Source: Rhizobium sp. GN54 (GTDB taxonomy: Bacteria; Pseudomonadota; Alphaproteobacteria; Rhizobiales; Rhizobiaceae). Taken from it: a stretch of DNA of 64,000 nt. Position numbers and translations under genes: made by a program. A model generated the notes under the pieces. It searched no databases and had not been told where the DNA came from. It saw only the letters and a program-made list of their open reading frames with translations. Shown in pieces: positions 1 through 64,000 of this stretch. The stretch covers positions 124,001 through 188,000 of the forward strand of contig NZ_JAJNCZ010000008.1 of assembly GCF_021026345.1 (NCBI RefSeq), in the 5' to 3' direction. Every line of letters begins with the position of its first letter. The stretch's first letter is position 1.

Positions 1-1
1 T

Positions 2-184
2 GGCCCGCTCGGCTTCGAAAAGGTCGCCTACAACGCGCTGGCCTTCCCCGGCCCGGTGGACCCGAACCGGGTGCTGGTCGTCCCCATCGCCGCCGATACG
101 CACGCGCGGCTGAAGGGGGAGATCGGCTGGCGGCCCTACGATGAGGCTGGGGCCGGTCCGGTCGCGTTCGCACAGGCGAGCTGA
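2..184 (+). CDS. GNAT family N-acetyltransferase, C-terminal fragment (cut by window edge)
   Basis: The reading frame is open from the window edge to a TGA and gives 60 residues, beginning GPLGFEKV and containing LAFPGPVDPNRVLVVPI and a closing G-E-I-x-W strand. This resembles the C-terminal part of YhbS-like (COG3153) acetyltransferases, in which a G-F motif is followed by a P-G-P turn and a hydrophobic strand. The family transfers acetyl groups from acetyl-CoA. The acetyl-CoA binding motif would lie upstream and is not visible, so the family call is tentative. It converges on the operon that ends at 302, with a hairpin between them. Confidence 0.5.
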   Translation, partial: GPLGFEKVAYNALAFPGPVDPNRVLVVPIAADTHARLKGEIGWRPYDEAGAGPVAFAQAS

Positions 185-202
185 CGCGGCCTGCTGCGCT
201 CT

Positions 203-250
203 GGAGTCTGTCAGCTTCATACTGAAGCAGTCAGACTCCCGCTTTCTTTG
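203..250 (+). terminator. Hairpin terminator between converging genes
   Basis: GGAGTCTG (203-210) pairs perfectly with CAGACTCC (232-239). An inner GCTTC/GAAGC stem closes a 5-nt loop, with a 3x3 internal loop between the two stems. A T-rich stretch follows on the + strand. It lies in the gap between the acetyltransferase stop and the leftward operon end at 302, so it may serve both directions. Confidence 0.65.
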
Positions 251-301
251 TTATCGTTTGTCTTTTCGGGAAAACCGGATTCCACTTTTCCCTGACAAAT
301 C

Positions 302-2371
302 CTAGCGCCCCTCGCGATACCATGTGGCCGACAGGGCCAGCAGCAGCAGGCCGACGCCGGCGAAGCCGGCGAACAGCGGCAGGCTGTCGATGCCCTTCAG
401 CACCGTCTCGTTGGTCATCCGCAGCGACAGCCGCTGCGGATCGGGTGCGCGCACGGCGCCAGAGACCGGCAGGAGCGGGGGAACGCTGAGGCTGCCCTCG
501 TCGTCGGCCAGCCGGTGGACGATGCCTTTCGTGCTTTCGGCGAGCGGGGCCAGCGTCTCGGTGGTGGAGATCGTCGCCTTGAACTCCGGCGCATCGACGG
601 CGCCGACATGGACGAGTGCAGTCAGGCCCTCGTTCTCGATCTCGTACAGTCCGGTTTCGGTCGTCCTCACCTCGGCCTTGTAGAGGCCGGGGCCGTCCTC
701 GCGCAGGTCGACGGGGCGTGTCTCGCCGGAGGGCAGCTTCATCATCGCCGGCCCGGGCGCGTCCTTGATCGTCTGGCGGGTGATCTCCAGCGTGCGGCCG
801 AAGGCGCGCGCCGTCAGCGCCTCCTCCTCCAGTGCCGGCTCCTGCATCAGCCAGTGGGCGGTGCGCCGGTAGAGCGAGACATGCGGGCCGCCGCCCTCGA
901 AGCCACGCGCCCAGAGCCAGCCCTGGTCGGAGAGCAGCATGGCGACGCGGCCCTTGCCGTAGCGGTTGAGCACCAGCAGCGGATTGCCGTCGGCGCCTTC
1001 CATCACGGTGTTGCCCTGCGGGGGCGCGACGTCGACGGTGCGGAACCAGCGGCCCCAGTGCGGCGGCTCGTCGAGCGCGCCTTCCAGGCCGCGGGTGACC
1101 GGGTGCTTGCGGCCCTGCTCGGACAGCCGCGGGAAGAAGGCCTTCTCGTTCATCACGCCGGTCGGCGTCGCCGGCAGGACCACGGACAACGGCGTATAGG
1201 CGATCGAATCGTTGCCGGCGTGCTCGGGGCCGGCGGCGATCAGGAGCGCGCCGCCGTTTTCGACATACTGGGCGATGTTGTCGTAGTAGAGGATCGGCAG
1301 CACGCCGCGGTGCTGGTAGCGGTCGAAGATGATGAGGTCGAATTCGTTGATCTTATCGACGAAGAGTTCGCGCGTCGGAAAGGCGATCAGCGACAGCTCG
1401 TTGATCGGCGTGCCATCCTGTTTCTCCGGCGGACGCAGAATGGTGAAGTGGACGAGGTCGATCGCCGTGTCCGACTTCAAAAGATTGCGCCAGGCGCGTT
1501 CGCCGGCGTGGGGCTCGCCGGAGACGAGCAGCACGCGCAGGTTCTCGCGGATGCCGTCGATGATATGGACGGCGCGGTTGTTGGCGGTGGTGATCTCGCC
1601 CTCGACCGGATCGACCAGGAACTCCAGCACGTTGTTGCCGCCGCGCGGCACGGTGAAGCGGAAGGGCGTCTCGGTGCCCGGGATTGCGGTCTCCGAGGCG
1701 ATCTCGTTGCCGTTGAGGCGGATCGTCACGCGCGCCGCGGTGCCGGGGCTCACGCCGTCGTCGGTGACGCGGAACTTCAGCTCCTGCGGTTCGCCGACGA
1801 TGCCGAAGCGGGGCGCGTTGAGGACCTCGATGCGCCGGTCGAATTCGTCCTTCCGCCCGGTGATCAGCGCGTGCACGGGCGCATCGAAGCTCGAGAACGC
1901 GGCGGGATCGGGGATATCGTGCACCTGTCCGTCGGTGACGAGGATGGCGCCGCCGACGCGCGAGGGCGGGACGTCGGCAAGGGCCGAGGTCAGCGCGTCG
2001 AACAGGCGGGTGGAGGGCGTGTCGGAATCCGGATCGTCTCCGGCCTCGACGATGCGCGGCTCGATGCGCGGATAGCGGGCCAGCCGCTCCTTGAGCGCGG
2101 TGAGCGCCTCGTCTGTCATTGCGGTGCGCTCGGGATTGTCCTGGCTCTGGCTGCGGTCGACGATCACGGCGACGACGGTGGACAGCGCATCGCGCTGCTC
2201 GTTCATGACGACGGGATTGGCAAGGGCCAGAAGCAGGAGCGCGAAGGCAAGCGCGCGCAGGGGGGCGCCGCGCACGCGCCGCCACAGGGCGAAGACCGCA
2301 AGGACGACGGCGATTGCCGCGAGAGCGCCGATCACAGGCCAGGGGAGGAGCGGGGAAAAGGCGATGTTCAT
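302..2371 (-). CDS. Membrane protein with VWA-like and glutamine-amidotransferase-like domains (last gene of MoxR operon)
   Basis: This is a 689-residue membrane protein. Two hydrophobic segments lie near residues 10-50, a VWA-like strand (VVAVIVDRSQSQDN) near 65-80, a beta-sandwich-like middle, a GATase-like Rossmann segment (GGALLIAAGPEHAG) near 375-390, and a C-terminal membrane helix just before WYREGR. It is the usual last member of the alphaproteobacterial MoxR-DUF58-DUF4159 operons, thought to act in envelope assembly or metal-dependent folding; its exact function is not established. Its start abuts the stop of the gene before it, indicating translational coupling. The D-x-S-x-S of the VWA metal site is partly present (DRSQS). 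No catalytic cysteine triad was recognised in the GATase-like part. Confidence 0.85.
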   Translation of the reverse strand: MNIAFSPLLPWPVIGALAAIAVVLAVFALWRRVRGAPLRALAFALLLLALANPVVMNEQRDALSTVVAVIVDRSQSQDNPERTAMTDEALTALKERLARYPRIEPRIVEAGDDPDSDTPSTRLFDALTSALADVPPSRVGGAILVTDGQVHDIPDPAAFSSFDAPVHALITGRKDEFDRRIEVLNAPRFGIVGEPQELKFRVTDDGVSPGTAARVTIRLNGNEIASETAIPGTETPFRFTVPRGGNNVLEFLVDPVEGEITTANNRAVHIIDGIRENLRVLLVSGEPHAGERAWRNLLKSDTAIDLVHFTILRPPEKQDGTPINELSLIAFPTRELFVDKINEFDLIIFDRYQHRGVLPILYYDNIAQYVENGGALLIAAGPEHAGNDSIAYTPLSVVLPATPTGVMNEKAFFPRLSEQGRKHPVTRGLEGALDEPPHWGRWFRTVDVAPPQGNTVMEGADGNPLLVLNRYGKGRVAMLLSDQGWLWARGFEGGGPHVSLYRRTAHWLMQEPALEEEALTARAFGRTLEITRQTIKDAPGPAMMKLPSGETRPVDLREDGPGLYKAEVRTTETGLYEIENEGLTALVHVGAVDAPEFKATISTTETLAPLAESTKGIVHRLADDEGSLSVPPLLPVSGAVRAPDPQRLSLRMTNETVLKGIDSLPLFAGFAGVGLLLLALSATWYREGR

Positions 2372-5185
2372 CTACTGGCCGAGCCTTTCGAGAAGCGCGG
2401 GAACATGGACCTGGTCCGCCTTGTAGTTGCCGGTCAGCATGTACATCATGATGTTGACGCCCGAGCGGAACGCATGCTCGCGCTGGACCTCGTCCGGCGG
2501 AACGGTCGGCAGCAGCGCCATGCCGTTGGCGTCGATCGCCCAGGCCCCGGCGAAGTCGTTGCCGGTGATCATGATCGGCGTCACGCCGTCGCCGGAACGG
2601 GCGGGGCGGTTCGGGTCCTGCTGCTGGTCGAGTTCGGCCTCGACCCAGAGCGGGCTTCCGTTGAAGCGGCCGGGGAAATTCGTCAAAAGATAGAACGACT
2701 TGGTCAGGACGTGTTCCGGCGGAACGGGTTCCAGCGGCGGAATGTCGAGATTGGCCAGGATATCGCGCAGGCGCTGGGTGTTGGGGCTGGTGTCGCCGCT
2801 GTCCAGCGAGGAGAACTGGTCGCGCGTGTCGAACAGGACGGTGCCGCCGTTGCGCATATAGGCGTCGATGCGGCTGATCGTGGCCGGGCTCGGCATCTCG
2901 GCGGATGCGCTCACCGGCCAGTAGAGCAGCGGAAAGACGGCGAGTTCGTCCTTGGAAATGTCGACGGGCACCGGCGCGCCGGGCTCGAGCGTGGTGCGGT
3001 AGGTCAGGAACTCGGTCAGCCCCGCCAGCCCGCGCTCGGAGACGCGGTCCACCTCCGCCTCGCCGGTGACGACATAGGCGAGGTGGGTGGTGTCCATCCG
3101 GTCGAGCAGTGCGGCGTCGTCCGGCCGCGTGTCGTCGGCAAATGCCGGGGCCGGCGCCAGCGTGGCGAGCGCCAGGCCGAGGCCGAGGGCGAGCGCAAGG
3201 GCGGTGGCGCCGCGCGTGACGGCAGGCCGGAAGCGGCGCGCAAAGGCGCCGCCCATGACGAGCACGATCAGGCAATCGGCGAGCAGCAGCAGCGCCGCGA
3301 TCAGGAACAGCGTCGGCTTCAGCGACTGCGCGACCTGGCCGATCAGGCTTTCGCGGGCGACGGTGGGGGCGTCGGCCGAGGGCAGCGGCGCGAGGCTTGT
3401 TCCCGCCGGAAACAGGTTGTGGGCCAGAAAGCCATCCTGCGAGCCGTAGAGGCCCGGAGGATTGTCGGCGGTGGCTGGGACCGCGCCGGCGGCGGCCGGG
3501 TCGAGCGGCTTGGCTTCCCCGGTATCGGTCGAAAGCGTGCCCGTGGCCGTGAGCAGCCGGAAGGGCGGCAGGTGCTGGCCCTGCGTCTCGCCGGTGGCGG
3601 CGACGCCGCCACCGCGCGACAGCTGCACGCTGCGGCGGAGCATCTCGACGAAATCGCCTGATAGCGGCAGGTTGGACCAGCCGGTCTCGGCGCTGACGTG
3701 GAAGAGCACGATGCGGCCGGCGCCGACCTTGCCGGTGGTCACGAGCGGCGTGCCGTCGGCGAGGCTCGCCCAGGTGCGCTCCGGCAGGTCGGGGGTCGGC
3801 TCGGCCAAGACCTGCCGCTTGACGAGGACGTCGCCCGCGCGCGGCATGCCGGCAAAGGGGCTGGTCGGCGGATAGTCGGCGAGCGGCTGCGGCTCGGACC
3901 AGGACAGGGCCCCGTCGAGCGCGCGCTCGCCCTTGCGCAGCACCACCGGCACCAGCGGGTCGTCGGCGGGGGCGGCGGCCAGGCGCGGGCCGGCGAAGCG
4001 GATCAGCATGCCTCCGGCCTCGAGCCAGCGCTGCAGCGGCGCATAGGTCTCCTCCGGCAGGCGGCCGACATCGGCCATGATCATCACGGAGGGGCGCTGC
4101 TCCAGCAGTTCGGGAATGCCGGCGGCAAGGTCGGCGACGTTGGGCCGGACGAGATCGGAGAAGGGCGCCAATGCCTGCTCGATATAGTGCAGCGAGGACA
4201 GCAGCGGCTGGCTGGCGTCATGCGTCTCGCCGGTGAGCAGGGCCACGCGGCGGCGGCGGAAGCCGTCGTCCAGCATGTAGGTGCCGCCGGCGGTCGCAAG
4301 GCCGTCGATCGTCACCTGGGCGAAGTCGTTGCGCAGTTCGAAGGGGGCGGCGATGCTGCCGGCGCCGGTTGCTTCGCCGGCGGCGAAGGTCAGGGTGCCG
4401 TTGGCGATCGCCCGGCCGCGGGTGTCGTGCGCGGTCAGCGCCAGCGTGCGCGCCTCGCCGGCGGCAAGGCGGCTGGCAGTCACGTCCATCGTCTCGGCGT
4501 CGTTGTTGGCGTCGGTCAGCGCGACCGTGCTGCGGCCGTCGCCCTCGACGAGGCGCAACTGCGCCGGCTGCAGCTCCTGCAGTGCGGGGACCGTGCCGTC
4601 GTCGTCGCTGCCGGCGATGCCGTCGGAGAGGAAGGCGAGCGTGCCGGGCGGGGTGCCGGCCAGCGCCGTCCGCAGCGCGGCGACCGCCTGCTCGCGATGG
4701 GCGGGCAGGGGGCGCGGCTGGGCGGCGGCAAGCCGCGTGCGGGCAGTCGCCGCATCGGTGGGTACGGCATCGTGCTGGCGGTCGACGGTGAAGACCACGG
4801 AGATCGGCAGGTCGCGCGCCTCGGCGTCGTCGATCATGGCATTTGCCGTGTCGACGCGGCGCTGCCAGTCGCCGGCTGCCGCCCAGCTGTTGTCGATCAC
4901 CAGCACCAGCGGGCCGGAGGCCACGAGCGTGTTCTCGCGCGGATTGAGCACGGGATCGGCGATCGCGAGGATCACGGCGGCCGCCATCAGCATGCGCAGC
5001 AGCGTCAGCCACCAGGGGCTGCGCGCTGGCGTCTCCTCGCGCTTGAGGATCGAGGCGAGGATGCGGAAGGGCGGAAAGGCCTCGACGACGGGCTTCGGCG
5101 GCGTCAGCCGCAAGAGCCACCAGATCGCCGGCAGCACGACCAGGGCTGCGAGCACGGCGGGATAGGCGAAGGCAAGGCCGCTCAT
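2372..5185 (-). CDS. DUF4159 domain protein with BatA-type N-terminus
   Basis: This is a 937-residue protein. Residues 1-80 are a BatA/aerotolerance N-terminal segment with two membrane helices (AYPAVLAALVVLPAIWWLL and a second near 58-78). A VWA-like region follows (VLVIDNSWAAAGDWQ), then a GATase-like middle (GGMLIRFAGPRLA). A membrane helix near 650 precedes the C-terminal DUF4159 domain at about 700-937 (YMRNGGTVLFDTRDQFSS). The N-terminal and DUF4159 parts are typical of the same polypeptide in rhizobia. The VWA metal-binding serines are largely lost (DNSWAAA), so that domain may not bind metal. It overlaps the upstream DUF58 gene by 4 nt and is directly followed by the next gene. Confidence 0.88.
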   Translation of the reverse strand: MSGLAFAYPAVLAALVVLPAIWWLLRLTPPKPVVEAFPPFRILASILKREETPARSPWWLTLLRMLMAAAVILAIADPVLNPRENTLVASGPLVLVIDNSWAAAGDWQRRVDTANAMIDDAEARDLPISVVFTVDRQHDAVPTDAATARTRLAAAQPRPLPAHREQAVAALRTALAGTPPGTLAFLSDGIAGSDDDGTVPALQELQPAQLRLVEGDGRSTVALTDANNDAETMDVTASRLAAGEARTLALTAHDTRGRAIANGTLTFAAGEATGAGSIAAPFELRNDFAQVTIDGLATAGGTYMLDDGFRRRRVALLTGETHDASQPLLSSLHYIEQALAPFSDLVRPNVADLAAGIPELLEQRPSVMIMADVGRLPEETYAPLQRWLEAGGMLIRFAGPRLAAAPADDPLVPVVLRKGERALDGALSWSEPQPLADYPPTSPFAGMPRAGDVLVKRQVLAEPTPDLPERTWASLADGTPLVTTGKVGAGRIVLFHVSAETGWSNLPLSGDFVEMLRRSVQLSRGGGVAATGETQGQHLPPFRLLTATGTLSTDTGEAKPLDPAAAGAVPATADNPPGLYGSQDGFLAHNLFPAGTSLAPLPSADAPTVARESLIGQVAQSLKPTLFLIAALLLLADCLIVLVMGGAFARRFRPAVTRGATALALALGLGLALATLAPAPAFADDTRPDDAALLDRMDTTHLAYVVTGEAEVDRVSERGLAGLTEFLTYRTTLEPGAPVPVDISKDELAVFPLLYWPVSASAEMPSPATISRIDAYMRNGGTVLFDTRDQFSSLDSGDTSPNTQRLRDILANLDIPPLEPVPPEHVLTKSFYLLTNFPGRFNGSPLWVEAELDQQQDPNRPARSGDGVTPIMITGNDFAGAWAIDANGMALLPTVPPDEVQREHAFRSGVNIMMYMLTGNYKADQVHVPALLERLGQ

Positions 5186-6102
5186 CGGCGATCTCCGGCC
5201 ATCTTCGGCGCCGGCATGCCGGAGAGGTACATGTGGACGGCGACCAGGGCCTCCGAGGCGAGATGGTCGGTGCGGTGGGCGACGAAGCTCCAGCCGAGAT
5301 GGCGCAGGCTGTCGGCAAGTGCGGCCCGGCGGGCCTGGTAGGCGCGGGTGTAGTCCTCCCGCAGCGTCTCGGCGCGGCCTGCCGTCAGCTTCTGGCCGGT
5401 CTCGGGGTCGGTGAATTCGGTGCGCCCGGCATAGGGGAAGGTGTCCTCGGCGGGATCGGCGACCTCGACCACATGGCCGCGCAGGCCGCGCCGGGCGAGC
5501 GGAGCGAGGCGCTCCATGATCGCATCCGGCGCGTCGAGGAAATCGCCGATCAGGACGATGTCGCTGGAGCCGCGGATCATGTCGGTTCGCGGCAGGCCGT
5601 CGGTGAGCGGGCTATGGGCGATGGCGGTCGCGAGCCTTTCTGCGGCATTGCGTGCGGCGATCGGCTCCATCACGCCGGGGCAGCCGATGCGTTCGCCGGA
5701 GCGGGCCAGGATCTCCGCCAGCGCCAGCATGACGACGAGCGCACGGCTTTCCTTCGAGACGGCGCCGAGCTGCGACTTGAACATCATCGACGGCGACAGG
5801 TCGGCCCAGAGCCAGATCGTGTGGGCTGCCTCCCATTCGCGGTCGCGCACATAGGTGTGGTCGTCGCGGGCAGAGCGGCGCCAGTCGATGCGCGACAGGC
5901 TCTCGCCGTCGACATAGGGGCGGAACTGCCAGAAATTCTCGCCGATGCCGCGCTTGCGGCGGCCGTGCCAGCCGGCGATCACGGTGTTGGCGAGGCGACG
6001 GGCCTCGACCAGGCAATCGGGGATCAGCGCTGCGCGCGCCTGCGCCCGGGAAAGCACTTCGGCCGACGGTGTACGCTCGACGATGGTTCCGATGGCGGCC
6101 AT
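5182..6102 (-). CDS. DUF58 domain-containing protein
   Basis: This is a 306-residue soluble protein with the DUF58 signature KRGIGENFWQFRPYVDGES followed by IDWRRSARDD near residues 50-80. A VWA-like fold continues after it (IWLWADLSPSM). DUF58 proteins accompany MoxR AAA ATPases and are regarded as their VWA-type partners. It sits between the MoxR gene (13-nt gap) and the DUF4159 gene (ATGA overlap), so the three are almost certainly one transcript. Length and motif agree with the family. Confidence 0.93.
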   Translation of the reverse strand: MAAIGTIVERTPSAEVLSRAQARAALIPDCLVEARRLANTVIAGWHGRRKRGIGENFWQFRPYVDGESLSRIDWRRSARDDHTYVRDREWEAAHTIWLWADLSPSMMFKSQLGAVSKESRALVVMLALAEILARSGERIGCPGVMEPIAARNAAERLATAIAHSPLTDGLPRTDMIRGSSDIVLIGDFLDAPDAIMERLAPLARRGLRGHVVEVADPAEDTFPYAGRTEFTDPETGQKLTAGRAETLREDYTRAYQARRAALADSLRHLGWSFVAHRTDHLASEALVAVHMYLSGMPAPKMAGDRR

Positions 6103-6115
6103 TCAGCGCCTCCCG

Positions 6116-7129
6116 TCAGCCGCGGGCCTGCCGGACGAGCGAGGCGATCACGTCGCGCACCGATATGCCCTCGGCGCGGGCGGCGAAGGTCAGCGCCATG
6201 CGGTGCTGCAGCACCGGCTCGGCGAGCGCCAGAACGTCGTCGACCGAGGGCGCGAGACGGCCCTCGTAGAGGGCGCGGGCGCGGGCGCAGAGCATCAGCG
6301 CCTGGCCGGCGCGCGGGCCGGGACCCCAGGCGACCTGCTTGTCGGTTTCGGCATTGCCGTGGCCCGGGCGGGCGGAACGGACGAGCGCGAGGATCGCGTC
6401 GAGCACTGTCTCGCCGACCGGCATCTGGCGGATCAGCGTCTGGATCTCCTGCAGGCGGTCGGCGGTCAACGCCTGGCCGGCCTCGGCCTCGGCCAGGCCG
6501 GTCGTCTCCAGGAGGATCCGGCGCTCGGCGACGAGGTCGGGATAGTGAACGTCGACCTGCAGCAGGAAGCGGTCGAGCTGCGCTTCGGGCAGGGGATAGG
6601 TGCCCTCCTGCTCCAGCGGGTTCTGGGTGGCGAGCACGTGGAAGGGGCGGGGCAGGTCGTTGGCGCGGCCGGCGACGGTCACGTGGTATTCCTGCATCGC
6701 CTGCAGCAGCGCCGACTGGGTGCGCGGCGAGGCGCGGTTGATCTCGTCGGCCATCAGGAGTTGGGTGAAGATCGGGCCGGGGACGAAGCGGAAGGAGCGC
6801 TTGCCGTTCTCGTCCTGGTCCATCACTTCCGAGCCGAGGATGTCGGACGGCATCAGGTCGGGGGTGAACTGGATGCGGCTGGAATTCAGGCCGAGCACGG
6901 TGCCGAGGGTGGAGACCAGCTTGGTCTTGGCAAGGCCCGGCACGCCGACCAGCAGCGCATGGCCGCCGGAGAGAACGGCCAGCATCGTCTGCTCGACGAC
7001 GCTTTCCTGTCCGAAGATGACCTTGCCGACCTCCTGGCGTACCCTTGCGATGTCGGCCAGGGCGCGCTCGGCGGCTGCGACCACGGCCTTTTCGTCGAGA
7101 GCTGCCTCGGAGGATGTCATAACGCCCAT
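6116..7129 (-). CDS. MoxR family AAA+ ATPase
   Basis: This is a 337-residue AAA+ ATPase of the MoxR class. Walker A reads GVPGLAKTKL near residue 60, Walker B reads LLMADEINRASPRTQSALL near 125, and sensor 1 is ATQNPLEQEG. MoxR ATPases act as chaperone-like maturation factors with VWA partners, here encoded immediately downstream. The start at 7129 has GGAG six bases upstream; an in-frame ATG nine bases later is the alternative. It is the first gene of the four-gene operon and is divergent from the DUF1285 gene, so the operon promoter should lie in 7130-7291. Confidence 0.95.
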   Translation of the reverse strand: MGVMTSSEAALDEKAVVAAAERALADIARVRQEVGKVIFGQESVVEQTMLAVLSGGHALLVGVPGLAKTKLVSTLGTVLGLNSSRIQFTPDLMPSDILGSEVMDQDENGKRSFRFVPGPIFTQLLMADEINRASPRTQSALLQAMQEYHVTVAGRANDLPRPFHVLATQNPLEQEGTYPLPEAQLDRFLLQVDVHYPDLVAERRILLETTGLAEAEAGQALTADRLQEIQTLIRQMPVGETVLDAILALVRSARPGHGNAETDKQVAWGPGPRAGQALMLCARARALYEGRLAPSVDDVLALAEPVLQHRMALTFAARAEGISVRDVIASLVRQARG

Positions 7130-7291
7130 GGTCGTCTCCAGAATACCGGGTTACGCCTTCCGTCGGGCCGAAGCTGCTGTCGCTCCAACGGTCGATTGTT
7201 GAGCTTATCGGCTCACCTGCTGCTGACAAGCCATGTCGAAATGACTATCTCGTCACAAGTGCTTGAAATAGGAGCCAACCGGGACGGAACA

Positions 7292-7915
7292 ATGGCGAAG
7301 GGCGATATTCAGGCCTCGGGCGACGCGGCCGGACTGGCGGCGCTGATTGCGCGCGCGGCCGCCGACAAAGGCGACCAAAACCGCGGCCTGCCGCCCGTGG
7401 AGAAGTGGAATCCTCCCGATTGCGGCGACATCGACATGGAGATCAAGGCCGACGGCACGTGGTTCTACATGGGCACGCCGATCGGCAGGGCGCCGCTGGT
7501 GCGGCTGTTTTCCACGGTGTTGCGGCGGGAGGAGGACGGCAGGACCTGTCTCGTAACACCTGTGGAAAAGGTCGGCATCCGCGTCATCGATGCGCCGTTC
7601 GTCGCCGTCGAGATGGAAGCGGTCGGCGAAGGAGAGACTCAGGTGCTGACGTTTCGCACCAATGTCGGCGACGTCGTGGAGGCCGGAACCGACCATCCGC
7701 TGCGGTTCGTCGTCCACGGCGATAACAAAGAATTGAAGCCCTACCTGCATGTCCGCGGCCGGCTGGAAGCGCTCGTTTCGCGGCCGGTCATGTACGACAT
7801 CGTGGCGCTCGGCGAGACGATCGCGGTCGAGGGGACGGAGATGTTCGCGGTGCGCTCGGGCGGCGTCGTGTTTCCGGTCATGCCGGCGGCGGAGCTGGAA
7901 GCGCTGATTCGATGA
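7292..7915 (+). CDS. DUF1285 domain-containing protein
   Basis: This is a 207-residue protein. The family hallmark PVEKWNPPDCGDIDMEIKAD is near residue 35, followed by GTWFYMGTPIGR and VRLFSTVLRREEDG. DUF1285 proteins are conserved in alpha- and gammaproteobacteria with an undefined role. The ATG at 7292 follows GGGACGGA; the frame stays open far upstream but without homology there. Its last codons overlap the next start (ATGA), so it is coupled to the CoA pyrophosphatase gene and cca in a three-gene unit. Confidence 0.92.
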   Translation: MAKGDIQASGDAAGLAALIARAAADKGDQNRGLPPVEKWNPPDCGDIDMEIKADGTWFYMGTPIGRAPLVRLFSTVLRREEDGRTCLVTPVEKVGIRVIDAPFVAVEMEAVGEGETQVLTFRTNVGDVVEAGTDHPLRFVVHGDNKELKPYLHVRGRLEALVSRPVMYDIVALGETIAVEGTEMFAVRSGGVVFPVMPAAELEALIR

Positions 7916-8544
7916 GTTTCCCCCTCTACAGCGCGACAGAATTCCGCCGCCGCGCCATCGAGCAGTCGCGGACGATCACAGCCGACAGCTGGCGCGAGAG
8001 CGGCGACGCCAGGATGAACCCGGGGACGGTCGCCCATGTGCAGGAGATGACGCTGAAGGACGCGGCCGTGCTGGTTGCCGCCGTGGACGAGGGCGACGAT
8101 GCGCGCCTGATCTTCACGCAGCGCACCGCGACGCTGCGCAAGCATTCCGGCCAGATCGCCTTTCCGGGCGGGGCGGTCGACGAGGACGACCACGACGTCG
8201 AGGCGGCCGCCGCGCGCGAGGCGGAAGAGGAGATCGGGCTCGATCGCCGGCTGATAGAGACGGTCGGACGCCTGCCGGACTACATGGCGCTCTCCGGCTT
8301 CCGCATCACGCCGGTGCTGGCGGTGGTGCAGCCGGGTTTCTCGCTGACGCTCAACCCGGTCGAGGTCGACGACGTGTTCGAGGTGCCGCTGTCGTTTTTG
8401 ATGGACCCCGCCAACCACGAGACGGGAAGCGGCGTCTGGCTCGGCGGCGAGCGTCATTATTACCGCATGCCCTATGAGGGGCGGAACATCTGGGGCATCA
8501 CCGCGGGCATCGTCCGGGTGATCTATGAAAGGCTCTACGCATGA
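7912..8544 (+). CDS. CoA pyrophosphatase (NUDIX hydrolase)
   Basis: This is a 210-residue NUDIX protein. The segment QRTATLRKHSGQIAFPGG is the upstream motif that distinguishes CoA/acyl-CoA diphosphatases, and it runs into the Nudix box with the helix REAEEEIG. The predicted reaction is cleavage of CoA to 4'-phosphopantetheine and 3',5'-ADP. It overlaps both neighbours by 4 nt, so the DUF1285-NUDIX-cca unit is translationally coupled. Confidence 0.93.
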   Translation: MSFPLYSATEFRRRAIEQSRTITADSWRESGDARMNPGTVAHVQEMTLKDAAVLVAAVDEGDDARLIFTQRTATLRKHSGQIAFPGGAVDEDDHDVEAAAAREAEEEIGLDRRLIETVGRLPDYMALSGFRITPVLAVVQPGFSLTLNPVEVDDVFEVPLSFLMDPANHETGSGVWLGGERHYYRMPYEGRNIWGITAGIVRVIYERLYA

Positions 8545-9803
8545 CGTCGCTTTCGGATCAGGCCTGGTTCAGGCAACCGGCGCTGCGGCGCGTGCTCGAT
8601 CTTCTGAACGCCGACGGCGGCGAGGCCCGCATCGCCGGGGGTGCGGTCCGGAACGCGCTGATGGGCGTGCCGGCCGGGGATGTCGATATCGCCACGACGC
8701 TCGTGCCGCAGGAGGTGGTCGCGCGGGCAAAGGCCGCCGGGATCAAGGCGGTGCCGACCGGCATCGACCACGGAACCGTGACACTGGTCGCAAGCGGCAC
8801 GCCCTTCGAGGTGACGACGCTGCGCCGGGACGTCGAGACGGACGGCCGGCGGGCGCAGGTGGCGTTCGGAACGGACTGGCAGGAGGACGCCGAGCGGCGC
8901 GACCTCACGATTAACGCGCTCTATGCGACAGCGGAGGGGGAGGTCATCGACCTCGTGGGCGGATTGCCCGACATCGAGACGAGGACCGTGCGCTTCATTG
9001 GTGACGCGGCACAGCGGATCGCCGAGGATCACCTGCGGATCCTGCGCTTCTTCCGCTTCTTCGCCTATTACGGCGGCGGCCGTCCGGATGCGGACGGGCT
9101 TCGGGCCTGCGCGCGGGCAAAGGACAAGCTCGCATCGCTCTCGGCCGAGCGCGTCTGGTCGGAGACCAAGAAGCTCCTTGCCGCGCCCGATCCGTTCCGC
9201 GCGCTGCTCTGGATGCGGCAGTCCGGCGTGCTTTCCGCCATCCTGCCCGAGACCGAAAAATGGGGCATCGACGCCATTCCGGCGCTCATTGCGACCGAAC
9301 GGGCGCTGAAATGGGATCCAGATCCGCTGCTGCGGCTTTCGGCGATGGTGCCGCCGGATGGCGAGCGGCTCGCGGCCCTGTCGGAGCGGCTGCGGCTGTC
9401 GCGCGCCGAAGCGGCCACGCTCACCAGCTGGGCCGCGGCGCCGGAAATCCCGAAGACGCTCGCCGATACGGCCTTCGGTCGGATGCTGTACCGGAACGGC
9501 CGCGAGGGCCTGACGACGCGCCTGAAGCTTTCACTCGCCGCGGCACGGTCGAAGGCAGAGGGGGGCGATCCCGCGGCGATGGCGGAGAGCGCCCGCGTCC
9601 AGCGCCTGCTGGACCGCGCCACCCGTTGGATACGTCCCGCATTCCCGCTGTCCGGCGCCGACGTGCTCGCCGCCGGCATCGCCGCCGGTCCGGCTGTCGG
9701 CAAGATGCTGGAGACGCTGGAGACGGAATGGGTGGAGGGGAACTTCAACCTCGACCGCACGGCGCTGAAGACGCGCCTGCAGGCGCTGGCGAAGGGCGCC
9801 TGA
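8541..9803 (+). CDS. cca: CCA tRNA nucleotidyltransferase
   Basis: This is a 420-residue class II polynucleotidyltransferase. The N-terminal head carries GGAVRNALMGVPAGDVDIAT, where the D-x-D pair binds the catalytic metals. Next come the ERRDLTINALYA motif and the RNA-binding segment DHLRILRFFRFFAYYG. It adds or repairs the 3' CCA of tRNAs. The C-terminal half is helical, as in alphaproteobacterial enzymes. It is the last gene of a coupled three-gene unit and is followed by a strong hairpin. Confidence 0.95.
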   Translation: MTSLSDQAWFRQPALRRVLDLLNADGGEARIAGGAVRNALMGVPAGDVDIATTLVPQEVVARAKAAGIKAVPTGIDHGTVTLVASGTPFEVTTLRRDVETDGRRAQVAFGTDWQEDAERRDLTINALYATAEGEVIDLVGGLPDIETRTVRFIGDAAQRIAEDHLRILRFFRFFAYYGGGRPDADGLRACARAKDKLASLSAERVWSETKKLLAAPDPFRALLWMRQSGVLSAILPETEKWGIDAIPALIATERALKWDPDPLLRLSAMVPPDGERLAALSERLRLSRAEAATLTSWAAAPEIPKTLADTAFGRMLYRNGREGLTTRLKLSLAAARSKAEGGDPAAMAESARVQRLLDRATRWIRPAFPLSGADVLAAGIAAGPAVGKMLETLETEWVEGNFNLDRTALKTRLQALAKGA

Positions 9804-9872
9804 CGGCAGGTTTCGCCGGCGCGAGGGCAGGTGCTGCCGGGCGGTACCGGACCGTGAGCCCCGGCATGGAAA

Positions 9873-9897
9873 CGCCGCGCAAGTCGGTTGCGCGGCG
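9873..9897 (+). terminator. Hairpin between cca and the convergent DUF1059 gene
   Basis: CGCCGCGCAA (9873-9882) and TTGCGCGGCG (9888-9897) form a perfect 10-bp stem around a 5-nt loop. There is no U tract, so it may be a weak or Rho-assisted terminator. The position between two converging genes fits termination. Confidence 0.5.
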
Positions 9898-9934
9898 CCG
9901 GTCCGGTGGGGTCGTCGGAAAAGGCGATGGCCGC

Positions 9935-10120
9935 TCAGGCGCTCACCTTCTCGTCGACGATCCGTGCCTTGATGTTCTCGACCATGTTCTCGCGAATGAC
10001 GGTTTCGCCATGGGCGGTGCGCAGGTGCTCGACTGTGCGGCGGACGACTTCCGCATCATTGTCGGCGCGCGTATGCCACTCGCATCCGGGGACGAGCGTT
10101 CCACATTCAAACAGTCTCAT
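9935..10120 (-). CDS. DUF1059 domain-containing small protein
   Basis: This is a 61-residue protein that begins MRLFECGTLVPGCEW and contains TVEHLRTAHG and an ENIKARI tail. It has the DUF1059 layout: two cysteines of a short F-x-C-G...G-C motif, a conserved aspartate/histidine helix and a C-terminal helix. The function is unknown. The ATG at 10120 was chosen because homology begins there, although the frame stays open upstream. It converges on cca. Confidence 0.85.
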   Translation of the reverse strand: MRLFECGTLVPGCEWHTRADNDAEVVRRTVEHLRTAHGETVIRENMVENIKARIVDEKVSA

Positions 10121-10253
10121 GGCATATCTCCCTGTGTTTGTGCTGTGTTCGTGCCTGGCACTTTCTTGGTCCCCGCCGGTCGTGCGGCCGGACCGGGGCG
10201 TGACAAGGGGGCAACGCGGAACGGACGGCGTGGTTCCGCTCCGCAGGCGAAGA

Positions 10254-10499
10254 TCAGCGCCTCGCCCATGCGTCGAAGCAGGCCGACGTCTTCTGGTCCT
10301 GGCCCTTGGCGGCTCCGGGGGGTGATTTTCCCGCCGGCTGTTGTCCGGCCAGTTGCTGGCGGGCCTGTTGCAGATAGTATTCCCGCGGCAGGCTGGTGCC
10401 GCTTGCGATACGGATGTTTTCAGCGATGCGGTTGATGAGTTCGGCATTCCCGAGAACATTCTCCTCGCTTCTCGGCGTGCCGGCAGCCGTATTCGTCAT
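10254..10499 (-). CDS. Hypothetical small protein, Q-rich centre
   Basis: This 81-residue product is not recognised. It begins MTNTAAGTPRSEENV, has an amphipathic segment (NAELINRIAENIRIASG) and a Gln/Pro/Lys-rich middle, and ends CFDAWARR. No signal peptide or membrane segment is visible. Support for a real gene comes from a strong ribosome site (GGAGGAGGG five bases before the ATG) and the same direction as the DUF1059 gene 133 bp downstream. It could still be a spurious frame. Confidence 0.5.
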   Translation of the reverse strand: MTNTAAGTPRSEENVLGNAELINRIAENIRIASGTSLPREYYLQQARQQLAGQQPAGKSPPGAAKGQDQKTSACFDAWARR

Positions 10500-10668
10500 G
10501 ATAACCCTCCTCCGATGGAACCATGCAGGACAATCGTAGCATAGGAAACACTAGTCCGGTATGCGCCGGGGACGGTTGACCCAACGCAAATACGCGTGAA
10601 CGGATTGTGTCCGGGCGGTTCCCGCTTCCGGCCGAGGCTCGGCCGGTCAGCATCCGGTCAGCATCCGG

Positions 10669-11580
10669 TCAAGGCCAGCGAACCACCGGAGGCATGGAGG
10701 AGAGGATGGATTCGACGTTGCCGCCGGTCTTCAGGCCGAAGATCGTGCCGCGGTCGTAGAGCAGATTGAACTCCACGTAGCGGCCGCGGCGCACGAGTTG
10801 CTCGTCGCGGTCCTCCTCGGTCCAGCCGTTGTTGAAATTCGAGCGGACGATCTTCGGATAGACGAGGCCGAAGGCGCGGCCGACGTCCTGCGTGAAGGCG
10901 AAATCGGCCTCCCAGCCGCCGGCCTCCTTCGGCGAATGCAGCCAGTCGTAGAAGATGCCGCCGACGCCGCGCGGTTCGCCCCGGTGCTTGAGGAAGAAAT
11001 ATTCGTCGCACCAGGCCTTGAACTTCGGATAGTCGGCGACCGGGTGGCGCTTGCAGGTGATCTCCATGGCGCGGTGGAACAGCATCGTGTCGGGGTCGGC
11101 CTGGGAGCGCCTGCGGCCGAGCATCGGGGTCAGGTCGGCGCCGCCGCCGAACCAGTGGCTGGTGGTGACGACCATGCGGGTGTTCATGTGCACGGTGGGT
11201 ACGTTGGGATTGACGGGATGCGCGATCAGCGAGATGCCGGAGGCCCAGAAGCGCGGATCGTCGGCGGCGCCGGGGATCTGGCCGCGGAACTCGGGCGAGA
11301 ACTCGCCGTGCACGGTGGAGGTGTGGATGCCGACCTTCTCGAAAACGCGGCCCGACATCATCGACATGCGGCCGCCGCCGCCGTCACCGTCCTCGCGCTG
11401 CCAGTCACGGCCGACGAACCGCCCCGGCTCGCGATCGCCGAGCGGCCCCTGGAGTTCGTCCTCGAGGGCTTCGAATGCCGCGCAGAGCTGGTCGCGCAAG
11501 CTCTCGAACCACGCCCGGGCGCGCGCCTTGCGCTCGGCTATGTCGTCCGGCAGGCCCCTTGGCAGGTCCGGTCGTTCCAT
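10669..11580 (-). CDS. hemF: Oxygen-dependent coproporphyrinogen III oxidase
   Basis: This is a 303-residue protein with the HemF signature: [20 protein letters not shown] near the N-terminus, the segment [10 protein letters not shown], and GGADLTPM. It decarboxylates two propionates of coproporphyrinogen III to give protoporphyrinogen IX, using O2, in the cytosol. The length matches the family. It is divergent from a small conserved gene at 11759 with 178 bp between them; no clear FNR-type site was seen there. Confidence 0.97.
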
Positions 11581-11758
11581 CGTCTGTTCCCCAGCGGGGC
11601 CGCATCGCGCGGCCGATTCTGCATCCGTGGCCCATTTCCCATTTTTCGCCGTCCTTTGGCAACCGTCGGCCGCGATTCACCTGAACAGGGCGGGACTCGC
11701 CAAAGTCGCGCCGGCATCCTATCTTGCAAACATGAATGTGCTGCCGGAGGCTTTCTGA

Positions 11759-12019
11759 ATGGCGCGTATTCCAGGTCCCCCGCCGCTCGACGGCCTGAAG
11801 CGGCGGATCGAACAGAGCAGGCAGGCGCGCACCGCGCAGCAAAAGGGCCACTTCGTCCGCGAGACCTACCAGCTCGAGCGCGATGCCGCGCGCCAGAAGG
11901 CGCGGGAATGGTTCGAAACCTGGCCGAAGGCCGCTTACTGGACCGAGGTGGAAAGCTGGCGGCCCCTGGAAGGTGACCGGATCGAATTCACCATGCGCCG
12001 GCTGCCCAGCGCGGACTGA
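11759..12019 (+). CDS. Conserved hypothetical small protein
   Basis: This 86-residue basic, largely helical protein begins MARIPGPPPLDGLKRRIEQS. It carries TWPKAAYWTEVESWR near residue 55 and ends FTMRRLPSAD. It resembles small proteins of unknown function seen in rhizobia, but no domain was recognised. GGAGG lies eight bases before the ATG, a good ribosome site. It is divergent from hemF and followed by an MFS gene about 120 bp on. Confidence 0.7.
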   Translation: MARIPGPPPLDGLKRRIEQSRQARTAQQKGHFVRETYQLERDAARQKAREWFETWPKAAYWTEVESWRPLEGDRIEFTMRRLPSAD

Positions 12020-12139
12020 CGGGTCCGATCCCGAAGCGTTCTACGGGGCCCGCGTCGATTTGTCGTCGGTTGTAGCGCGGCAGACACATCGGTTTTTGCG
12101 CGCATGCGGTAGGAGGGCGCTCCACCGGATTTTTCCCGC

Positions 12140-13342
12140 ATGTTCCGCGCCGTCGCGATCCTTTCCGTTACCCAGATCATCTCCTGGGCCACCATGTTCA
12201 TGGCGGTGTCGGTGCTGGGCGATGCGATCGCCACGGATCTCGGCCTGACGGCGGCGGAGGTGTTCCTCGGCCCGTCCGCGATGCTGGTGGCCATGGCGCT
12301 CGCGTCGCCGGCGACGGCCTTTCTCTACCGGCGCGTCGATCCGCGCATGGTGCTGGTCGCGGGGAGCCTTGCCGCCCTTCCGGGCTTCGTCCTCCTCGCC
12401 ACCGCGCAGAGCCCTGCGGTCTACTATGCCGGCTGGGTGGTGCTCGGGATCGCAGGCGCGGGCGCGCTGACGAATGCGGCGCATGTCTACCTGTCGCAGG
12501 CGTTTTCTATCGCCGCCCGGCGGGCGATCGGGGCGCAGATGCTCGCCATGGCCCTGGCGCCGACCGTCTCCTGGCCGGCGGCCGCCTTCCTGCAGCAGGC
12601 CTTCGGCTGGCGGGCGACCTTCGTCCTCTTCGCGGGCGCCATGCTGCTGGTCGTCGTGCCGCTGACCCTCTTCGGGCTGCGGCCGGTGCGGCCGGCGATT
12701 TCGATGCGGGATGTCGATACCGGCCGGCGCAGCGCGACCGGCCGCCGCTACTGGCTGGTCATGGGCCTGATCGTCGGGGCGATCGCGCTGAACGGCTTCG
12801 TCACCTGGGGCTTCCAGCTCGTCGTCATCGCGCTGTTTCGCGATCTCTCCGTCCCGACAGCGCTCGCCGTCGGTTTCGCGTCCGCGATCGGCGTAGTGCA
12901 GATGTCGGCGCGGCTGATCGATTTTCTCGGCGGAAACCGCTGGGACGGGCTGACGACGGGGCTCGTGGCGGCCGGCCTGATGCCAGTGTCGCTCGCGGTC
13001 CTGATCGCAGGTTCCGGCGCCCAGTGGTCGATCGTCGCCTTTCTCGTTCTCTACGGGCTTTCCAGCGGCGCCATGGCGGTCAGCCGGGCGACGATGCCGC
13101 TCGTCTTCTTCGAGGGCGCCGATTATGCCACCGCGATCGCCCGCGCCGGCCTGCCGCTCAACCTCGCCTTTGCCGCAGCACCACCCCTCTTCAGCTTCAT
13201 GATCGACGGCTTCGGCAGCCGGGCGGCGCTGCTGGTCGCGCTTGCCCTTTCGCTCGGTACGCTCGCCTGCCTCGCGGCGCTGAACGCAATTCGCCCGAAG
13301 GTAGACAAGGAGTGCATTGACCGGGAACCACGCGCCCCTTAG
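12140..13342 (+). CDS. MFS transporter
   Basis: This is a 400-residue polytopic protein with about twelve hydrophobic segments, starting MFRAVAILSVTQIISWATMF. The loop after helix 2 has RRVDPRMVLVAGS, a variant of the MFS loop 2-3 motif, and a second pseudo-symmetrical half begins near residue 205 (YWLVMGLIVGAIAL). It is an inner-membrane secondary transporter. The substrate cannot be told from sequence, and no adjacent regulator suggests one. Confidence 0.85.
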   Translation: MFRAVAILSVTQIISWATMFMAVSVLGDAIATDLGLTAAEVFLGPSAMLVAMALASPATAFLYRRVDPRMVLVAGSLAALPGFVLLATAQSPAVYYAGWVVLGIAGAGALTNAAHVYLSQAFSIAARRAIGAQMLAMALAPTVSWPAAAFLQQAFGWRATFVLFAGAMLLVVVPLTLFGLRPVRPAISMRDVDTGRRSATGRRYWLVMGLIVGAIALNGFVTWGFQLVVIALFRDLSVPTALAVGFASAIGVVQMSARLIDFLGGNRWDGLTTGLVAAGLMPVSLAVLIAGSGAQWSIVAFLVLYGLSSGAMAVSRATMPLVFFEGADYATAIARAGLPLNLAFAAAPPLFSFMIDGFGSRAALLVALALSLGTLACLAALNAIRPKVDKECIDREPRAP

Positions 13343-13404
13343 ATTGCGGCCATCTGAAACAGCTGAAAGGTGCCGGTTCGATCAATGCGTCCGGCGAACA
13401 CCGC

Positions 13405-14688
13405 TTGTTCGAACTCGCGATTGCATTTCTTCTTATCGTCATCAACGGTCTCTTTGCCCTTTCCGAACTCTCCATCGTCTCGTCGCGCAGGGTCCGGCTG
13501 AAAACAATGGCCGCCCAGGGGCGGCGCGGCGCCGAGGCCGCCATCCGGCTGGCCGACAATCCCGGCAGGTTCCTCTCCACGGTCCAGATCGGCATCACGC
13601 TGGTCGGCATCCTCGCCGGCGCGGTCTCGGGAGCGGCACTCGGCGGGCGGCTCGGCCAGATCCTGCTCGACGCCGAGGTCCCGGCCTGGCTCGCAGGCCC
13701 GCTCGGCTACGGCATCGTCATCACGCTGATCACCTATCTCTCGGTCGTGATCGGCGAACTCGTGCCCAAGCAGATCGCGCTGCGCAATCCGGAGCGCTTC
13801 GCCTGCATGGTGGCGCCCGGCATGTCGCTCCTGTCCAAGGTCGGCGGCCCGTTCGTCTGGCTGCTGGACGGCTCGACCAAGGTCATCTTCCGCATCTTCG
13901 GCCTGCACGAGGCGCCCGAAAGCGTCGTCACCGACGAGGAGATCAAGGCGGTGATGGCCGAGGCCGAGGCCGCCGGCGTCATCGAGAGCGGCGAGCAGAG
14001 CATGATCGCCGGCGTGATGCGCTTCTCCGACCGCGAGGCTCGCGGGCTGATGACGCCGCGCAAGGACGTGGACTGGATCGACCTTTCCGACGATCCGGCC
14101 GAGCTCCGCCAGCAGATCTTCACCAGCCAGCACTCGCGCCTTCCGGTCAGCGAGGACGGCATCGAATCGATCATGGGCATCCTGCAGACGCGCGAGCTCC
14201 TGCCGGCCATCGCCTCCGGTGCGCCGTTCGACATCCGCAGCTACATCCGCCAGGCGCCGGTCATCCCGGACGGCATGGACGCGATGCGCGTGCTGGAGGC
14301 GCTGCGCTCGTCCGACGTGCCGATGCTGCTGGTTCACGACGAATACGGCCACTTCGAGGGCGTGCTGACGCCGGCCGACGTGCTCGAGGCGATCGCCGGC
14401 GTGTTCCGCTCCGACATCGGCGAGGGCGAGGAGGACGACTATGCGGTCGAGCGTGCTGACGGTTCGTGGCTGATCTCCGGCTCCATGCCGATCGACGAAC
14501 TGGCGGACCGCTTCGGCCTCTCCCTGCCGGAAAACCGCAACTACCAGACGGTCGCCGGCCTGATCATCGACGTGCTGCAGCACCTGCCGGTCACCGGCGA
14601 GATCGCCCAGACACAGGGCTGGCAGTTCGAGATCGTCGACATGGACGGCCGCCGGATCGACAAGCTGCTGGCCAGCAAGCTTCCCTGA
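13405..14688 (+). CDS. CNNM/HlyC-CorC family protein with CBS pair
   Basis: This is a 427-residue inner-membrane protein. Residues 1-190 form a DUF21/CNNM transmembrane domain (FLLIVINGLFALSELSIVSS), residues 205-330 a CBS pair (LMTPRKDVDWIDLSDD and MLLVHDEYGHFEGVLTPADV), and the last 85 residues a CorC_HlyC domain. The family is tied to divalent-cation (Mg/Co) efflux; older names such as hemolysin are misleading. The start is TTG, because the nearest ATG (13385) is out of frame and homology begins at FELAIAF. A strong hairpin follows. Confidence 0.9.
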   Translation: MFELAIAFLLIVINGLFALSELSIVSSRRVRLKTMAAQGRRGAEAAIRLADNPGRFLSTVQIGITLVGILAGAVSGAALGGRLGQILLDAEVPAWLAGPLGYGIVITLITYLSVVIGELVPKQIALRNPERFACMVAPGMSLLSKVGGPFVWLLDGSTKVIFRIFGLHEAPESVVTDEEIKAVMAEAEAAGVIESGEQSMIAGVMRFSDREARGLMTPRKDVDWIDLSDDPAELRQQIFTSQHSRLPVSEDGIESIMGILQTRELLPAIASGAPFDIRSYIRQAPVIPDGMDAMRVLEALRSSDVPMLLVHDEYGHFEGVLTPADVLEAIAGVFRSDIGEGEEDDYAVERADGSWLISGSMPIDELADRFGLSLPENRNYQTVAGLIIDVLQHLPVTGEIAQTQGWQFEIVDMDGRRIDKLLASKLP

Positions 14689-14723
14689 CGAAACGGGCAG
14701 TTCCCCTCCCCGGAATGACGGTT

Positions 14724-14746
14724 ACCCGTACCGGGACGGTACGGGT
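14724..14746. terminator. Hairpin between the CNNM gene and convergent soxR
   Basis: ACCCGTACC (14724-14732) and GGTACGGGT (14738-14746) form a perfect 9-bp stem around GGGAC. The two flanking genes end at 14688 (+) and 14752 (-), so the hairpin can serve both. There is no U tract. Confidence 0.6.
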
Positions 14747-14751
14747 GGCGG

Positions 14752-15207
14752 TCAGGGCTCGATGAGCCGTGCGCCGCTGCCGTCGCGGCCAAGCGCATCA
14801 TAAGGGTTGCGCAGGGGGCATTCCTGCATCGACAGGCAGCCGCAGCCGATGCAGCCCTCCAACTGATCGCGAAGGGCGGTCAGTCTCGCGATGCGCTCGT
14901 CGAGCATCTTGCGCCAGCGCAGCGACAGCGCGTGCCAGTCGGCGCTCGACAGCGGCCGGTCGTGCGGCAGGGCCGACAGCGCATCGGCGATCTCCGAAAG
15001 CGGAATCCCGGTTTTCTGGGCGATCTTGATCACCGCCACCCGGCGCAGGATCGAGCGCGGGTAGCGGCGCTGGTTGCCGCGGTTGCGGTTGCTGCGGATC
15101 AGCCCCTTGGTCTCGTAGAAATGCAGTGTCGACACGGCGATGCCGCTGCGGGCGGCGACTTCGCCGACGCTCAGTTCGAAGGGGATCTTTTGTTCCGGAT
15201 TCGGCAT
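14752..15207 (-). CDS. soxR: Redox-sensitive transcriptional activator SoxR
   Basis: This is a MerR-family protein of about 151 residues. The N-terminal helix-turn-helix ([20 protein letters not shown]) is followed by a dimerisation helix, and the C-terminal [2Fe-2S] ligand loop is [12 protein letters not shown], the diagnostic C-x2-C-x-C-x5-C. Oxidation of the cluster by redox-cycling compounds or superoxide activates the regulator. The ATG at 15207 was chosen; a TTG at 15225 would start inside the operator. A SoxR box sits just upstream, shared with the divergent reductase gene. No SoxS-type gene is nearby, as is usual outside enterics. Confidence 0.97.
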
Positions 15208-15215
15208 GGGCGCTG

Positions 15216-15246
15216 TTGACCTCAACTATGGTTGAGGTTTTATAGC
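15216..15246 (+). promoter_or_regulatory. SoxR-controlled promoter with SoxR box
   Basis: The box CCTCAACTATGGTTGAGG (15220-15237) has perfect 7-bp arms (CCTCAAC/GTTGAGG), matching the known SoxR consensus. It lies between a -35 TTGACC (15216-15221) and a -10 TATAGC (15241-15246). The spacer is 19 bp, the over-long spacing that MerR-family activators correct by DNA distortion. The promoter drives the reductase gene at 15282. The soxR start is 13 bp away on the other side, so soxR is probably autoregulated. Confidence 0.93.
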
Positions 15247-15281
15247 ATCGTCTCCGTAGCCTTTGAAACCGGAGTCACAGC

Positions 15282-15854
15282 ATGAAAGAGCATATCCGCG
15301 TCACGATGATCTATGGCAGCGCCCGCGAGGAGCGTTTCTGCGATACGGTGGCCGACTGGCTCAAGGCGGAACTGCGCGAGGTCGGCGGCTGCGCGCTGAC
15401 GGTCCTCGATCCCGCCGAACTGACCTTTTCCGCCGGCGGGCCGGACGAGCTTTCGGCGGCGATCATCGAGACGAGACTGGAGGCGGCGGATGCCTTCCTG
15501 ATCGTCGTGCCGGAATACAATCACGGTTATCCGGCCGTATTGAAGGCGCTGATCGACAGCGCCTACCGGCCCTGGCATGCCAAGCCCGTCGCCTTCGTCT
15601 CCTATGGCGGCGTTTCCGGCGGCCTGCGCGCCGTCGAGCAGCTCAGGCAGGTGTTCGCCGAACTGCACGCCGTCACCATCCGCGACACCGTGAGCCTGGC
15701 GCACGCCTGGTCGCATTTCGATTCGCAGGGCCATCCCTTCCGCCCGGCGCAGATGCGAGGACCGCTGATCGTCATGATGCAGCGGCTGTTCTGGTGGGCG
15801 CGGGCGCTCAGGAACGCCCGCGAGGAGAGCGTCTATGACAGCGCGGCCGCCTGA
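15282..15854 (+). CDS. NAD(P)H-dependent FMN reductase, SoxR target
   Basis: This is a 190-residue flavodoxin-fold protein of the NADPH-dependent FMN reductase family. The phosphate-binding loop is IYGSAREERFCDTV near residue 10. The substrate-side motif VPEYNHGYPAVLKALID near residue 80 is characteristic (P-E-Y-N). It probably reduces flavins or quinones with NAD(P)H. CGGAG stands seven bases before the ATG. The SoxR box upstream implies induction by redox-cycling agents, consistent with quinone detoxification. Confidence 0.92.
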   Translation: MKEHIRVTMIYGSAREERFCDTVADWLKAELREVGGCALTVLDPAELTFSAGGPDELSAAIIETRLEAADAFLIVVPEYNHGYPAVLKALIDSAYRPWHAKPVAFVSYGGVSGGLRAVEQLRQVFAELHAVTIRDTVSLAHAWSHFDSQGHPFRPAQMRGPLIVMMQRLFWWARALRNAREESVYDSAAA

Positions 15855-15894
15855 GGTGCAGGCCCGGGGCGAGGGCGGTGGCGGAGCGGGCGGC

Positions 15895-16356
15895 TCAGGC
15901 GAAGCCCGTCTGCCGCAGCGCCTCGCCGGCGATCATCGCGGCCGACATGGCGACGTTGATCGATCGCTGCCCCTCGACCATCGGGATGAGGATGCGGGCG
16001 TCCGCCCGCGCGTGGACGTGATCGGGAACGCCGGCGCTCTCGCGGCCGAAGAGCAGCACGTCGTCCGGCCGGTAGGCGACGTCGACATAGGGCGTCGCCG
16101 CCTTCGTCGAGGCGAGGACGAGCCTGCGGCCGGACGCCTCCCGCCATTCCTCGAAACGCTCCCAGGTGACGTGGCGGGTCAGCGCGACGGCGGCGAGATA
16201 ATCCATGCCGGCGCGTTTCAGGCTGCGGTCGGAGATGTCGAAGCCGGCCGGCTCGATCACGTCGACGCCGAGCCCGAGGCAGGCGGCAAGGCGCAGGATC
16301 GTTCCGGTGTTGCCGGCGATGTCGGGCTGGTAGAGGGCGATGCGCAGGTCGGACAT
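15895..16356 (-). CDS. trmL: tRNA (cytidine(34)-2'-O)-methyltransferase
   Basis: This is a 153-residue SPOUT methyltransferase. The three knot motifs are present: NTGTILRLAACLGLG, LLFGRESAGVPDHVH, and IPMVEGQRSINVAMSAAMI. It methylates the ribose of the wobble base of tRNA-Leu isoacceptors using S-adenosylmethionine. The start is set at MSDLRIALYQPD, where family homology begins. It converges on the reductase gene with a 40-bp gap. Confidence 0.94.
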   Translation of the reverse strand: MSDLRIALYQPDIAGNTGTILRLAACLGLGVDVIEPAGFDISDRSLKRAGMDYLAAVALTRHVTWERFEEWREASGRRLVLASTKAATPYVDVAYRPDDVLLFGRESAGVPDHVHARADARILIPMVEGQRSINVAMSAAMIAGEALRQTGFA

Positions 16357-16750
16357 GCCCTGCCATAGCGCAAAGCGGAGCCTTGCCAAAGGCCCTCTTC
16401 GTCGGTCCGGGCGGCAGTTTGTGCCGATCGCGCAACAGGCCGGGGGCGGATGACGCCGGAATTGGCGGAATGCGCTGGCAAAACGACGCAATTCAGGTTA
16501 ACAAGCGTCATCCTCAACGCGAGAACAGGGAGGCAGCCGGATGGACACAGCTTATCGACCACGCCTCCTTGACGGCCTATTCCGCCGCCTCGCCTAGGCG
16601 CTCGACGCTCTTTTCCAACTTCGCCTTTTCAATCGACCGCATCCGGCCCCGTTCGCCGCCATGCGGCCTTCCCGGCCCGAAGTGCCCGCCCGCCCATGGC
16701 GCAGGCCGCTTTCGAGAGGGTCCGGGTCAATTTTCGGAGAGTGAACCACC
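16357..16750 (+). other. Intergenic region between trmL and tandem ABC exporters
   Basis: No conserved gene is visible in these 394 bp. The only item of note is a short frame at 16541-16597 (MDTAYRPRLLDGLFRRLA) with GGGAGG eight bases before its ATG, which could be a leader peptide. Divergent promoters for trmL and the exporter gene are expected here, but no convincing -35/-10 pair was picked. Confidence 0.5.
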
Positions 16751-18604
<1,854 letters not shown>

Positions 18605-18731
18605 CGCTGCCGCCGGCAACAGGAAACCGAACGCGGCGCGTCTCTCAGGCGCGCCGCCAGCCTCGTCCGGGCCGGCCTTGCTTGCCGAAGTTTAATTTGC
18701 CGCGTCGCGGAATCGGCCTATATCTTCGGCC

Positions 18732-20600
18732 ATGGTCCTGCGCGCGCTCTTCTCCTACTTCGAAAACTGGATCAGGCCGTTCGCGCGGACCGAGGATCTG
18801 CGCCCGCCCTCAGGCCTGATCGGCTTCACCGCGTTCTACGTGCGCCAGGCGCCGGGGCCGTTCGTGGCCATGCTGATCCTCGGCGGGCTGACGGCGGCGA
18901 TCGAGGCGGCGACCTTCTGGTTCGTCGGGCGGGTCGTCGACATCCTGGCGAGCGTGAAGCCGGAGGACGGCTGGGGCGGCCTGATCGCCGGGCACGGCTA
19001 CGAACTGCTGGCGATGCTGGCGCTGATCGGCATCGTCCGCTTCGCCGTCACCTTCCTGACGGCGCTGTTCGACCAGCAGGTCATCACCCAGGGCTTCTAC
19101 AACATGGTGCGCTGGCAGTCCTATGCGCATGTTGCCCGCCAGTCGCTCTCCTTCTTCCAGAACGATTTTTCCGGACGGATCGTCACCAAGGTCTGGTCGG
19201 CCGGACAGGCGACGGGGGACGTCATCACCTCGTTCATGGAAAGCGTCTGGTTCGTGACGATCTACGCGGCCTCGACGCTGGTGCTGATCGGCGGGCTGGA
19301 CCTGCGGCTGGCTTTGATCATCTGCGTCTGGATCGGCGTCTTTTCGCTGCTGGCACGCTTCTTCGTGCCGCGCATCCGCTACCATTCGAAGGAATCGGCC
19401 GAGGCTGCCTCGATGCTGAACGGCCGCATGGTCGATGCCTATTCCAACATCCAGACGCTCAAGCTGTTCGGCCGCGACGACGTCAACGACCGCTACATGC
19501 TGCAGGGCTTCGAGACCTACCAGGAGACGATCCGGCGCTTTGCCCGGTTCCTCACCGGCGTGCGCGCCTCGATGGCGCTGCTGTCGGGCATCATGATCGT
19601 TTCGATGGGCGTGCTCTGCATCCACCTCTGGCTCGCCTCCTCGATCACCTCGGGTGCCGTCGCCTTCACTATGGCGCTGGTGCTGCGGCTCAATTTCCTG
19701 CTCAACCGGCTGATGACGCAATTGAACAACATCATGCGCAACATCGGCACGATCCAGAATTCGGCCGAGCTGATCTCTCAGCCGATCGGCCTGGTCGACC
19801 GGCCGGATGCCCGGCCGCTGGCGGTGAGCCGGCCGGAGATTCGCTTCGAGAACATCCGTTTCCACTACGGCCGCGAATCGGGCGTGATCGAGAACCTGTC
19901 GCTGACCATCAAGCCGGGCGAGAAGGTGGGCATCGTCGGCCGCTCGGGCGCCGGAAAGTCGACGCTGGTCAACCTGCTCCTGCGCTTCTACGAGCTGGAG
20001 GGCGGGCGCATCCTCGTCGCCGGCCAGGACATCGCGGCGGTGACGCAGGAGAGCCTGCGCGCGAATATCGGCATGGTGAGCCAGGATACCGCGCTGCTGC
20101 ACCGCTCGATCCGCGACAACATCCTGTTCGGCAAGGCCGATGCCAGCGAGGCGGAAATGATCGAGGCCGCCGCCGAGGCGGAGGCCAACGAGTTCATCCT
20201 GCGGCTGGAGGACCAGCGCGGACGCCGCGGCTACGACGCCCATGTCGGCGAGCGCGGGGTGAAGCTCTCCGGCGGCCAGCGCCAGCGGATCGCGATCGCC
20301 CGCGTCATGCTGAAGGACGCGCCGATCCTCGTCCTCGACGAGGCGACGTCGGCGCTCGATTCGGAAGTCGAGGCGGCGATCCAGTCCAACCTCTCCCGGC
20401 TGATGCACGGCAAGACCGTGCTTGCGATCGCCCACAGGCTCTCCACCATCGCCGCCCTCGACCGCCTGGTGGTGATGGACCGCGGCCACATCGTCGAGCA
20501 GGGATCGCATGCCGAACTCGTCGCCAAAGGCGGCATCTACGCCGAGCTGTGGGCACGCCAGTCCGGCGGATTCCTCGCCCAGGATGCCGCGGCGGAGTAG
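18732..20600 (+). CDS. ABC exporter, fused permease and ATPase (second of a tandem pair)
   Basis: This 622-residue half-transporter is paralogous to its neighbour, with the same order of six membrane helices then ATPase. Walker A is GRSGAGKSTLVNLLLRFYEL, the signature is LSGGQRQRIAIARV, and the closing segment (IYAELWARQSGGF) nearly repeats the end of the upstream protein. The pair may form a heterodimeric exporter. All catalytic motifs are intact in both copies, so there is no sign of a degenerate nucleotide site. It ends only 2 bp from the convergent hepT stop. Confidence 0.93.
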   Translation: MVLRALFSYFENWIRPFARTEDLRPPSGLIGFTAFYVRQAPGPFVAMLILGGLTAAIEAATFWFVGRVVDILASVKPEDGWGGLIAGHGYELLAMLALIGIVRFAVTFLTALFDQQVITQGFYNMVRWQSYAHVARQSLSFFQNDFSGRIVTKVWSAGQATGDVITSFMESVWFVTIYAASTLVLIGGLDLRLALIICVWIGVFSLLARFFVPRIRYHSKESAEAASMLNGRMVDAYSNIQTLKLFGRDDVNDRYMLQGFETYQETIRRFARFLTGVRASMALLSGIMIVSMGVLCIHLWLASSITSGAVAFTMALVLRLNFLLNRLMTQLNNIMRNIGTIQNSAELISQPIGLVDRPDARPLAVSRPEIRFENIRFHYGRESGVIENLSLTIKPGEKVGIVGRSGAGKSTLVNLLLRFYELEGGRILVAGQDIAAVTQESLRANIGMVSQDTALLHRSIRDNILFGKADASEAEMIEAAAEAEANEFILRLEDQRGRRGYDAHVGERGVKLSGGQRQRIAIARVMLKDAPILVLDEATSALDSEVEAAIQSNLSRLMHGKTVLAIAHRLSTIAALDRLVVMDRGHIVEQGSHAELVAKGGIYAELWARQSGGFLAQDAAAE

Positions 20601-20602
20601 CG

Positions 20603-20947
20603 CTACCGGTCGGATCGCAGAAGCTGCTCCACCGCCGATCGCAGCAAGGCCAGGTCGCCGCCCGAGCGGATGTTCCAGAGCACTTCGGTATCGATCTGCT
20701 GGTAGGCGTGCCGCAGGTGATTGCCGATGTCGGCAATCCGGCGCCAGGGAATGTCGGGGAAAGCCTCCTTCAGGCTGGGCGGAACATGGCGGGACGCCTC
20801 GCTCAGAATCTCCAGGAAGCGTTCATAGGCTGCACGCAGGTACCGATCGTCGTTCAGGTCTTCGAGCGTCTTGTCCGCGAGCATTCCTTCGATCTGTTCG
20901 ATCGCGTCCAGCATGTCCCTGAGCCGGCGTTCCGCCCGGTCGGCCAT
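20603..20947 (-). CDS. hepT: HepT-like (DUF86) ribonuclease toxin
   Basis: This is a 114-residue all-helical HEPN-type protein, the toxin of a MntA/HepT module. Near residue 80 the motif reads IGNHLRHAYQQID. Classical HepT has R-x4-6-H-x-Y; here the arginine usually before the asparagine is glycine, while H and Y remain and an arginine sits next to the histidine. The tyrosine is the known target of adenylylation by MntA. It shares one base with the upstream mntA stop region and converges on the ABC exporter with a 2-bp gap. Confidence 0.9.
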   Translation of the reverse strand: MADRAERRLRDMLDAIEQIEGMLADKTLEDLNDDRYLRAAYERFLEILSEASRHVPPSLKEAFPDIPWRRIADIGNHLRHAYQQIDTEVLWNIRSGGDLALLRSAVEQLLRSDR

Positions 20948-21243
20948 CAGAAAATCTCGACGATATCGGTCTGAATGGTCTTGCGGAAGTCCTCGTCGAG
21001 GCTGCGTCGCAAGACGGCGTTCGAGGTGAGGCCGGTGGCGTCGGCGACGATGTGCTCCACCCCGACGAGGTTCAGGAGCGAAAAGGAACTGCCCGGCGTG
21101 ACGTCGATCAGGATGTCGATGTCGCTATCCCGGCGGTTGTTTCCCCGCGCGCGCGAGCCGAACAGGGCCAGATGCGTCACGCCCTCCGCTTCGAGGTCCG
21201 GCTTGACCTGTTCGATCAGCTTTATGATCTCTTTCCTGTCCAT
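20947..21243 (-). CDS. mntA: MntA-like nucleotidyltransferase antitoxin
   Basis: This is a 98-residue minimal nucleotidyltransferase. The active-site motif GSRARGNNRRDSDIDILID (G-S-x-A-R-G ... S-D-I-D) near residue 30 keeps both metal-binding aspartates. In studied pairs MntA neutralises HepT by adding AMP units to a HepT tyrosine. It is the first gene of the module and overlaps hepT. The pair lies between the ABC exporters and petABC, and probably arrived there as a mobile module (inference). Confidence 0.92.
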   Translation of the reverse strand: MDRKEIIKLIEQVKPDLEAEGVTHLALFGSRARGNNRRDSDIDILIDVTPGSSFSLLNLVGVEHIVADATGLTSNAVLRRSLDEDFRKTIQTDIVEIF

Positions 21244-21538
21244 GGATGCAGCCTATCCGATGCGGCGCGGCCTTGCCATAGGGGCATCGCCTGCCGGCGA
21301 GCCTGCGCTTGCCTCGCACCATGTCCGGCACCGCGCCCAATGCGTCAATGAAAACACACGTATGGCTTTTCCCGCGACATTGTGCCCACCAAGCCCCGCC
21401 AAGGCTGGACATATTTGCCGATCAAGCATAGAACCCGCCCGATTGGCGGGGAATCTATGGCCGCATTGTGTCCGGATTTCCGGGTGCAGAGAGGCAGTTG
21501 CGGTTCGCCGCGGAGTTGCTGGAGAGGATGGTCAGGTC

Positions 21539-22117
21539 GTGAGCGAACACGAAACTACAGGCGGTACAGCGGGCGAGCCCTCGCGTCGCGATTTTCTTTA
21601 CCTTACGACCGGAATGGCCGGCGTCGTCGGCGCTGCGGCCGTTGCCTGGCCGTTCATCGACCAGATGCGCCCGGACGCCTCGACGCTGGCGCTCGCCTCG
21701 ATCGAAGTCGACGTCTCGAGCCTGACGCCCGGCATGTCGCTGACGGCGAAATGGCGCGGCAAGCCGATCTTCATCCGCAACCGCACCGACGCGGAAGTCG
21801 ACGAAGCGAAGTCCGTTCCGATGGCCGAGCTGAAGGATCCGGTCGCGCGCAACGCGAACGTTCCCGCCGATGCCGAGGCGACCGACCTCGATCGTTCCGC
21901 CGGCGAGGGCAAGGAAAACTGGATCGTCATGATCGGTTCGTGCACCCATCTCGGCTGCGTGCCGCTCGGCCAGGCCGGGGATTTCGGCGGGTGGTTCTGT
22001 CCCTGCCATGGCTCGCACTACGATACTGCGGGCCGTATCCGAAAAGGTCCGGCGCCGGAGAACCTCCACGTGCCGACCTATTCATTCGTGTCAGACACCG
22101 TTATCCGGATCGGTTGA
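21539..22117 (+). CDS. petA: Ubiquinol-cytochrome c reductase, Rieske iron-sulfur subunit
   Basis: This is a 192-residue Rieske protein. The N-terminal membrane anchor has a twin-arginine-like start ([20 protein letters not shown]). The [2Fe-2S] ligands are CTHLGC and CPCHGSHYD. It passes electrons from ubiquinol to cytochrome c1 in the bc1 complex at the inner membrane. A GTG at 21539 is the start: the nearest ATG (21528) is out of frame and homology begins at SEHET. First gene of petABC. Confidence 0.97.
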
Positions 22118-22131
22118 GGGGAACACCGAAT

Positions 22132-23406
22132 ATGAGTGCTGAGCATTCCACGTACCAGCCGACCACCGGCATCGAGAAATGGGTCGATTCGCGCCTGCCT
22201 TTGCCGCGCATGATCCATGACAGCTTCGTCTCCTACCCCGTTCCGCGCAACCTGAACTACGCCTACACGTTCGGCGCCATGCTTTCGGTCATGCTGATCG
22301 CCCAGATCCTGACCGGCATCGTGCTGGCCATGCACTATGTGGCCAGCACCGGCGAGGCGTTCAACTCGGTCGAAAAGATCATGCGCGACGTCAACCACGG
22401 TTGGCTGCTGCGCTACATGCACGCCAACGGCGCATCCTTCTTCTTCATCGCGGTCTACCTCCACATCGCCCGCGGCCTCTACTACGGCTCCTACAAGGCG
22501 CCGCGCGAGATCCTGTGGATCCTCGGCGTCGTCATCTATCTGCTGATGATGGCGACCGGCTTCATGGGCTACGTGCTGCCCTGGGGCCAGATGTCCTTCT
22601 GGGGCGCGACCGTCATCACCGGCTTCTTCTCGGCCTTCCCGCTGGTGGGTGAGTGGATCCAGCAGTTCCTGCTCGGCGGCTTCGCCGTCGACCAGCCGAC
22701 GCTGAACCGCTTCTTCTCGCTGCACTACCTGCTGCCGTTCATGATCGCCGGCGTCGTCGTCCTGCACATCTGGGCGCTGCATGTGGTCGGCCAGACCAAC
22801 CCGACCGGCGTCGAGGTGAAGTCCAAGACCGACACCGTCGCGTTCACGCCCTATGCGACGCTGAAGGACGCGCTCGGCGTCTCGATCTTCCTGATCGTGT
22901 TCGCCTGGTTCATCTTCTACATGCCGAACTATCTCGGCCATCCGGACAACTACATCCCTGCCGATCCGCTGAAGACGCCCGCCCACATCGTTCCGGAATG
23001 GTACTACTTGCCGTTCTACGCGATGCTGCGCGCCATCACCTTCAACATCGGCCCGATCGACAGCAAGCTCGGCGGCGTCCTGGTGATGTTCGGCTCGATC
23101 ATCGTCCTGTTCTTCCTGCCCTGGCTCGACACCTCGAAGGTCCGTTCGGCCGTGTACCGTCCGTGGTACAAGCTGTTCTTCTGGCTGTTCGTCGCCAACG
23201 CCATCATGCTCGGCTGGCTCGGCGCCATGCCGGCAGAAGGCATCTACGTCATCCTTTCGCAGCTCGGCACGCTCTACTACTTCGGTTTCTTCCTCGTCAT
23301 CATGCCGGTCCTCGGCCTGATCGAGACCCCGAAGCGCATTCCGAACTCCATCACGGAAGCGGTTCTGGAAAAGAAGAACGCCACCGCAACGCTGGCCAAG
23401 GCCTGA
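22132..23406 (+). CDS. petB: Cytochrome b subunit of the bc1 complex
   Basis: This is a 424-residue integral membrane protein with about eight helices. Haem-ligating histidines lie in the [15 protein letters not shown] and [13 protein letters not shown] segments and in the paired helix ([11 protein letters not shown]...[12 protein letters not shown]). The quinol-site PEWYY motif is present ([15 protein letters not shown]). It forms the Qo and Qi sites. The ATG at 22132 is 14 nt after the petA stop, so the genes are co-transcribed. Confidence 0.98.
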
Positions 23407-23434
23407 TCGCGACGCGACGAAAGGAACCGAAAAA

Positions 23435-24310
23435 ATGAAAAAGCTTGTTGCAAGCATCCTGTCGCTCGCAGTCGCAGCCGGCCTTGGTGTCTCGATCGCG
23501 ACCGCCCAGGAGGACCATGCCGCCGGCGGTGCGGAAGCCGAACACGCGACCCAGCACTTCCCGATCAATCACCCGCGCGAGCAGGAGTGGTCATTCGCCG
23601 GCCCGTTCGGCACGTACGACCGGGGCCAGCTGCAGCGCGGCCTGAAGGTCTACACCGAGGTCTGCGCGGCCTGTCACTCGATGGACCTCGTCGCCTTCCG
23701 CACGCTCGGAGACCTCGGCTATTCGGATGCGCAGGTGAAGACGTTCGCCGCGAACTACGAGGTGGAGGACGGCCCGAACGCCGATGGCGAGATGTTCACC
23801 CGCCCGGCGATCCCGTCCGACCGCTTCCCGTCGCCGTTCCCGAACCACGAGGCGGCAGCAGCGGCCAACAACGGCGCGGCGCCGCCGGACTTCTCGCTGA
23901 TCGCGAAAGCCCGCGGCATCACCCGCGGCTTCCCGCAGTTCGTGTTCGACATCTTCACGCAGTATCAGGAAGGCGGGCCGGACTATATCTACTCGCTCCT
24001 GACCGGCTACCAGGATCCGCCGGCCGGCGTCGAAGTAGCCGAGGGCACGCACTACAATCCCTACTTCGCCAACGCCGCGGCGCTGGCCATGGCGGCGCCG
24101 CTCTCCGACGACCAGGTCACCTATGACGATGGCGCGCCGCAGACGGTCGACCAATATGCCCACGACGTATCCGCCTTCCTGATGTGGGCTGCCGAGCCGC
24201 ACCTGGAGGCGCGCAAGCGCACCGGCTTCATGGTGATGGTCTTCCTGGTGATCTTCACCGGCCTGATCTACCTGACCAAGAAATCGGTCTACGCGAACAA
24301 GGAACACTGA
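23435..24310 (+). CDS. petC: Cytochrome c1
   Basis: This is a 291-residue haem protein. It has an N-terminal signal peptide ([20 protein letters not shown]...TAQ), the haem c motif CAACH near residue 75, a methionine-ligand region and a C-terminal membrane anchor ([19 protein letters not shown]). It takes electrons from the Rieske cluster and hands them to soluble cytochrome c. It is the last gene of petABC and is followed by a textbook terminator. Confidence 0.97.
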
Positions 24311-24328
24311 ACGGTTCCGGCAGAAACG

Positions 24329-24359
24329 AAAAAAGGCGGCCCCACCGGCCGCCTTTTTT
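24329..24359 (+). terminator. Rho-independent terminator of petABC
   Basis: GGCGGCC (24335-24341) and GGCCGCC (24347-24353) pair across a CCACC loop. The stem is extended by A6 on the left and T6 on the right, giving the U tract. Confidence 0.93.
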
Positions 24360-24440
24360 GATTGTGCAGTGAACTCTGCCCTTGCATTTGCCGGTCGTTG
24401 CCCATCTTTTCTTTGCCGACTTGCCATACGGACCTATTTC

Positions 24441-24983
24441 ATGACCACCCTCCAGGACGAACTGATCGCTTCCATCCGCAACATCCCGGACTATCCGAAG
24501 CCCGGCATCATGTTCCGCGACATCACCACGCTGCTCGGCAATCCGCGGGCGTTCCGGCGGGCGGTCGATGAGCTGGTCCACCCCTATGCGGGCCTGGGGA
24601 TCGCCCATGTGGTGGGGATCGAGGCGCGGGGCTTCATCCTTGGCGGCGCGATGGCGCACCAGCTGTCGAGCGGCTTCATCCCGATCCGCAAGAAGGGGAA
24701 GCTGCCGCGCGAGACCGTGCGCATCGCCTACAGCCTCGAATACGGCGTCGACGAGATGGAGGTGCACAAGGATGCACTGAAGCCCGGCGACAAGGTGATC
24801 CTGGTGGATGATCTGATCGCCACCGGGGGCACGGCGGTGGCGGCGGTGAAGCTGCTGCGCCAGCTCGGAGCCGATATCGTCGCCGCCTGCTTCGTCATCG
24901 ACCTGCCGGAACTCGGCGGACGGGCGAAGCTGGAGGCGATGGACGTCGAGGTGCGCACGCTGGTGGCCTACGAGGGCCACTGA
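24441..24983 (+). CDS. apt: Adenine phosphoribosyltransferase
   Basis: This is a 180-residue type I phosphoribosyltransferase. It has the Apt N-terminal signature ([20 protein letters not shown]), the [11 protein letters not shown] segment, and the PRPP loop [14 protein letters not shown] near residue 120. It salvages adenine to AMP. The start at MTTLQDEL fits family length; the frame is open upstream but overlaps the petC terminator region. Confidence 0.97.
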
Positions 24984-25052
24984 CGCCACTCTTGTTCGGC
25001 TTGCGTCAAAGGCTACGCCGACATTGGAAGGTGATGGCGGCCGAGCGGGCCG

Positions 25053-25298
25053 TCACAGGCGCCCGTCGCGGATAGAGATGAGGATAAGAAGGGCTGCCAT
25101 GGTGGTGACATTGAGCAAGCCTAGAGCCAGCAGCAGCCTGGCCATGCGTTTTCTTTGGATGAAGAAGAACGACATATAGTTCGGATCGCGCCTCATCAGC
25201 GGATAGTCCTTTGAGGCGACATACCAGACAGATCCGATGAAGCTTGCTACGCCAAGCAGCAAGCAAAGGCCAAGAAGATCGACAATCGTTGCGAGCAT
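25053..25298 (-). CDS. Small hypothetical membrane protein
   Basis: This 81-residue product has two hydrophobic segments: VDLLGLCLLLGVASFIGSVWYV near the N-terminus and LLLALGLLNVTTMAALLILI near the C-terminus. A basic middle (FFFIQRKRMAR) separates them. No family was recognised. GGAAA lies five bases before the ATG. The local base composition is lower in GC than the neighbours, which may point to later acquisition. Confidence 0.55.
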   Translation of the reverse strand: MLATIVDLLGLCLLLGVASFIGSVWYVASKDYPLMRRDPNYMSFFFIQRKRMARLLLALGLLNVTTMAALLILISIRDGRL

Positions 25299-25338
25299 GC
25301 GGTTTCCAACATTGCCTTCGATGAAGACGATCAGGCGA

Positions 25339-25806
25339 TCAGGCGAACTCCATCACCGTGCTTTCGAAGCGGATCACCGGTTCGCCGTTCTGGTTGACGC
25401 CCTCGCACAGGATCGTGTCGATCAGCCGGCCGGGGCGGGAGGCCTGCTCGCGCGTTTCGAGCAGCGTCACGGAATAGGTGATCGTGTCGCCGGCGAAGAC
25501 CGGCCTGAACCAGCGCAGGTCGCGGAAGCCGTGCGCGGGGCCGAGTTCGGGCGGAACCTTGCCCTCCTTCTTCAGCCGGACGTATTCGGCGGTCCAGAAG
25601 GCGACGAAGGTCTTCATCCAGCCGGCGCAGGTGTGCCAGCCGGAGGCGCAGAGGCCGCCGAACAGCGAATGCCTGGCCGCTTCCGGATCGACGTGGAAGG
25701 GCTGCGGATCGAACTGGCGCGCATAGCGGATGATGTCCTCTGCCGTGAAGAGATGCGATCCGAGGACTGTCTTGCCACCGACCGGATAGAGTTCAGCCAT
25801 GCGCAT
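25339..25806 (-). CDS. MaoC-like (R)-specific hydratase, downstream copy
   Basis: This is a 155-residue hot-dog fold protein. The hydratase motif is FTAEDIIRYARQFDPQPFHVD near residue 20, with the catalytic D and H of the D-P-x-x-x-H pattern, followed by GLCASGWHTCA. MaoC-type proteins hydrate enoyl-CoA thioesters. The start at 25806 has GGAGG nine bases upstream. It overlaps the end of the paralogous gene before it by 14 nt. Confidence 0.88.
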   Translation of the reverse strand: MRMAELYPVGGKTVLGSHLFTAEDIIRYARQFDPQPFHVDPEAARHSLFGGLCASGWHTCAGWMKTFVAFWTAEYVRLKKEGKVPPELGPAHGFRDLRWFRPVFAGDTITYSVTLLETREQASRPGRLIDTILCEGVNQNGEPVIRFESTVMEFA

Positions 25807-26260
25807 CGGCGGCGGCCTCCGTTGCCTTGACGCGGATCATGTTGGCGTAGTCGCAGACGGCGACCGTTTCGCCGCGCTGGTTGGTGACGTCCGCGACGAA
25901 GCGCACGATGCCGATCTCGGGCCGGGAGCGCGAGACGCGCGCCTCGACCACGCGGCAATGGCCGGAGAGCGTGTCGCCGGCAAGGACCGGCCGCTTCCAT
26001 TCCATGCTCTGCACGCCGGGCGAGCCTTCGCCGGCGGTCCTGTCGATGTAGCTCTCGCACAGCATCCGCATCATGACGGCGCAGGTGTGCCAGCCGGAGG
26101 CGGCGAGCCCGCCGAGCACGCTGGCCTTGCCGGCCGCCTCGTCGACATGCATCGGCTGCGGGTCGAACTCGGTTGCAAAAGCCACGATCTCTTCGGCCGT
26201 CATCACCCGGCTCGGGAAGTCGAACCGCCGGCCGACCGGAAAATCTTCGAAACAGAGCAA
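25793..26260 (-). CDS. MaoC-like (R)-specific hydratase, upstream copy
   Basis: This is a hot-dog fold protein of about 155 residues, paralogous to the next gene. It carries MTAEEIVAFATEFDPQPMHVD and GLAASGWHTCA, so the catalytic D/H pair is kept. The TTG at 26260 was chosen because AAGGAGG stands seven bases before it; an ATG at 26302 is possible but lacks a site. The two overlapping genes of equal length suggest a heteromeric hydratase acting on one acyl-CoA substrate (inference). Confidence 0.85.
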   Translation of the reverse strand: MLCFEDFPVGRRFDFPSRVMTAEEIVAFATEFDPQPMHVDEAAGKASVLGGLAASGWHTCAVMMRMLCESYIDRTAGEGSPGVQSMEWKRPVLAGDTLSGHCRVVEARVSRSRPEIGIVRFVADVTNQRGETVAVCDYANMIRVKATEAAADAHG

Positions 26261-26334
26261 GTGCAAACCTCCTTGGCCGGACAGATGCGGCTGGCATTGC
26301 ATAGCAGAAAACGATACCACCGGTCTTGCAATCA

Positions 26335-27474
26335 ATGAGCGCATCGCGCCGGAAACAGGACGGAAAAGACGTGACGAGGGAACTCGAGGAAACGCTCAGG
26401 CAGGCGGCCAGGCAGGGGATCGTCGGCGACGGCCAGGTCGCGGGGCTTGCAGCCTTCCTCGCCGCACACGGCCGCTATATCCCGGCAGCGCCTGCCCCTG
26501 CCGCCGCTGAGGGGATCGCCGATCCGCCGCGCGACATCGCCGACACGGAAGCGCCGCGCTTCGTGCGCGGGTTCCATGACGTGCTGATCACCATCGGCAT
26601 CGTCGTGGCGCTCGTCGGGCTGTCGGGGCTTGCAAGCGTGCTTGCACTTCTTCCGGCCGTCATCCTGCTGAGCGAAGTGCTGGTGCGCCGGCAGAGGCTG
26701 GCGCTGCCGGCCGTGGTGCTGACGATCGCCTTCGTGCAAGGGGCGAGCTACCTGATCGGGGCGATGATCGGCTCGGTCGCGGAGGGATGGAACACCGTCA
26801 CCTACGCCTGCGCGTTCCTGGCAGGCTTTCCAGTCCTGCTCGGCCTCTATTATTGGCGCTACCGGGTGCCGCTGTCGCTGGCGCTGACGCTGATTTCGGC
26901 CTTTGCGCTGGCGGTCCTCCTGGTCCTCGCCCTGCCTGGCCGGATTGCCGGCACCGATCAGTTCGTCGCCGAGCACAGCCTCGCTTCGGCACTGGTCTTC
27001 CTTCTGGCCGCGCTCGGCCTGTTTGCGGTCGCCATGCGCTACGACCTGTCCGATCCGCAACGGCAGACGCGCCGCTCCGACATCGCCTTCTGGCTGCACC
27101 TCGGCGCTGCCCCCTTCCTGCTCTATGCGCTGCTCGCCTTCGTCTTCCTTGACCGCTTCTCGGTGCAATGGCCGGGCGGGCAGGCGTCCCTTGCCCAGGC
27201 GGCGGTCGTCATCGCCATCGTTTCGGGCTTCATGCTCGTCGGGCTCGTGATCGACCGGCGCGCCTTCGTGACCTCGGGGCTGGTGTCGCTCGGTGCCGCG
27301 ATCTGGACGCTGCTGCGCCAGAACGCCTTCGAGGCGTCGAGCTATGTCTATGTGGCGATCCTGGCGGTGGGTGTCGTCGTGCTTGGCGTGGGCATCTTCT
27401 GGCCGGCGCTGCGGCGCCTGGTGATGGGCTTCATGCCCGAGGGCATCGCCTCGAGGCTGCACGCCGTTCATTGA
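26335..27474 (+). CDS. DUF2157-like polytopic membrane protein
   Basis: This is a protein of about 379 residues. A soluble N-terminus (RELEETLRQAARQGIVGDGQ) is followed from residue 75 by about ten hydrophobic segments. The pattern of a short helical head and repeated membrane helices resembles the DUF2157 family, of unknown function. An internal GTG at VTRELEE is an alternative start. It is divergent from the MaoC pair and converges on ychF across a strong hairpin. Confidence 0.7.
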   Translation: MSASRRKQDGKDVTRELEETLRQAARQGIVGDGQVAGLAAFLAAHGRYIPAAPAPAAAEGIADPPRDIADTEAPRFVRGFHDVLITIGIVVALVGLSGLASVLALLPAVILLSEVLVRRQRLALPAVVLTIAFVQGASYLIGAMIGSVAEGWNTVTYACAFLAGFPVLLGLYYWRYRVPLSLALTLISAFALAVLLVLALPGRIAGTDQFVAEHSLASALVFLLAALGLFAVAMRYDLSDPQRQTRRSDIAFWLHLGAAPFLLYALLAFVFLDRFSVQWPGGQASLAQAAVVIAIVSGFMLVGLVIDRRAFVTSGLVSLGAAIWTLLRQNAFEASSYVYVAILAVGVVVLGVGIFWPALRRLVMGFMPEGIASRLHAVH

Positions 27475-27485
27475 ACGTGGGCGCA

Positions 27486-27510
27486 GCCGGCGCGCGATAC
27501 CCGCGCCGGC
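27486..27510. terminator. Hairpin between convergent membrane gene and ychF
   Basis: GCCGGCGCG (27486-27494) and CGCGCCGGC (27502-27510) form a perfect 9-bp stem with a 7-nt loop, between stops at 27474 (+) and 27527 (-). No U tract is present. Confidence 0.6.
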
Positions 27511-27526
27511 ATGCCGATGGACGTAA

Positions 27527-28630
27527 TCAGGTGTTGAAGCGGAAATGGATGACGTCGCCGTCCTGGACGACGTATTCCTTGCCTTCGTCGCGGCCCTTGC
27601 CGGCTTCCTTGGCGCCGACTTCGCCCTTGTAGGCGAGGTAGTCGTCATAGGAGATGGTGAAGGCGCGGATGAAGCCGCGTTCGAAATCCGTATGGATCAC
27701 GCCGGCTGCGGCCGGCGCCTTGGTGCCGCGCACGATCGTCCAGGCGCGCGTCTCCTTGGGGCCGACGGTGAAATAGGTGATCAGGTCGAGCAGGTGGTAG
27801 CCGGCGCGGATCAGCCGGTCGAGGCCTGCCTCCTCGAGGCCGAGCGCGGACAGGAACTCGCTGGCTTCCTCTTCCGGCAACTGGGCGACTTCGGATTCGA
27901 TCGCCGCCGAGATGATCACGCATTCGGCGCCCTGTTCCTTCGCCATGGCGGCGACGGCTGCGGTGTGCTCGTTGCCGGTCGAGGCGTCGGCCTCGGCGAC
28001 GTTGCAGACGTAGAGCACGGGATGCGAGGTCAAGAGGTTGAGGCCCCTGAGGACCTCGATTTCCTCCGGTGCCAGCGTCTTCAGCAGAAGGCGGGCCGGC
28101 TTGCCCTCGTTCAGGAGCTTGATCACCGCTTCCATCACCGGCAGCTGTGCGGTCGCTTCCTTGTCCTTGCCGGTGGCGCGCTTGCGCGTCTGCTCGACGC
28201 GGCGCTCCAGGCTTTCCAGGTCGGCGAGCATCAGCTCGGTCTCGATCGTATCGGCATCGCCGACCGGATTGATGCGGCCCTCGACATGGGTGATGTCGTC
28301 GTCCTCGAAGCAGCGCAGCACGTGCACGACGGCATCGACCTCGCGAATATTGGCGAGGAACTTGTTGCCGAGGCCTTCACCCTTGGAGGCGCCGCGCACG
28401 AGGCCGGCGATGTCGACGAAGGAGATGCGCGTCGGGATGATCTCCTTCGATCCGGCGATCGCGGCGAGCTGCTGCATGCGCGGATCGGGAACGGCGACCT
28501 CACCGGTATTGGGCTCGATCGTGCAGAAGGGATAGTTGGCGGCCTGCGCGGCGGCCGTCTTGGTCAGCGCGTTGAAGAGGGTGGACTTGCCGACATTCGG
28601 CAGCCCGACGATACCGCATTTGAAACCCAT
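27527..28630 (-). CDS. ychF: Redox-regulated ATPase YchF
   Basis: This is a 367-residue Obg-family P-loop protein. G1 is [15 protein letters not shown]3 lies in [20 protein letters not shown], the NxxE-type G4 variant typical of YchF reads YVCNVAEAD, and a TGS domain occupies the last ~85 residues. YchF hydrolyses ATP and associates with ribosomes. The length is canonical. Confidence 0.97.
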
Positions 28631-28983
28631 GGAAATGGTCCGTCCGTGTCTTAAGGATCCTTGCCCTCGCTATGGGGGAAGGGCCGGGGGAGGTCAAGTC
28701 CGCAGCGCCGTGAATACGGGGCAGGGCAGGCTTGCGCGGCGCGAACGTGGCCCGACTGGCCGCGGGGACAGCCTGTCGGCGGCAGCCGAAGGCAAGGCGG
28801 GTGGTCGCGGGACTGAATCAATACAATATGCAGTCAATTGCATTCAAGGAAGCCAGAAACGCCCGCAATTCCCTGGAATTCAGGCTGCGTCACTCTGACG
28901 TCTCGACAGGAATTGATGGTGATTGTATCTGTATGACTGCATTCAATGACGATATTGAATGGTTGTTCGGAAGGATCCGCATC
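28631..28983 (+). other. AT-richer intergenic region upstream of DUF983 gene
   Basis: This 353-bp gap between ychF and the DUF983 gene has no convincing gene. From about 28815 to 28965 it is clearly richer in A+T than its surroundings. It contains repeated ATTCAA/ATTGAA words, including a perfect inverted repeat at 28940-28961, and probably carries the promoter and operator of the DUF983 gene. Confidence 0.6.
28940..28961. promoter_or_regulatory. Perfect inverted repeat upstream of DUF983 gene
   Basis: CATTCAAT (28940-28947) and ATTGAATG (28954-28961) are perfect 8-bp arms with a 6-bp spacer. The site lies 22 bp before the DUF983 start codon, where a repressor would block transcription or the message would fold. 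The cognate regulator is unknown. Confidence 0.5.
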
Positions 28984-29370
28984 ATGGTCGAGGACTACCC
29001 AGCACTGCCGCCGATGGAGACGGGCATCCGGGGACGCTGTCCGCGCTGCGGCCAGGGACATCTGTTCGACGGTTTCCTGACGCTGAAGCCGAAATGCGAG
29101 GCCTGCGGGCTCGACTATTCCTTTGCCGATCCTGCCGATGGCCCGGCCTTCTTCGTGATCTGTTTCGCCTGCGTGCCCAGCGTCCTGCTGGCGGTCTGGC
29201 TGGAGGTCGCCTTCAGCGCCTCGTTCTGGACGCAGCTCTTCGTCACCGGGCCGTTCCTGCTGGCCACCTGCATCCCGCCGCTCAGGCCATTGAAGGGGTG
29301 GCTGGTCGCCAGCCAGTATTTCTACAAGGCCGAGGAAGGAAAGGTCGTCCGCACCCCGCAGCAGGGGTGA
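28984..29370 (+). CDS. DUF983 domain-containing protein
   Basis: This is a 128-residue protein. An N-terminal zinc-ribbon-like module (GRCPRCGQGHLF ... KCEACGLDYSFAD; C-x2-C...C-x2-C) is followed by two membrane helices (FFVICFACVPSVLLAVWLEV and LFVTGPFLLATCIPPL). DUF983 proteins are common in alphaproteobacteria, often near cytochrome oxidase genes, with no fixed function. GGAAGGA sets the start at 28984. Confidence 0.9.
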   Translation: MVEDYPALPPMETGIRGRCPRCGQGHLFDGFLTLKPKCEACGLDYSFADPADGPAFFVICFACVPSVLLAVWLEVAFSASFWTQLFVTGPFLLATCIPPLRPLKGWLVASQYFYKAEEGKVVRTPQQG

Positions 29371-29540
29371 CGGCGCGGCCGCAGCCTGCCTCCGGTCCGT
29401 GACGCGACGGACGCTGCCGGAAGGCTCTCTCCGGGTCGGAAACCGCCCTTGCCCTTGCGACGCCGCGGATGGCGTTGCACAATGGCGAGGTTATAGCCGC
29501 CAAAGGCTGCCCCGATCCTCACTCAGGAGACGTCCTTCCG

Positions 29541-29852
29541 ATGAGCAGCAAGGATACGGCGGTCCGGCCGAAGGCCGTCACCAAGCCGAAGCTGGAGCGT
29601 CCGAAACTCTACAAGGTGATCCTCGTCAACGACGACTACACGCCGCGCGAGTTCGTCATCCTCGTGCTGCGCGCCGTCTTCCGCATGAGCGAGGATGCGG
29701 GCTACCGGGTGATGATGACGGCGCACAAGCTCGGGACCTGCGTGGTCGTGGTCTGCGCCCGCGACATCGCCGAGACCAAGGCGACCGAGGCGACGGACCT
29801 TGCCAAGGAGGCCGGTTTTCCGCTGATGTTCCGGACCGAGCCGGAAGAATAG
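29541..29852 (+). CDS. clpS: ATP-dependent Clp protease adaptor ClpS (ClpS2 type)
   Basis: This is a 103-residue N-end-rule adaptor. The core ERPKLYKVILVNDDYTPREFV holds the N-D-D-Y motif that binds N-terminal residues, followed by VVVVCARDIAETKATEATDLA. It delivers substrates to ClpA. The sequence is closer to the second (ClpS2) rhizobial type than to the one encoded beside clpA. No clpA is in the window. The start at MSSKD fits the family. Confidence 0.93.
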   Translation: MSSKDTAVRPKAVTKPKLERPKLYKVILVNDDYTPREFVILVLRAVFRMSEDAGYRVMMTAHKLGTCVVVVCARDIAETKATEATDLAKEAGFPLMFRTEPEE

Positions 29853-29891
29853 CGCACACGGTCGATCAGGGACGACCTGACGCGAGGGGGC

Positions 29892-30617
29892 TCAGTCGCC
29901 CTTGTTGCCGAGCAGCTTCTTCAGCATCTCCGCCATCGGGCCGGTCGCCGGCAGAATCTTGGGCTGGTTGTGGTTGCGCGCCTGGCGGATATGCGACTGG
30001 CCGCCGGCGGGCTTCGGCTGGGCGGCAGGCTTCGGCTTCTCCTCCGGCGTGGCGCCTATGGCAAGCGCGAGCTTGTTCATCAGCTGCGAATCCTCGCCCC
30101 GCACCAGCATGTCGGCATTGATCGCCAGTTCGTCGAGCAGGGGATCGAGCCAGGCGTGGTCGGCCTTGGCGAAATCGCCGAGCACGTGGTTGTGCACCAG
30201 TTCCTTGACGCCCGGGTGGCCGATGCCGAGCCGCAGGCGGCGATAGTCGCGGCCGCAATGGGCGTCGAGCGATTTCACGCCGTTGTGGCCGCCATGGCCG
30301 CCGCCGGTCTTGATGCGCGCCTTGCCGGGCGCAAGGTCGAGCTCGTCATAGATCGCGACGATGTCCTTGGGCGCGAGCTTGTAGAAGCGCATCGCCTCGC
30401 CGACGGCTTCACCGGACAGGTTCATGAAGGTCTGCGGCTTGATCAGCAGCACCTTCTCGCCGGCAAGCTCGCCCTCGGCGATCTCACCCTTGAACTTCCT
30501 CGACCACGGCGAGAACGGGTTCTTGCGGTGGATGGCGTCCACGGCCATGAAGCCGATATTGTGCCGGTTGCCGGCATATTTGGGGCCAGGATTGCCGAGG
30601 CCTGCGATGATCAGCAT
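29892..30617 (-). CDS. pth: Peptidyl-tRNA hydrolase
   Basis: This is a 241-residue enzyme. The N-terminus [20 protein letters not shown] carries the catalytic histidine. [13 protein letters not shown] and [12 protein letters not shown] are further family motifs. The last 60 residues are a Pro/Lys/Gln-rich extension common in alphaproteobacterial Pth. It releases peptidyl-tRNAs stalled in translation. The usual partner rplY lies in the same direction but is separated here by two signalling genes. Confidence 0.96.
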
Positions 30618-30712
30618 GGGACGCGCTCGCCTAGTGTCGAAAGGACCGTCTCTCTGCCGCTGTCCCACCGCCAATCGCGGGTGATGTCAACCAAATTCTG
30701 AGGCGGAACGAT

Positions 30713-31468
30713 CTATCGCTGCGCCGTGCGGGTATTGGGAGGCAGGCCGTAGCGGGCGAAGATGGCGTCCTGGTCGCCGCTGGTGACAAGCGCGTCGAGC
30801 GCCTTCTGCAGGGCATCGATCGTTGTCTTCGGCACGCTCCTGTTGCAGGCGATGCCGTAGACCTGCCCCTCCATGAGCATGGCCCGCTCGATCGGTTCGC
30901 CTTCGGCGATCAGCGCGTCGTAGGTTTTCACGGAGGTCGGCATCAGGTCGATCCGGCCGCTCCTGAGCTTGCCGAGCGTGATTGCGATGTCGGTGGCGAG
31001 GTCGATGCCGGTGAAGCCCAGTTGCGTCAGGACATCGTAGCCGATGTCGCCGCGCTGCGAGCCGATCCGGAAGGCGCGGGCCTCGTCGAGCGTCGCCGCG
31101 TCGACCGGGCTTCCCTTACGCCTGACCATGACCATCTGGTCGCGGAGCAGGGGCTCGACCCAGGTGAACCTCTCGTGCCGCTCGGGGGTGTGGGCGGTGG
31201 TGAAGACGCAATGGTCCGCCTCCCGCTTGGCCAGCATCAGGGCGCGCGCCCAGGGCATGATCTCCATGCGGTAGGAGACGCCGGCGGCTTTTGCAATCCT
31301 GCGGACCTGTTCGACCGCGATGCCCCGGATGGAGCCGTCTTCGGAATAGTTGAAGGGGGCATATTCCTCCGTCACGAAGGTGATTTCGGCTGCAAGCGCA
31401 GGGCGGACGGGGCTTGTGCAGAGCGCCAGAACGGCCAGAGCGGCAAGGACGGTCTTCGTCGGCATCAT
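30713..31468 (-). CDS. Periplasmic solute-binding protein, family 3 type
   Basis: This is a protein of about 251 residues with a signal peptide (MMPTKTVLAALAVLALCTSPVRPALA). A type-II binding fold follows: FVTEEYAPFNYSEDGSIRGI at the ligand cleft and RIGSQRGDIGYDVLTQLG in the second lobe. Its start is 20 bp after the GGDEF-EAL stop, in the same direction. No ABC permease or ATPase is adjacent, so it may act as a sensor subunit for the diguanylate cyclase/phosphodiesterase rather than in uptake (inference). GGAGG lies 11 bases before the first of two adjacent ATGs. Confidence 0.85.
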   Translation of the reverse strand: MMPTKTVLAALAVLALCTSPVRPALAAEITFVTEEYAPFNYSEDGSIRGIAVEQVRRIAKAAGVSYRMEIMPWARALMLAKREADHCVFTTAHTPERHERFTWVEPLLRDQMVMVRRKGSPVDAATLDEARAFRIGSQRGDIGYDVLTQLGFTGIDLATDIAITLGKLRSGRIDLMPTSVKTYDALIAEGEPIERAMLMEGQVYGIACNRSVPKTTIDALQKALDALVTSGDQDAIFARYGLPPNTRTAQR

Positions 31469-31487
31469 GCGCGCAATCGCCTCCATT

Positions 31488-33890
31488 TCAGAGCCGGCTG
31501 CCGGCGACCGCGCGGTCATGGCCGTGCGGTCGGGCGGCGATGTGCGACAGCCTCGCCATCAGGCCGGGCAGGGGCAGCGGCTCGCTGAAAAGATAGCCCT
31601 GGCCGAAATCCAGCCCGATCTCGGTCAGGACCTGCAACTGGTGCTCCGTCTCGATGCCCTCGGCGACGACGATGCATCCCATCTGGTGCGAGATCATCGT
31701 GATGCCTTCGATCAGCGTGCGGCTCTTGCGGCTGATTTCGGCCTCCTGCGTGCCGATGGAGCGGACGAAGGACTGGTCCACCTTGACGATGTCGACCGGG
31801 AAGCGGTTGAGATAGCTGAGCGAGGAATAGCCGGTCCCGAAATCGTCCAGCGCGATCCGGCAGCCGAGCTCGCCGAGCGCGTCCAGTACGTGGCGCACGG
31901 CGGGACTGTCGAGCATCAGCACGGCCTCGGTGATCTCGATGACGATGCGCGAGGCGGTGACGCCGTGTTCGAGCAGGATGGCGGCGAGCCGGCTCGGCAG
32001 GGCGGCGTCGAACTGCAACGGGGAGAAGTTGACCGCGAGGTAGCAGTCGCCCATGCCGCTGATCTGCGAAACCGCGGCAAGGCTGCGGATCGCCTTCTCG
32101 AAGATCACGTCGCCGACCTTGCCGATCGTGCCGTTCTCCTCCGCCACGCCGACGATCTCGTCGGGGACGAGAACGCCCTTTTCCGGGTGGCGCAGGCGCA
32201 TCAGTGCCTCGAAGCCGGCAACGCGACCGGTGCCGAGTTCGACGATCGGCTGCAGATAGGCCTCGAACCAGTCCTCGCGCAGCGCCTGCTCGATGCACTG
32301 CTCGATCTCGAGGCGCCTGCGGGCGATGTCGACGATCTCGTCGTCGAACAGCCGCGTGCCGTTCTTGCCGTTGCGCTTGCGGGCATACATGGCCATGTCG
32401 GACTTCTGCAGGAGATCGCCGGCGCTTGCGGCATGGTCCGGGTAGACGGCGACGCCGATGCTGGCGCTGACGTTGAGCCGGCTGCCGTTGATCATCACCG
32501 GTTCCTTCAGCGCCCGGCACAGTCGGTCGCCGATATCCATCGCCACCTGCACGGCATCCGGCGAGATCAAGAGGATCGCGAACTCGTCGCCACCCAGCCG
32601 GGCGACCATGTCGTTGAAGCGCAACTGGTTGCGCAGGCGGACCGCTACCTCGCAGAGGACCTGGTCGCCCACGGCATGGCCGAGATTGTCGTTGATCCAC
32701 TTGAACCGGTCGAGGTCCAGGAACAGGCAGGCCAGTTGCTGCTTTTCCTCCTCCGCCTTGGCGATGAGTTCGCCCAGTACCGATTCGAAGCCCTGGCGGT
32801 TCAGGAGCCCGGTCAGGTGGTCGGTGATGGCCTGGCGGTGGTTGCGGTTTTCCGCTTCCTTCAGGCCGGAGACGTCGGTCATGACCGAAAGCGTCGGCCC
32901 GCGCTGCCCGCCGTCTGAATCCATGGCCACTTCGTGGACGAGCACGTCCATCACCGATGCATCGGCCCGATGAAAGCGGACGGTGACCTCGCAGATCCCC
33001 TCGCCATTGATGCCCTTTTCGTGGCGATCGCGGTAGATCAGGTGGTCGGCGGCGTCGACGAATTCGGTGAACCCCCTGCCGATCACGGCGTCGCGGCTGT
33101 AGCCGGTGGCGACCAGCCAGTAGTCGCTGACGGCTGCGATGCAGTTTTCCGCATCGATCGTGAACAGCATGGCGGGGGTTCTGTTGTAGATCTCGGTGGT
33201 GCGGGCATGGGCCAGCTTCAGCTCGTTTTCCTCGCGCTCGAGCCGGCTCTGCATCTCGTTGAAGTTGCGAGCGAGGTAGCCCATCTCGTCGTTCGAGGTC
33301 CAGTCGACCTGGTGGCGCGAGCCGAGCCGGCGGGTCGCCTCGATGGCCGCCGTCAGCCGCATCAGCGGCCGGATGATCGTGACGCGGTTGCCGATGATCG
33401 CCGCGACGAAGATCGTGCCGACGGCGAAGAGGAAGATGAGGAAGACGGCAGCCTCGTCCCTGGTCAGCCGCGAAATCGGGCCGGCTTCGGCGACCCAGAT
33501 CTCTGCGCTTCCGACCTTCCGTGTGCCATCGCTCGCCTCGTAGAGGATGTCGGAGACGACGGTCGACTGCACGGCGTCGGGATCCGGCGGGGAGGGGGGC
33601 ATCCGGATGTCGATCGTGCCGGAGGTGTCGCGGACGCGGACATAGATGACGTTGGCGCCGGACCGAAGGGCTGTGGCGATCGTTGCAGTGCTGTCCGCAT
33701 CCAGGTCCCACAGCGGCTTGCCCAGCGCCTGCACGTTGGCCTGGAGGAGGATCTCCGCGTCGTTCAGCCTCTCGCGGGTGACGCGTTCGGAAGAGAGGGC
33801 GAGGAAGAGGGCAAAGAGCGGGGCGACGAAAAGCAGGAAGGCGCCGAAGACGATCGCGATGAAGCGGCTTTCGACAGAATGGATTTTCAT
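31488..33890 (-). CDS. Membrane-bound sensor with HAMP, PAS, GGDEF and EAL domains
   Basis: This is an 800-residue protein. A membrane helix (~10-32) is followed by a periplasmic segment to ~150, a second helix, a HAMP region (~180-230), a PAS domain (~240-360), GGDEF (~370-535) and EAL (~550-790). Both outputs keep their active-site motifs: RLGGDEF with an inhibitory RFND site five residues upstream, EALMRLR, DDFGTGYSSLSYL and EGIETEHQ. It can in principle both make and degrade c-di-GMP. GGGGGA sets the start. The next gene encodes a periplasmic binding protein. Confidence 0.94.
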   Translation of the reverse strand: MKIHSVESRFIAIVFGAFLLFVAPLFALFLALSSERVTRERLNDAEILLQANVQALGKPLWDLDADSTATIATALRSGANVIYVRVRDTSGTIDIRMPPSPPDPDAVQSTVVSDILYEASDGTRKVGSAEIWVAEAGPISRLTRDEAAVFLIFLFAVGTIFVAAIIGNRVTIIRPLMRLTAAIEATRRLGSRHQVDWTSNDEMGYLARNFNEMQSRLEREENELKLAHARTTEIYNRTPAMLFTIDAENCIAAVSDYWLVATGYSRDAVIGRGFTEFVDAADHLIYRDRHEKGINGEGICEVTVRFHRADASVMDVLVHEVAMDSDGGQRGPTLSVMTDVSGLKEAENRNHRQAITDHLTGLLNRQGFESVLGELIAKAEEEKQQLACLFLDLDRFKWINDNLGHAVGDQVLCEVAVRLRNQLRFNDMVARLGGDEFAILLISPDAVQVAMDIGDRLCRALKEPVMINGSRLNVSASIGVAVYPDHAASAGDLLQKSDMAMYARKRNGKNGTRLFDDEIVDIARRRLEIEQCIEQALREDWFEAYLQPIVELGTGRVAGFEALMRLRHPEKGVLVPDEIVGVAEENGTIGKVGDVIFEKAIRSLAAVSQISGMGDCYLAVNFSPLQFDAALPSRLAAILLEHGVTASRIVIEITEAVLMLDSPAVRHVLDALGELGCRIALDDFGTGYSSLSYLNRFPVDIVKVDQSFVRSIGTQEAEISRKSRTLIEGITMISHQMGCIVVAEGIETEHQLQVLTEIGLDFGQGYLFSEPLPLPGLMARLSHIAARPHGHDRAVAGSRL

Positions 33891-34017
33891 GCCATCCCCC
33901 CTGTTCGTGCCGGCACCAGCCGCCGGCCGTCTTTTTCTCGTTTGGTCTCAAACCCGCCTGTGAGTATTTCGTGAATTTCTTAAATGTTATTGAAGTCAAA
34001 ACCTTCGGGCATAAGAA

Positions 34018-34045
34018 AACCCGCCTCCGTTTCCGAAGGCGGGTT
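34018..34045 (-). terminator. Rho-independent terminator of rplY
   Basis: AACCCGCCT (34018-34026) and AGGCGGGTT (34037-34045) form a perfect 9-bp stem. Read on the - strand it is followed by a short T run. It lies 30 bp beyond the rplY stop. Confidence 0.88.
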
Positions 34046-34074
34046 CGATCGAAATGAAGCAGGCTTGAAGAAGC

Positions 34075-34686
34075 TTATTCTTCGCTCGTCTCGGCCTCGG
34101 CTTCTTCTTCCTTCGCGGCAGCGGTGCCGACGATGGTCGCAACAGTGAAGTCGCGGTCGGTGATGACCGGGCTCGCGTTCTTCGGCAGCTTGGTGTGCGA
34201 GATGTGGATGCTGTCGCCGATCTTCAGGCCGTCGAGGTCGAAGGTGATGGCTTCCGGAATGTCGTTTGCCGGGCAGTGCAGCTCGACTTCGTGGCGGACG
34301 ATGTTCAGCATGCCGCCCATCTTGAGGCCCGGGGACTTCTCTTCGTTAACGAAGTGGACCGGAACCTGGACGGTGACGCGGCTGGAGGCCGAGACGCGCA
34401 GGAAGTCGACGTGCATGGTGAAGTCGCGGACGGGGTCGAGCTGGTAGTCCTTCGGCAGGACCGAGATCTTCTCGCCGTTGACGTCGATCGTGGCAACCGT
34501 CGTCATGAAGCCGCCGGCGTGGATGCGCTGGGTGACTTCCTTGGTCGACAGGGCGATCGAAAGCGGGGCCTTCTTGTCACCATAGATGACAGCCGGGATA
34601 AGACCGTTGCGGCGAAGTTCGCGGGAGGACCCCTTACCAACCCGTTCGCGCGTCTCGGCCTTGAGCTCGTAGGATGAGTGGCTCAT
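34075..34686 (-). CDS. rplY: 50S ribosomal protein L25, CTC form
   Basis: This is a 203-residue protein. The N-terminal L25 domain ([34 protein letters not shown]) binds 5S rRNA, and a C-terminal TL5-type beta domain runs from about residue 95 ([19 protein letters not shown]). The acidic tail [11 protein letters not shown] is usual. AAAGG precedes the start. A clear terminator follows, so the GGDEF-EAL gene downstream is transcribed separately. Confidence 0.97.
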
Positions 34687-34869
34687 AGCATGGACCTTTC
34701 AAGTGTTACTGGAGAGCTTCGCCGGGCGCGGCAATGGCCGCGACCGTCCGAAACTTGAGGATTTCGTGAAAGCCTCATCCGCGTTTGCCTCCAAGGGTGT
34801 CTGCGCGGACGCCGGTCGCATAGCCGAGAACGCCGGAAAATGCAAGGGCGGCCCGGCTCTTCGGGAAGC

Positions 34870-36063
34870 TCACGCCTTCCTGGCCTTGCGGTTGGCGGCA
34901 AGGCGGCCGAGGCCCATCATCAGGCCGCCGGCGACGAGCCCCCAGAAGGCGCCGGAGATGCCGCCGAAACTGACGCCCGAAGCCGTGGTCAGGAACGTTA
35001 GCGCCGCCGCCTCGCGCGTCTCGGTCTCCTTGAAGGCGTTCATGGCGGAGCCGGCGAAGGCACTGATCAGGGCAAGGCCCGCGACCGCCTGGATGAGGAT
35101 CGGCGGGGCAAGGGTGACGAAGGCGGTGACGGCGCCGGCCAGGAGGCCGAAGATCACGTAGAAGACGCCCGCGACAATCGCCGCCCAGTAGCGGCGGCGC
35201 GGATCGGGATGGGCATCCTCGCCGGCGCACATCGCAGCGGTGATGGCGGCGAGGTTGACGGCATGGCCGCCGAAGGGTGCGCTGAGCAGCGAGAACAGGC
35301 CGGTGACGGCAAAGAGCGGTCCCGGGTTCGGCTCGTAGTGGTTCACCTTGAGGACCGCGATGCCGGGAATGTTCTGCGAGGCCATCGTGACGATGAACAG
35401 CGGCAGCGCAATGCTGACGACGCCGGAGAGATTGAAGACCGGCTCGATGATCTCCAGCCGCGGCAGGAACTGGCCGGCGATGGCCGAGAAGGCGCCTTCC
35501 GGGATGTCGATGCCGAAGGCGAGCACCAGCGCAAAGGCGCACAGCGCCGCCGGAACGGCGAAGAGCCGGTTGACCGCGCCGACGAGCCCCCAGGCGCCGA
35601 CGATCGCAAGGCCCAGCACCGGGGCGAAGGCGATCGCCTTGACCGGTGCGAAGCAGAGGCCGATCAGCACGCCGGCCAGCATGGCATTTGCGAGCGTGGC
35701 AGGAATGGCGGCGACCATGCGCCCGAGCGGCTTCCACAGCCCGGCGAGCACGATCAGGGCAGCGCAGATCAGAAAGCCGCCCACAGCCGCGCCGAAGCCG
35801 CCTTCTACCGTGCCGGAACTTGCGAGCAGCGCCGCACCGGGGGTCGACCAGGCAATGGAGACCGGAAGCCTGGTCCAGGCGCTGAGCACGATCGCGCAAA
35901 GTCCCATGGAGACCGACAGGGCCATCAGCCCCGAGGCGGCCTGCGCCTCGCTGGCGCCCACCCCGGTCAGCCCGTGCAGCACGACGGCAAAGGAGGAGGC
36001 GAAACCGACAAAGGCGGTCAGCAGGCCCATGAAGAGCGCTTGTGGGGAGAAGTCGCGGAGCAT
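34870..36063 (-). CDS. BenE-type benzoate/H+ symporter family protein
   Basis: This is a 397-residue polytopic protein with about twelve hydrophobic segments. BenE family features include FVGFASSFAVVLHGLTGVGAS, the WSTPGAALLASSG loop, NIPGIAVLKVNHYEPNP and FGGHAVNLAAITAAMCAGEDAHPDP. The family exchanges aromatic acids with protons, but no benzoate catabolic gene is nearby, so the true substrate is open. It runs leftward with no partner in an operon. Confidence 0.88.
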   Translation of the reverse strand: MLRDFSPQALFMGLLTAFVGFASSFAVVLHGLTGVGASEAQAASGLMALSVSMGLCAIVLSAWTRLPVSIAWSTPGAALLASSGTVEGGFGAAVGGFLICAALIVLAGLWKPLGRMVAAIPATLANAMLAGVLIGLCFAPVKAIAFAPVLGLAIVGAWGLVGAVNRLFAVPAALCAFALVLAFGIDIPEGAFSAIAGQFLPRLEIIEPVFNLSGVVSIALPLFIVTMASQNIPGIAVLKVNHYEPNPGPLFAVTGLFSLLSAPFGGHAVNLAAITAAMCAGEDAHPDPRRRYWAAIVAGVFYVIFGLLAGAVTAFVTLAPPILIQAVAGLALISAFAGSAMNAFKETETREAAALTFLTTASGVSFGGISGAFWGLVAGGLMMGLGRLAANRKARKA

Positions 36064-36227
36064 GCTGGACGATGACCAAGATTGGCGGATGGAGGTTCGT
36101 TAGCACAGCTTGCGAAGGATGCGAATGGCCTGCCGACATGCGAGCCATGATTGCATTTCCGTATTTGCGGCACGGCTGATGCCAGCGAACCGCCCGTCGC
36201 AGTCATGCCAGCGGCGGGGCGGGACGG

Positions 36228-36818
36228 TCAGCCGCGGCATTCTCCCGGCCGCAGGACGCGGTAGCCGTCATTGCCGGCCGAGCAGGCGTTCGGGAACGTG
36301 CGCAGCCTGCCGCCCCGTTCGGCGCAGACGGGGGCATACTCCATCGTGCACATGCGCTCGGGTTCGCGGTCGGGGCGGCCGGGCCTGTCGGGACGATCAG
36401 GCCGCGGGGGTGGCGGCGTCCGGCGGCATTCGCCGCGGGATACGACGCGGAAGCCGTCGCTCTGCGCCAGGCAGGAATTGGAGAAGGTCTGCCGGCGTCC
36501 GCCGCGCTCGGCGCAGACCGGGGCGTATTCGCGCGTGCAGATGCGGGCCGCGGGCTCGCCGCGGCATTGGCCGCGATGGGCGATGTCGAAGCCGCGGCTG
36601 CGGGCCTCGCAGGCATTGGGGAAGGTCTGGCGGCGTACGCCGCGCTCGCCGCAGACGGGCGCATACTCCATGGTGCAGGCGACAGGCGGCCGCGGCGAAG
36701 GTCCGCCTCCATGGCCGGGAGACGTCTCGACCGTGCAGGCGGCGAGGAGCGGAAGGAGGCTCAGGGAGATGCAGAGACGATGCGCGCGGCTGGCGATGAA
36801 ACCTCGTCTATCCGGCAT
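36228..36818 (-). CDS. Lipoprotein with three Kazal-like modules
   Basis: This is a 196-residue secreted protein. The N-terminus has a signal peptide ending in the lipobox LLAAC (lipidated Cys28). Three modules follow with identical cysteine spacing C-x7-C-x13-C-x14-C: Cys 48/56/70/85, 94/102/116/131 and 157/165/179/194. Each begins C-T-x-E-Y-A-P-V-C and contains T-F-x-N-x-C, as in Kazal-type protease inhibitors, but with four rather than six cysteines. A Pro/Arg/Asp linker (PPPPRPDRPDRPGRPDRE) precedes module 3. GGGAGG sits six bases before the ATG. It probably inhibits or binds proteases in the periplasm or at the surface (inference). Confidence 0.85.
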   Translation of the reverse strand: MPDRRGFIASRAHRLCISLSLLPLLAACTVETSPGHGGGPSPRPPVACTMEYAPVCGERGVRRQTFPNACEARSRGFDIAHRGQCRGEPAARICTREYAPVCAERGGRRQTFSNSCLAQSDGFRVVSRGECRRTPPPPRPDRPDRPGRPDREPERMCTMEYAPVCAERGGRLRTFPNACSAGNDGYRVLRPGECRG

Positions 36819-36920
36819 GCACGACCTCCCAAAGTCCCAAAATGCGCGCCAAAATGTACTCGACGCCGAAGCCCTCCCATGTTACCGGCAGCGGCAAGAG
36901 GGTTTCAAGACGGTTTTGCG

Positions 36921-37670
36921 ATGCATGTAGGCCATATCATCATCATCGGTGCCATGAAGGCCGGCACCACGACGCTCCACAATCTCCTTTCACAGCACTC
37001 GCAGATCGTCATGTCGCATGTGAACGGTTACAAGAGCATGAAGGAACTCGACTATTTTCTGGAGGACCGTGGTCGAAGCTACGATCGCTTCTTCAGGAAG
37101 GGAGCACCCGAAGGGGTCTGGACGCTCGAGGCCTCTCCGAGTTACTCGAAGAACTACCTCGAAAACGGTTGTGCCGAGCGCATTGCTGCCCTGAAGAAGC
37201 AGACGAAGCTCGTCTACATCCTGCGGGACCCGATCGACCGCATCGATTCCCACTTATCTCACAATGGGAGCAGGGGGCGGACCCTGCCGGAACCGAGAGC
37301 GCTGCGGATCTACAGCGACACGTCCCGCTACTGGAGCCATATCCAGCGGTTCGATGCCGCTGGGTTTTCGGATTCGCTGCTGCTGCTCGATTTCGACGAT
37401 CTCTGCCAGGACCCCGTGGGCACGGCGCGCAAGGTGCAGGCGTTCGTCGGCCTGGAACTGGAGGATCCTGCGGACGTCCGGATCCATAACTCGCGCCGGA
37501 CTGCCGGGCGCGTCCTGACCAAGGGGCAGGAGCGGTCCTACTGGGCGCGCGTTCGCCCGGATGTCGAGGCGCTTGCCGCCAGCGGCCGCTTTCCGGCTGC
37601 GCAGAAATGGCTCGATACCTGGTCGGCCAAATTCAGTCGACCGTCGCCGCGCCGTCGTCCCGCCGAGTGA
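36921..37670 (+). CDS. Sulfotransferase family protein
   Basis: This is a 249-residue PAPS-dependent sulfotransferase. The 5'-phosphosulfate loop is GAMKAGTTTLHNLLSQH near residue 9. The 3'-phosphate binding region is LVYILRDPIDRIDSHLSH near residue 95. The middle (EASPSYSKNYLE) fits the heparan/Nod-type bacterial group. It moves sulfate to a sugar or lipid acceptor that cannot be named from sequence. No PAPS-synthesis gene is close. It is divergent from the triple-Kazal lipoprotein. Confidence 0.87.
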   Translation: MHVGHIIIIGAMKAGTTTLHNLLSQHSQIVMSHVNGYKSMKELDYFLEDRGRSYDRFFRKGAPEGVWTLEASPSYSKNYLENGCAERIAALKKQTKLVYILRDPIDRIDSHLSHNGSRGRTLPEPRALRIYSDTSRYWSHIQRFDAAGFSDSLLLLDFDDLCQDPVGTARKVQAFVGLELEDPADVRIHNSRRTAGRVLTKGQERSYWARVRPDVEALAASGRFPAAQKWLDTWSAKFSRPSPRRRPAE

Positions 37671-37719
37671 CGAACCCGGCCGGCCGCATAGCGTGAGGGC
37701 AGGCGGCCGACCGGTCGCA

Positions 37720-40700
37720 TCAGAACAGGAAGTCCGACTTGCTCAGGTCGGCGATCTTTACACCCTTGAGGATGACCACGTCGCCGTGGCCTCCGTCGAT
37801 CCACACGTCCTTGCCATGGACGTGCATGTGGTTCTGCTTGAGGTCGGAAAAGCCCTTGACTGATCGAAGGTCCGAGAGATCGAGTCTGTCCCGGTCGCTG
37901 CCGGAAGGGTCGAAATCCCGGATCGTGTCCCGGCCGTAGCCGCTCTTGAAGATAAAGGTATCGGGACCGGCAGCTCCCGTCAGCATGTCCTTGCCGGCGC
38001 GGCCGTCGAGGATGTCGTGGCCCTTGGTGCCCTTCAGCTTGTCGGCCTTGACTGTCCCCCGGAAGACGTCGGTGACGTCGGCGGCATCGAACTTGATGGT
38101 GTTCGGGCTGGGGTCGATGTTCCGGCCGCCGTTTGCCGTCTTGCCGTCGTCGATCACCTGGAACTTCAGCGCGGCGAAACTCTTGCCGAAATCATCCGCC
38201 CGGGGCGTGAATGCGAGCTTGCCGATATCCGCCACGCCGACCACCTGGCCGGCCTTGACCGCCTTGCCGGCGAGCGTCAGCTTGCCGGCAGGAAGGGATG
38301 CGATCTTGACGGCGTGGAACGCGTCGCCGTCAACCTTGTCGGAGAAGCCGAAATCGCCGAGCTTGAAGCCGTAGCGTTTGTCCTCGACGATCCTGATCGT
38401 CCTGCTGGCACCCGAAGGGGCATCGTTGACCTCGGCAATGTCGAAGCGGAGCCTGTTCGGCGTCGGGTCGATGTTCCTGCCGCCGTTGGCCGTGCCGCCG
38501 TTGTCGACGACCTGGAAGGTGAGGGACGCGGTGCCGCTCATGTTGGCGAGCGGCGTGTAGGCAAGTTTCGCGATATCCGTCGCGGCGACCGTCTGCCCCG
38601 CCTTCACTGCCTTTCCGGCGAGCGTCAGCGCGCCGGATGAGGGCAGGCCGGCAAACTTGACCGCCTGAAAGGCGTGGCCGTCGGCCCTGTCCGAGAAGCC
38701 GAAGTCGGCGGCTTTGAAAGCATGACGGCCGTCTTCCAGCAGGGCAATGTTCTTGTTCGTGCCGGACGGCGCGTCGTTGACGGGGGTGACCCGGAAGCTG
38801 ATCAAGTTCGGCGTCGGGTCGATGTTCCTGCCGCCGTTGGCCGTACCGCCATTGTCGATGACCTGGAAGGTGAAGGATGCCGTGCCGTTCATGTTGGCGA
38901 GCGGCGTGTAGACAAGCTTTGCGAGGTCTGCCGCGGCGACCGTCTGCCCCGCTTTCACCGTCTTGCCGTCGAGGGTCAGCGTGCCGGATGAGGGCATTCC
39001 GGCAAACTTGACCGCCTGCAAGGCGTGACCGTCCACCTTGTCCGAGAAGCCGAAATCGGCTGCCTTGAAGACGTGTCGACCGTCTTCCAGCAGGGCAATG
39101 CTCCTGTTCGTGCCGGATGGTGCGTCGTTCACGGCGAGGATGTCGAAGCGCACGGTCTTCGGTGCCGCATCGATCCCGCCGCTGTCGTCGATCACCTGAA
39201 ACGTGAAGCTGGCCGAACCGGTGGCGTTTTCCGGGGGGCTGTAGACGAGGGCGGACAACTGGCCGGCGTCGATTTTCTGGCCGGCCGCGACCGTATTCCC
39301 GTCGAGCAGAAGCGTACCGGCCGGAAGGCTCGTTACCTGGAGCATCGCGAAGGCGTCGCCATCGGCATCGTGGAAACCGAAATCGGCGGCCTGGAATTTG
39401 TGCGCACCGTCCTCGAGGATCGCGATCGTCCGGTTCTTGCCCGAGGGCGCATCACCCGTGGCGGCGACGTCGAAGGTGATGACGTTCGGCAGGGCGGCGA
39501 CGTTGCGCGATCCGCCGGCGCCCCCGGCGCCGCTGTCGATCACACGAAAGCCCAGGGCGGCATAGGCGGTTCCGTTGCCGTCGGGAGCGGGCCGATAGAC
39601 GAGGCCGGCGAGATCGGCCGCCTCGATGCGCATGCCGACGGTAACCGCCACTCCTTCGAGGTCGAGTGTTCCGCGATCCGGCAGGCTCGTGATCTCGATG
39701 GCCGTCAGATCGTCGTTGTTGGCGTCCAGAAGCGCGAAGTCGCCGCTGCCAAATCGATAGGCGCCATCCTCGGTGAGGGCCACGGTCCGGTCCACGCCCT
39801 CAGGCGCGTCACTTGCATAGTTCACCTCGATGTGGTGGACGGTGGTGACGCCACCCTCGCTCGCATGGACGGTGACGAAGAAATCTCCGCCTGCCACCGC
39901 TGTGATGGTGGCGGGCTGGTGTTCGACGATGCCGGGGCGGCTGTCGATCTCGAATATCCCTCCATCGAGGGTCCCATCGGCATTGATGCGCAGGCCCGCG
40001 AGCACCGGCGGTTCCCCGTCTGCGCCCCGCTGCGTCCATGTCGCGACGAAGTCGCCATCCGACATTTGCGCCAGCGCGAGCGAACTGTAGATCGCCGACG
40101 AGGACATTTCGAACGTCACGGTGCCGGTCTCTTCCAGCGCCAGTGCATCAATGAAGACGATGCCGAGGCGGCCGTCGGAGATCCAGCCGGCGATCATTCC
40201 GCCGTCGGGTAGGGTCGCCATCGCCGGAGGCGCAGGCGTAACTGTGATCTCCGTCAACTCCTGATAGCGGAGTTCGGGGTCGAACCGCAGCCCGAGGATC
40301 GAATTGCTGCTGTAGCCGCCATACATGATTCCAATGAGGCTGAAGCCGCCTTCCGCGTCCGGGACGATGCAAGGCTCGTAGAAATAGTCGGGATAGATCG
40401 TCCGTTCGCCGGACGGTGCGCCCTGTGCGTCGTAGGCCTGCACGTTGAAGCCCCGCCAGTCCATCCACGCCACGACGCTCCCGCCGTCTGCGAGCGTTCC
40501 GACGGCCACAGTCTCGATATTGGCCCACTCTTCCCAGGCGAGGATCTCGGGTTCGTCGCCGATCGGTGCGCCGTTCGCGTCGAGAAACTGCCGGTGGAGG
40601 GTGGGGTTCATCAAGCCTTGCCAGACCAGAATGAAACCCGCTTCCGGGTCGTCCGAGCGCGGCACCAGCCAGAGCTGCATGACGCCAATGCCGGCGTCGA

Positions 40701-40869
40701 GCGTGAAGGTCTGGGCTTGCCCGTCGGCGGTGTAGCTGTGGATTGCGATGGTTGCGCCGTCGTCCGGATGGACGATGATGTAGCGTCCATGGCCGTCACC
40801 GGCCGTTGCCGCCCTCCTCGGCGGCACAGATTGATCGAGGTGTATTATCGTTCCGGTTGCATGGCTCAT
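37720..40869 (-). CDS. Large RTX-tailed protein with five cadherin-like repeats
   Basis: This is a 1049-residue protein without an N-terminal signal peptide. Residues 1-350 are beta-rich with repeated D-G-G-x-V-x-x-W motifs, propeller-like. Residues 354-934 hold five tandem repeats of about 117 residues, most starting NDAPSG and containing LEDG, FGF(S/H)D, LxLxGKxVKAGQ and FQVID. Residues 940-975 carry RTX nonapeptides (GTKGHDILDGRAGKDMLTG), and the C-terminus is DFLF, typical of type I secretion substrates. It is probably exported to the surface and binds calcium. AGGGGA precedes the ATG. No type I exporter gene is in the window. Confidence 0.88.
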   Translation of the reverse strand: MSHATGTIIHLDQSVPPRRAATAGDGHGRYIIVHPDDGATIAIHSYTADGQAQTFTLDAGIGVMQLWLVPRSDDPEAGFILVWQGLMNPTLHRQFLDANGAPIGDEPEILAWEEWANIETVAVGTLADGGSVVAWMDWRGFNVQAYDAQGAPSGERTIYPDYFYEPCIVPDAEGGFSLIGIMYGGYSSNSILGLRFDPELRYQELTEITVTPAPPAMATLPDGGMIAGWISDGRLGIVFIDALALEETGTVTFEMSSSAIYSSLALAQMSDGDFVATWTQRGADGEPPVLAGLRINADGTLDGGIFEIDSRPGIVEHQPATITAVAGGDFFVTVHASEGGVTTVHHIEVNYASDAPEGVDRTVALTEDGAYRFGSGDFALLDANNDDLTAIEITSLPDRGTLDLEGVAVTVGMRIEAADLAGLVYRPAPDGNGTAYAALGFRVIDSGAGGAGGSRNVAALPNVITFDVAATGDAPSGKNRTIAILEDGAHKFQAADFGFHDADGDAFAMLQVTSLPAGTLLLDGNTVAAGQKIDAGQLSALVYSPPENATGSASFTFQVIDDSGGIDAAPKTVRFDILAVNDAPSGTNRSIALLEDGRHVFKAADFGFSDKVDGHALQAVKFAGMPSSGTLTLDGKTVKAGQTVAAADLAKLVYTPLANMNGTASFTFQVIDNGGTANGGRNIDPTPNLISFRVTPVNDAPSGTNKNIALLEDGRHAFKAADFGFSDRADGHAFQAVKFAGLPSSGALTLAGKAVKAGQTVAATDIAKLAYTPLANMSGTASLTFQVVDNGGTANGGRNIDPTPNRLRFDIAEVNDAPSGASRTIRIVEDKRYGFKLGDFGFSDKVDGDAFHAVKIASLPAGKLTLAGKAVKAGQVVGVADIGKLAFTPRADDFGKSFAALKFQVIDDGKTANGGRNIDPSPNTIKFDAADVTDVFRGTVKADKLKGTKGHDILDGRAGKDMLTGAAGPDTFIFKSGYGRDTIRDFDPSGSDRDRLDLSDLRSVKGFSDLKQNHMHVHGKDVWIDGGHGDVVILKGVKIADLSKSDFLF
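38068..39810 (-). repeat. Coding tandem repeats (five units) in the large RTX protein
   Basis: Five units of about 325-360 bp encode residues 354-473, 474-581, 582-698, 699-815 and 816-934. Units 3 and 4 are nearly identical in protein sequence, sharing the end GGRNIDPTPN and the start GTN-x-x-IALLEDGRH. This points to recent duplication. It is a coding repeat, not a CRISPR array. Confidence 0.9.
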
Positions 40870-41181
40870 GGCTCAATCCCCTATGAGGGGCGAGTTGCAG
40901 CCATGCGAAATCCCCCGCGCCTGCCTGACGGCATGCGCGTTCGGCCGTTCGCCTCACTGATGGCCTTGTACTCTCGTCCCCGGCCGGCAAACTAGGCCAC
41001 AATTCAACGTTGCGCAATCGGGGCGCGCAATTTTTATGCTTGCAAGTTGCAAAAATGGCTGTCCCGGCTGATTCGCAGCCGGGGCCGGCAGCCGTCGTTC
41101 ATCGACCGCGTCGTGTTCGGCGCGCGCCGGCAGGGGGCTTCGGGATTTGCGGAGATGACCGGCTTCGGGCGCCGATGGCCG
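40870..41181 (+). other. Intergenic region between prs and the large RTX gene
   Basis: These 312 bp contain no supported gene. Around 41010-41060 there is an AT-richer patch with paired TTGCAA/TTGCGC words that may include the promoter of the leftward RTX gene. No hairpin terminator for prs was recognised. Confidence 0.5.
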
Positions 41182-42114
41182 TCAATCGAACAGGCTGGAT
41201 ACGGATTCTTCGGCGGCGGTGCGGTTGATCGCTTCGCCCAGCAGGCCGGCGGTCGTGATCACGCGGATGTTGTGCGCCGACTGGACGGCCGTCGTCGGCT
41301 GGATCGAGTCGGTGATCACCAATTCCTTCAGCTTCGACGAGGTGACGCGAGCCACGGCGCCGCCGGAAAGAACGCCGTGGGTGATGTAGGCAGTGACGCT
41401 GGTGGCGCCGTTCTTCAAGAGCGCCTCGGCGGCGTTGCAGAGCGTTCCGCCGGAATCGACGATGTCGTCGATCAGCAGGCAATCCTTGCCGGCCACTTCA
41501 CCGATGACGTTCATGACCTCGGATTCGCCCGGCCTGTCGCGGCGCTTGTCGACGATGGCCAGCAGACAGTCCAGCCGCTTGGCGAGCGCGCGGGCGCGCA
41601 CCACGCCGCCGACGTCGGGCGAGACGACCATGACGTTCTTCAGGTCGTAGTTTTCCTTCACGTCGCGGGCCAGGATCGGGATGGCGTAGAGGTTGTCGGT
41701 CGGGATGTCGAAGAAGCCCTGAATCTGGCCGGCATGCAGGTCCAGCGTCAGGACGCGGTCGGCGCCGGCATGGGTGATCAGGTTGGCGACGAGCTTGGCG
41801 GAGATCGGCGTGCGCGGGCCGGGTTTGCGGTCCTGGCGGGCATAGCCGAAATAGGGAAGGACTGCGGTGATGCGGCGGGCGGAGGAGCGCCGCATCGCAT
41901 CGATCATGATCAGGAGTTCCATCAGGTGGTCGTTCGTCGGAAACGAGGTCGACTGGACGACGAAGACGTCCTCGCCGCGCACGTTCTCCTGGATTTCGAC
42001 GAAGATCTCCTGGTCTGCGAAGCGGCGCACGCTGGCGCGGCCTAGGGGGACATTGAGATAGTTGCAGATCGCTTCGGCCAGCAGCCGGTTCGAGTTGCCC
42101 GCGAAAACCTTCAT
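41182..42114 (-). CDS. prs: Ribose-phosphate pyrophosphokinase
   Basis: This is a 310-residue class I PRPP synthase. The N-terminal domain has [14 protein letters not shown] and the ATP-binding [39 protein letters not shown] is the catalytic flexible-loop area, and the PRPP loop is [13 protein letters not shown] near residue 215. It makes PRPP for nucleotide, histidine and tryptophan synthesis. It is a core gene in an otherwise accessory stretch, and is divergent from the second RTX gene across a 539-bp gap. Confidence 0.98.
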
Positions 42115-42653
42115 CTATGGTCCGCCTGTCTGATGGCCTAGGAGAATGCTGATGGGCTGCCTTTTAGCGTTCCCCGGCGTGAATGCAAGTCCCGTGCCGA
42201 TGGGATTTCCGCACTTTCCCTCGCCGAATGCGCGCGAGGGTGGTCCTGGCGGCTCGCGCGCCCCGCCAGACGTGCAGACAGAAGGCGGCGTCCGCGCGGG
42301 GGCGTACCGGGTTTTGCGCAGGATGACGGCAACCGCCGGCACGAAGCGTCTATGTCCGCTCTCTCCCGCATCCGAAGCATGCAGGGTGTATTCCCCCATG
42401 CCGCGTCACGTCCGATTGCAGGTCGAAGAGGCGGTGCCCGTACCCGCGATGATCCGCAAGGCCCAGGGGTAAGTCTTTCGGGGGAATGTTTCGAAAGCCG
42501 CCTGCATGAATTTGTCTACGTGGACAAACGGCACATCCCAGAACACGATAGTCCATCCTGGAACATTCCTGAGTTGTTTTGCTGGTCCAAGCAACGTCAG
42601 TGCATGGCCATGACAATTCCTTGGAAGTACTTGCCGATTGGCGGGAGGCGAAG
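42115..42653 (+). other. Long intergenic region between prs and the second RTX gene
   Basis: No gene is supported in these 539 bp. The first 360 bp are GC-rich. From 42480 to 42640 the sequence turns AT-richer and includes a near-perfect palindrome at 42511-42528. It should contain the divergent promoters of prs and the RTX gene. Confidence 0.5.
42511..42528. promoter_or_regulatory. Palindrome upstream of the second RTX gene
   Basis: TTTGTCTACGTGGACAAA is an 18-bp palindrome with one mismatched pair next to its central ACGT. It lies 126 bp before the RTX start codon, a likely operator position. No regulator gene is adjacent. Confidence 0.45.
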
Positions 42654-44207
42654 ATGGCGAATGTAAATCTGGCCGCGTTCAAGTGGCTCGCACGCATCAA
42701 TCCCATCAACAGCACGATCGTCGGCACGCGATACGCCGACGTCCTCGCTGCGGCAGCCGAGCGGGACGCCGTCTTCGGGATGGACGGCAACGACGCGCTC
42801 AGCACCGGCTTCAACCGCACCGGGCTTGTCGGCGGCAAGGGCCATGACCGGCTCACCACGGACATTCTGGTCCTGGCGTCGTCCAGTGATCCCCTGGAAG
42901 GGCTCGCCATCCAGTACGGCGGTAAGGGCAGGGACAAGCTGGATTCGACGGTCACGCTGCAGAGCGACGGCCCGCCGGATTCGAGCCAGCAGTTCAGTGC
43001 GGAGAACCTTCTTTCCGGCGGCAGCGATGCCGACACGATCAAGGCCGTGGCCAATGTCGCCGCCACCATTTTCGGCAACGTCACCCTGAAGAACCATGTT
43101 CTCGGCGGAAGCGGCAACGACACGATCGACGTTCTGGCCGATGCGCGCGGCGCGATAAGGGACAATCTCGTCAAGAATTGCGTCGATGGCGGCAGCGGCA
43201 AGGACGAGATCACCGCCAGGGCCGAGACCGAGCACCACGCAATGGTCGCAACCGCGATCAACGTGCTCAAGGGCGGCTCCGGCGACGATATCCTGGACGC
43301 CTCGGCGATCGGGCGCGCGAACGGAACCGAGCTGGTGCGGAATTCGCTGAGCGGCGAGGAGGGCAACGACACCCTGCGCGCCTTCGGCTACACCAATTCG
43401 AACTCGTCGTCGCCGGTCGGCCTCAACGAGCTCTGGGGCGGCAGCGGCAACGACACGCTGGACGTCCGGCATGAAGACAACGGCAACTGGTTCGTCGACA
43501 TCACCAGCCGCCTCTATGGTGGGAGCGGAGGCGACGAGCTGAAGGCGGAGATGATTTCGACCTCGGTCGGGAGCACGGCTACGGCCTTGCAGCATCTCGA
43601 CGGCGGCGACGGCTGGGACATGCTGGAAGCCCGGATGAACGTGCATGCGCGCGGGGGCTCCGGCCTGTTCGACATCGCCAACGTGCTGAAGGGCGGAGAC
43701 GGCAACGATCGCCTCGAGGCCTATCTCGAAGTCTCTCTCGACAATGCGGCGGAGAACGCCAGCTCGCTTGCGCAGAGCCGCCTCGATGGCGGCGCGCGTG
43801 ACGACACGCTCATTGCTACCGTCGCTGCCGGGTCGGTCGGGGCGAGCATCCTGACGGGCGGCTCGGGCAACGACAGGCTCATCGTGCTCGGCGGGACCGG
43901 CAACGAACTCTACGGAGGGATCGGCAGGGACACGCTGACCAGCGGCGCCGGCAGCGATCACATGGACGGCGGCGCGGATGCCGACCGCTTCGTGTTCGCC
44001 CCGCAGAACGGCCACGACACGGTCGTGTTCGAAAAGGGCGCCGACAGGATCGACCTCAAGGGATATGCGGGAAGCGGGATCCATAGCTTCGTCGATCTCG
44101 ACATCGATCTCGTGGGCGACGACAGCGTCATCCGCTTCGACGCCGACAACGACATCACGGTTGCCGGCGTGGCGAATCTGGCCGCCGACGACTTCCTGTT
44201 CGCCTGA
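42654..44207 (+). CDS. RTX calcium-binding repeat protein
   Basis: This is a 517-residue protein with no signal peptide. Imperfect G-G-x-G-x-D nonapeptides occur from residue 40 to 445 (GMDGNDAL, VLGGSGNDTI, LKGGSGDDIL, LWGGSGNDTL, LTGGSGNDRL), separated by irregular inserts of 25-50 residues. The C-terminal block FVFAPQNGHDTVVFEKGADRIDL and the end DDFLFA match type I secretion substrates. The start at MANVNLA follows GGGAGGCGAAG. It is probably exported and surface-associated. The C-terminus resembles that of the large RTX protein, suggesting a shared exporter encoded elsewhere. Confidence 0.88.
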   Translation: MANVNLAAFKWLARINPINSTIVGTRYADVLAAAAERDAVFGMDGNDALSTGFNRTGLVGGKGHDRLTTDILVLASSSDPLEGLAIQYGGKGRDKLDSTVTLQSDGPPDSSQQFSAENLLSGGSDADTIKAVANVAATIFGNVTLKNHVLGGSGNDTIDVLADARGAIRDNLVKNCVDGGSGKDEITARAETEHHAMVATAINVLKGGSGDDILDASAIGRANGTELVRNSLSGEEGNDTLRAFGYTNSNSSSPVGLNELWGGSGNDTLDVRHEDNGNWFVDITSRLYGGSGGDELKAEMISTSVGSTATALQHLDGGDGWDMLEARMNVHARGGSGLFDIANVLKGGDGNDRLEAYLEVSLDNAAENASSLAQSRLDGGARDDTLIATVAAGSVGASILTGGSGNDRLIVLGGTGNELYGGIGRDTLTSGAGSDHMDGGADADRFVFAPQNGHDTVVFEKGADRIDLKGYAGSGIHSFVDLDIDLVGDDSVIRFDADNDITVAGVANLAADDFLFA

Positions 44208-44225
44208 TCCGCCGGGATAGCTCTG

Positions 44226-44250
44226 CGGCCGGCGACAGCCGGCCGTCTTC
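44226..44250 (+). terminator. Hairpin after the second RTX gene
   Basis: CGGCCGGC (44226-44233) and GCCGGCCG (44238-44245) pair around a GACA loop and are followed by TCTTC. The hairpin lies between the convergent RTX and lipoprotein genes. Confidence 0.6.
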
Positions 44251-44258
44251 GTGTCGCC

Positions 44259-45068
44259 TCAGCCGCCGCTCTGCTGCTTCCAGCTCATGTATTCCTGGAT
44301 CGTGCGGCTGGCGATCGCCTCCATCGTGCCGGCGGGCACGGCCGCCCAGGGATCCTTTGCCGTCGCCTGTACGCTGTCTTCGCCCTGGATGCGGTGCAGG
44401 CGCGCGCCGGAGCTGTCGAGCACGTCCCAGACATAGGTGACGGTGGTGCCGTTGCCGTTGGCCATGGCCGAGAAATAGCCCTTGAGGATATGCCGGCTGG
44501 AGTTGTCGGAAGAGCTCTTGATCGTCAGGCCGCGCGCCCGCGCCTGCGCGCCGAGCTGGCGCGAGAGCGGCGTCACCGCTTCCACCGGCGCGCCGATGAT
44601 CGGCAGGAAGCGGATGCTCTCGCCGGCGGCGGGGTTTGCGGCCGCCGTCTGGCTCTGCGGCGCGGCGGGCTGCTGCGCTTGTGTTGCGGCTTGCTGTGGC
44701 TGGGGTTCTGCGGGCTGGCGGGGCGGCTGGCCGGTCGCCGGCGCGGCGTTGCCGGGCGAGGGGTCGTCGATGACGGTGCCGCCTTCGCCGCTCGCCACCG
44801 GATTGGCATTGCCGTTCGAGAGGGCTGCTGCCTGCGATTCGAGGCTGTCGGACGAGGCCTGCTGAGGCGGCGCGCCCATCGCGCGCGCCTGCGCGTTGCC
44901 GACGGGGCGGCTGTCGGCGCTCATCTGGTCGAGGTCGCGCTGGGTCACCGGCGGCGACTGGGCGGCCGCGCCGCCCACGTCCATGGGGGGCGTCAGCGCA
45001 TCCGTGCTGTTGCAGCCTCCCAGGAAAAGAAGACCGATCAGGGCCAGCCGTTGCCTCAGTTCGCGCAT
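44259..45068 (-). CDS. Hypothetical lipoprotein with Gln/Pro-rich linker
   Basis: This is a 269-residue protein. A signal peptide ends in lipobox LGGC (Cys about 19). A low-complexity Pro/Gln/Ala linker covers residues 80-150, and a C-terminal domain (IRFLPIIGAPVEAVTPLSRQ ... GYFSAMANGNGTTVTYVWDV) is predicted to be alpha/beta. The C-terminal part resembles conserved rhizobial lipoproteins of unknown role. The linker suggests the domain stands off the outer membrane. Confidence 0.8.
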   Translation of the reverse strand: MRELRQRLALIGLLFLGGCNSTDALTPPMDVGGAAAQSPPVTQRDLDQMSADSRPVGNAQARAMGAPPQQASSDSLESQAAALSNGNANPVASGEGGTVIDDPSPGNAAPATGQPPRQPAEPQPQQAATQAQQPAAPQSQTAAANPAAGESIRFLPIIGAPVEAVTPLSRQLGAQARARGLTIKSSSDNSSRHILKGYFSAMANGNGTTVTYVWDVLDSSGARLHRIQGEDSVQATAKDPWAAVPAGTMEAIASRTIQEYMSWKQQSGG

Positions 45069-45185
45069 CCGTCTCACGTCCGCTGTCCGGAAAGTCGCAT
45101 CATCCCTCCATTCACGGGGGGATTTATGCGGTGCCGCGTCGCCGCGTGTCAATTCCCGGATTTTCCAGCGGGCCGGCCGGCGGGA

Positions 45186-46337
45186 TCAGACCTCGATGAA
45201 ATCCAGGCCGTAGCGCGACAATGCCTTCGGTTCGTCGGTCGTCGTCAGGTAGGTCTGGCCCAGCGTCATCGCGGTTCCGGTGTCGGAGTCCATAATGATC
45301 ATGTGGATGAACAGCGACATATCGGGGAGGATTTCCTGTGGATTGCCGATGTGGAACATCTGCTGCTCCATCCAGGAGGGCGAAAATCGCGCGCCGAGCG
45401 AATAGCCGCAGGCGTTCAGCCGGTGCCGCGCCAGGCCGCGCTCGTCCATGATCCGCGCGTGGGTGTCGAACACCGTGCCGAAGGTGTTGCCCGGCCGCAG
45501 GACCATCTCGATCGCCTGCATGGTCTCGCGGCAGGCGCTGTAGAGTTCGCGGTGGCGGTCGGTCGGGGTGCCGATGACGATGGTGCGCATCATTGCGGCG
45601 TGATAGTGCGCGCTGACGCCCGCCCATTCGAGCGTGAGCTGGTCCTGCGCATCCAGGCGGCGCCGGCCGGACTTGTAGCGGCAGAGGAGCGCGTCCTCGC
45701 CGGAGCCGATGATGAACTCGTTGGCCGGATAGTCGCCGCCGCCGGCCAGGACCGCCCCCTGCATGGCAGCGAGGATCGCCGCCTCGTCGCCGCCGGGGCC
45801 GATCAGCGGCAGGGCCGCGTCCAGCGCGTCGTCGGCAAGGGCTGCCGCCCGCTCGACATGGGTGATCTCGGCGGCGCTCTTGATCAGCCGCAGGCGGCCG
45901 ACGAGATGCGAGGCGTCGACGAGTTCGCCGAAGCTCTGGAGCTGGTTGTCGAGCAGCTTGGCGTTCTTGCCGGTCAGGCCGTGGGTGTCGTATTCGACGC
46001 CGATGCGGCAGCCGAGCAGGTCCATCTCCGACAGCAGGTTCTTCAGGTCCATCGCCGGATCGGCGTTCGCCCGGTCGACCCAGATCTCGATCTTCTCGAT
46101 CGTCGAGGTCCGGCGCGCCTGGCGCAGGTCCGCGGAGCGCGTCAGAAGCACCATCTCGCCGTCGGCCCGCACCACCAGCGTCTGGAAGAAGCAGTAGCCG
46201 AAGGTGTCGTAGCCGGTCAGCCAGTACATGCTCTCCTGGGCGAAGAGCAGCATGGCGTCGAGCTTCTCTTCGCGCATCTTCGACGTCAGCCGCCGCAGCC
46301 GGTTGGCATACTCCTCGGTTTCGAAATGAAGGGCCAT
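45186..46337 (-). CDS. M24-family pita-bread protein lacking the usual metal ligands
   Basis: This is a 383-residue protein with a creatinase N-terminal domain (1-150) and a pita-bread C-terminal domain. At the canonical metal sites the sequence reads TLEWAGVSAHYHAAMMRT rather than D...SDxTR, and the later H/E ligands are also replaced (GYSLGARFSPSW). Creatinase and ectoine-hydrolase (DoeA) type members are similarly metal-free, so a C-N hydrolase on a small compatible solute is more likely than a Xaa-Pro peptidase. It lies 48 bp downstream of pgeF in the same direction. Confidence 0.82.
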   Translation of the reverse strand: MALHFETEEYANRLRRLTSKMREEKLDAMLLFAQESMYWLTGYDTFGYCFFQTLVVRADGEMVLLTRSADLRQARRTSTIEKIEIWVDRANADPAMDLKNLLSEMDLLGCRIGVEYDTHGLTGKNAKLLDNQLQSFGELVDASHLVGRLRLIKSAAEITHVERAAALADDALDAALPLIGPGGDEAAILAAMQGAVLAGGGDYPANEFIIGSGEDALLCRYKSGRRRLDAQDQLTLEWAGVSAHYHAAMMRTIVIGTPTDRHRELYSACRETMQAIEMVLRPGNTFGTVFDTHARIMDERGLARHRLNACGYSLGARFSPSWMEQQMFHIGNPQEILPDMSLFIHMIIMDSDTGTAMTLGQTYLTTTDEPKALSRYGLDFIEV

Positions 46338-46385
46338 GCCTCGCTCCCTTGTTGCTTCTTGTCGGTGTCGTTTCTTGTCTGTTCG

Positions 46386-47168
46386 TCAGCCGCTGATCAT
46401 GATCGCCGAGATCTGGCGTCCGTAGTCCGGCTCCTTGCGGTGGACCGAACGGCGGTAGGAAAAGCAGTTCGCGTCCTGTGGATAGGTGCAGATGTCGAGG
46501 TTCTCTGCCTCGATGCCGGCCTCCGCCAGCCGCTTCAGGGTCAGCGCCGGCAGGTCGAACATGGCGTGGCCGGGCCGCTCCGACGGGGAGAAGAACGCGC
46601 CGTAGGACGGATCCGTTCCGACGAAGCGCTCGACGAATTCGGGGCCGACCTCGTAGTTGCGCCGGCTGATCGAGGGGCCGAGGCAGGCGACGATGTCCTT
46701 CCGAGCGGCGCCGAGCGTCTCCATGGCGGCAATGGTGTTTTCCAGAACGCCCGTCAGCGCGCCCTTCCAGCCGGCATGGGCGGCGCCGACGACGGCGGCC
46801 TTCGGATCGGCGAACAGGATCGGCCCGCAATCGGCGCTCAGCACGCCGAGCACGAGGCCCGGCGTGGCGGTGACGAGCGCATCGGCCTGCGGGCGCTGCC
46901 CGTCATAGCCGTCGTCGACGGTCGTGACGTCGGGGGAATGGACCTGGTGGACGGTCGCCAGGCGCCCGGGGTCGACGGCGAACCAGTTGCAGACGCGGGC
47001 GCGGTTCTCCACCACCCGGTCGCGCTCGTCGTTCGAGCCGAGGCCGACGTTGAGGCCGGCATAGATGCCTTCGGAGACGCCACCAGCGCGGGTGAAATAG
47101 CCGTGGCGGACGGCATTTCCGGCAGCGCGCGAAACCAGCGGGGACTGAACAGGGGAAAGCACGGGCAT
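46386..47168 (-). CDS. pgeF: Peptidoglycan editing factor PgeF (DUF152, laccase-like)
   Basis: This is a protein of about 260 residues. The three zinc-ligand motifs are HQVHSPDV, LSADCGPILFAD and AAHAGWKGALTGVL. PgeF removes wrongly inserted amino acids from muropeptide precursors, and earlier annotations call the family polyphenol oxidase. The ATG at 47168 follows AAAGG closely; the GTG two codons on has better spacing, so the start is uncertain by a few residues. It is the third gene of a lgt-midA-pgeF-M24 run. Confidence 0.92.
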   Translation of the reverse strand: MPVLSPVQSPLVSRAAGNAVRHGYFTRAGGVSEGIYAGLNVGLGSNDERDRVVENRARVCNWFAVDPGRLATVHQVHSPDVTTVDDGYDGQRPQADALVTATPGLVLGVLSADCGPILFADPKAAVVGAAHAGWKGALTGVLENTIAAMETLGAARKDIVACLGPSISRRNYEVGPEFVERFVGTDPSYGAFFSPSERPGHAMFDLPALTLKRLAEAGIEAENLDICTYPQDANCFSYRRSVHRKEPDYGRQISAIMISG

Positions 47169-47281
47169 CATCCTTTGTCGCTTCGTTGCGGCGCCCGGAG
47201 ACCGGAAACCGTGGCGGGCATGCGGACGATGCGGCGTCCGATTCAAAACGGGGGCGATGTTGATCGCCGGTGGTCGGGCTG

Positions 47282-48382
47282 TCAATCCGCGGGGCGGAAC
47301 GGCGCGAGCGTCACCTCGCCGCGGGACACGGCCAGCACCTTGAACAGGTCGCCCATGTTTCCGGCGCCGGAACCCGCCAGCCGTTCGACGTCGGCCACGA
47401 TCTGGCGCTGCAGGTCCTCGTCGCGGCCGCGGCCGAGTGCTGCGGCCCGGTCGGCGAGCCCGAGCCCCATCAGGAAGTCGCCCTGGTGCAGCGGGCCATG
47501 CGTGCGCAGCCCGCAGTCGCGGGCGACGGTTGCAAGCCGTTCGAAATCGACGTGGCTTGTAAGGTCGGCCTCGCCCGGATGGGCGAGCGGCGGATCGAAG
47601 GCGTGGCGCAGAACCGCCTGCAGCGTGTCGCCGAAGCCGGTGACGACATGGCCGTAGTCGATCACGAGCGCCGTCCCGCTGCTCCGCCGCAACCGCTCGC
47701 AGATCGCCGCCATCACCGCCTCGCGGGCCGGGGCGATCTCGAAGATCGCGCCGTTCGGCTGGGACCTGTGCCCCTCCGGCAGAAGGTCGGGATCGATGCC
47801 GGCGACGCCTGCGGCAAAGGTCAGTTCGCCCTCGGCATCAAGGCCGACCATGCGCTCGCGAAAGCCGGTCGGGGTGCGGACGAACTGCCGGATCGGGATC
47901 GCGTCGAAGAGCTCGTTGGCGGCCAGCAGCGTGAAGCCGTCCGGCACCTCGTCGAAGCTGTCGTGCCAGGTGACCCGCGCAGCGTGCGCGCCGAGCGTCT
48001 GCCGCTGGACGTCCTTCAGCCGCGGGCTCGTTTCCACGAGATGGAAGGTCGCGCCGTCATGGAGCTGCGGGGCCAGCCGGGCGACGACGCGCATCATGTC
48101 GGCCATCATGGTGCCGCGGCCCGGGCCGATCTCGACGAAGCGGACGGTGGCCGGGGCGCCGTGCTTTTGCCAGGCGTTGACCATGAAGACGCCGAGCATC
48201 TCGCCGAACAACTGGCTGATCTCGGGGGCGGTGACGAAGTCGCCTTCGGTTCCGAAGGGTTCGCGGGTCTTGTAGTAGCCGTGCTCGGGATCGGCGAGGC
48301 AGAGCGAGAAATAGTCGGTGACGCTGATCGGGCCGTTGGTGCGGATCAGGGCACCGATCTTGCTGGCAAGGGGTGTCGACAT
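47282..48382 (-). CDS. SAM-dependent methyltransferase, MidA/NDUFAF7 family
   Basis: This is a 366-residue DUF185 protein. It begins with a segment typical of the family (ISVTDYFSLCLADPEHGYY, FGTEGDFVTAPEISQLFGEM), followed by the SAM site FVEIGPGRGTMMADMMR near residue 80. The mitochondrial homologue dimethylates an arginine of complex I NDUFS2. Bacterial members are linked to lgt and pgeF, as here. It starts 15 bp after the lgt stop. Confidence 0.93.
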   Translation of the reverse strand: MSTPLASKIGALIRTNGPISVTDYFSLCLADPEHGYYKTREPFGTEGDFVTAPEISQLFGEMLGVFMVNAWQKHGAPATVRFVEIGPGRGTMMADMMRVVARLAPQLHDGATFHLVETSPRLKDVQRQTLGAHAARVTWHDSFDEVPDGFTLLAANELFDAIPIRQFVRTPTGFRERMVGLDAEGELTFAAGVAGIDPDLLPEGHRSQPNGAIFEIAPAREAVMAAICERLRRSSGTALVIDYGHVVTGFGDTLQAVLRHAFDPPLAHPGEADLTSHVDFERLATVARDCGLRTHGPLHQGDFLMGLGLADRAAALGRGRDEDLQRQIVADVERLAGSGAGNMGDLFKVLAVSRGEVTLAPFRPAD

Positions 48383-48397
48383 GGCAGCCTCGGTCTC

Positions 48398-49234
48398 TCA
48401 GACGGCGGCAGGCCGGGCACGCAGCATCGCCCAGATGCCGAGCGCCAGCATCGGCAGCGACAGCAGCATGCCCATCGTCAGCCATCCGCCGAAGAGATAG
48501 CCGAGCTGGGCGTCGGGCTCGCGGAAGAACTCCACGAAGATGCGGCAGAGCGCATAGCCGGCCACGAACATGCCGGTGACGAGGCCCGGCCGTTTCAGCG
48601 CCTTGAAGGCGTAGATCGCGATCGCCAGCAGAGCGAGCAGGACGATGCCCTCCAGGGCCGCCTCGTAGAGCTGGCTCGGATGGCGGGCGAAGGGGCCGGC
48701 ATTGGGGAAGACAAAGGCCCAGGGCGTGCCGGAGAGCTTGCCCCACAGCTCGCCGTTGACGAAGTTGGCGATGCGGCCGAAGAACAGGCCAATCGGCACG
48801 ACGGCGGCGACGATGTCGAACAGGCTCCAGATGCGGATGCCGTGCCGGCGGGCAAAGAGGATCATGGCGATGGTGGTGCCGGTGAAGCCGCCATGGAACG
48901 ACATGCCGCCGTTCCAGATCTGGAAGGCGCGCAGCGGATCGTCGACGATCGCGGCGAAGTCGTAGAACAGGATGTAGCCGATCCGTCCGCCGAGGATGAC
49001 GCCGAGGGCCGCCCAGACGAGGAAATCGTCGAGTTGCGCCAGCGTCATCGGCGGCGTGTCCTTCGGCCAGAGATCGGCACGGGAGACCAGCCTGCGGGCG
49101 TAGAACCAGCCGAGCATGATGCCGACGACATAGGCGAGGCCGTACCAGTGGACGGCGACGGGGCCGATCGAGAACGCCACCGGGTCGATGTTCGGGAAGG
49201 CGATGACGGCGAAAAGTTCTGCTGCTGGGATCAA
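48398..49234 (-). CDS. lgt: Prolipoprotein diacylglyceryl transferase
   Basis: This is a 278-residue integral membrane enzyme with about seven helices. The signature [13 protein letters not shown] is near residue 145 and the HGGFTGT segment near 105, with the essential histidine. It moves a diacylglyceryl group to the lipobox cysteine of preprolipoproteins, the step used by the two lipoproteins encoded at 36.2 and 44.3 kb. It is the first gene of a leftward operon and divergent from the UbiK-like gene. Confidence 0.97.
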
Positions 49235-49439
49235 GGGCTCTCTGGTCCGGTTGGTTCGGGCGGAAGATGGCGTCCGGCCATGGGATGGTCAAGCGGATAC
49301 TGCCGGGTCGATCGGTCGCACGGGGCCTCCGGCCGGCTCGTCCCCAAGCGATTCCGCTTGCATCGCCCGGTGGCACATCCTACCTCAGGAAAGGAGGCGG
49401 CGCTGGGCCGCGACACGTTTAACGCCGAGGAGGCCGACC

Positions 49440-49700
49440 ATGACCACCGGAACCAGTCGAATTCTCGATGACTTCGCCAAGCTGATGACCGACGCCGCCG
49501 GCGCGGCACAGGGCGTGCGCAAGGAAATGGAAACGGTCTTCCGCGCGCAGGCCGACCGTTTCCTGAACGGCATGGACCTCGTCAAGCGCGAGGAATTCGA
49601 GGCTGTGCGGGAGATGGCGGCGAAGGCGCGCGAGGAAAACGACGCGCTGCAGCAGCGCATCGAAGCGCTCGAGGCGAAGATCGCGACGGCGAAAAAATAG
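49440..49700 (+). CDS. UbiK/BMFP family small coiled-coil protein
   Basis: This is an 86-residue helical protein. The N-terminal helix (ILDDFAKLMTDAAGAAQG) is followed by a C-terminal coiled coil (KREEFEAVREMAAKAREEND...LEAKIA). It is the membrane-fusogenic/UbiK family, which assists ubiquinone-synthesis complexes. GGAGG precedes the ATG by seven bases. A strong terminator follows. Confidence 0.9.
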   Translation: MTTGTSRILDDFAKLMTDAAGAAQGVRKEMETVFRAQADRFLNGMDLVKREEFEAVREMAAKAREENDALQQRIEALEAKIATAKK

Positions 49701-49730
49701 CCGGGCGGAGCCTCTGGCTCACGTTAGGGA

Positions 49731-49770
49731 AGGCCGGCCGCGGGGACCTCGCGCCGGCCTTCTTCTTTTT
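49731..49770 (+). terminator. Rho-independent terminator after the UbiK-like gene
   Basis: GAAGGCCGGC (49731-49740) and GCCGGCCTTC (49753-49762) form a perfect 10-bp stem, followed by a T-rich tract (TTCTTTTT). Confidence 0.9.
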
Positions 49771-50087
49771 GAAGAAATTTTGGCCCTGTGGACAGCGTTA
49801 AAAAATCCTTATCGCAGAGTCACTTGAGGTGCCGGGCTGAATCTCTTTGGCAGCCACTGTCCACAACGGCGACGACAAAAAGGGGCATGGGGGCTGGTCT
49901 CGGGACTCTGCCGTTATACACTGATTTTAAATGATGATTCGAGACGGCAACGCCAGCTTGGGGCAGGGTTAGTAAGTCAGACTCTGGCAGCGCAGCGAAA
50001 TCATTCGGTTTTCTTCCGGAGTGGGTATCCGCGTTCTTGTAGTGCGTGGTCGCGACAGCGCATGCCTTCCGGTCAAAAGGGTGACGC
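49771..50087 (+). other. Intergenic region upstream of the YbjN gene
   Basis: These 317 bp are AT-richer than the surrounding genes and contain no supported reading frame. Words such as TGTGGACAG and TGTCCACAA recur. The length and composition would fit a small RNA or a long leader, but no known RNA family was recognised. Confidence 0.45.
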
Positions 50088-50588
50088 ATGAGCCTGATGG
50101 AATTGGAATTCGTACGGGAGCAGAATCCGGTCGACATGATCGAATTCGTCGCTGCAAACAACGACTGGTCGTTCGAGCGTTCCGGCGAAGACGAGATCGC
50201 GATGACGGTCGAGGGCAAGTGGAGCGACTACCACGTTTCCTTTTCCTGGATGGAAGAGTTCGAGGCGCTGCACCTTGCCTGCGCCTTCGACATCAAGGTG
50301 CCCGAAAGCCGTGTTAACGAGGTCATCAGGCTGCTGTCGCACATCAACGGCCAGGTGCTGATGGGCCATTTCGACCTGTGGCGGCACGAGGACGTGGTGA
50401 TCTTCCGCCAGTCGCTGCTGCTTGCCGGCGGGGCCGAGCCGACGAACCGCCAGGTCGAGGTGCTGCTGTCCAGCGCGCTGGAGACCTGTGAGGCCTATTT
50501 CCAGGCCTTCCAGTTCGTCGTCTGGTCGGGAATGGAAGCGCAGGCCGCAGTCGATGCGGTGATGTTCGAGACGGTCGGGGTGGCTTAG
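50088..50588 (+). CDS. YbjN domain-containing protein
   Basis: This is a 166-residue protein of the YbjN/type III secretion chaperone-like fold. It contains [20 protein letters not shown] near residue 25 and [25 protein letters not shown] near residue 85. The family has no settled function and is widespread upstream of proC in rhizobia. Only 3 bp separate it from proC, so the two are co-transcribed. Confidence 0.9.
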
Positions 50589-50591
50589 GAA

Positions 50592-51410
50592 ATGAGCGGT
50601 CAGGCAGCGGGTCCAATCGTTCTTGTCGGTGCCGGCAACATGGGCGGTGCCATGCTCGCGGGCTGGCTCAAGAGCGGCGTGCCCGGCGCCTCGGTGCTGG
50701 TGATCGATCCCGGTCCGGCGCCGGCCATGCAGAAGCTGATTGCCGACAACGGCGTGCGCCACGAGACGGCGGCACCGGCCGGCGTGGTGGCGGGCGTCCT
50801 CTTCGTCGCGGTCAAGCCGCAGGTCGTGGACATCGTGCTGCCGCCGCTGAAGGGGCTGGTCGGGCCGGAAACGGTGGTGGTTTCGGTCGCCGCCGGAAAG
50901 ACCCTCGGCAATCTCGAAGCCCATCTCGGACAGGCGGCCATGGTCCGGGCGATGCCGAACACGCCGGCGATGATCGGCCGGGGCGTTACCGGCGCCTTTG
51001 CGAACGGCCGCGTCAGCGCGGACCAGCGCGAACAGGTCCATGCCCTGCTCAAGGTCAGCGGCCCGGTCGAATGGGTCGACGGCGAAACCGACATCGATGC
51101 GGTCACCGCCCTTTCGGGGAGCGGTCCGGCCTATGTCTTCTATCTCGTGGAGTGCATGGCGGAGGCAGGCCGCAAAGCCGGCCTGCAGGCGGACCTCGCC
51201 ATGCGTCTCGCGCGGGAAACCGTCTCGGGGGCTGGCGAACTTCTTCACCAGTCCCCCGACGACGCCTCGAAACTGCGCCAGAACGTCACCTCACCGGGCG
51301 GCACCACGGCAGCCGCACTCGCCGTCCTGATGGACAAGGATGGCATGCAACCGCTGTTCGACCGGGCGATCGCAGCCGCCCGCAAGCGCGCCGAGGACCT
51401 TGCCGGCTGA
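50592..51410 (+). CDS. proC: Pyrroline-5-carboxylate reductase
   Basis: This is a 272-residue protein with an N-terminal Rossmann NAD(P) site ([20 protein letters not shown]). [18 protein letters not shown] lies in the middle, and the family signature is [19 protein letters not shown] ... [14 protein letters not shown]. It reduces pyrroline-5-carboxylate to proline. It follows the YbjN gene by 3 bp. Confidence 0.97.
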
Positions 51411-51613
51411 CGGCTGCGCGGGCGGGCGGGGCTACCGCCCGGTTTCCGTGCGCAAAAGCCGGTCGCGCTTCAGCCCTTTCATTTTGCACATGTCGTCGTC
51501 GCAAAACCGCTTCGCACTTTTGTGCGACATGCGCTAACCCTTCACGACAAGCTCGTGGCTGTCCCAGCCGGGACAGCCCTGGCGTCTTGCCTCTTGCATT
51601 CACGGAGCATCCC

Positions 51614-51955
51614 ATGTCCGAGACGATTTCCTTTGCCGATTTCGAACGGGTCGACATTCGCGTCGGCACGATCGTCGAGGCCGCCGAGTTTCCGGAGGCC
51701 CGCAAGCCGGCCTACAAGCTGACGATCGATTTCGGACCGGAGATCGGGCTGAAGAAGTCCTCGGCGCAGATCACCGTCCACTACGCGCCGGAGAGCCTGG
51801 TCGGGCGGCAGGTGCTGGGTGTCGTCAACTTCCCGCCGCGGCAGATCGGCCCGGTCCGCTCGGAAGTGCTGACGCTGGGCTTTGCCGACGAGGCCGGCGC
51901 CATCGTGCTGGCCGCTGCCGAGCGTCCGGTGCCGAACGGGGCAAGGCTCTGCTGA
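51614..51955 (+). CDS. CsaA-like tRNA-binding domain protein
   Basis: This is a 113-residue OB-fold protein. It starts [19 protein letters not shown] and has [20 protein letters not shown] and the [16 protein letters not shown] segment. CsaA-type proteins bind tRNA and have chaperone-like activity. The ATG at 51614 was chosen because homology begins there. It converges on the orphan antitoxin-like gene with a 10-bp gap. Confidence 0.92.
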
Positions 51956-51965
51956 ACGGGATCGC

Positions 51966-52316
51966 TCAGGCGGCCGCCTCGATGTCGAATTCGACGTGGA
52001 TGCGGTCGTAGGGAAAGCGGACGCCGCCTTCGTTCTTGTCGATGATGCCGGCTTCCAGCAGGCTTGCGACATCGGTGTGAACGCCTTTGAAATCCCGGTC
52101 GAGACGCCGGGACAGCTCCCGGATGCTCAGGCTATCCTGTCCACAAAGCGCACGCAGGATTTCCAGCCGCTTCGGCGCCAGCAGGCGGTGCATCAATTCC
52201 CACGAGGAAAAGCCGATGGTCGTGCCGCCGGTGTCCCGCTTTCCGCTGCGCCAGGAATCGGCGAATGCGCCGAGCGCATGGTCCATATTTTCGATCCTGA
52301 GCGTCATGGTTCTCAT
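51966..52316 (-). CDS. HVO_A0114-type winged-helix DNA-binding protein (orphan antitoxin-like)
   Basis: This is a 116-residue protein with a winged helix-turn-helix: LLAPKRLEILRALCGQDSLS then IRELSRRLDRDFKGVHTDVA. This family is the antitoxin (TumA type) of modules whose toxin is a DUF6516 protein normally encoded directly upstream. Upstream here are only 57 bp to the kinase stop, so the toxin gene is missing. The protein may act as a solitary repressor or be a relic. Confidence 0.8.
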   Translation of the reverse strand: MRTMTLRIENMDHALGAFADSWRSGKRDTGGTTIGFSSWELMHRLLAPKRLEILRALCGQDSLSIRELSRRLDRDFKGVHTDVASLLEAGIIDKNEGGVRFPYDRIHVEFDIEAAA

Positions 52317-52373
52317 CCAATCACCCGATCAAATCGTTCCTCAAGCCGGTCGCCGCCTCAGGTACGCGGAACC

Positions 52374-53759
52374 CTAAGCCGGGATCCGCACCGTCGCCCT
52401 GAGGCCGCCCAGCGGGCTGTCGGAGAGGGTGACGTTGCCGCCGTGGCTGCGGGCGATGTCGCGGGCGATCGCAAGGCCCAGGCCGGTGCCGGAGGAATCG
52501 AGGTTGCGGGCCTCGTCGAGGCGGAAGAACGGCTTGAACACGTCGTCGCGCGAACGCTCGGGGATGCCGGGGCCGTCGTCGTCGACGACGATCGTCAGCC
52601 ACTTGGCGCTGTGGCGGGCCTGGATCTGCACCTTGCCGGCATAGCGCAGCGCGTTGGAGACGATGTTGCCGATGAGCCGTGAAAACGCGTTCGGCCGCAC
52701 CATGATCTCGTCCTCGCCTTCGATCGTGCTGGTCAGTTCCTTGTTGTGGAGCTCCGCCTCCATCTCGAACTTGTCGAAGAGGTTGGAGAGGCGAAGATGG
52801 CCGACGTCCTCCTCGGCCTCGCCGCGGGCGAAGGACAGGTAGCCCTCCAGCATGCTCTGCATGTCCTCGACGTCCTTGTTCAGCCCATCGAGGTCGGGGT
52901 TCTTGCCGGCGAGCGCCAGTTGCAGCTTGAAGCGGGTGAGGATCGTGCGCAGGTCGTGGCTGACGCCGGTCAGCATCGCCGTGCGCTGCTCCATCTGCCG
53001 CTCGATGCGCTCGCGCATCAGCATGAAGGCGAGGCCGGCGCGGCGCACTTCGTCGGCCCCGCGCGGCGCGAAGTCCTCGGGCATCTTCTGCCCCTTGCCG
53101 AAGCTCTCGGCCGCGTGCGCCAGCGACAGGATCGGGCGGATCTGGCCGCGCAGGAACAGGATCGAGATCGTCAGCAGCACGAGCGAGGCGCCGACCATCC
53201 AGACGAGGAAGATGTGGGTGTTGGAGGCGTAGGTGTGGTTGCGGCGGGCATAGACGCGCAGCGTCTTGTCCTGGTCGACGAGGATGCGGATCTCGACCAG
53301 GTCACTGTCGCCGAGCGTGTCGATCCAGAAGGGCAGCCTGATCTGCTTGGTGATCTGGGCGCTGAGGATATGGTCGAGGATATTGAAGAACGGCTTCGGC
53401 TGCGGCGGGGGCAGTTCGTTGCCCTTCTCGATGGCGATGTTGAGGTTCATCCGGTCGCGGGCGATGCGGACGATCTCGGCATTGGCGCTGCCGTCGGGGA
53501 AGGTGTCGATCAGGTCGATGATCGCGGCGATGTCGCGCGTGACCGCCATCGACAGCCGCTCCGTGACGAGCTGCCAGTGGCGCTCCATGAAGACGAAGGC
53601 GACGACCGACTGCAGCAGCACCATCGGGATGATGATGATGAGCAGCGAACGCGTGTAGAGCCCGGTCGGCAACCGCCTGCGCAGCCACTTCACGAAGCTG
53701 CGCCAGCCTGCCAGCGGTGTCCGCTCGATTTCGCGTCTGAAGGTTTCGAAGGCTGTCAT
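52374..53759 (-). CDS. EnvZ-like sensor histidine kinase, partner of PetR-type regulator
   Basis: This is a 461-residue protein. Membrane helices near 36-58 and 188-208 flank a periplasmic domain of about 125 residues; then come HAMP, a DHp helix with the phosphorylated histidine (TGVSHDLRTILTRF), N box (RLIGNIVSNALRYAG), G1 (DDDGPGIPERS) and G2 (GTGLGLAIARDIA). It is the last gene of the MarR-RR-kinase operon, 42 bp after the response regulator, and probably phosphorylates it. Confidence 0.93.
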   Translation of the reverse strand: MTAFETFRREIERTPLAGWRSFVKWLRRRLPTGLYTRSLLIIIIPMVLLQSVVAFVFMERHWQLVTERLSMAVTRDIAAIIDLIDTFPDGSANAEIVRIARDRMNLNIAIEKGNELPPPQPKPFFNILDHILSAQITKQIRLPFWIDTLGDSDLVEIRILVDQDKTLRVYARRNHTYASNTHIFLVWMVGASLVLLTISILFLRGQIRPILSLAHAAESFGKGQKMPEDFAPRGADEVRRAGLAFMLMRERIERQMEQRTAMLTGVSHDLRTILTRFKLQLALAGKNPDLDGLNKDVEDMQSMLEGYLSFARGEAEEDVGHLRLSNLFDKFEMEAELHNKELTSTIEGEDEIMVRPNAFSRLIGNIVSNALRYAGKVQIQARHSAKWLTIVVDDDGPGIPERSRDDVFKPFFRLDEARNLDSSGTGLGLAIARDIARSHGGNVTLSDSPLGGLRATVRIPA

Positions 53760-53801
53760 GTCGCGGTTCGCCGTTTCAATTTCCTGGCCGGCCTGTGCCG
53801 G

Positions 53802-54503
53802 CTACTCGATGCTCAGCCGGTAGCCGATGCCGCGCACCGTCTGCAGCCAGACGGGATTGGTCGGGTCGTCCTCGATCTTTCGCCGCAGGCGGTTGATCTG
53901 GACGTCGATCGTCCGCTCGCCGACGTCTGTCTCTTCGCCGATCAATTCGTGGCGCGGGATGGTCTCGCCGGCGCGCAGCGAAAAGAGCAGCATGATCTCC
54001 TGCTCGCGATCGGTCAGCCGGATCGGATCGCCGCCGCGCTTCAGCTCCTTGCGCACGATAGAGAAGGTGTATGGCCCGAACATGACCTGCTCGATCTTCG
54101 GGGCTGCGGGCTGGGCGTTGCGCTTGAGGATGTTGTTGACGCGCAGCACCAGTTCGCGCGGCTCGAAGGGCTTGGCGAGGTAGTCGTCAGCGCCGGCCTC
54201 CAGTCCCTCGATGCGCGCCGTCGTTTCCGTCAGCGCGGTCAGCATGATGATCGGTATGTTGCGGATCGCGCGCAGGCTCTCCGTCAGTTGCAGGCCGGTC
54301 TCACCCGGCATCATCACGTCCATCACGATCAGGTCGAAATCGAGGCCTTCCAGCCGCCGGCGGGCCTCGTCGGCATCACCGGCGACGGTGACGCGAAAGC
54401 CTTCGCCCGCCAGATAGCGGCTGAGGAGTTCGCGGATGCGCTTGTCGTCGTCGACGATCAGGAGGTGGGCGGCGTCGTCGGAGGGCCTGTCTTGCATCGT
54501 CAT
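53802..54503 (-). CDS. petR: OmpR-family response regulator, PetR type
   Basis: This is a 233-residue protein. The receiver (10-125) has the acidic pocket VDDDKRI, phospho-aspartate DLIVMDVMMPGETGL and switch lysine YLAKPFEPREL. The winged-helix output domain carries VGERTIDVQINRLRRKIED. With a MarR gene directly upstream it matches PetP-PetR of Rhodobacter capsulatus, where PetR is needed for growth and cytochrome bc1 expression. The symbol is by synteny and similarity. The target genes here are not shown by sequence. Confidence 0.85.
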   Translation of the reverse strand: MTMQDRPSDDAAHLLIVDDDKRIRELLSRYLAGEGFRVTVAGDADEARRRLEGLDFDLIVMDVMMPGETGLQLTESLRAIRNIPIIMLTALTETTARIEGLEAGADDYLAKPFEPRELVLRVNNILKRNAQPAAPKIEQVMFGPYTFSIVRKELKRGGDPIRLTDREQEIMLLFSLRAGETIPRHELIGEETDVGERTIDVQINRLRRKIEDDPTNPVWLQTVRGIGYRLSIE

Positions 54504-54518
54504 TTCCGTCTGTCCCGG

Positions 54519-55007
54519 TTACTCTTGGCGCGCGTTCTGCATCCCGGCGAGGAAACGCGTCACGGCCTTGCGGTCTTCCGCGCTCATGCCCTCGAAGGCG
54601 CGCTCGATGCGCACCTGCTGCGGCTGCGCCAGCGCCAGCGCCAGGTCGCGGCCGGATCGCGTCGGATACAGCTTGCGCTGCCTGCGGTCCTCCGGGCCGG
54701 CCATCTGGCGAATATAGCCCGAATCGATCAGTTGTTTCAAAACCCGCGCAAGGCTCTGCTTGGTGATCTTGAGCGTTTCGAGCAGGTCGGCCACCGTCAG
54801 CCCCGGCTCGCGGTTGACGAAGTGGACGACGCGATGGTGGGCGCGCCCGAAGCCGCTGCTCTCCAGGATGGCGTCGGGATCGGAGATGAAGTCCCGATAG
54901 GCGAAGAAGAAGCCCTCGATGATCTCGAAGTCGATGCCGCCTTCGTCGGTCAAAGGCTGGTCGCAGAACTCGGTCGTCGCCTTGCGTTCCGAAGTCATTC
55001 GTCCCAC
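54519..55007 (-). CDS. petP: MarR-family regulator, PetP type
   Basis: This is a 162-residue winged-helix protein: the recognition region is TVADLLETLKITKQSLARVL and the wing DSGYIRQMAGPEDRRQRKLY. It is the first gene of the operon, 15 bp before petR. The GTG at 55007 has AGGAA nine bases upstream; ATG at 54998 is the alternative. It is divergent from ilvE, and a perfect 35-bp inverted repeat in the gap is the likely operator. Confidence 0.87.
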   Translation of the reverse strand: MGRMTSERKATTEFCDQPLTDEGGIDFEIIEGFFFAYRDFISDPDAILESSGFGRAHHRVVHFVNREPGLTVADLLETLKITKQSLARVLKQLIDSGYIRQMAGPEDRRQRKLYPTRSGRDLALALAQPQQVRIERAFEGMSAEDRKAVTRFLAGMQNARQE

Positions 55008-55050
55008 GCGGTCATTTCCTTTCCTCGCAGCAGCACTTCGCGCAACTTCC

Positions 55051-55085
55051 GTAAAAATATGTCAGCGTTGTTGACATATTTTTAC
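55051..55085. promoter_or_regulatory. Perfect inverted repeat operator between petP and ilvE
   Basis: GTAAAAATATGTCA (55051-55064) and TGACATATTTTTAC (55072-55085) are perfect 14-bp arms with a 7-bp spacer. The right arm includes a consensus -35 hexamer TTGACA (55071-55076) facing ilvE; the left arm gives CTGACA facing petP. The -10 boxes are weak (TAGGCG 17 bp on for ilvE). A MarR-family dimer is the natural ligand. Confidence 0.85.
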
Positions 55086-55270
55086 ACTCTTGGTAGGCGT
55101 TGTCCACAACTTGCGACGGCCCCTCGCATCCGTCGCGCCGAAGGCGTTCTTCCGTTCTCACCGGCGCTTCCGGCACCTTGGCAAGGCGGTATCATGCCTG
55201 TTTCTGGTTAGACCGTATCGGGCAGCAAAATCAACATCAAGAACGGCTCTTCGGGCCGGGAGGAAGCATC

Positions 55271-56158
55271 ATGGCGGTCCCCTTCGATCAAATGGAAGGC
55301 CAGATCTGGTTCAACGGCGAATTCGTCGCATGGGCGGACGCGAAGATCCACGTGCTGACGCACGGGCTGCACTATGCCAGTGCCGTGTTCGAGGGCGAGC
55401 GCGCCTATGGCGGGCGCATCTTCAAGCTGACGGAGCACAACCGGCGCCTGCACCGGTCCGCCGAGGTCCTGGGCTTCAAGATTCCCTATTCGGTCGAGGA
55501 ACTGGATGCGGCAAGCGTCGAGCTTCTCAAGCGGCAGGGCTTCTCTGAGGCCTATGTGCGGCCGATCGCCTGGCGGGGATCGGAGATGATGGGCGTTTCG
55601 GCGCAAGCGAACCGGATCAACGTCGCCATCGCCATCTGGCAGTGGGGCAGCTACTTCAACCCGGCCGAGAAGCTGAAGGGCATCCGCCTCGACATCGCCG
55701 AGTACCGCAGGCCCGATCCGAGGACGGCGCCGTGCGAATCCAAGGCCGCCGGCCTCTACATGATCTGCACCATCTCCAAGCACGCCGCCGAGGCCAAGGG
55801 CTATGCGGATGCGATGATGCTCGACTATCGCGGCCAGGTGGCCGAGGCGACCGGGGCGAACATCTTCTTCGTCAAGGACGGCGTCATCCACACGCCGACG
55901 CCGGATTGCTTCCTGAACGGCATCACCCGCCAGACGGTCATCGAGCTCGCCGGGCGCCGCGGCTACCAGGTGGTCGAGCGGGCGATCCTGCCGGAGGAAC
56001 TTTCGGGCTTCAGCGAATGCTTCCTGACCGGCTCGGCCGCCGAAGTGACGCCGGTATCGGAGATCGGCCCCTACCGCTTCACGCCCGGCACGATCTGCGA
56101 GACGCTGATGAACGACTATATGGCCGAGGTCCATCCGGTCGCAGCAGCAGCGGAATAG
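55271..56158 (+). CDS. ilvE: Branched-chain amino acid aminotransferase
   Basis: This is a 295-residue fold-type IV PLP enzyme. HVLTHGLHYASAVFEGERAYGG near residue 28 and KSKAAGLYMICTISKHAAEAK-type PLP-lysine region near residue 160 are diagnostic, followed by GQVAEATGANIFFVKDGVIH. It transaminates the branched-chain keto acids. The ATG at 55271 follows GGGAGGAAG. A strong terminator lies 10 bp after the stop. Confidence 0.95.
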   Translation: MAVPFDQMEGQIWFNGEFVAWADAKIHVLTHGLHYASAVFEGERAYGGRIFKLTEHNRRLHRSAEVLGFKIPYSVEELDAASVELLKRQGFSEAYVRPIAWRGSEMMGVSAQANRINVAIAIWQWGSYFNPAEKLKGIRLDIAEYRRPDPRTAPCESKAAGLYMICTISKHAAEAKGYADAMMLDYRGQVAEATGANIFFVKDGVIHTPTPDCFLNGITRQTVIELAGRRGYQVVERAILPEELSGFSECFLTGSAAEVTPVSEIGPYRFTPGTICETLMNDYMAEVHPVAAAAE

Positions 56159-56167
56159 GGCGGATTG

Positions 56168-56195
56168 AAAAGGCGGCACGTTCCAGCCGCCTTTT
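56168..56195 (+). terminator. Rho-independent terminator of ilvE
   Basis: AAAAGGCGGC (56168-56177) and GCCGCCTTTT (56186-56195) form a perfect stem around an 8-nt loop, ending in a T tract. Confidence 0.92.
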
Positions 56196-56227
56196 CACGG
56201 GTCTGATGTGTTCGGTCGATCCCGGCC

Positions 56228-56497
56228 TCAGGCCTGCTTGCGGCCGAACAGGCTGCCTGCGATCGCCTGCAGCACGCCGCCGCCGATCAGGCCGCCCAAC
56301 GCGTTGGCGACGAGCACGGACAGGCCGGCCTCGCCGCCCACCGCCTGCAGCAGCAGGCCGCCGCCGACACCGCCGATCGCACCCACGATCGTGCGCACGA
56401 TGACGCTGGTCGCCTGCTGTTTCAGCATGGCGCCAACGGCGTTGCCGCCGACCGCGCCGCTGATGAGCTGTGTGATAAGTGGCATCAATGCTTCCAT
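56228..56497 (-). CDS. Small glycine-rich hydrophobic protein
   Basis: This is an 89-residue product: MEALMPLITQLISGAVGGNA, then two glycine-zipper-like hydrophobic segments (VIVRTIVGAIGGVGGGLLLQ and VANALGGLIGGGVLQAIAGS) and a basic end (FGRKQA). It is probably inserted in the membrane. The function is unknown; similar short proteins occur in rhizobia. GGGGGGA lies seven bases before the ATG. It converges on ilvE. Confidence 0.7.
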   Translation of the reverse strand: MEALMPLITQLISGAVGGNAVGAMLKQQATSVIVRTIVGAIGGVGGGLLLQAVGGEAGLSVLVANALGGLIGGGVLQAIAGSLFGRKQA

Positions 56498-56775
56498 GTG
56501 CAGTCCCCCCGTTCGGGTCGTGCCGGAAGCGCGTCGAGACCTTCCGGCAACGAACACGTGAAGCTGGCAGGCGCCCTCCCGGGCGGCCGAATCGCCAGTG
56601 CCGATACCCTCGGCGCGCGTATGGTGGTTGCGAAATTGCAAGCTGTCAATTTTTCAGTGTTTTTCGGCACGGCGGCCAGCTTGCAAGCGCCCTGGCGCAA
56701 GGCGGCGGAAGACGTCGCGCAGATGCCCGGGGCAGGCCCGGGCATGGCGGTGGAAGGGAGGCTGGGGCCGCGCCT

Positions 56776-57885
56776 CTATTCGGCGGCGTCGTTGAAGACG
56801 CCGCGGCGGATCTGGTCCTCCTCGATCGATTCGAACAGGGCCTTGAAGTTGCCCTCGCCGAAACCCTCGTCACCCTTGCGCTGGATGAACTCGAAGAAGA
56901 TCGGTCCGATGACGGTCTTCGAAAAGATCTGCAGCAGGATCTTCGTCGTTCCGCCGTCGACCACGCCTTCGCCGTCGATCAGAATGCCATGCTTCTTCAA
57001 CCGGTGCAGCGGTTCGTCGTGGTCGTGGACGCGTTCCTGCGACTTCTCGTAGTAGGTCTCCGGCGGGCCGGGCATGAACTTCAGGCCGTTCCCCGCCAGC
57101 CGGTCGGTGGCATCGTAGATCTCGTCGGTGCCGACGGCGATGTGCTGGATGCCTTCGCCGTTATACTTGCGCAGATATTCCTCGATCTGGCTGCGGTCGT
57201 CGGTCGATTCGTTCAGCGGGATGCGGATCTTGCCGCAGGGCGAGGTGATCGCCCGCGAAACCAGCCCGCTCATCTCGCCGGCGATGTCGAAGAAGTGGAT
57301 CTGCCGGAAATTGAACAGTTCGCGGTAGAACGCCCACCACTTGTCCATGTTGCCGCGGAAGACGTTGTGGGTCAGGTGGTCGAGATAGTAGAAGCCGACG
57401 CCGGAAGGCTTCGGGTCGGGCTCGCCGGTCCAGTCGAACTCGGCGTCGTAGGCCGATCCCTTCTCGCCGTAGCGGTCGATGAAATAGAGCAGCGATCCAC
57501 CGATGCCGACGATCGCCGGTGCGTCGATGCACTTGTCGGTGCCGGTATATTCCTCCGCCCCCATCGACACGGCGTGCTTCAGGGCATGGCCGGCATCGAC
57601 GACGCGCCAGGCCATCGAAGGCGCGCAGGGGCCGTGCTTTTCAACGAAGCGCTCGGCAAACGAGCCCTTCTCGGCATTCAGCACGTAGTTGATGTCGCCC
57701 TGGCGCCAGACGGAAATGTCCTTCGTCCGGTGCCGCGCCACTTCCGCATAGCCCATGCGGGCGAAGAGTTCGCGCAGCTTCTCCGGCTCGGAATGGGCGA
57801 ATTCCACGAATTCGAAGCCATCGGTTCCGGCCGGGTTCTCGGCGCTGATCACAGCCGGCGGTGCGTCGTGCGGGAACGGTCCCAT
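56776..57885 (-). CDS. hpd: 4-hydroxyphenylpyruvate dioxygenase
   Basis: This is a 369-residue iron dioxygenase with two VOC-type halves. Iron ligands lie in the LDHLTHNVFRGNM segment (His), the EGIQHIAVGTDEIYD segment (His) and the C-terminal FFEFIQRKGDEGFGEGNF (Glu). It converts 4-hydroxyphenylpyruvate to homogentisate in tyrosine breakdown. The start at MGPFPHD fits the family. It is divergent from an Lrp-type regulator, the usual arrangement. Confidence 0.97.
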   Translation of the reverse strand: MGPFPHDAPPAVISAENPAGTDGFEFVEFAHSEPEKLRELFARMGYAEVARHRTKDISVWRQGDINYVLNAEKGSFAERFVEKHGPCAPSMAWRVVDAGHALKHAVSMGAEEYTGTDKCIDAPAIVGIGGSLLYFIDRYGEKGSAYDAEFDWTGEPDPKPSGVGFYYLDHLTHNVFRGNMDKWWAFYRELFNFRQIHFFDIAGEMSGLVSRAITSPCGKIRIPLNESTDDRSQIEEYLRKYNGEGIQHIAVGTDEIYDATDRLAGNGLKFMPGPPETYYEKSQERVHDHDEPLHRLKKHGILIDGEGVVDGGTTKILLQIFSKTVIGPIFFEFIQRKGDEGFGEGNFKALFESIEEDQIRRGVFNDAAE

Positions 57886-57923
57886 GGCATTCTCCTCCTC
57901 GAATTCCCTGATGAAACGCAAGT

Positions 57924-57943
57924 ATGCGCCGACCGCGGCGCAT
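57924..57943. promoter_or_regulatory. Palindrome in the hpd / lrp divergent promoter region
   Basis: ATGCGCC (57924-57930) and GGCGCAT (57937-57943) are perfect 7-bp arms with a 6-bp spacer. The site lies 39 bp upstream of the hpd start and 77 bp upstream of the lrp start. It is a plausible binding site for the divergent Lrp-type protein. Confidence 0.55.
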
Positions 57944-58019
57944 GATGTTTGCAAAGTCGGTGGTCAATCGAGCCGATGTGACGTATTCTTGCATGATATG
58001 TGAAGATGGAGACGAAATC

Positions 58020-58478
58020 TTGCATCTGGACGCGTTCGACCGAAAATTGCTGGCGCTTCTGCAACGGGATGCGCGCCTGACCAACAACGAAATCTCCGAG
58101 CGTATCAACCTGTCGCCGTCGCAATGTTCGCGGCGGCGGGCGCGGCTGGAGGATGAGGGCATCATCCGGGCCTACCGGGCCGAACTCGACCGCGAGAAGC
58201 TCGACCTCGGCATCGTCATCATCGTGACGGTGACGCTCGCCACCCACAATCGCGACAACGCCCAGCGCTTCGCCCGGCTCATTTCCAGCCTCCCGGAGGT
58301 GCTGGAGGCGTTTTCGCTGACGGGCGAGATGGACTACATCATCAAGGTGGTGGTGCCGAATCTGAAGGCGCTTTCAGCTTTCGTGAACGACGTGCTCCTG
58401 CCGCACGAATCCGTCTCGCACGTGAAGACGGCGATCGTGCTCGACACGCTGAAGGAGACGACGGCGCTTCCCGTCTGA
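58020..58478 (+). CDS. Lrp/AsnC-family regulator divergent from hpd
   Basis: This is a protein of about 152 residues. The helix-turn-helix is LTNNEISERINLSPSQCSRR, followed by the AsnC-type ligand/oligomer domain (LEAFSLTGEMDYIIKVVVPN). TTG at 58020 has GGAG eight bases upstream and places the family start; an ATG at 57993 is possible but lacks a ribosome site. Its divergence from hpd suggests control of tyrosine catabolism. Confidence 0.88.
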   Translation: MHLDAFDRKLLALLQRDARLTNNEISERINLSPSQCSRRRARLEDEGIIRAYRAELDREKLDLGIVIIVTVTLATHNRDNAQRFARLISSLPEVLEAFSLTGEMDYIIKVVVPNLKALSAFVNDVLLPHESVSHVKTAIVLDTLKETTALPV

Positions 58479-58597
58479 GCGCACCGAATAGATTGTCGCG
58501 CCTGTCCGTGTTTCCAGCGGAACAGAATGGCCCGGATCGTCGTTGTAGGTTGCAATCAAACAATCAGGCACCGTCATCGGGTCGAAGGAACAGGGTA

Positions 58598-58777
58598 ATG
58601 GAAAATCAGATGCCTGCAGATGGCGGTGCCGTCGCGGTCCGGCTGCGTGCCGTGGTCTATGCCTACGCTCTCGCCAACATCGCCGTCGCGGCCCTGCTGC
58701 TGTCGACGGTGACGCCCGCGCCGACCGTCGTTGCCGACCAGGATGCGCCGGTCCAGCAGGTCGCCAGCGCGCGCTGA
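58598..58777 (+). CDS. Small single-helix membrane protein
   Basis: This is a 59-residue product with one hydrophobic helix (VVYAYALANIAVAALLLSTV) and a charged tail. No family was recognised. AAGGA lies eight bases before the ATG, which supports translation. It stands between lrp and the metallo-hydrolase gene, in the same direction. Confidence 0.5.
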   Translation: MENQMPADGGAVAVRLRAVVYAYALANIAVAALLLSTVTPAPTVVADQDAPVQQVASAR

Positions 58778-58884
58778 ATTCACTTCCCACGCCCGGTCCC
58801 GTGTGCGGTCTTGCCATCGACCGTGGCATCCCGGGCCGGGAGCGGCTATATGCGGGGTCGGCACCAATTCCCAGCGAGGACCCC

Positions 58885-59532
58885 ATGGGCATGCTTCAGG
58901 CGGGCATCATCCCCGTCACCCCCTTCCAGCAGAATTGCACGATCCTGTTCGACATGGACACAAAGGAAGGCGTGATCGTCGATCCGGGCGGCGACGTCGA
59001 GGCGATCGTCGAGGTGGTGCAGAAGAACGGGATCGCGCTGAAGGCCATCTGGCTGACGCACGGCCATCTCGATCACGCCGGCGGGGCGAAGGAGCTCAAG
59101 GAAGCGCTCGGCCTCGACATCATCGGCCCGCACAGGGACGACCTGCCGCTGCTGGAACGCATGGAGACGCAGGCCGAGAAATTCGGCGTCGCGATGAAGG
59201 TGCAGAACGTTGTTCCCGACCGCTGGCTTGAAGATGGCGACCGCGTCTCCTTCGGCGAACACGAGTTCGAGGTCTACCACACGCCCGGCCATGCGCCGGG
59301 TCACGTCATCTTCTTCAACCGCAAGCAGAATTTCGCCCATCTCGGCGACGTGCTGTTCCGCGGCTCGGTCGGGCGCACCGACCTGCCGGGCGGCGACGAA
59401 GAGGTGCTGCTTGCCTCGATCCGCGACAAGGTGCTGCCGCTCGGCGACGACGTCGGCTTCATCTGCGGCCATGGCCCGGGCGGCAAGATCGGCGAGGAGC
59501 GGCTGACCAATCTCTTCCTGCGCGGTCTCTGA
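58885..59532 (+). CDS. MBL-fold metallo-hydrolase (glyoxalase II-like)
   Basis: This is a 215-residue protein. The zinc motif LTHGHLDHAGG is near residue 60, HTPGHAPGHV near 130 and HLGDVLFRGSVGRTDLPGGD near 155, giving the dinuclear site of the glyoxalase II/YcbL group. It probably hydrolyses a thioester such as a glutathione conjugate. GAGG precedes the ATG by five bases. A perfect terminator follows. Confidence 0.93.
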   Translation: MGMLQAGIIPVTPFQQNCTILFDMDTKEGVIVDPGGDVEAIVEVVQKNGIALKAIWLTHGHLDHAGGAKELKEALGLDIIGPHRDDLPLLERMETQAEKFGVAMKVQNVVPDRWLEDGDRVSFGEHEFEVYHTPGHAPGHVIFFNRKQNFAHLGDVLFRGSVGRTDLPGGDEEVLLASIRDKVLPLGDDVGFICGHGPGGKIGEERLTNLFLRGL

Positions 59533-59555
59533 GCACCGCCGCAAGGTGCAAAATT

Positions 59556-59586
59556 AAAAGGCGGATGGTTTCCCATCCGCCTTTTT
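59556..59586 (+). terminator. Rho-independent terminator of the MBL hydrolase gene
   Basis: GGCGGATGG (59560-59568) and CCATCCGCC (59573-59581) pair across TTTC; the stem is flanked by A4 and T5, the latter giving the U tract. Confidence 0.93.
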
Positions 59587-59608
59587 CCTGCGTGCTGCCG
59601 TGCCTGCC

Positions 59609-60031
59609 TCAGCCGGCGACGCAGAAGTGCTCCCGCCCGTCATAGCCGACGAAGGTGCCGGAGCGGGGATTGAACGAGCGGTAGGTGCTTTCGCAGTAGT
59701 CGTACCAGGCCGGGCTCCAGGGCTCGAGGGTGCCGACGACGACCCGTTCGCGGTAGACGCGGCGAACCGGGCGGTATTCCGGCTCGACATAGACGCGGCG
59801 CGGGGGCGCGCGGTAGTAGCCGTCGTCGTAGCGCGGGGTGTTGGCGATCGCGCTGCCGACGATCACGCCGGTGACGAGGCCGGCGGCGCCGGCCGCCCAG
59901 GCGGCATCGTTGTTGTGGTGGCGGCCGTGGCGCCAGTGGCCGCGGTCGCCTGCCTCGGCGGCTCCGAAGGAGGAGAGCGTCGTCGCTGCCACTGCAAATG
60001 CCAGAACGGCCGACTTCAGGTATCTGTTCAT
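59609..60031 (-). CDS. BA14K family protein
   Basis: This is a 140-residue exported protein. A signal peptide (MNRYLKSAVLAFAVAATTLS...AEA) is followed by a His-rich patch, a glycine-zipper membrane segment (AGAAGLVTGVIVGSAIA), and the BA14K C-terminus WYDYCESTYRSFNPRSGTF ... DGREHFC. BA14K proteins are lectin-like surface proteins of Rhizobiales, first seen as a Brucella antigen. It converges on the MBL gene. Confidence 0.88.
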   Translation of the reverse strand: MNRYLKSAVLAFAVAATTLSSFGAAEAGDRGHWRHGRHHNNDAAWAAGAAGLVTGVIVGSAIANTPRYDDGYYRAPPRRVYVEPEYRPVRRVYRERVVVGTLEPWSPAWYDYCESTYRSFNPRSGTFVGYDGREHFCVAG

Positions 60032-60126
60032 CTCATTCGTCCCTGGTTCCGGTCGCGAACCTGCGACCATCCGATAGCGGCGATCCTAGGGAGATCCGAA
60101 TGAACGGGCGCTGAACGGCGCCGGGC

Positions 60127-60152
60127 AAAAAAAACCCGGCAGGATGCCGGGT
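60127..60152 (-). terminator. Rho-independent terminator of cspA
   Basis: ACCCGGCA (60134-60141) and TGCCGGGT (60145-60152) form a perfect stem with a 3-nt loop; read on the - strand it is followed by eight T residues. Confidence 0.92.
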
Positions 60153-60178
60153 CGCAATGGTCTTGGTTGAAGATCGCC

Positions 60179-60394
60179 TCAGCCGGCGATCTGCAGATTC
60201 ACCGCCTTGGGGCCTTTGCCGCGGCGGTCGGGTTCCGTCTCGAAGCTTACCTTCTGGTTCTCGGAGAGTCCGTTCAGGCCGGAAGCCTGTACGGCAGAGA
60301 TGTGTACGAAGATATCCGCACCACCATTGTCGGGCTTGATGAAACCGAAGCCCTTTTCGGTGTTGAAGAATTTTACAGTGCCAGTTTCGGCCAT
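60179..60394 (-). CDS. cspA: Cold shock-domain protein
   Basis: This is a 71-residue OB-fold nucleic-acid chaperone with RNP1 (KGFGFI) and RNP2 (DIFVHI), starting MAETGTVKFFNTEKG. CspA-type proteins melt RNA structure and often carry long regulatory 5' leaders. The region upstream is free of genes for about 670 bp, which would fit such a leader. A strong terminator follows. Confidence 0.96.
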   Translation of the reverse strand: MAETGTVKFFNTEKGFGFIKPDNGGADIFVHISAVQASGLNGLSENQKVSFETEPDRRGKGPKAVNLQIAG

Positions 60395-61064
60395 GCGTCA
60401 GGTCCTTTTCTCTCTGCCCGGTAGTTTGGCGGCGGGCAGCATTTCGGTTTGCCCCCGAAGGGGCGTGAGGCAGGCAGTTCCGATGTGAGGAAAGGGTCCT
60501 GTTTTACCGCAGCCAGCCAAGCGCTGTTCCTCATGGAACTTATCAGCACGGCTGCCCGGATTTTTATCGCGTCTCCGGCGCGCTATTATTGAAGGTCTTC
60601 CCATGTCCGCAAATTGCCCGAACAGGGCAAGAGTGCTGTGTTTATCATTAATTGGCAAGCAAAAGTTTCGAACACTTCATGAACCGCTCCGGTTCGGCGT
60701 CTTTCCGGCGGTTGGGGCAATAGACTTGCAGCATTCCGGAACAGTTTCGCAGGCATCGTAGCAACTATATTGAGCATGCCGCCCAATAACCCGGCCGGGG
60801 GACAGCAAAGCGCAGAGAGGCCTGGTTCACATGTTCAAGAAGGGGGCGAACTATGCCGCTTTGCCCCGCTTTTCCTTGGTCTTCTCCAGTTCCGGCACAG
60901 GTCCGATCGCAAGCATCGCGGCGAAAAAGATCGTGCGGTCAGCCGATCCGGCGCCGCGATGCTGTCGCTGATCGGAAATACATCGAACCGGGCGGCAGAC
61001 AGGACCGCTCCCGCCGGGACGAACCGAGGCGGTTCTCGATAGACGTCGGGGTGGGGGCGTGTCG
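60395..61064 (-). other. Long gene-free region upstream of cspA
   Basis: No supported gene lies in these 670 bp. The part from 60560 to 60780 is AT-richer and includes a small stem TTGCCC/GGGCAA (60614-60630). This is the likely promoter and leader of cspA, and the 3' side of the aldose dehydrogenase gene that ends at 61065. No tRNA or known RNA family was recognised. Confidence 0.55.
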
Positions 61065-62264
61065 CTATTGCGAGGAGGGGAGCCTGGAGACGCGCAGCAG
61101 GGCGCCGTCGTCCTCGTCCGTCAGCAGCAGGATCGCGCCGTCGGGGGTGACCTTGACGTCGCGCAGCCGGCCGAAGGCGCCGTCCAGCATGCGCTCCTCG
61201 CTGTGGATGGCGCCGGCCTCGTCGCGTTCCAGCCGGACGAGCGTCTGGTATTTCAGCGCCGCCACGAGCAGGTCGCCGTCCCATTCGGGGAACATCGGGC
61301 CGCGATAGACGGCAACGGCGCCGGGCGCGATGGAGGGATCCCAGTAGTAGGCCGGCTGCTCGTAGCCGTCCCTTGCCGTGCCCTTGCCGATCTCGGCGCC
61401 GGAATAGTCCTTGCCGTAGCTGATGACCGGCCAGCCGTAGTTGCGGCCCGGCTGCGGCAGGTTGATCTCGTCGCCGCCGCGCGCCCCGTGTTCGGCGGTC
61501 ACGAGCGTTCCGTCCTTCGGATCGATGGCGATGCCCTGCGGATTGCGGTGGCCCTTCGACCAGATCTCCGGCAGTCCGCCCGCGTGCCCCGCATGGGGAT
61601 TGCTGGCGGGGATGCCGCCGTCGGCGGCAACGTGCAGGATCGCGCCGGCGTGGTCGCGCGGATCCTGCGCCCGATCGGGCTCGCCGCGGTCGCCGGTGCC
61701 GAAGAACAGGCTGCCGTCGGCGGCGATCGCGATGCGCGCGCCGAAATTCTCGCCGTTCGGCGTCGCCCTGTTCATCGTGAAGATGCGCCGCACGTCCTCC
61801 AGGCTCTTCTCGTCGGCTGAAAGCCGGGCGCGCGTGACCGCCGTGCCCGTACCGTCCTGCCCGGGGGCGCTGTGGGTGAGGAAGAGGATGCGGCTCGTCG
61901 CAAAATCGGGCGCGAGGGCCACGTCGAGCAATCCGCCCTGGTCCTGCGCCACCACCTGCGGGACGCCGAGGATCGGGGCGGAAAGCTGCCCGTTGCGGAC
62001 GATGCGCAGGCTGCCCTCGCGCTCGGTGACGATGTAGGCGCCGTCCGGCAGGACCTCGACCGCCCAGGGATGCTTCAGGCCCGTTGCAATCGGCTCGACG
62101 GCAAGGGGCACCTTGCTGGTGGGAAACTCCTGCGGCGCGGCCGACACTGTGGCGCCGAGACCGGCTGCCAGCAACAGCGTTGCCGAGAGCTGCATCGCCA
62201 GGCGCGCAGGGCCGAGCGGCCGGCCTGCGGTCGCAGGGAACTCTGTACGGTCAGGCGGGTGCAT
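61065..62264 (-). CDS. PQQ-dependent aldose sugar dehydrogenase-like protein
   Basis: This is a protein of about 399 residues with a hydrophobic export segment (MQLSATLLLAAGLGATVSA) and a six-bladed propeller: PWAVEVLPDGAYIVTEREG, QGGLLDVALAPDF, GRNYGWPVISYGKDYSG. It matches the soluble aldose dehydrogenase (YliI) family, which oxidises sugars with PQQ in the periplasm. The long N-terminal stretch before the signal means the true start may be 62195 rather than 62264 (GGAGG 11 bases upstream). No pqq genes are close. Confidence 0.88.
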   Translation of the reverse strand: MHPPDRTEFPATAGRPLGPARLAMQLSATLLLAAGLGATVSAAPQEFPTSKVPLAVEPIATGLKHPWAVEVLPDGAYIVTEREGSLRIVRNGQLSAPILGVPQVVAQDQGGLLDVALAPDFATSRILFLTHSAPGQDGTGTAVTRARLSADEKSLEDVRRIFTMNRATPNGENFGARIAIAADGSLFFGTGDRGEPDRAQDPRDHAGAILHVAADGGIPASNPHAGHAGGLPEIWSKGHRNPQGIAIDPKDGTLVTAEHGARGGDEINLPQPGRNYGWPVISYGKDYSGAEIGKGTARDGYEQPAYYWDPSIAPGAVAVYRGPMFPEWDGDLLVAALKYQTLVRLERDEAGAIHSEERMLDGAFGRLRDVKVTPDGAILLLTDEDDGALLRVSRLPSSQ

Positions 62265-62400
62265 CGGCGATCTATCCTCCATCCGCCACACAACTGAAGC
62301 CGTCGTCATGCGTTTTCAAGAGGGCGGCGGACGTGGGAACCGCCGAGGTGCAGGGGTGCCCCGGGGGCCTGCGTCCGCCGACTGGAGGAAGAGGCAATCG

Positions 62401-62853
62401 TCAGGCCTCGCTGCTGCGGCGTGTGTCGCCGGCGGGCAGGGTTTCGGTGGCCCGTCCGGCCAGCTGGCCGACGCCGGCAACGACGATCAGCGCGCCGAGG
62501 CCGAGTGCGGTTGCGAGACGCCGGTCGAGCGAGGCCGGATCGTCGTCCTTCGCGCCGGTCGTCGCAGCCGTGGTGATCCTGTCGAGCCCGTCCGGCAGGG
62601 CCGGGCCGGAGATCGTGATCCGTCCGGCGTGGCCGACTGTCCCGGTGGTGGCGAAGTCGAGCGAGGGATGCGTATCGCCCAGCATGCCGACGACGAGGCT
62701 GCGTTCGTCGCCGAGGGCTGCGGCGTTGGCGACGTTCATCAGGCCGACGAACATCAGGACGCAGGCCGCGAGCGCCGTCAGCGTGATGTAGAGGACCGCC
62801 CGGCCTTCGCGCCGGCGATGGTTGCGGATCGTCTTCTCGTCGTCGATGAACAT
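62401..62853 (-). CDS. Hypothetical protein with two membrane helices
   Basis: This is a 150-residue product. A basic N-terminus (TIRNHRRREGRAVLYITLTA) leads into the first helix (LAACVLMFVGLMNVANAAAL). A 60-residue region follows (TGTVGHAGRITISGPALPDG), then a second helix (ATALGLGALIVVAGVGQLAG). Topology and R-rich start suggest a single inner-membrane protein with a periplasmic loop. No family was recognised. AAAGGGG precedes the ATG. Confidence 0.65.
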   Translation of the reverse strand: MFIDDEKTIRNHRRREGRAVLYITLTALAACVLMFVGLMNVANAAALGDERSLVVGMLGDTHPSLDFATTGTVGHAGRITISGPALPDGLDRITTAATTGAKDDDPASLDRRLATALGLGALIVVAGVGQLAGRATETLPAGDTRRSSEA

Positions 62854-63079
62854 ATCCCACCCCTTTGTCTTTCGCTGCCGGGCTTGTCGCCCTGTTGGCT
62901 GCAAGAAGGCACGCCGAAGTCGGCGTCAGGGGGACTGAAATGCGGCGCCGCCCGACAGTTGTTGTGGTGAAAACGTGGCGGTTGCGGAAAGGTTGGCCCA
63001 CGCACGGCGCGGGACGAACAGACGGTCCCGACGGGACGTCCTTGGCAACTGCTGCGGGGCCGGAGCGGCCCGCCGCCGG

Positions 63080-63958
63080 TCAGCCCGTGCGGCGGCCGAA
63101 GCGGGGTGCCGCCCTATGAGCGCGCGCCTCGTGCGCGGCAGGCGACGGCGAGGCCGGCTGTTCCTCGGGAAAGTCCCGCTCGAAGGAAGTGGGCGCGACC
63201 TGCGGCCGGGCGAGCAGGTAGCCCTGCATCAGCGGCATGCCGATCTCGCGGCAGAATTCCGCCTGCCAGGGCTCCTCGATGTTGGTGACGATCGGGCGGA
63301 TGCCCTCGCGCTCGAGGCGGGCGACCACCACCCGCATGAGGCCCGAGCCTGTGGAGCCCTCGGCAAAGCGCTTCACCCAGATCGGATCGAACTTCAGAAG
63401 GTCCGGCGACAGACGGGCAAGGCGGGCGCTGTCCTCGTCGGTCGCCGCATATTCGTCGATGGCGACGAGGAAGTTCGCGTCGTGGAGCTGTCTGGCGAAC
63501 TGGGCGAGCGTGTCCGGGTTGTCGTCCGGCCATTCGCGGATCTCGCAGGCGATCCTGGCCGGCGCCATGCCGGCCTCGTGGGCGGCAAGGCGCATGCGGT
63601 CGACTTCCTGGCGGATCGCATGCGGCGACTGGAACAGGCCCGGCTGGGAGTTGACGAGCAGCGTCACGTCCTTGCGGGCGAGTTGGCCGGTATTGAGGAT
63701 GTGCAGGCTGCGGCAGAGGCTGTCGACCATCGGCCGGTCCTCTTCCGGGATCAGCGCGAAGAAGTCCGCCGGCGGCACCAGCGCGCCGTCGCAACTGGCG
63801 CGCACCAATCCCTCGACCGCCTCGAGTTCAAGCCGGCCATCGAAGGTTTCGCGCAGGATGGGCTGCAGTGCCGACTGGAGGATGTAGTGGCCGTAGCGTG
63901 CCGTCGTGGTTCCGTCGGCGTCCCTGTCTATGTTTGCAAATATGCTGCGTTCGATCAT
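63080..63958 (-). CDS. Degenerate EAL-domain protein
   Basis: This is a 292-residue protein with an EAL-like fold across residues 20-260. The EAL motif reads VEGLVRAS, the DDFG loop is replaced by DEYAATDED, and the E-G-V-E motif is TNIEEPW, so the metal and substrate residues are mostly lost. It is probably a c-di-GMP receptor or a non-catalytic partner protein. The C-terminal 35 residues are disordered and basic. No GGDEF domain is attached. Confidence 0.82.
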   Translation of the reverse strand: MIERSIFANIDRDADGTTTARYGHYILQSALQPILRETFDGRLELEAVEGLVRASCDGALVPPADFFALIPEEDRPMVDSLCRSLHILNTGQLARKDVTLLVNSQPGLFQSPHAIRQEVDRMRLAAHEAGMAPARIACEIREWPDDNPDTLAQFARQLHDANFLVAIDEYAATDEDSARLARLSPDLLKFDPIWVKRFAEGSTGSGLMRVVVARLEREGIRPIVTNIEEPWQAEFCREIGMPLMQGYLLARPQVAPTSFERDFPEEQPASPSPAAHEARAHRAAPRFGRRTG

Positions 63959-64000
63959 GAGTGTCTTCCGGCACGCCGAAATGCCGGGCGGCCTTCCCGA

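Follow-up and report, generated by a model that had tools for sequence, protein, structure and literature searches.

Two adjoining genes of Rhizobium sp. GN54 probably form an operon for a c-di-GMP co-receptor, in which a ligand-binding solute-binding protein (SBP) would dock on the CHASE5-like periplasmic domain of a membrane GGDEF-EAL sensor and set synthesis against breakdown of c-di-GMP. The grounds for this reading are gene order, conservation, co-occurrence, pairing at multiple sites, the catalytic residues of the sensor, the relationship of its periplasmic domain, and the motif of the SBP. A two-gene c-di-GMP switch of this kind had been suggested in a sequence-only reading of the window (the whole stretch of 64,000 nucleotides that was analysed), and comparison among genomes supports that suggestion. 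The pair lies between rplY and pth, and the features of the locus are as follows:

29892-30617, minus strand: pth, the downstream flank (Pfam; start taken from the homology match)
30713-31468, minus strand: orphan family-3 SBP of 251 aa (PF00497, Pfam)
31488-33890, minus strand: membrane GGDEF-EAL sensor of 800 aa, with TM1, CHASE5-like domain, TM2, HAMP, PAS, GGDEF and EAL (Pfam; TM segments by eye)
31578-32294, minus strand: EAL domain with EALMR and DDFGTG (Pfam)
32361-32831, minus strand: GGDEF domain with RLGGDEF and the RFND I-site (Pfam)
32868-33167, minus strand: PAS, residues 242-341 (Pfam PAS_9)
33237-33380, minus strand: HAMP, residues 171-218 (Pfam)
33447-33794, minus strand: CHASE5-like periplasmic domain, about residues 33-148 (hhalign; limits by eye)
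34017-34046, minus strand: likely rplY terminator with a 13-bp stem and the tail UUUUCUU (fold -26.6 kcal/mol, z -3.03)
34075-34686, minus strand: rplY (L25/TL5), the upstream flank (Pfam)
34870-36063: BenE-type benzoate transporter gene, on the far side of rplY

The gene positions and contents first read from the window were reproduced, with an intergenic distance of 19 bp between the sensor stop and the SBP start. The terminator at 34017-34046 likely sets the pair apart from rplY; this hairpin was not reported by a pattern-based terminator scan, and a promoter scan returned no sigma-70 site. The membrane GGDEF-EAL neighbour carries every motif that had been attributed to it (RLGGDEF, the RFND I-site, EALMR, and DDFGTG). 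The SBP had been described as a family-3 protein without a neighbouring ABC permease. It matches PF00497 with 62.1 bits (cut-off 26.4), SBP_bac_3 is its sole Pfam match, and no ABC permease was found among the eight neighbouring proteins scanned with Pfam. A crude screen of hydropathy and ATPase motifs likewise flagged no importer gene in the flanks of the SBP locus (L294).

These results bear on a rather unlikely alternative, namely that the SBP serves an ABC importer with genes at another locus, or scavenges a nutrient by itself, and only happens to share an operon with the sensor, which would detect its own signal unaided. Judged by that crude screen, most family-3 SBP genes of the genome (13/18) lie within 1.5 kb of ORFs that resemble permeases or ATPases, whereas this SBP and four others do not. 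A search of this genome with the SBP gave just two further proteins with E-values of 0.001 or below, at 23-25% identity, which also argues against the importer or scavenger. On the other side, adjoining SBP and kinase genes are not always linked, according to PMC11113362.

The likely start of the SBP is the ATG at 31468, with GGAGG ending 11 nt upstream. The ORF list also holds an alternative ATG at 31519, which overlaps the sensor. Residues 1-26 (about 31391-31468) resemble a Sec signal peptide by eye. P72, W73, R75, C87, R97, and C208 are present in 50/50 SBP relatives, and the carboxylate Arg97 is also kept in 12 of the 13 other SBPs of the genome. In amino-acid family-3 SBPs, an Asp contacts the alpha-amino group. 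Position 179 is Asp in 8/13 of the other family-3 SBPs of the genome; among the 50 relatives it is Ser (40), Ala (5), Thr (4), or Gly (1). Judged by these residues, the SBP family is specialised, with R97 kept, Asp lost at 179, and C87 and C208 gained. Because of this motif, the ligand is probably a carboxylate and not an ordinary alpha-amino acid.

The sensor was matched by Pfam with E-values of 4e-45 for GGDEF and 3e-62 for EAL. Its HAMP domain scored 24.3 bits in the full-length protein, just missing the cut-off of 25, and 25.2 bits when the N-terminal part alone was searched. The columns of GGDEF and EAL that we take to be catalytic are kept in 71/71 aligned orthologues, with a single exception of ECL for EAL. 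GGDEF itself occurs in 71/71 and the I-site RxxD in 38/71. From its residues, the sensor looks able both to synthesise and to break down c-di-GMP. When it was searched against solved structures, only HAMP/TM matches and weak chance matches were returned. The CHASE5 profile (PF17149) gave no match up to E 1 with the window sensor itself, while 26/37 relatives matched it within that limit, the best with an E-value of 5.1e-5. The sensor alignment (A1) aligned to the CHASE5 alignment (A5) by hhalign with a probability of 96.7 and an E-value of 4e-10 over 96 columns. By this profile comparison, the periplasmic domain is assigned to the CHASE5-like superfamily.

The distribution of the two genes was followed in 199 Rhizobiaceae genomes. 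The SBP occurs in 37 of them, and in 37/37 it adjoins the sensor in the order rplY-sensor-SBP-pth. The same arrangement was also seen at 31/31 named Rhizobiaceae-type loci, five of which duplicate genomes already in the 199-genome set. The view that rplY and pth normally adjoin was borne out. The sample consisted of 69 genomes among the matches listed, 67 of which had no sensor at rplY-pth; in 67/67 of these family genomes the gap is at most 244 bp, with a median of 82 bp. Because the pair is kept together in many relatives, the SBP probably informs the sensor of the cell exterior. Two genomes (G092 and G161) carry the sensor at rplY-pth without the SBP and with its catalytic residues kept, which counts against the co-receptor and speaks for the importer or scavenger. 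They would also be accounted for if the functional link were indirect, with the SBP buffering or delivering a ligand that binds the CHASE5-like domain in free form, an explanation that is improbable for reasons given below.

A constant position between rplY and pth could also reflect pure locus conservation, that is, one entry into the site followed by inheritance of two functionally uncoupled genes. The 37/37 genomes with the pair at this site would fit such a history. It is nevertheless very improbable, as one genome (G106) has neither gene and another of the same genus (G178) has both, and as the pair also occurs at other sites. The megaplasmids of S. americanum and S. fredii carry pairs with no rplY or pth in 12.6 kb; S. 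fredii NGR234 has a megaplasmid copy. Second sensor-SBP pairs are present in G045, where the sensor frame is split, and in G138. Every plasmid record in which the sensor was found (12/12) contains the SBP as well; among them are one 4.6-Mb Shinella record and an R. leguminosarum record that contains rplY and pth. Conservation of the pair elsewhere, a point on which the original suggestion could have failed, was therefore found both at rplY-pth and in the off-site copies, and the constant presence of the sensor beside the SBP likewise argues against the importer or scavenger.

A mirror-tree comparison gave an unspecific signal, which counts against the co-receptor and is not used in its support. 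SBP distances correlate at 0.75 with those of the periplasmic domain and at 0.78 with those of GGDEF, so the signal is unspecific for the periplasmic domain, a result that suits locus conservation. The partial correlations were 0.57 for SBP and GGDEF and 0.34 for SBP and the periplasmic domain, the latter reached by 0/2000 permutations. Pth distances in this comparison were odd (mean 0.9, correlations near 0), and ragged ends are probably responsible.

The association of SBP genes with CHASE5 extends to other Pseudomonadota. An SBP-like ORF lies near 28/40 CHASE5 genes, mostly kinases, and near 13/40 A1-like sensors. Control receptors were drawn from the same group of genomes as the CHASE5 set. 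For dCache_1 receptors the count was 0/40; a chemoreceptor motif is present in 22 of these, but kinase or GGDEF motifs in only 6. Chemoreceptor genes are described in PMC11113362 as adjoining SBP genes less often. This chemoreceptor-rich control was too easy, and therefore 19 CHASE receptors and one CHASE4 receptor were added, 18/20 of which carry kinase or GGDEF motifs. The count was 1/20, the single positive being L308, with the SBP-like ORF immediately upstream. These differences in other taxa are a further argument against pure locus conservation. They also lower the indirect-delivery explanation: because SBP-like genes adjoin CHASE5 and CHASE5-like receptors of varied outputs and taxa, a physical partnership of SBP and receptor fits better.

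The link is not universal. No family-3-like SBP is nearby for 12/40 CHASE5 genes and 27/40 A1-like sensors, which counts against the co-receptor. Among SBP relatives outside Rhizobiaceae, a sensor-like neighbour was found within 1.5-kb flanks in only 6/25, again a point against the co-receptor; the other 19, like the Pseudoalteromonas relative L301 with no annotated receptor adjoining, are what the importer or scavenger would lead one to expect. L256 was considered as an SBP with LysR alone and was dropped from that class; its neighbouring ORF, open at the locus end, is chemoreceptor-like with a CHASE5-like domain. The chances appear about even that dedicated orphan family-3-like SBPs dock on CHASE5 domains and on part of the wider CHASE5-like set, as a single module of binding protein and receptor. 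Across the Pseudomonadota such a module would have been joined to histidine kinases, diguanylate cyclases, and chemoreceptor-like proteins, with a bifunctional c-di-GMP enzyme as its output partner in Rhizobiaceae.

The pair is best read as a further case of a known co-receptor type, represented by NspS-MbaA, ScrB-ScrC, and PruR-DcpA. In NspS-MbaA (Vibrio cholerae; S. meliloti smc00991-smc00992), polyamine state sets the c-di-GMP output (PMC9993111). As here, a two-gene operon encodes a periplasmic binding protein and a membrane HAMP-GGDEF-EAL enzyme. However, NspS is a PotD/PotF-like, polyamine-binding protein, whereas the SBP belongs to family 3 and has no PotD/PotF-type Pfam match. The gene order differs too: nspS lies ahead of mbaA and overlaps it in V. 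cholerae, while here the SBP gene follows the sensor gene. S. meliloti MbaA is described as having a periplasmic part of 233 residues and SGDEF but lacking an I-site (PMC9993111); the window sensor has about 115 periplasmic residues, CHASE5-like, with GGDEF and an I-site. In Vibrio parahaemolyticus, ScrB with the S-signal turns the dual GGDEF-EAL enzyme ScrC to breakdown (PMC10269520, PMC11315295). The combination of a periplasmic binding protein with a dual-function enzyme is alike by description. No equivalent of scrA, the gene in the ScrABC operon for the aminotransferase that makes the S-signal, lies between rplY and pth.

PruR-DcpA and PruR-DTB, in Agrobacterium tumefaciens and other Proteobacteria, are also two-gene operons, in which the same type of periplasmic module is coupled with either GGDEF-EAL or a sensor kinase (PMC13259868). 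Unlike the SBP, PruR is a pterin protein that resembles sulfite oxidases, and the DcpA-type domain has WX7E, the Glu of which (W61+8) is found in just 12/71 sensors here and is Ala in the window sensor. AruS likewise has a CHASE5 periplasmic domain and an SBP gene, PA4985, in its vicinity (PMC11113362), although PA4985 is SBP_bac_8 and not SBP_bac_3. In a two-hybrid assay, no interaction was seen between PA4985 and the CHASE5 domain of AruS (PMC11113362), which counts against docking. The AruS domain is reported to be insoluble. A literature search, with most subscription journals outside its reach, found no description of the sensor-SBP pair and no ligand assigned to CHASE5.

In the favoured co-receptor, the SBP would be exported to the periplasm by its signal peptide, bind a small ligand of the type suggested by its motif, and dock on the CHASE5-like domain of the sensor. 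By analogy with NspS-MbaA and ScrB-ScrC, docking may move TM2, HAMP, and PAS, and the enzyme would toggle between c-di-GMP synthesis and hydrolysis. Such a system would add a c-di-GMP co-receptor pair, with both enzyme activities predicted, to the biology of nodulating and soil rhizobia, and the SBP would offer a partner protein amenable to ligand screening. CHASE5 would gain a testable role in binding an SBP instead of a small molecule, and the SBP genes that adjoin CHASE5 receptors may be regarded as candidate signal binders for many orphan kinases.

The sensor, a membrane GGDEF-EAL protein, and the family-3 solute-binding protein (SBP) are encoded next to each other in the window, and the pair is flanked by rplY and pth. 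The features of the locus are as follows.

31488-33890, minus strand: GGDEF-EAL sensor gene; 800 aa; Pfam HAMP, PAS, GGDEF and EAL
30713-31468, minus strand: SBP gene; Pfam SBP_bac_3, 62.1 bits
34017-34046, 3' of rplY: hairpin with a U-rich tail; fold -26.6 kcal/mol, z -3.03

Coordinates and Pfam matches bear out the sequence-only reading, which had described this pair between rplY and pth with a spacing of 20 bp; the SBP ATG lies 19 bp past the sensor stop codon, and a GGAGG upstream of it ends 11 nt away. The HAMP score is slightly under the cut-off when the full protein is scanned. Because the hairpin after rplY is strong and U-tailed, the pair is probably transcribed apart from rplY, and cotranscription with it seems unlikely. 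A pattern scan of the locus listed neither this hairpin nor a sigma-70 promoter. A BenE-type benzoate transporter gene (PF03594; 34870-36063, minus strand) adjoins rplY and is likewise found past rplY in several Mycoplana-like loci (L004-L006, L008; L numbers are fetched loci); an aromatic acid as the SBP ligand is a guess prompted by this gene. Farther on, a small protein (36228-36818, minus strand) carries three CTxEYAPVCxERGxRxQTFxNxC-type repeats with proline-rich linkers between them, which we take to resemble Kazal-type inhibitor modules.

The pair is real and conserved. The SBP occurs in 37 of 199 Rhizobiaceae genomes (GTDB family; G numbers) from 20 genera at E up to 1e-20, and a check of co-occurrence, with all loci read, found an adjacent sensor in all 37, always in the order rplY, sensor, SBP, pth. 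The sensor N-terminal part is matched in 38 genomes of the draw at E < 1e-50, followed by G161 (1e-32) and G085 (5e-17); two further matches span the HAMP end only. In the named collection, 31 of 35 SBP loci belong to Rhizobium, Shinella, Mycoplana or "Rhizobiales bacterium" and have the identical order, with 5 of the 31 duplicating genomes of the draw. The claim that rplY and pth are normally close neighbours also held: among the matches listed, from which 69 genomes (not all) were taken, the gap is at most 244 bp (median 82) in 67/67 genomes without the sensor at the site. The pair is absent from G106 and present in the congeneric G178. G092 (L093) and G161 (L109) have a GGDEF-EAL sensor between rplY and pth and no SBP gene there, nor an SBP elsewhere in the genome at E up to 1e-20; they are natural cases for examining SBP-independent function. 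In three congeneric genomes (G014, G117, G187; L082, L100, L114), two tandem SBP genes stand behind the sensor. The second shares 39-40% identity with the window SBP, and a single receptor may perhaps serve two ligands.

Pairs are also found outside this site. An additional pair lies at another site in both G045 and G138. The additional sensor of G138 has an open reading frame. That of G045 (L086, 5227-7721) is broken across two reading frames and is possibly a decaying duplicate. The SBP is matched by 13 records of the plasmid collection, including all 12 in which the sensor is matched; 10 of these 12 are Sinorhizobium. Two Sinorhizobium records were read, S. americanum CCGM7 plasmid C and S. 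fredii psfSMH12a; in both, the sensor is followed by the SBP, with neither rplY nor pth within 12.6 kb. Neither of the other two sensor records counts as an independent site: that of R. leguminosarum (408 kb) has the pair in the usual rplY-pth setting, and that of Shinella is 4.6 Mb in size. The remaining SBP record, from Pseudoalteromonas, matches at 32% and has no annotated receptor adjoining. Archaeal ORFs of about 800 aa in Methanospirillum (L037) and a Methanomicrobiales MAG (L038) contain an SBP-like part (28% identity) and are possibly fused receptors.

The earlier claim that the SBP lacks an ABC permease agrees with a crude screen, in which 13 of the 18 family-3 SBP genes of the genome have a permease- or ATPase-like ORF next to them, and the window SBP and four others have none. 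Two other proteins of the genome match the window SBP, at 23-25% identity. For the comparison of residues, 50 of 53 aligned relatives were set against 13 further family-3 SBPs encoded in this genome, not every one next to importer genes; the distant L035, L036 and L117, in which the cysteines C87 and C208 are missing by eye, were excluded. All 50 relatives have P72, W73, R75, C87 and C208, compared with 1, 6, 0, 0 and 0 of the 13 others, respectively, and C87 and C208 likely form a disulphide. In family-3 SBPs, an arginine holds the ligand carboxylate and an aspartate its alpha-amino group. R97 is present in 50/50 relatives and 12/13 others, and Ser, Ala, Thr or Gly occupies position 179 in 50/50 relatives, as Asp does in 8/13 others, which suggests a carboxylate ligand other than an ordinary alpha-amino acid.

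On the sensor side, the GGDEF and EAL catalytic columns tested are conserved in 71 aligned orthologues (66 distinct; the split L086 copy excluded), except for one ECL in place of EAL, and both synthesis and hydrolysis activities are therefore predicted. The I-site RxxD is retained in 38/71, so that, judged by this motif, feedback inhibition is optional among these orthologues. Pfam finds nothing but HAMP above the cut-off in the N-terminal part of the window sensor, and a search of solved structures gave no convincing match to its periplasmic part. CHASE5 (PF17149), a periplasmic sensor domain, is matched by 26 of 37 sensor relatives when E values as high as 1 are allowed (the best being 5.1e-5), and profile comparison against 20 CHASE5 domains gives a probability of 96.7 and an E of 4e-10 over columns 42-141.

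Of 299 Pseudomonadota genomes, 37 have matches to PF17149, 55 rows in all; 40 neighbourhoods were taken, and the 15 omitted are either close to the end of a contig or among the weakest matches. An SBP-like ORF is found in 18/40 with the Rhizobiaceae SBP profile alone (E < 1e-3) and in 28/40 after profile iteration. In 26 of these 28 it directly adjoins the receptor gene on the side that encodes the N-terminus, 21 of them on the same strand and 5 divergent; it lies directly downstream in L126 and one ORF away in L129. Pfam was run on nine of the 28: L130, L133, L143, L144 and L153 match SBP_bac_3 under the cut-off, and L126, L136, L142 and L161 match nothing. A kinase motif is present in 22 of the 28 receptors and none of the motifs sought in 6. 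Among 40 of the 42 alphaproteobacterial sensors found with the sensor N-terminal alignment, 13 have an SBP, always on the N-terminal side (10 when the HMM is built from the CHASE5 set, 6 when the profile is not iterated); their receptors carry kinase (3), chemoreceptor (3) or none (7) of these motifs. The first control, 40 dCache_1 receptors hand-picked from CHASE5 genomes (22 chemoreceptors by motif), has an SBP in 0/40 with every profile. The second, closer in output (19 CHASE and 1 CHASE4 from CHASE5 genomes; kinase or GGDEF motifs in 18/20), has 1/20, an SBP directly upstream of a CHASE-GGDEF gene (L308). Rows in these counts are not independent, with several per genus, and contig ends cut some flanks. 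The CHASE5 GGDEF-EAL proteins of L140, L141 and L145 (one genus) have no SBP in the neighbourhood; L140 adjoins an acetate kinase gene.

SBP relatives occur in 67/299 genomes (E up to 1e-12). Of 30 loci fetched, 25 come from outside the family, and their 1.5-kb flanks contain a sensor-profile match in 6 and none in 19. In L256, the closest relative outside the family, the ORF behind the SBP (from about 2214 up to the end of the locus) encodes a chemoreceptor-like protein whose periplasmic domain is CHASE5-like, which suggests that the identical module may also be used in chemotaxis. GGDEF proteins adjoin the SBP in L273, L278 and L263 (cut; GGDEF domain start by eye), the neighbour is a kinase in L274, and that in L270 is cut too short to classify. 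Two distant cases are in agreement by eye: a kinase gene whose product has a similar domain comes before the SBP in SAR324 (L035), and such a gene comes after it in G085 (L117). Divergent neighbours of CHASE5 or CHASE5-like receptors match ABC_sub_bind below the cut-off (L127:5204-6190) and SBP_bac_8 (L189:3202-4326), so the partners may extend beyond family 3. Two periplasmic-looking proteins beside CHASE5 genes (L129:3425-4327, L135:5419-6318), alike by eye and without a Pfam match, may be a further partner family.

We infer that a co-receptor is the simplest account of the pair. The SBP would be exported to the periplasm, take up its ligand and dock on the CHASE5-like domain, and the resulting shift would be relayed via HAMP and PAS between c-di-GMP synthesis and hydrolysis. 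Sensors without an SBP, the many unpaired CHASE5-like sensors and SBP relatives and an unspecific mirror-tree signal count against it, as does the published result that the CHASE5 kinase AruS did not bind PA4985, an SBP of another family encoded next to it (PMC11113362). The same logic has precedents in NspS-MbaA (PMC9993111), PruR-DcpA/DTB (PMC13259868) and ScrB-ScrC (PMC10269520, PMC11315295), each of which differs from the pair in the features compared, in the case of ScrB-ScrC the gene content of the operon. Functional coupling of the pair is plausible. Most worth testing is the broader idea that CHASE5 may serve as a docking domain for SBPs.
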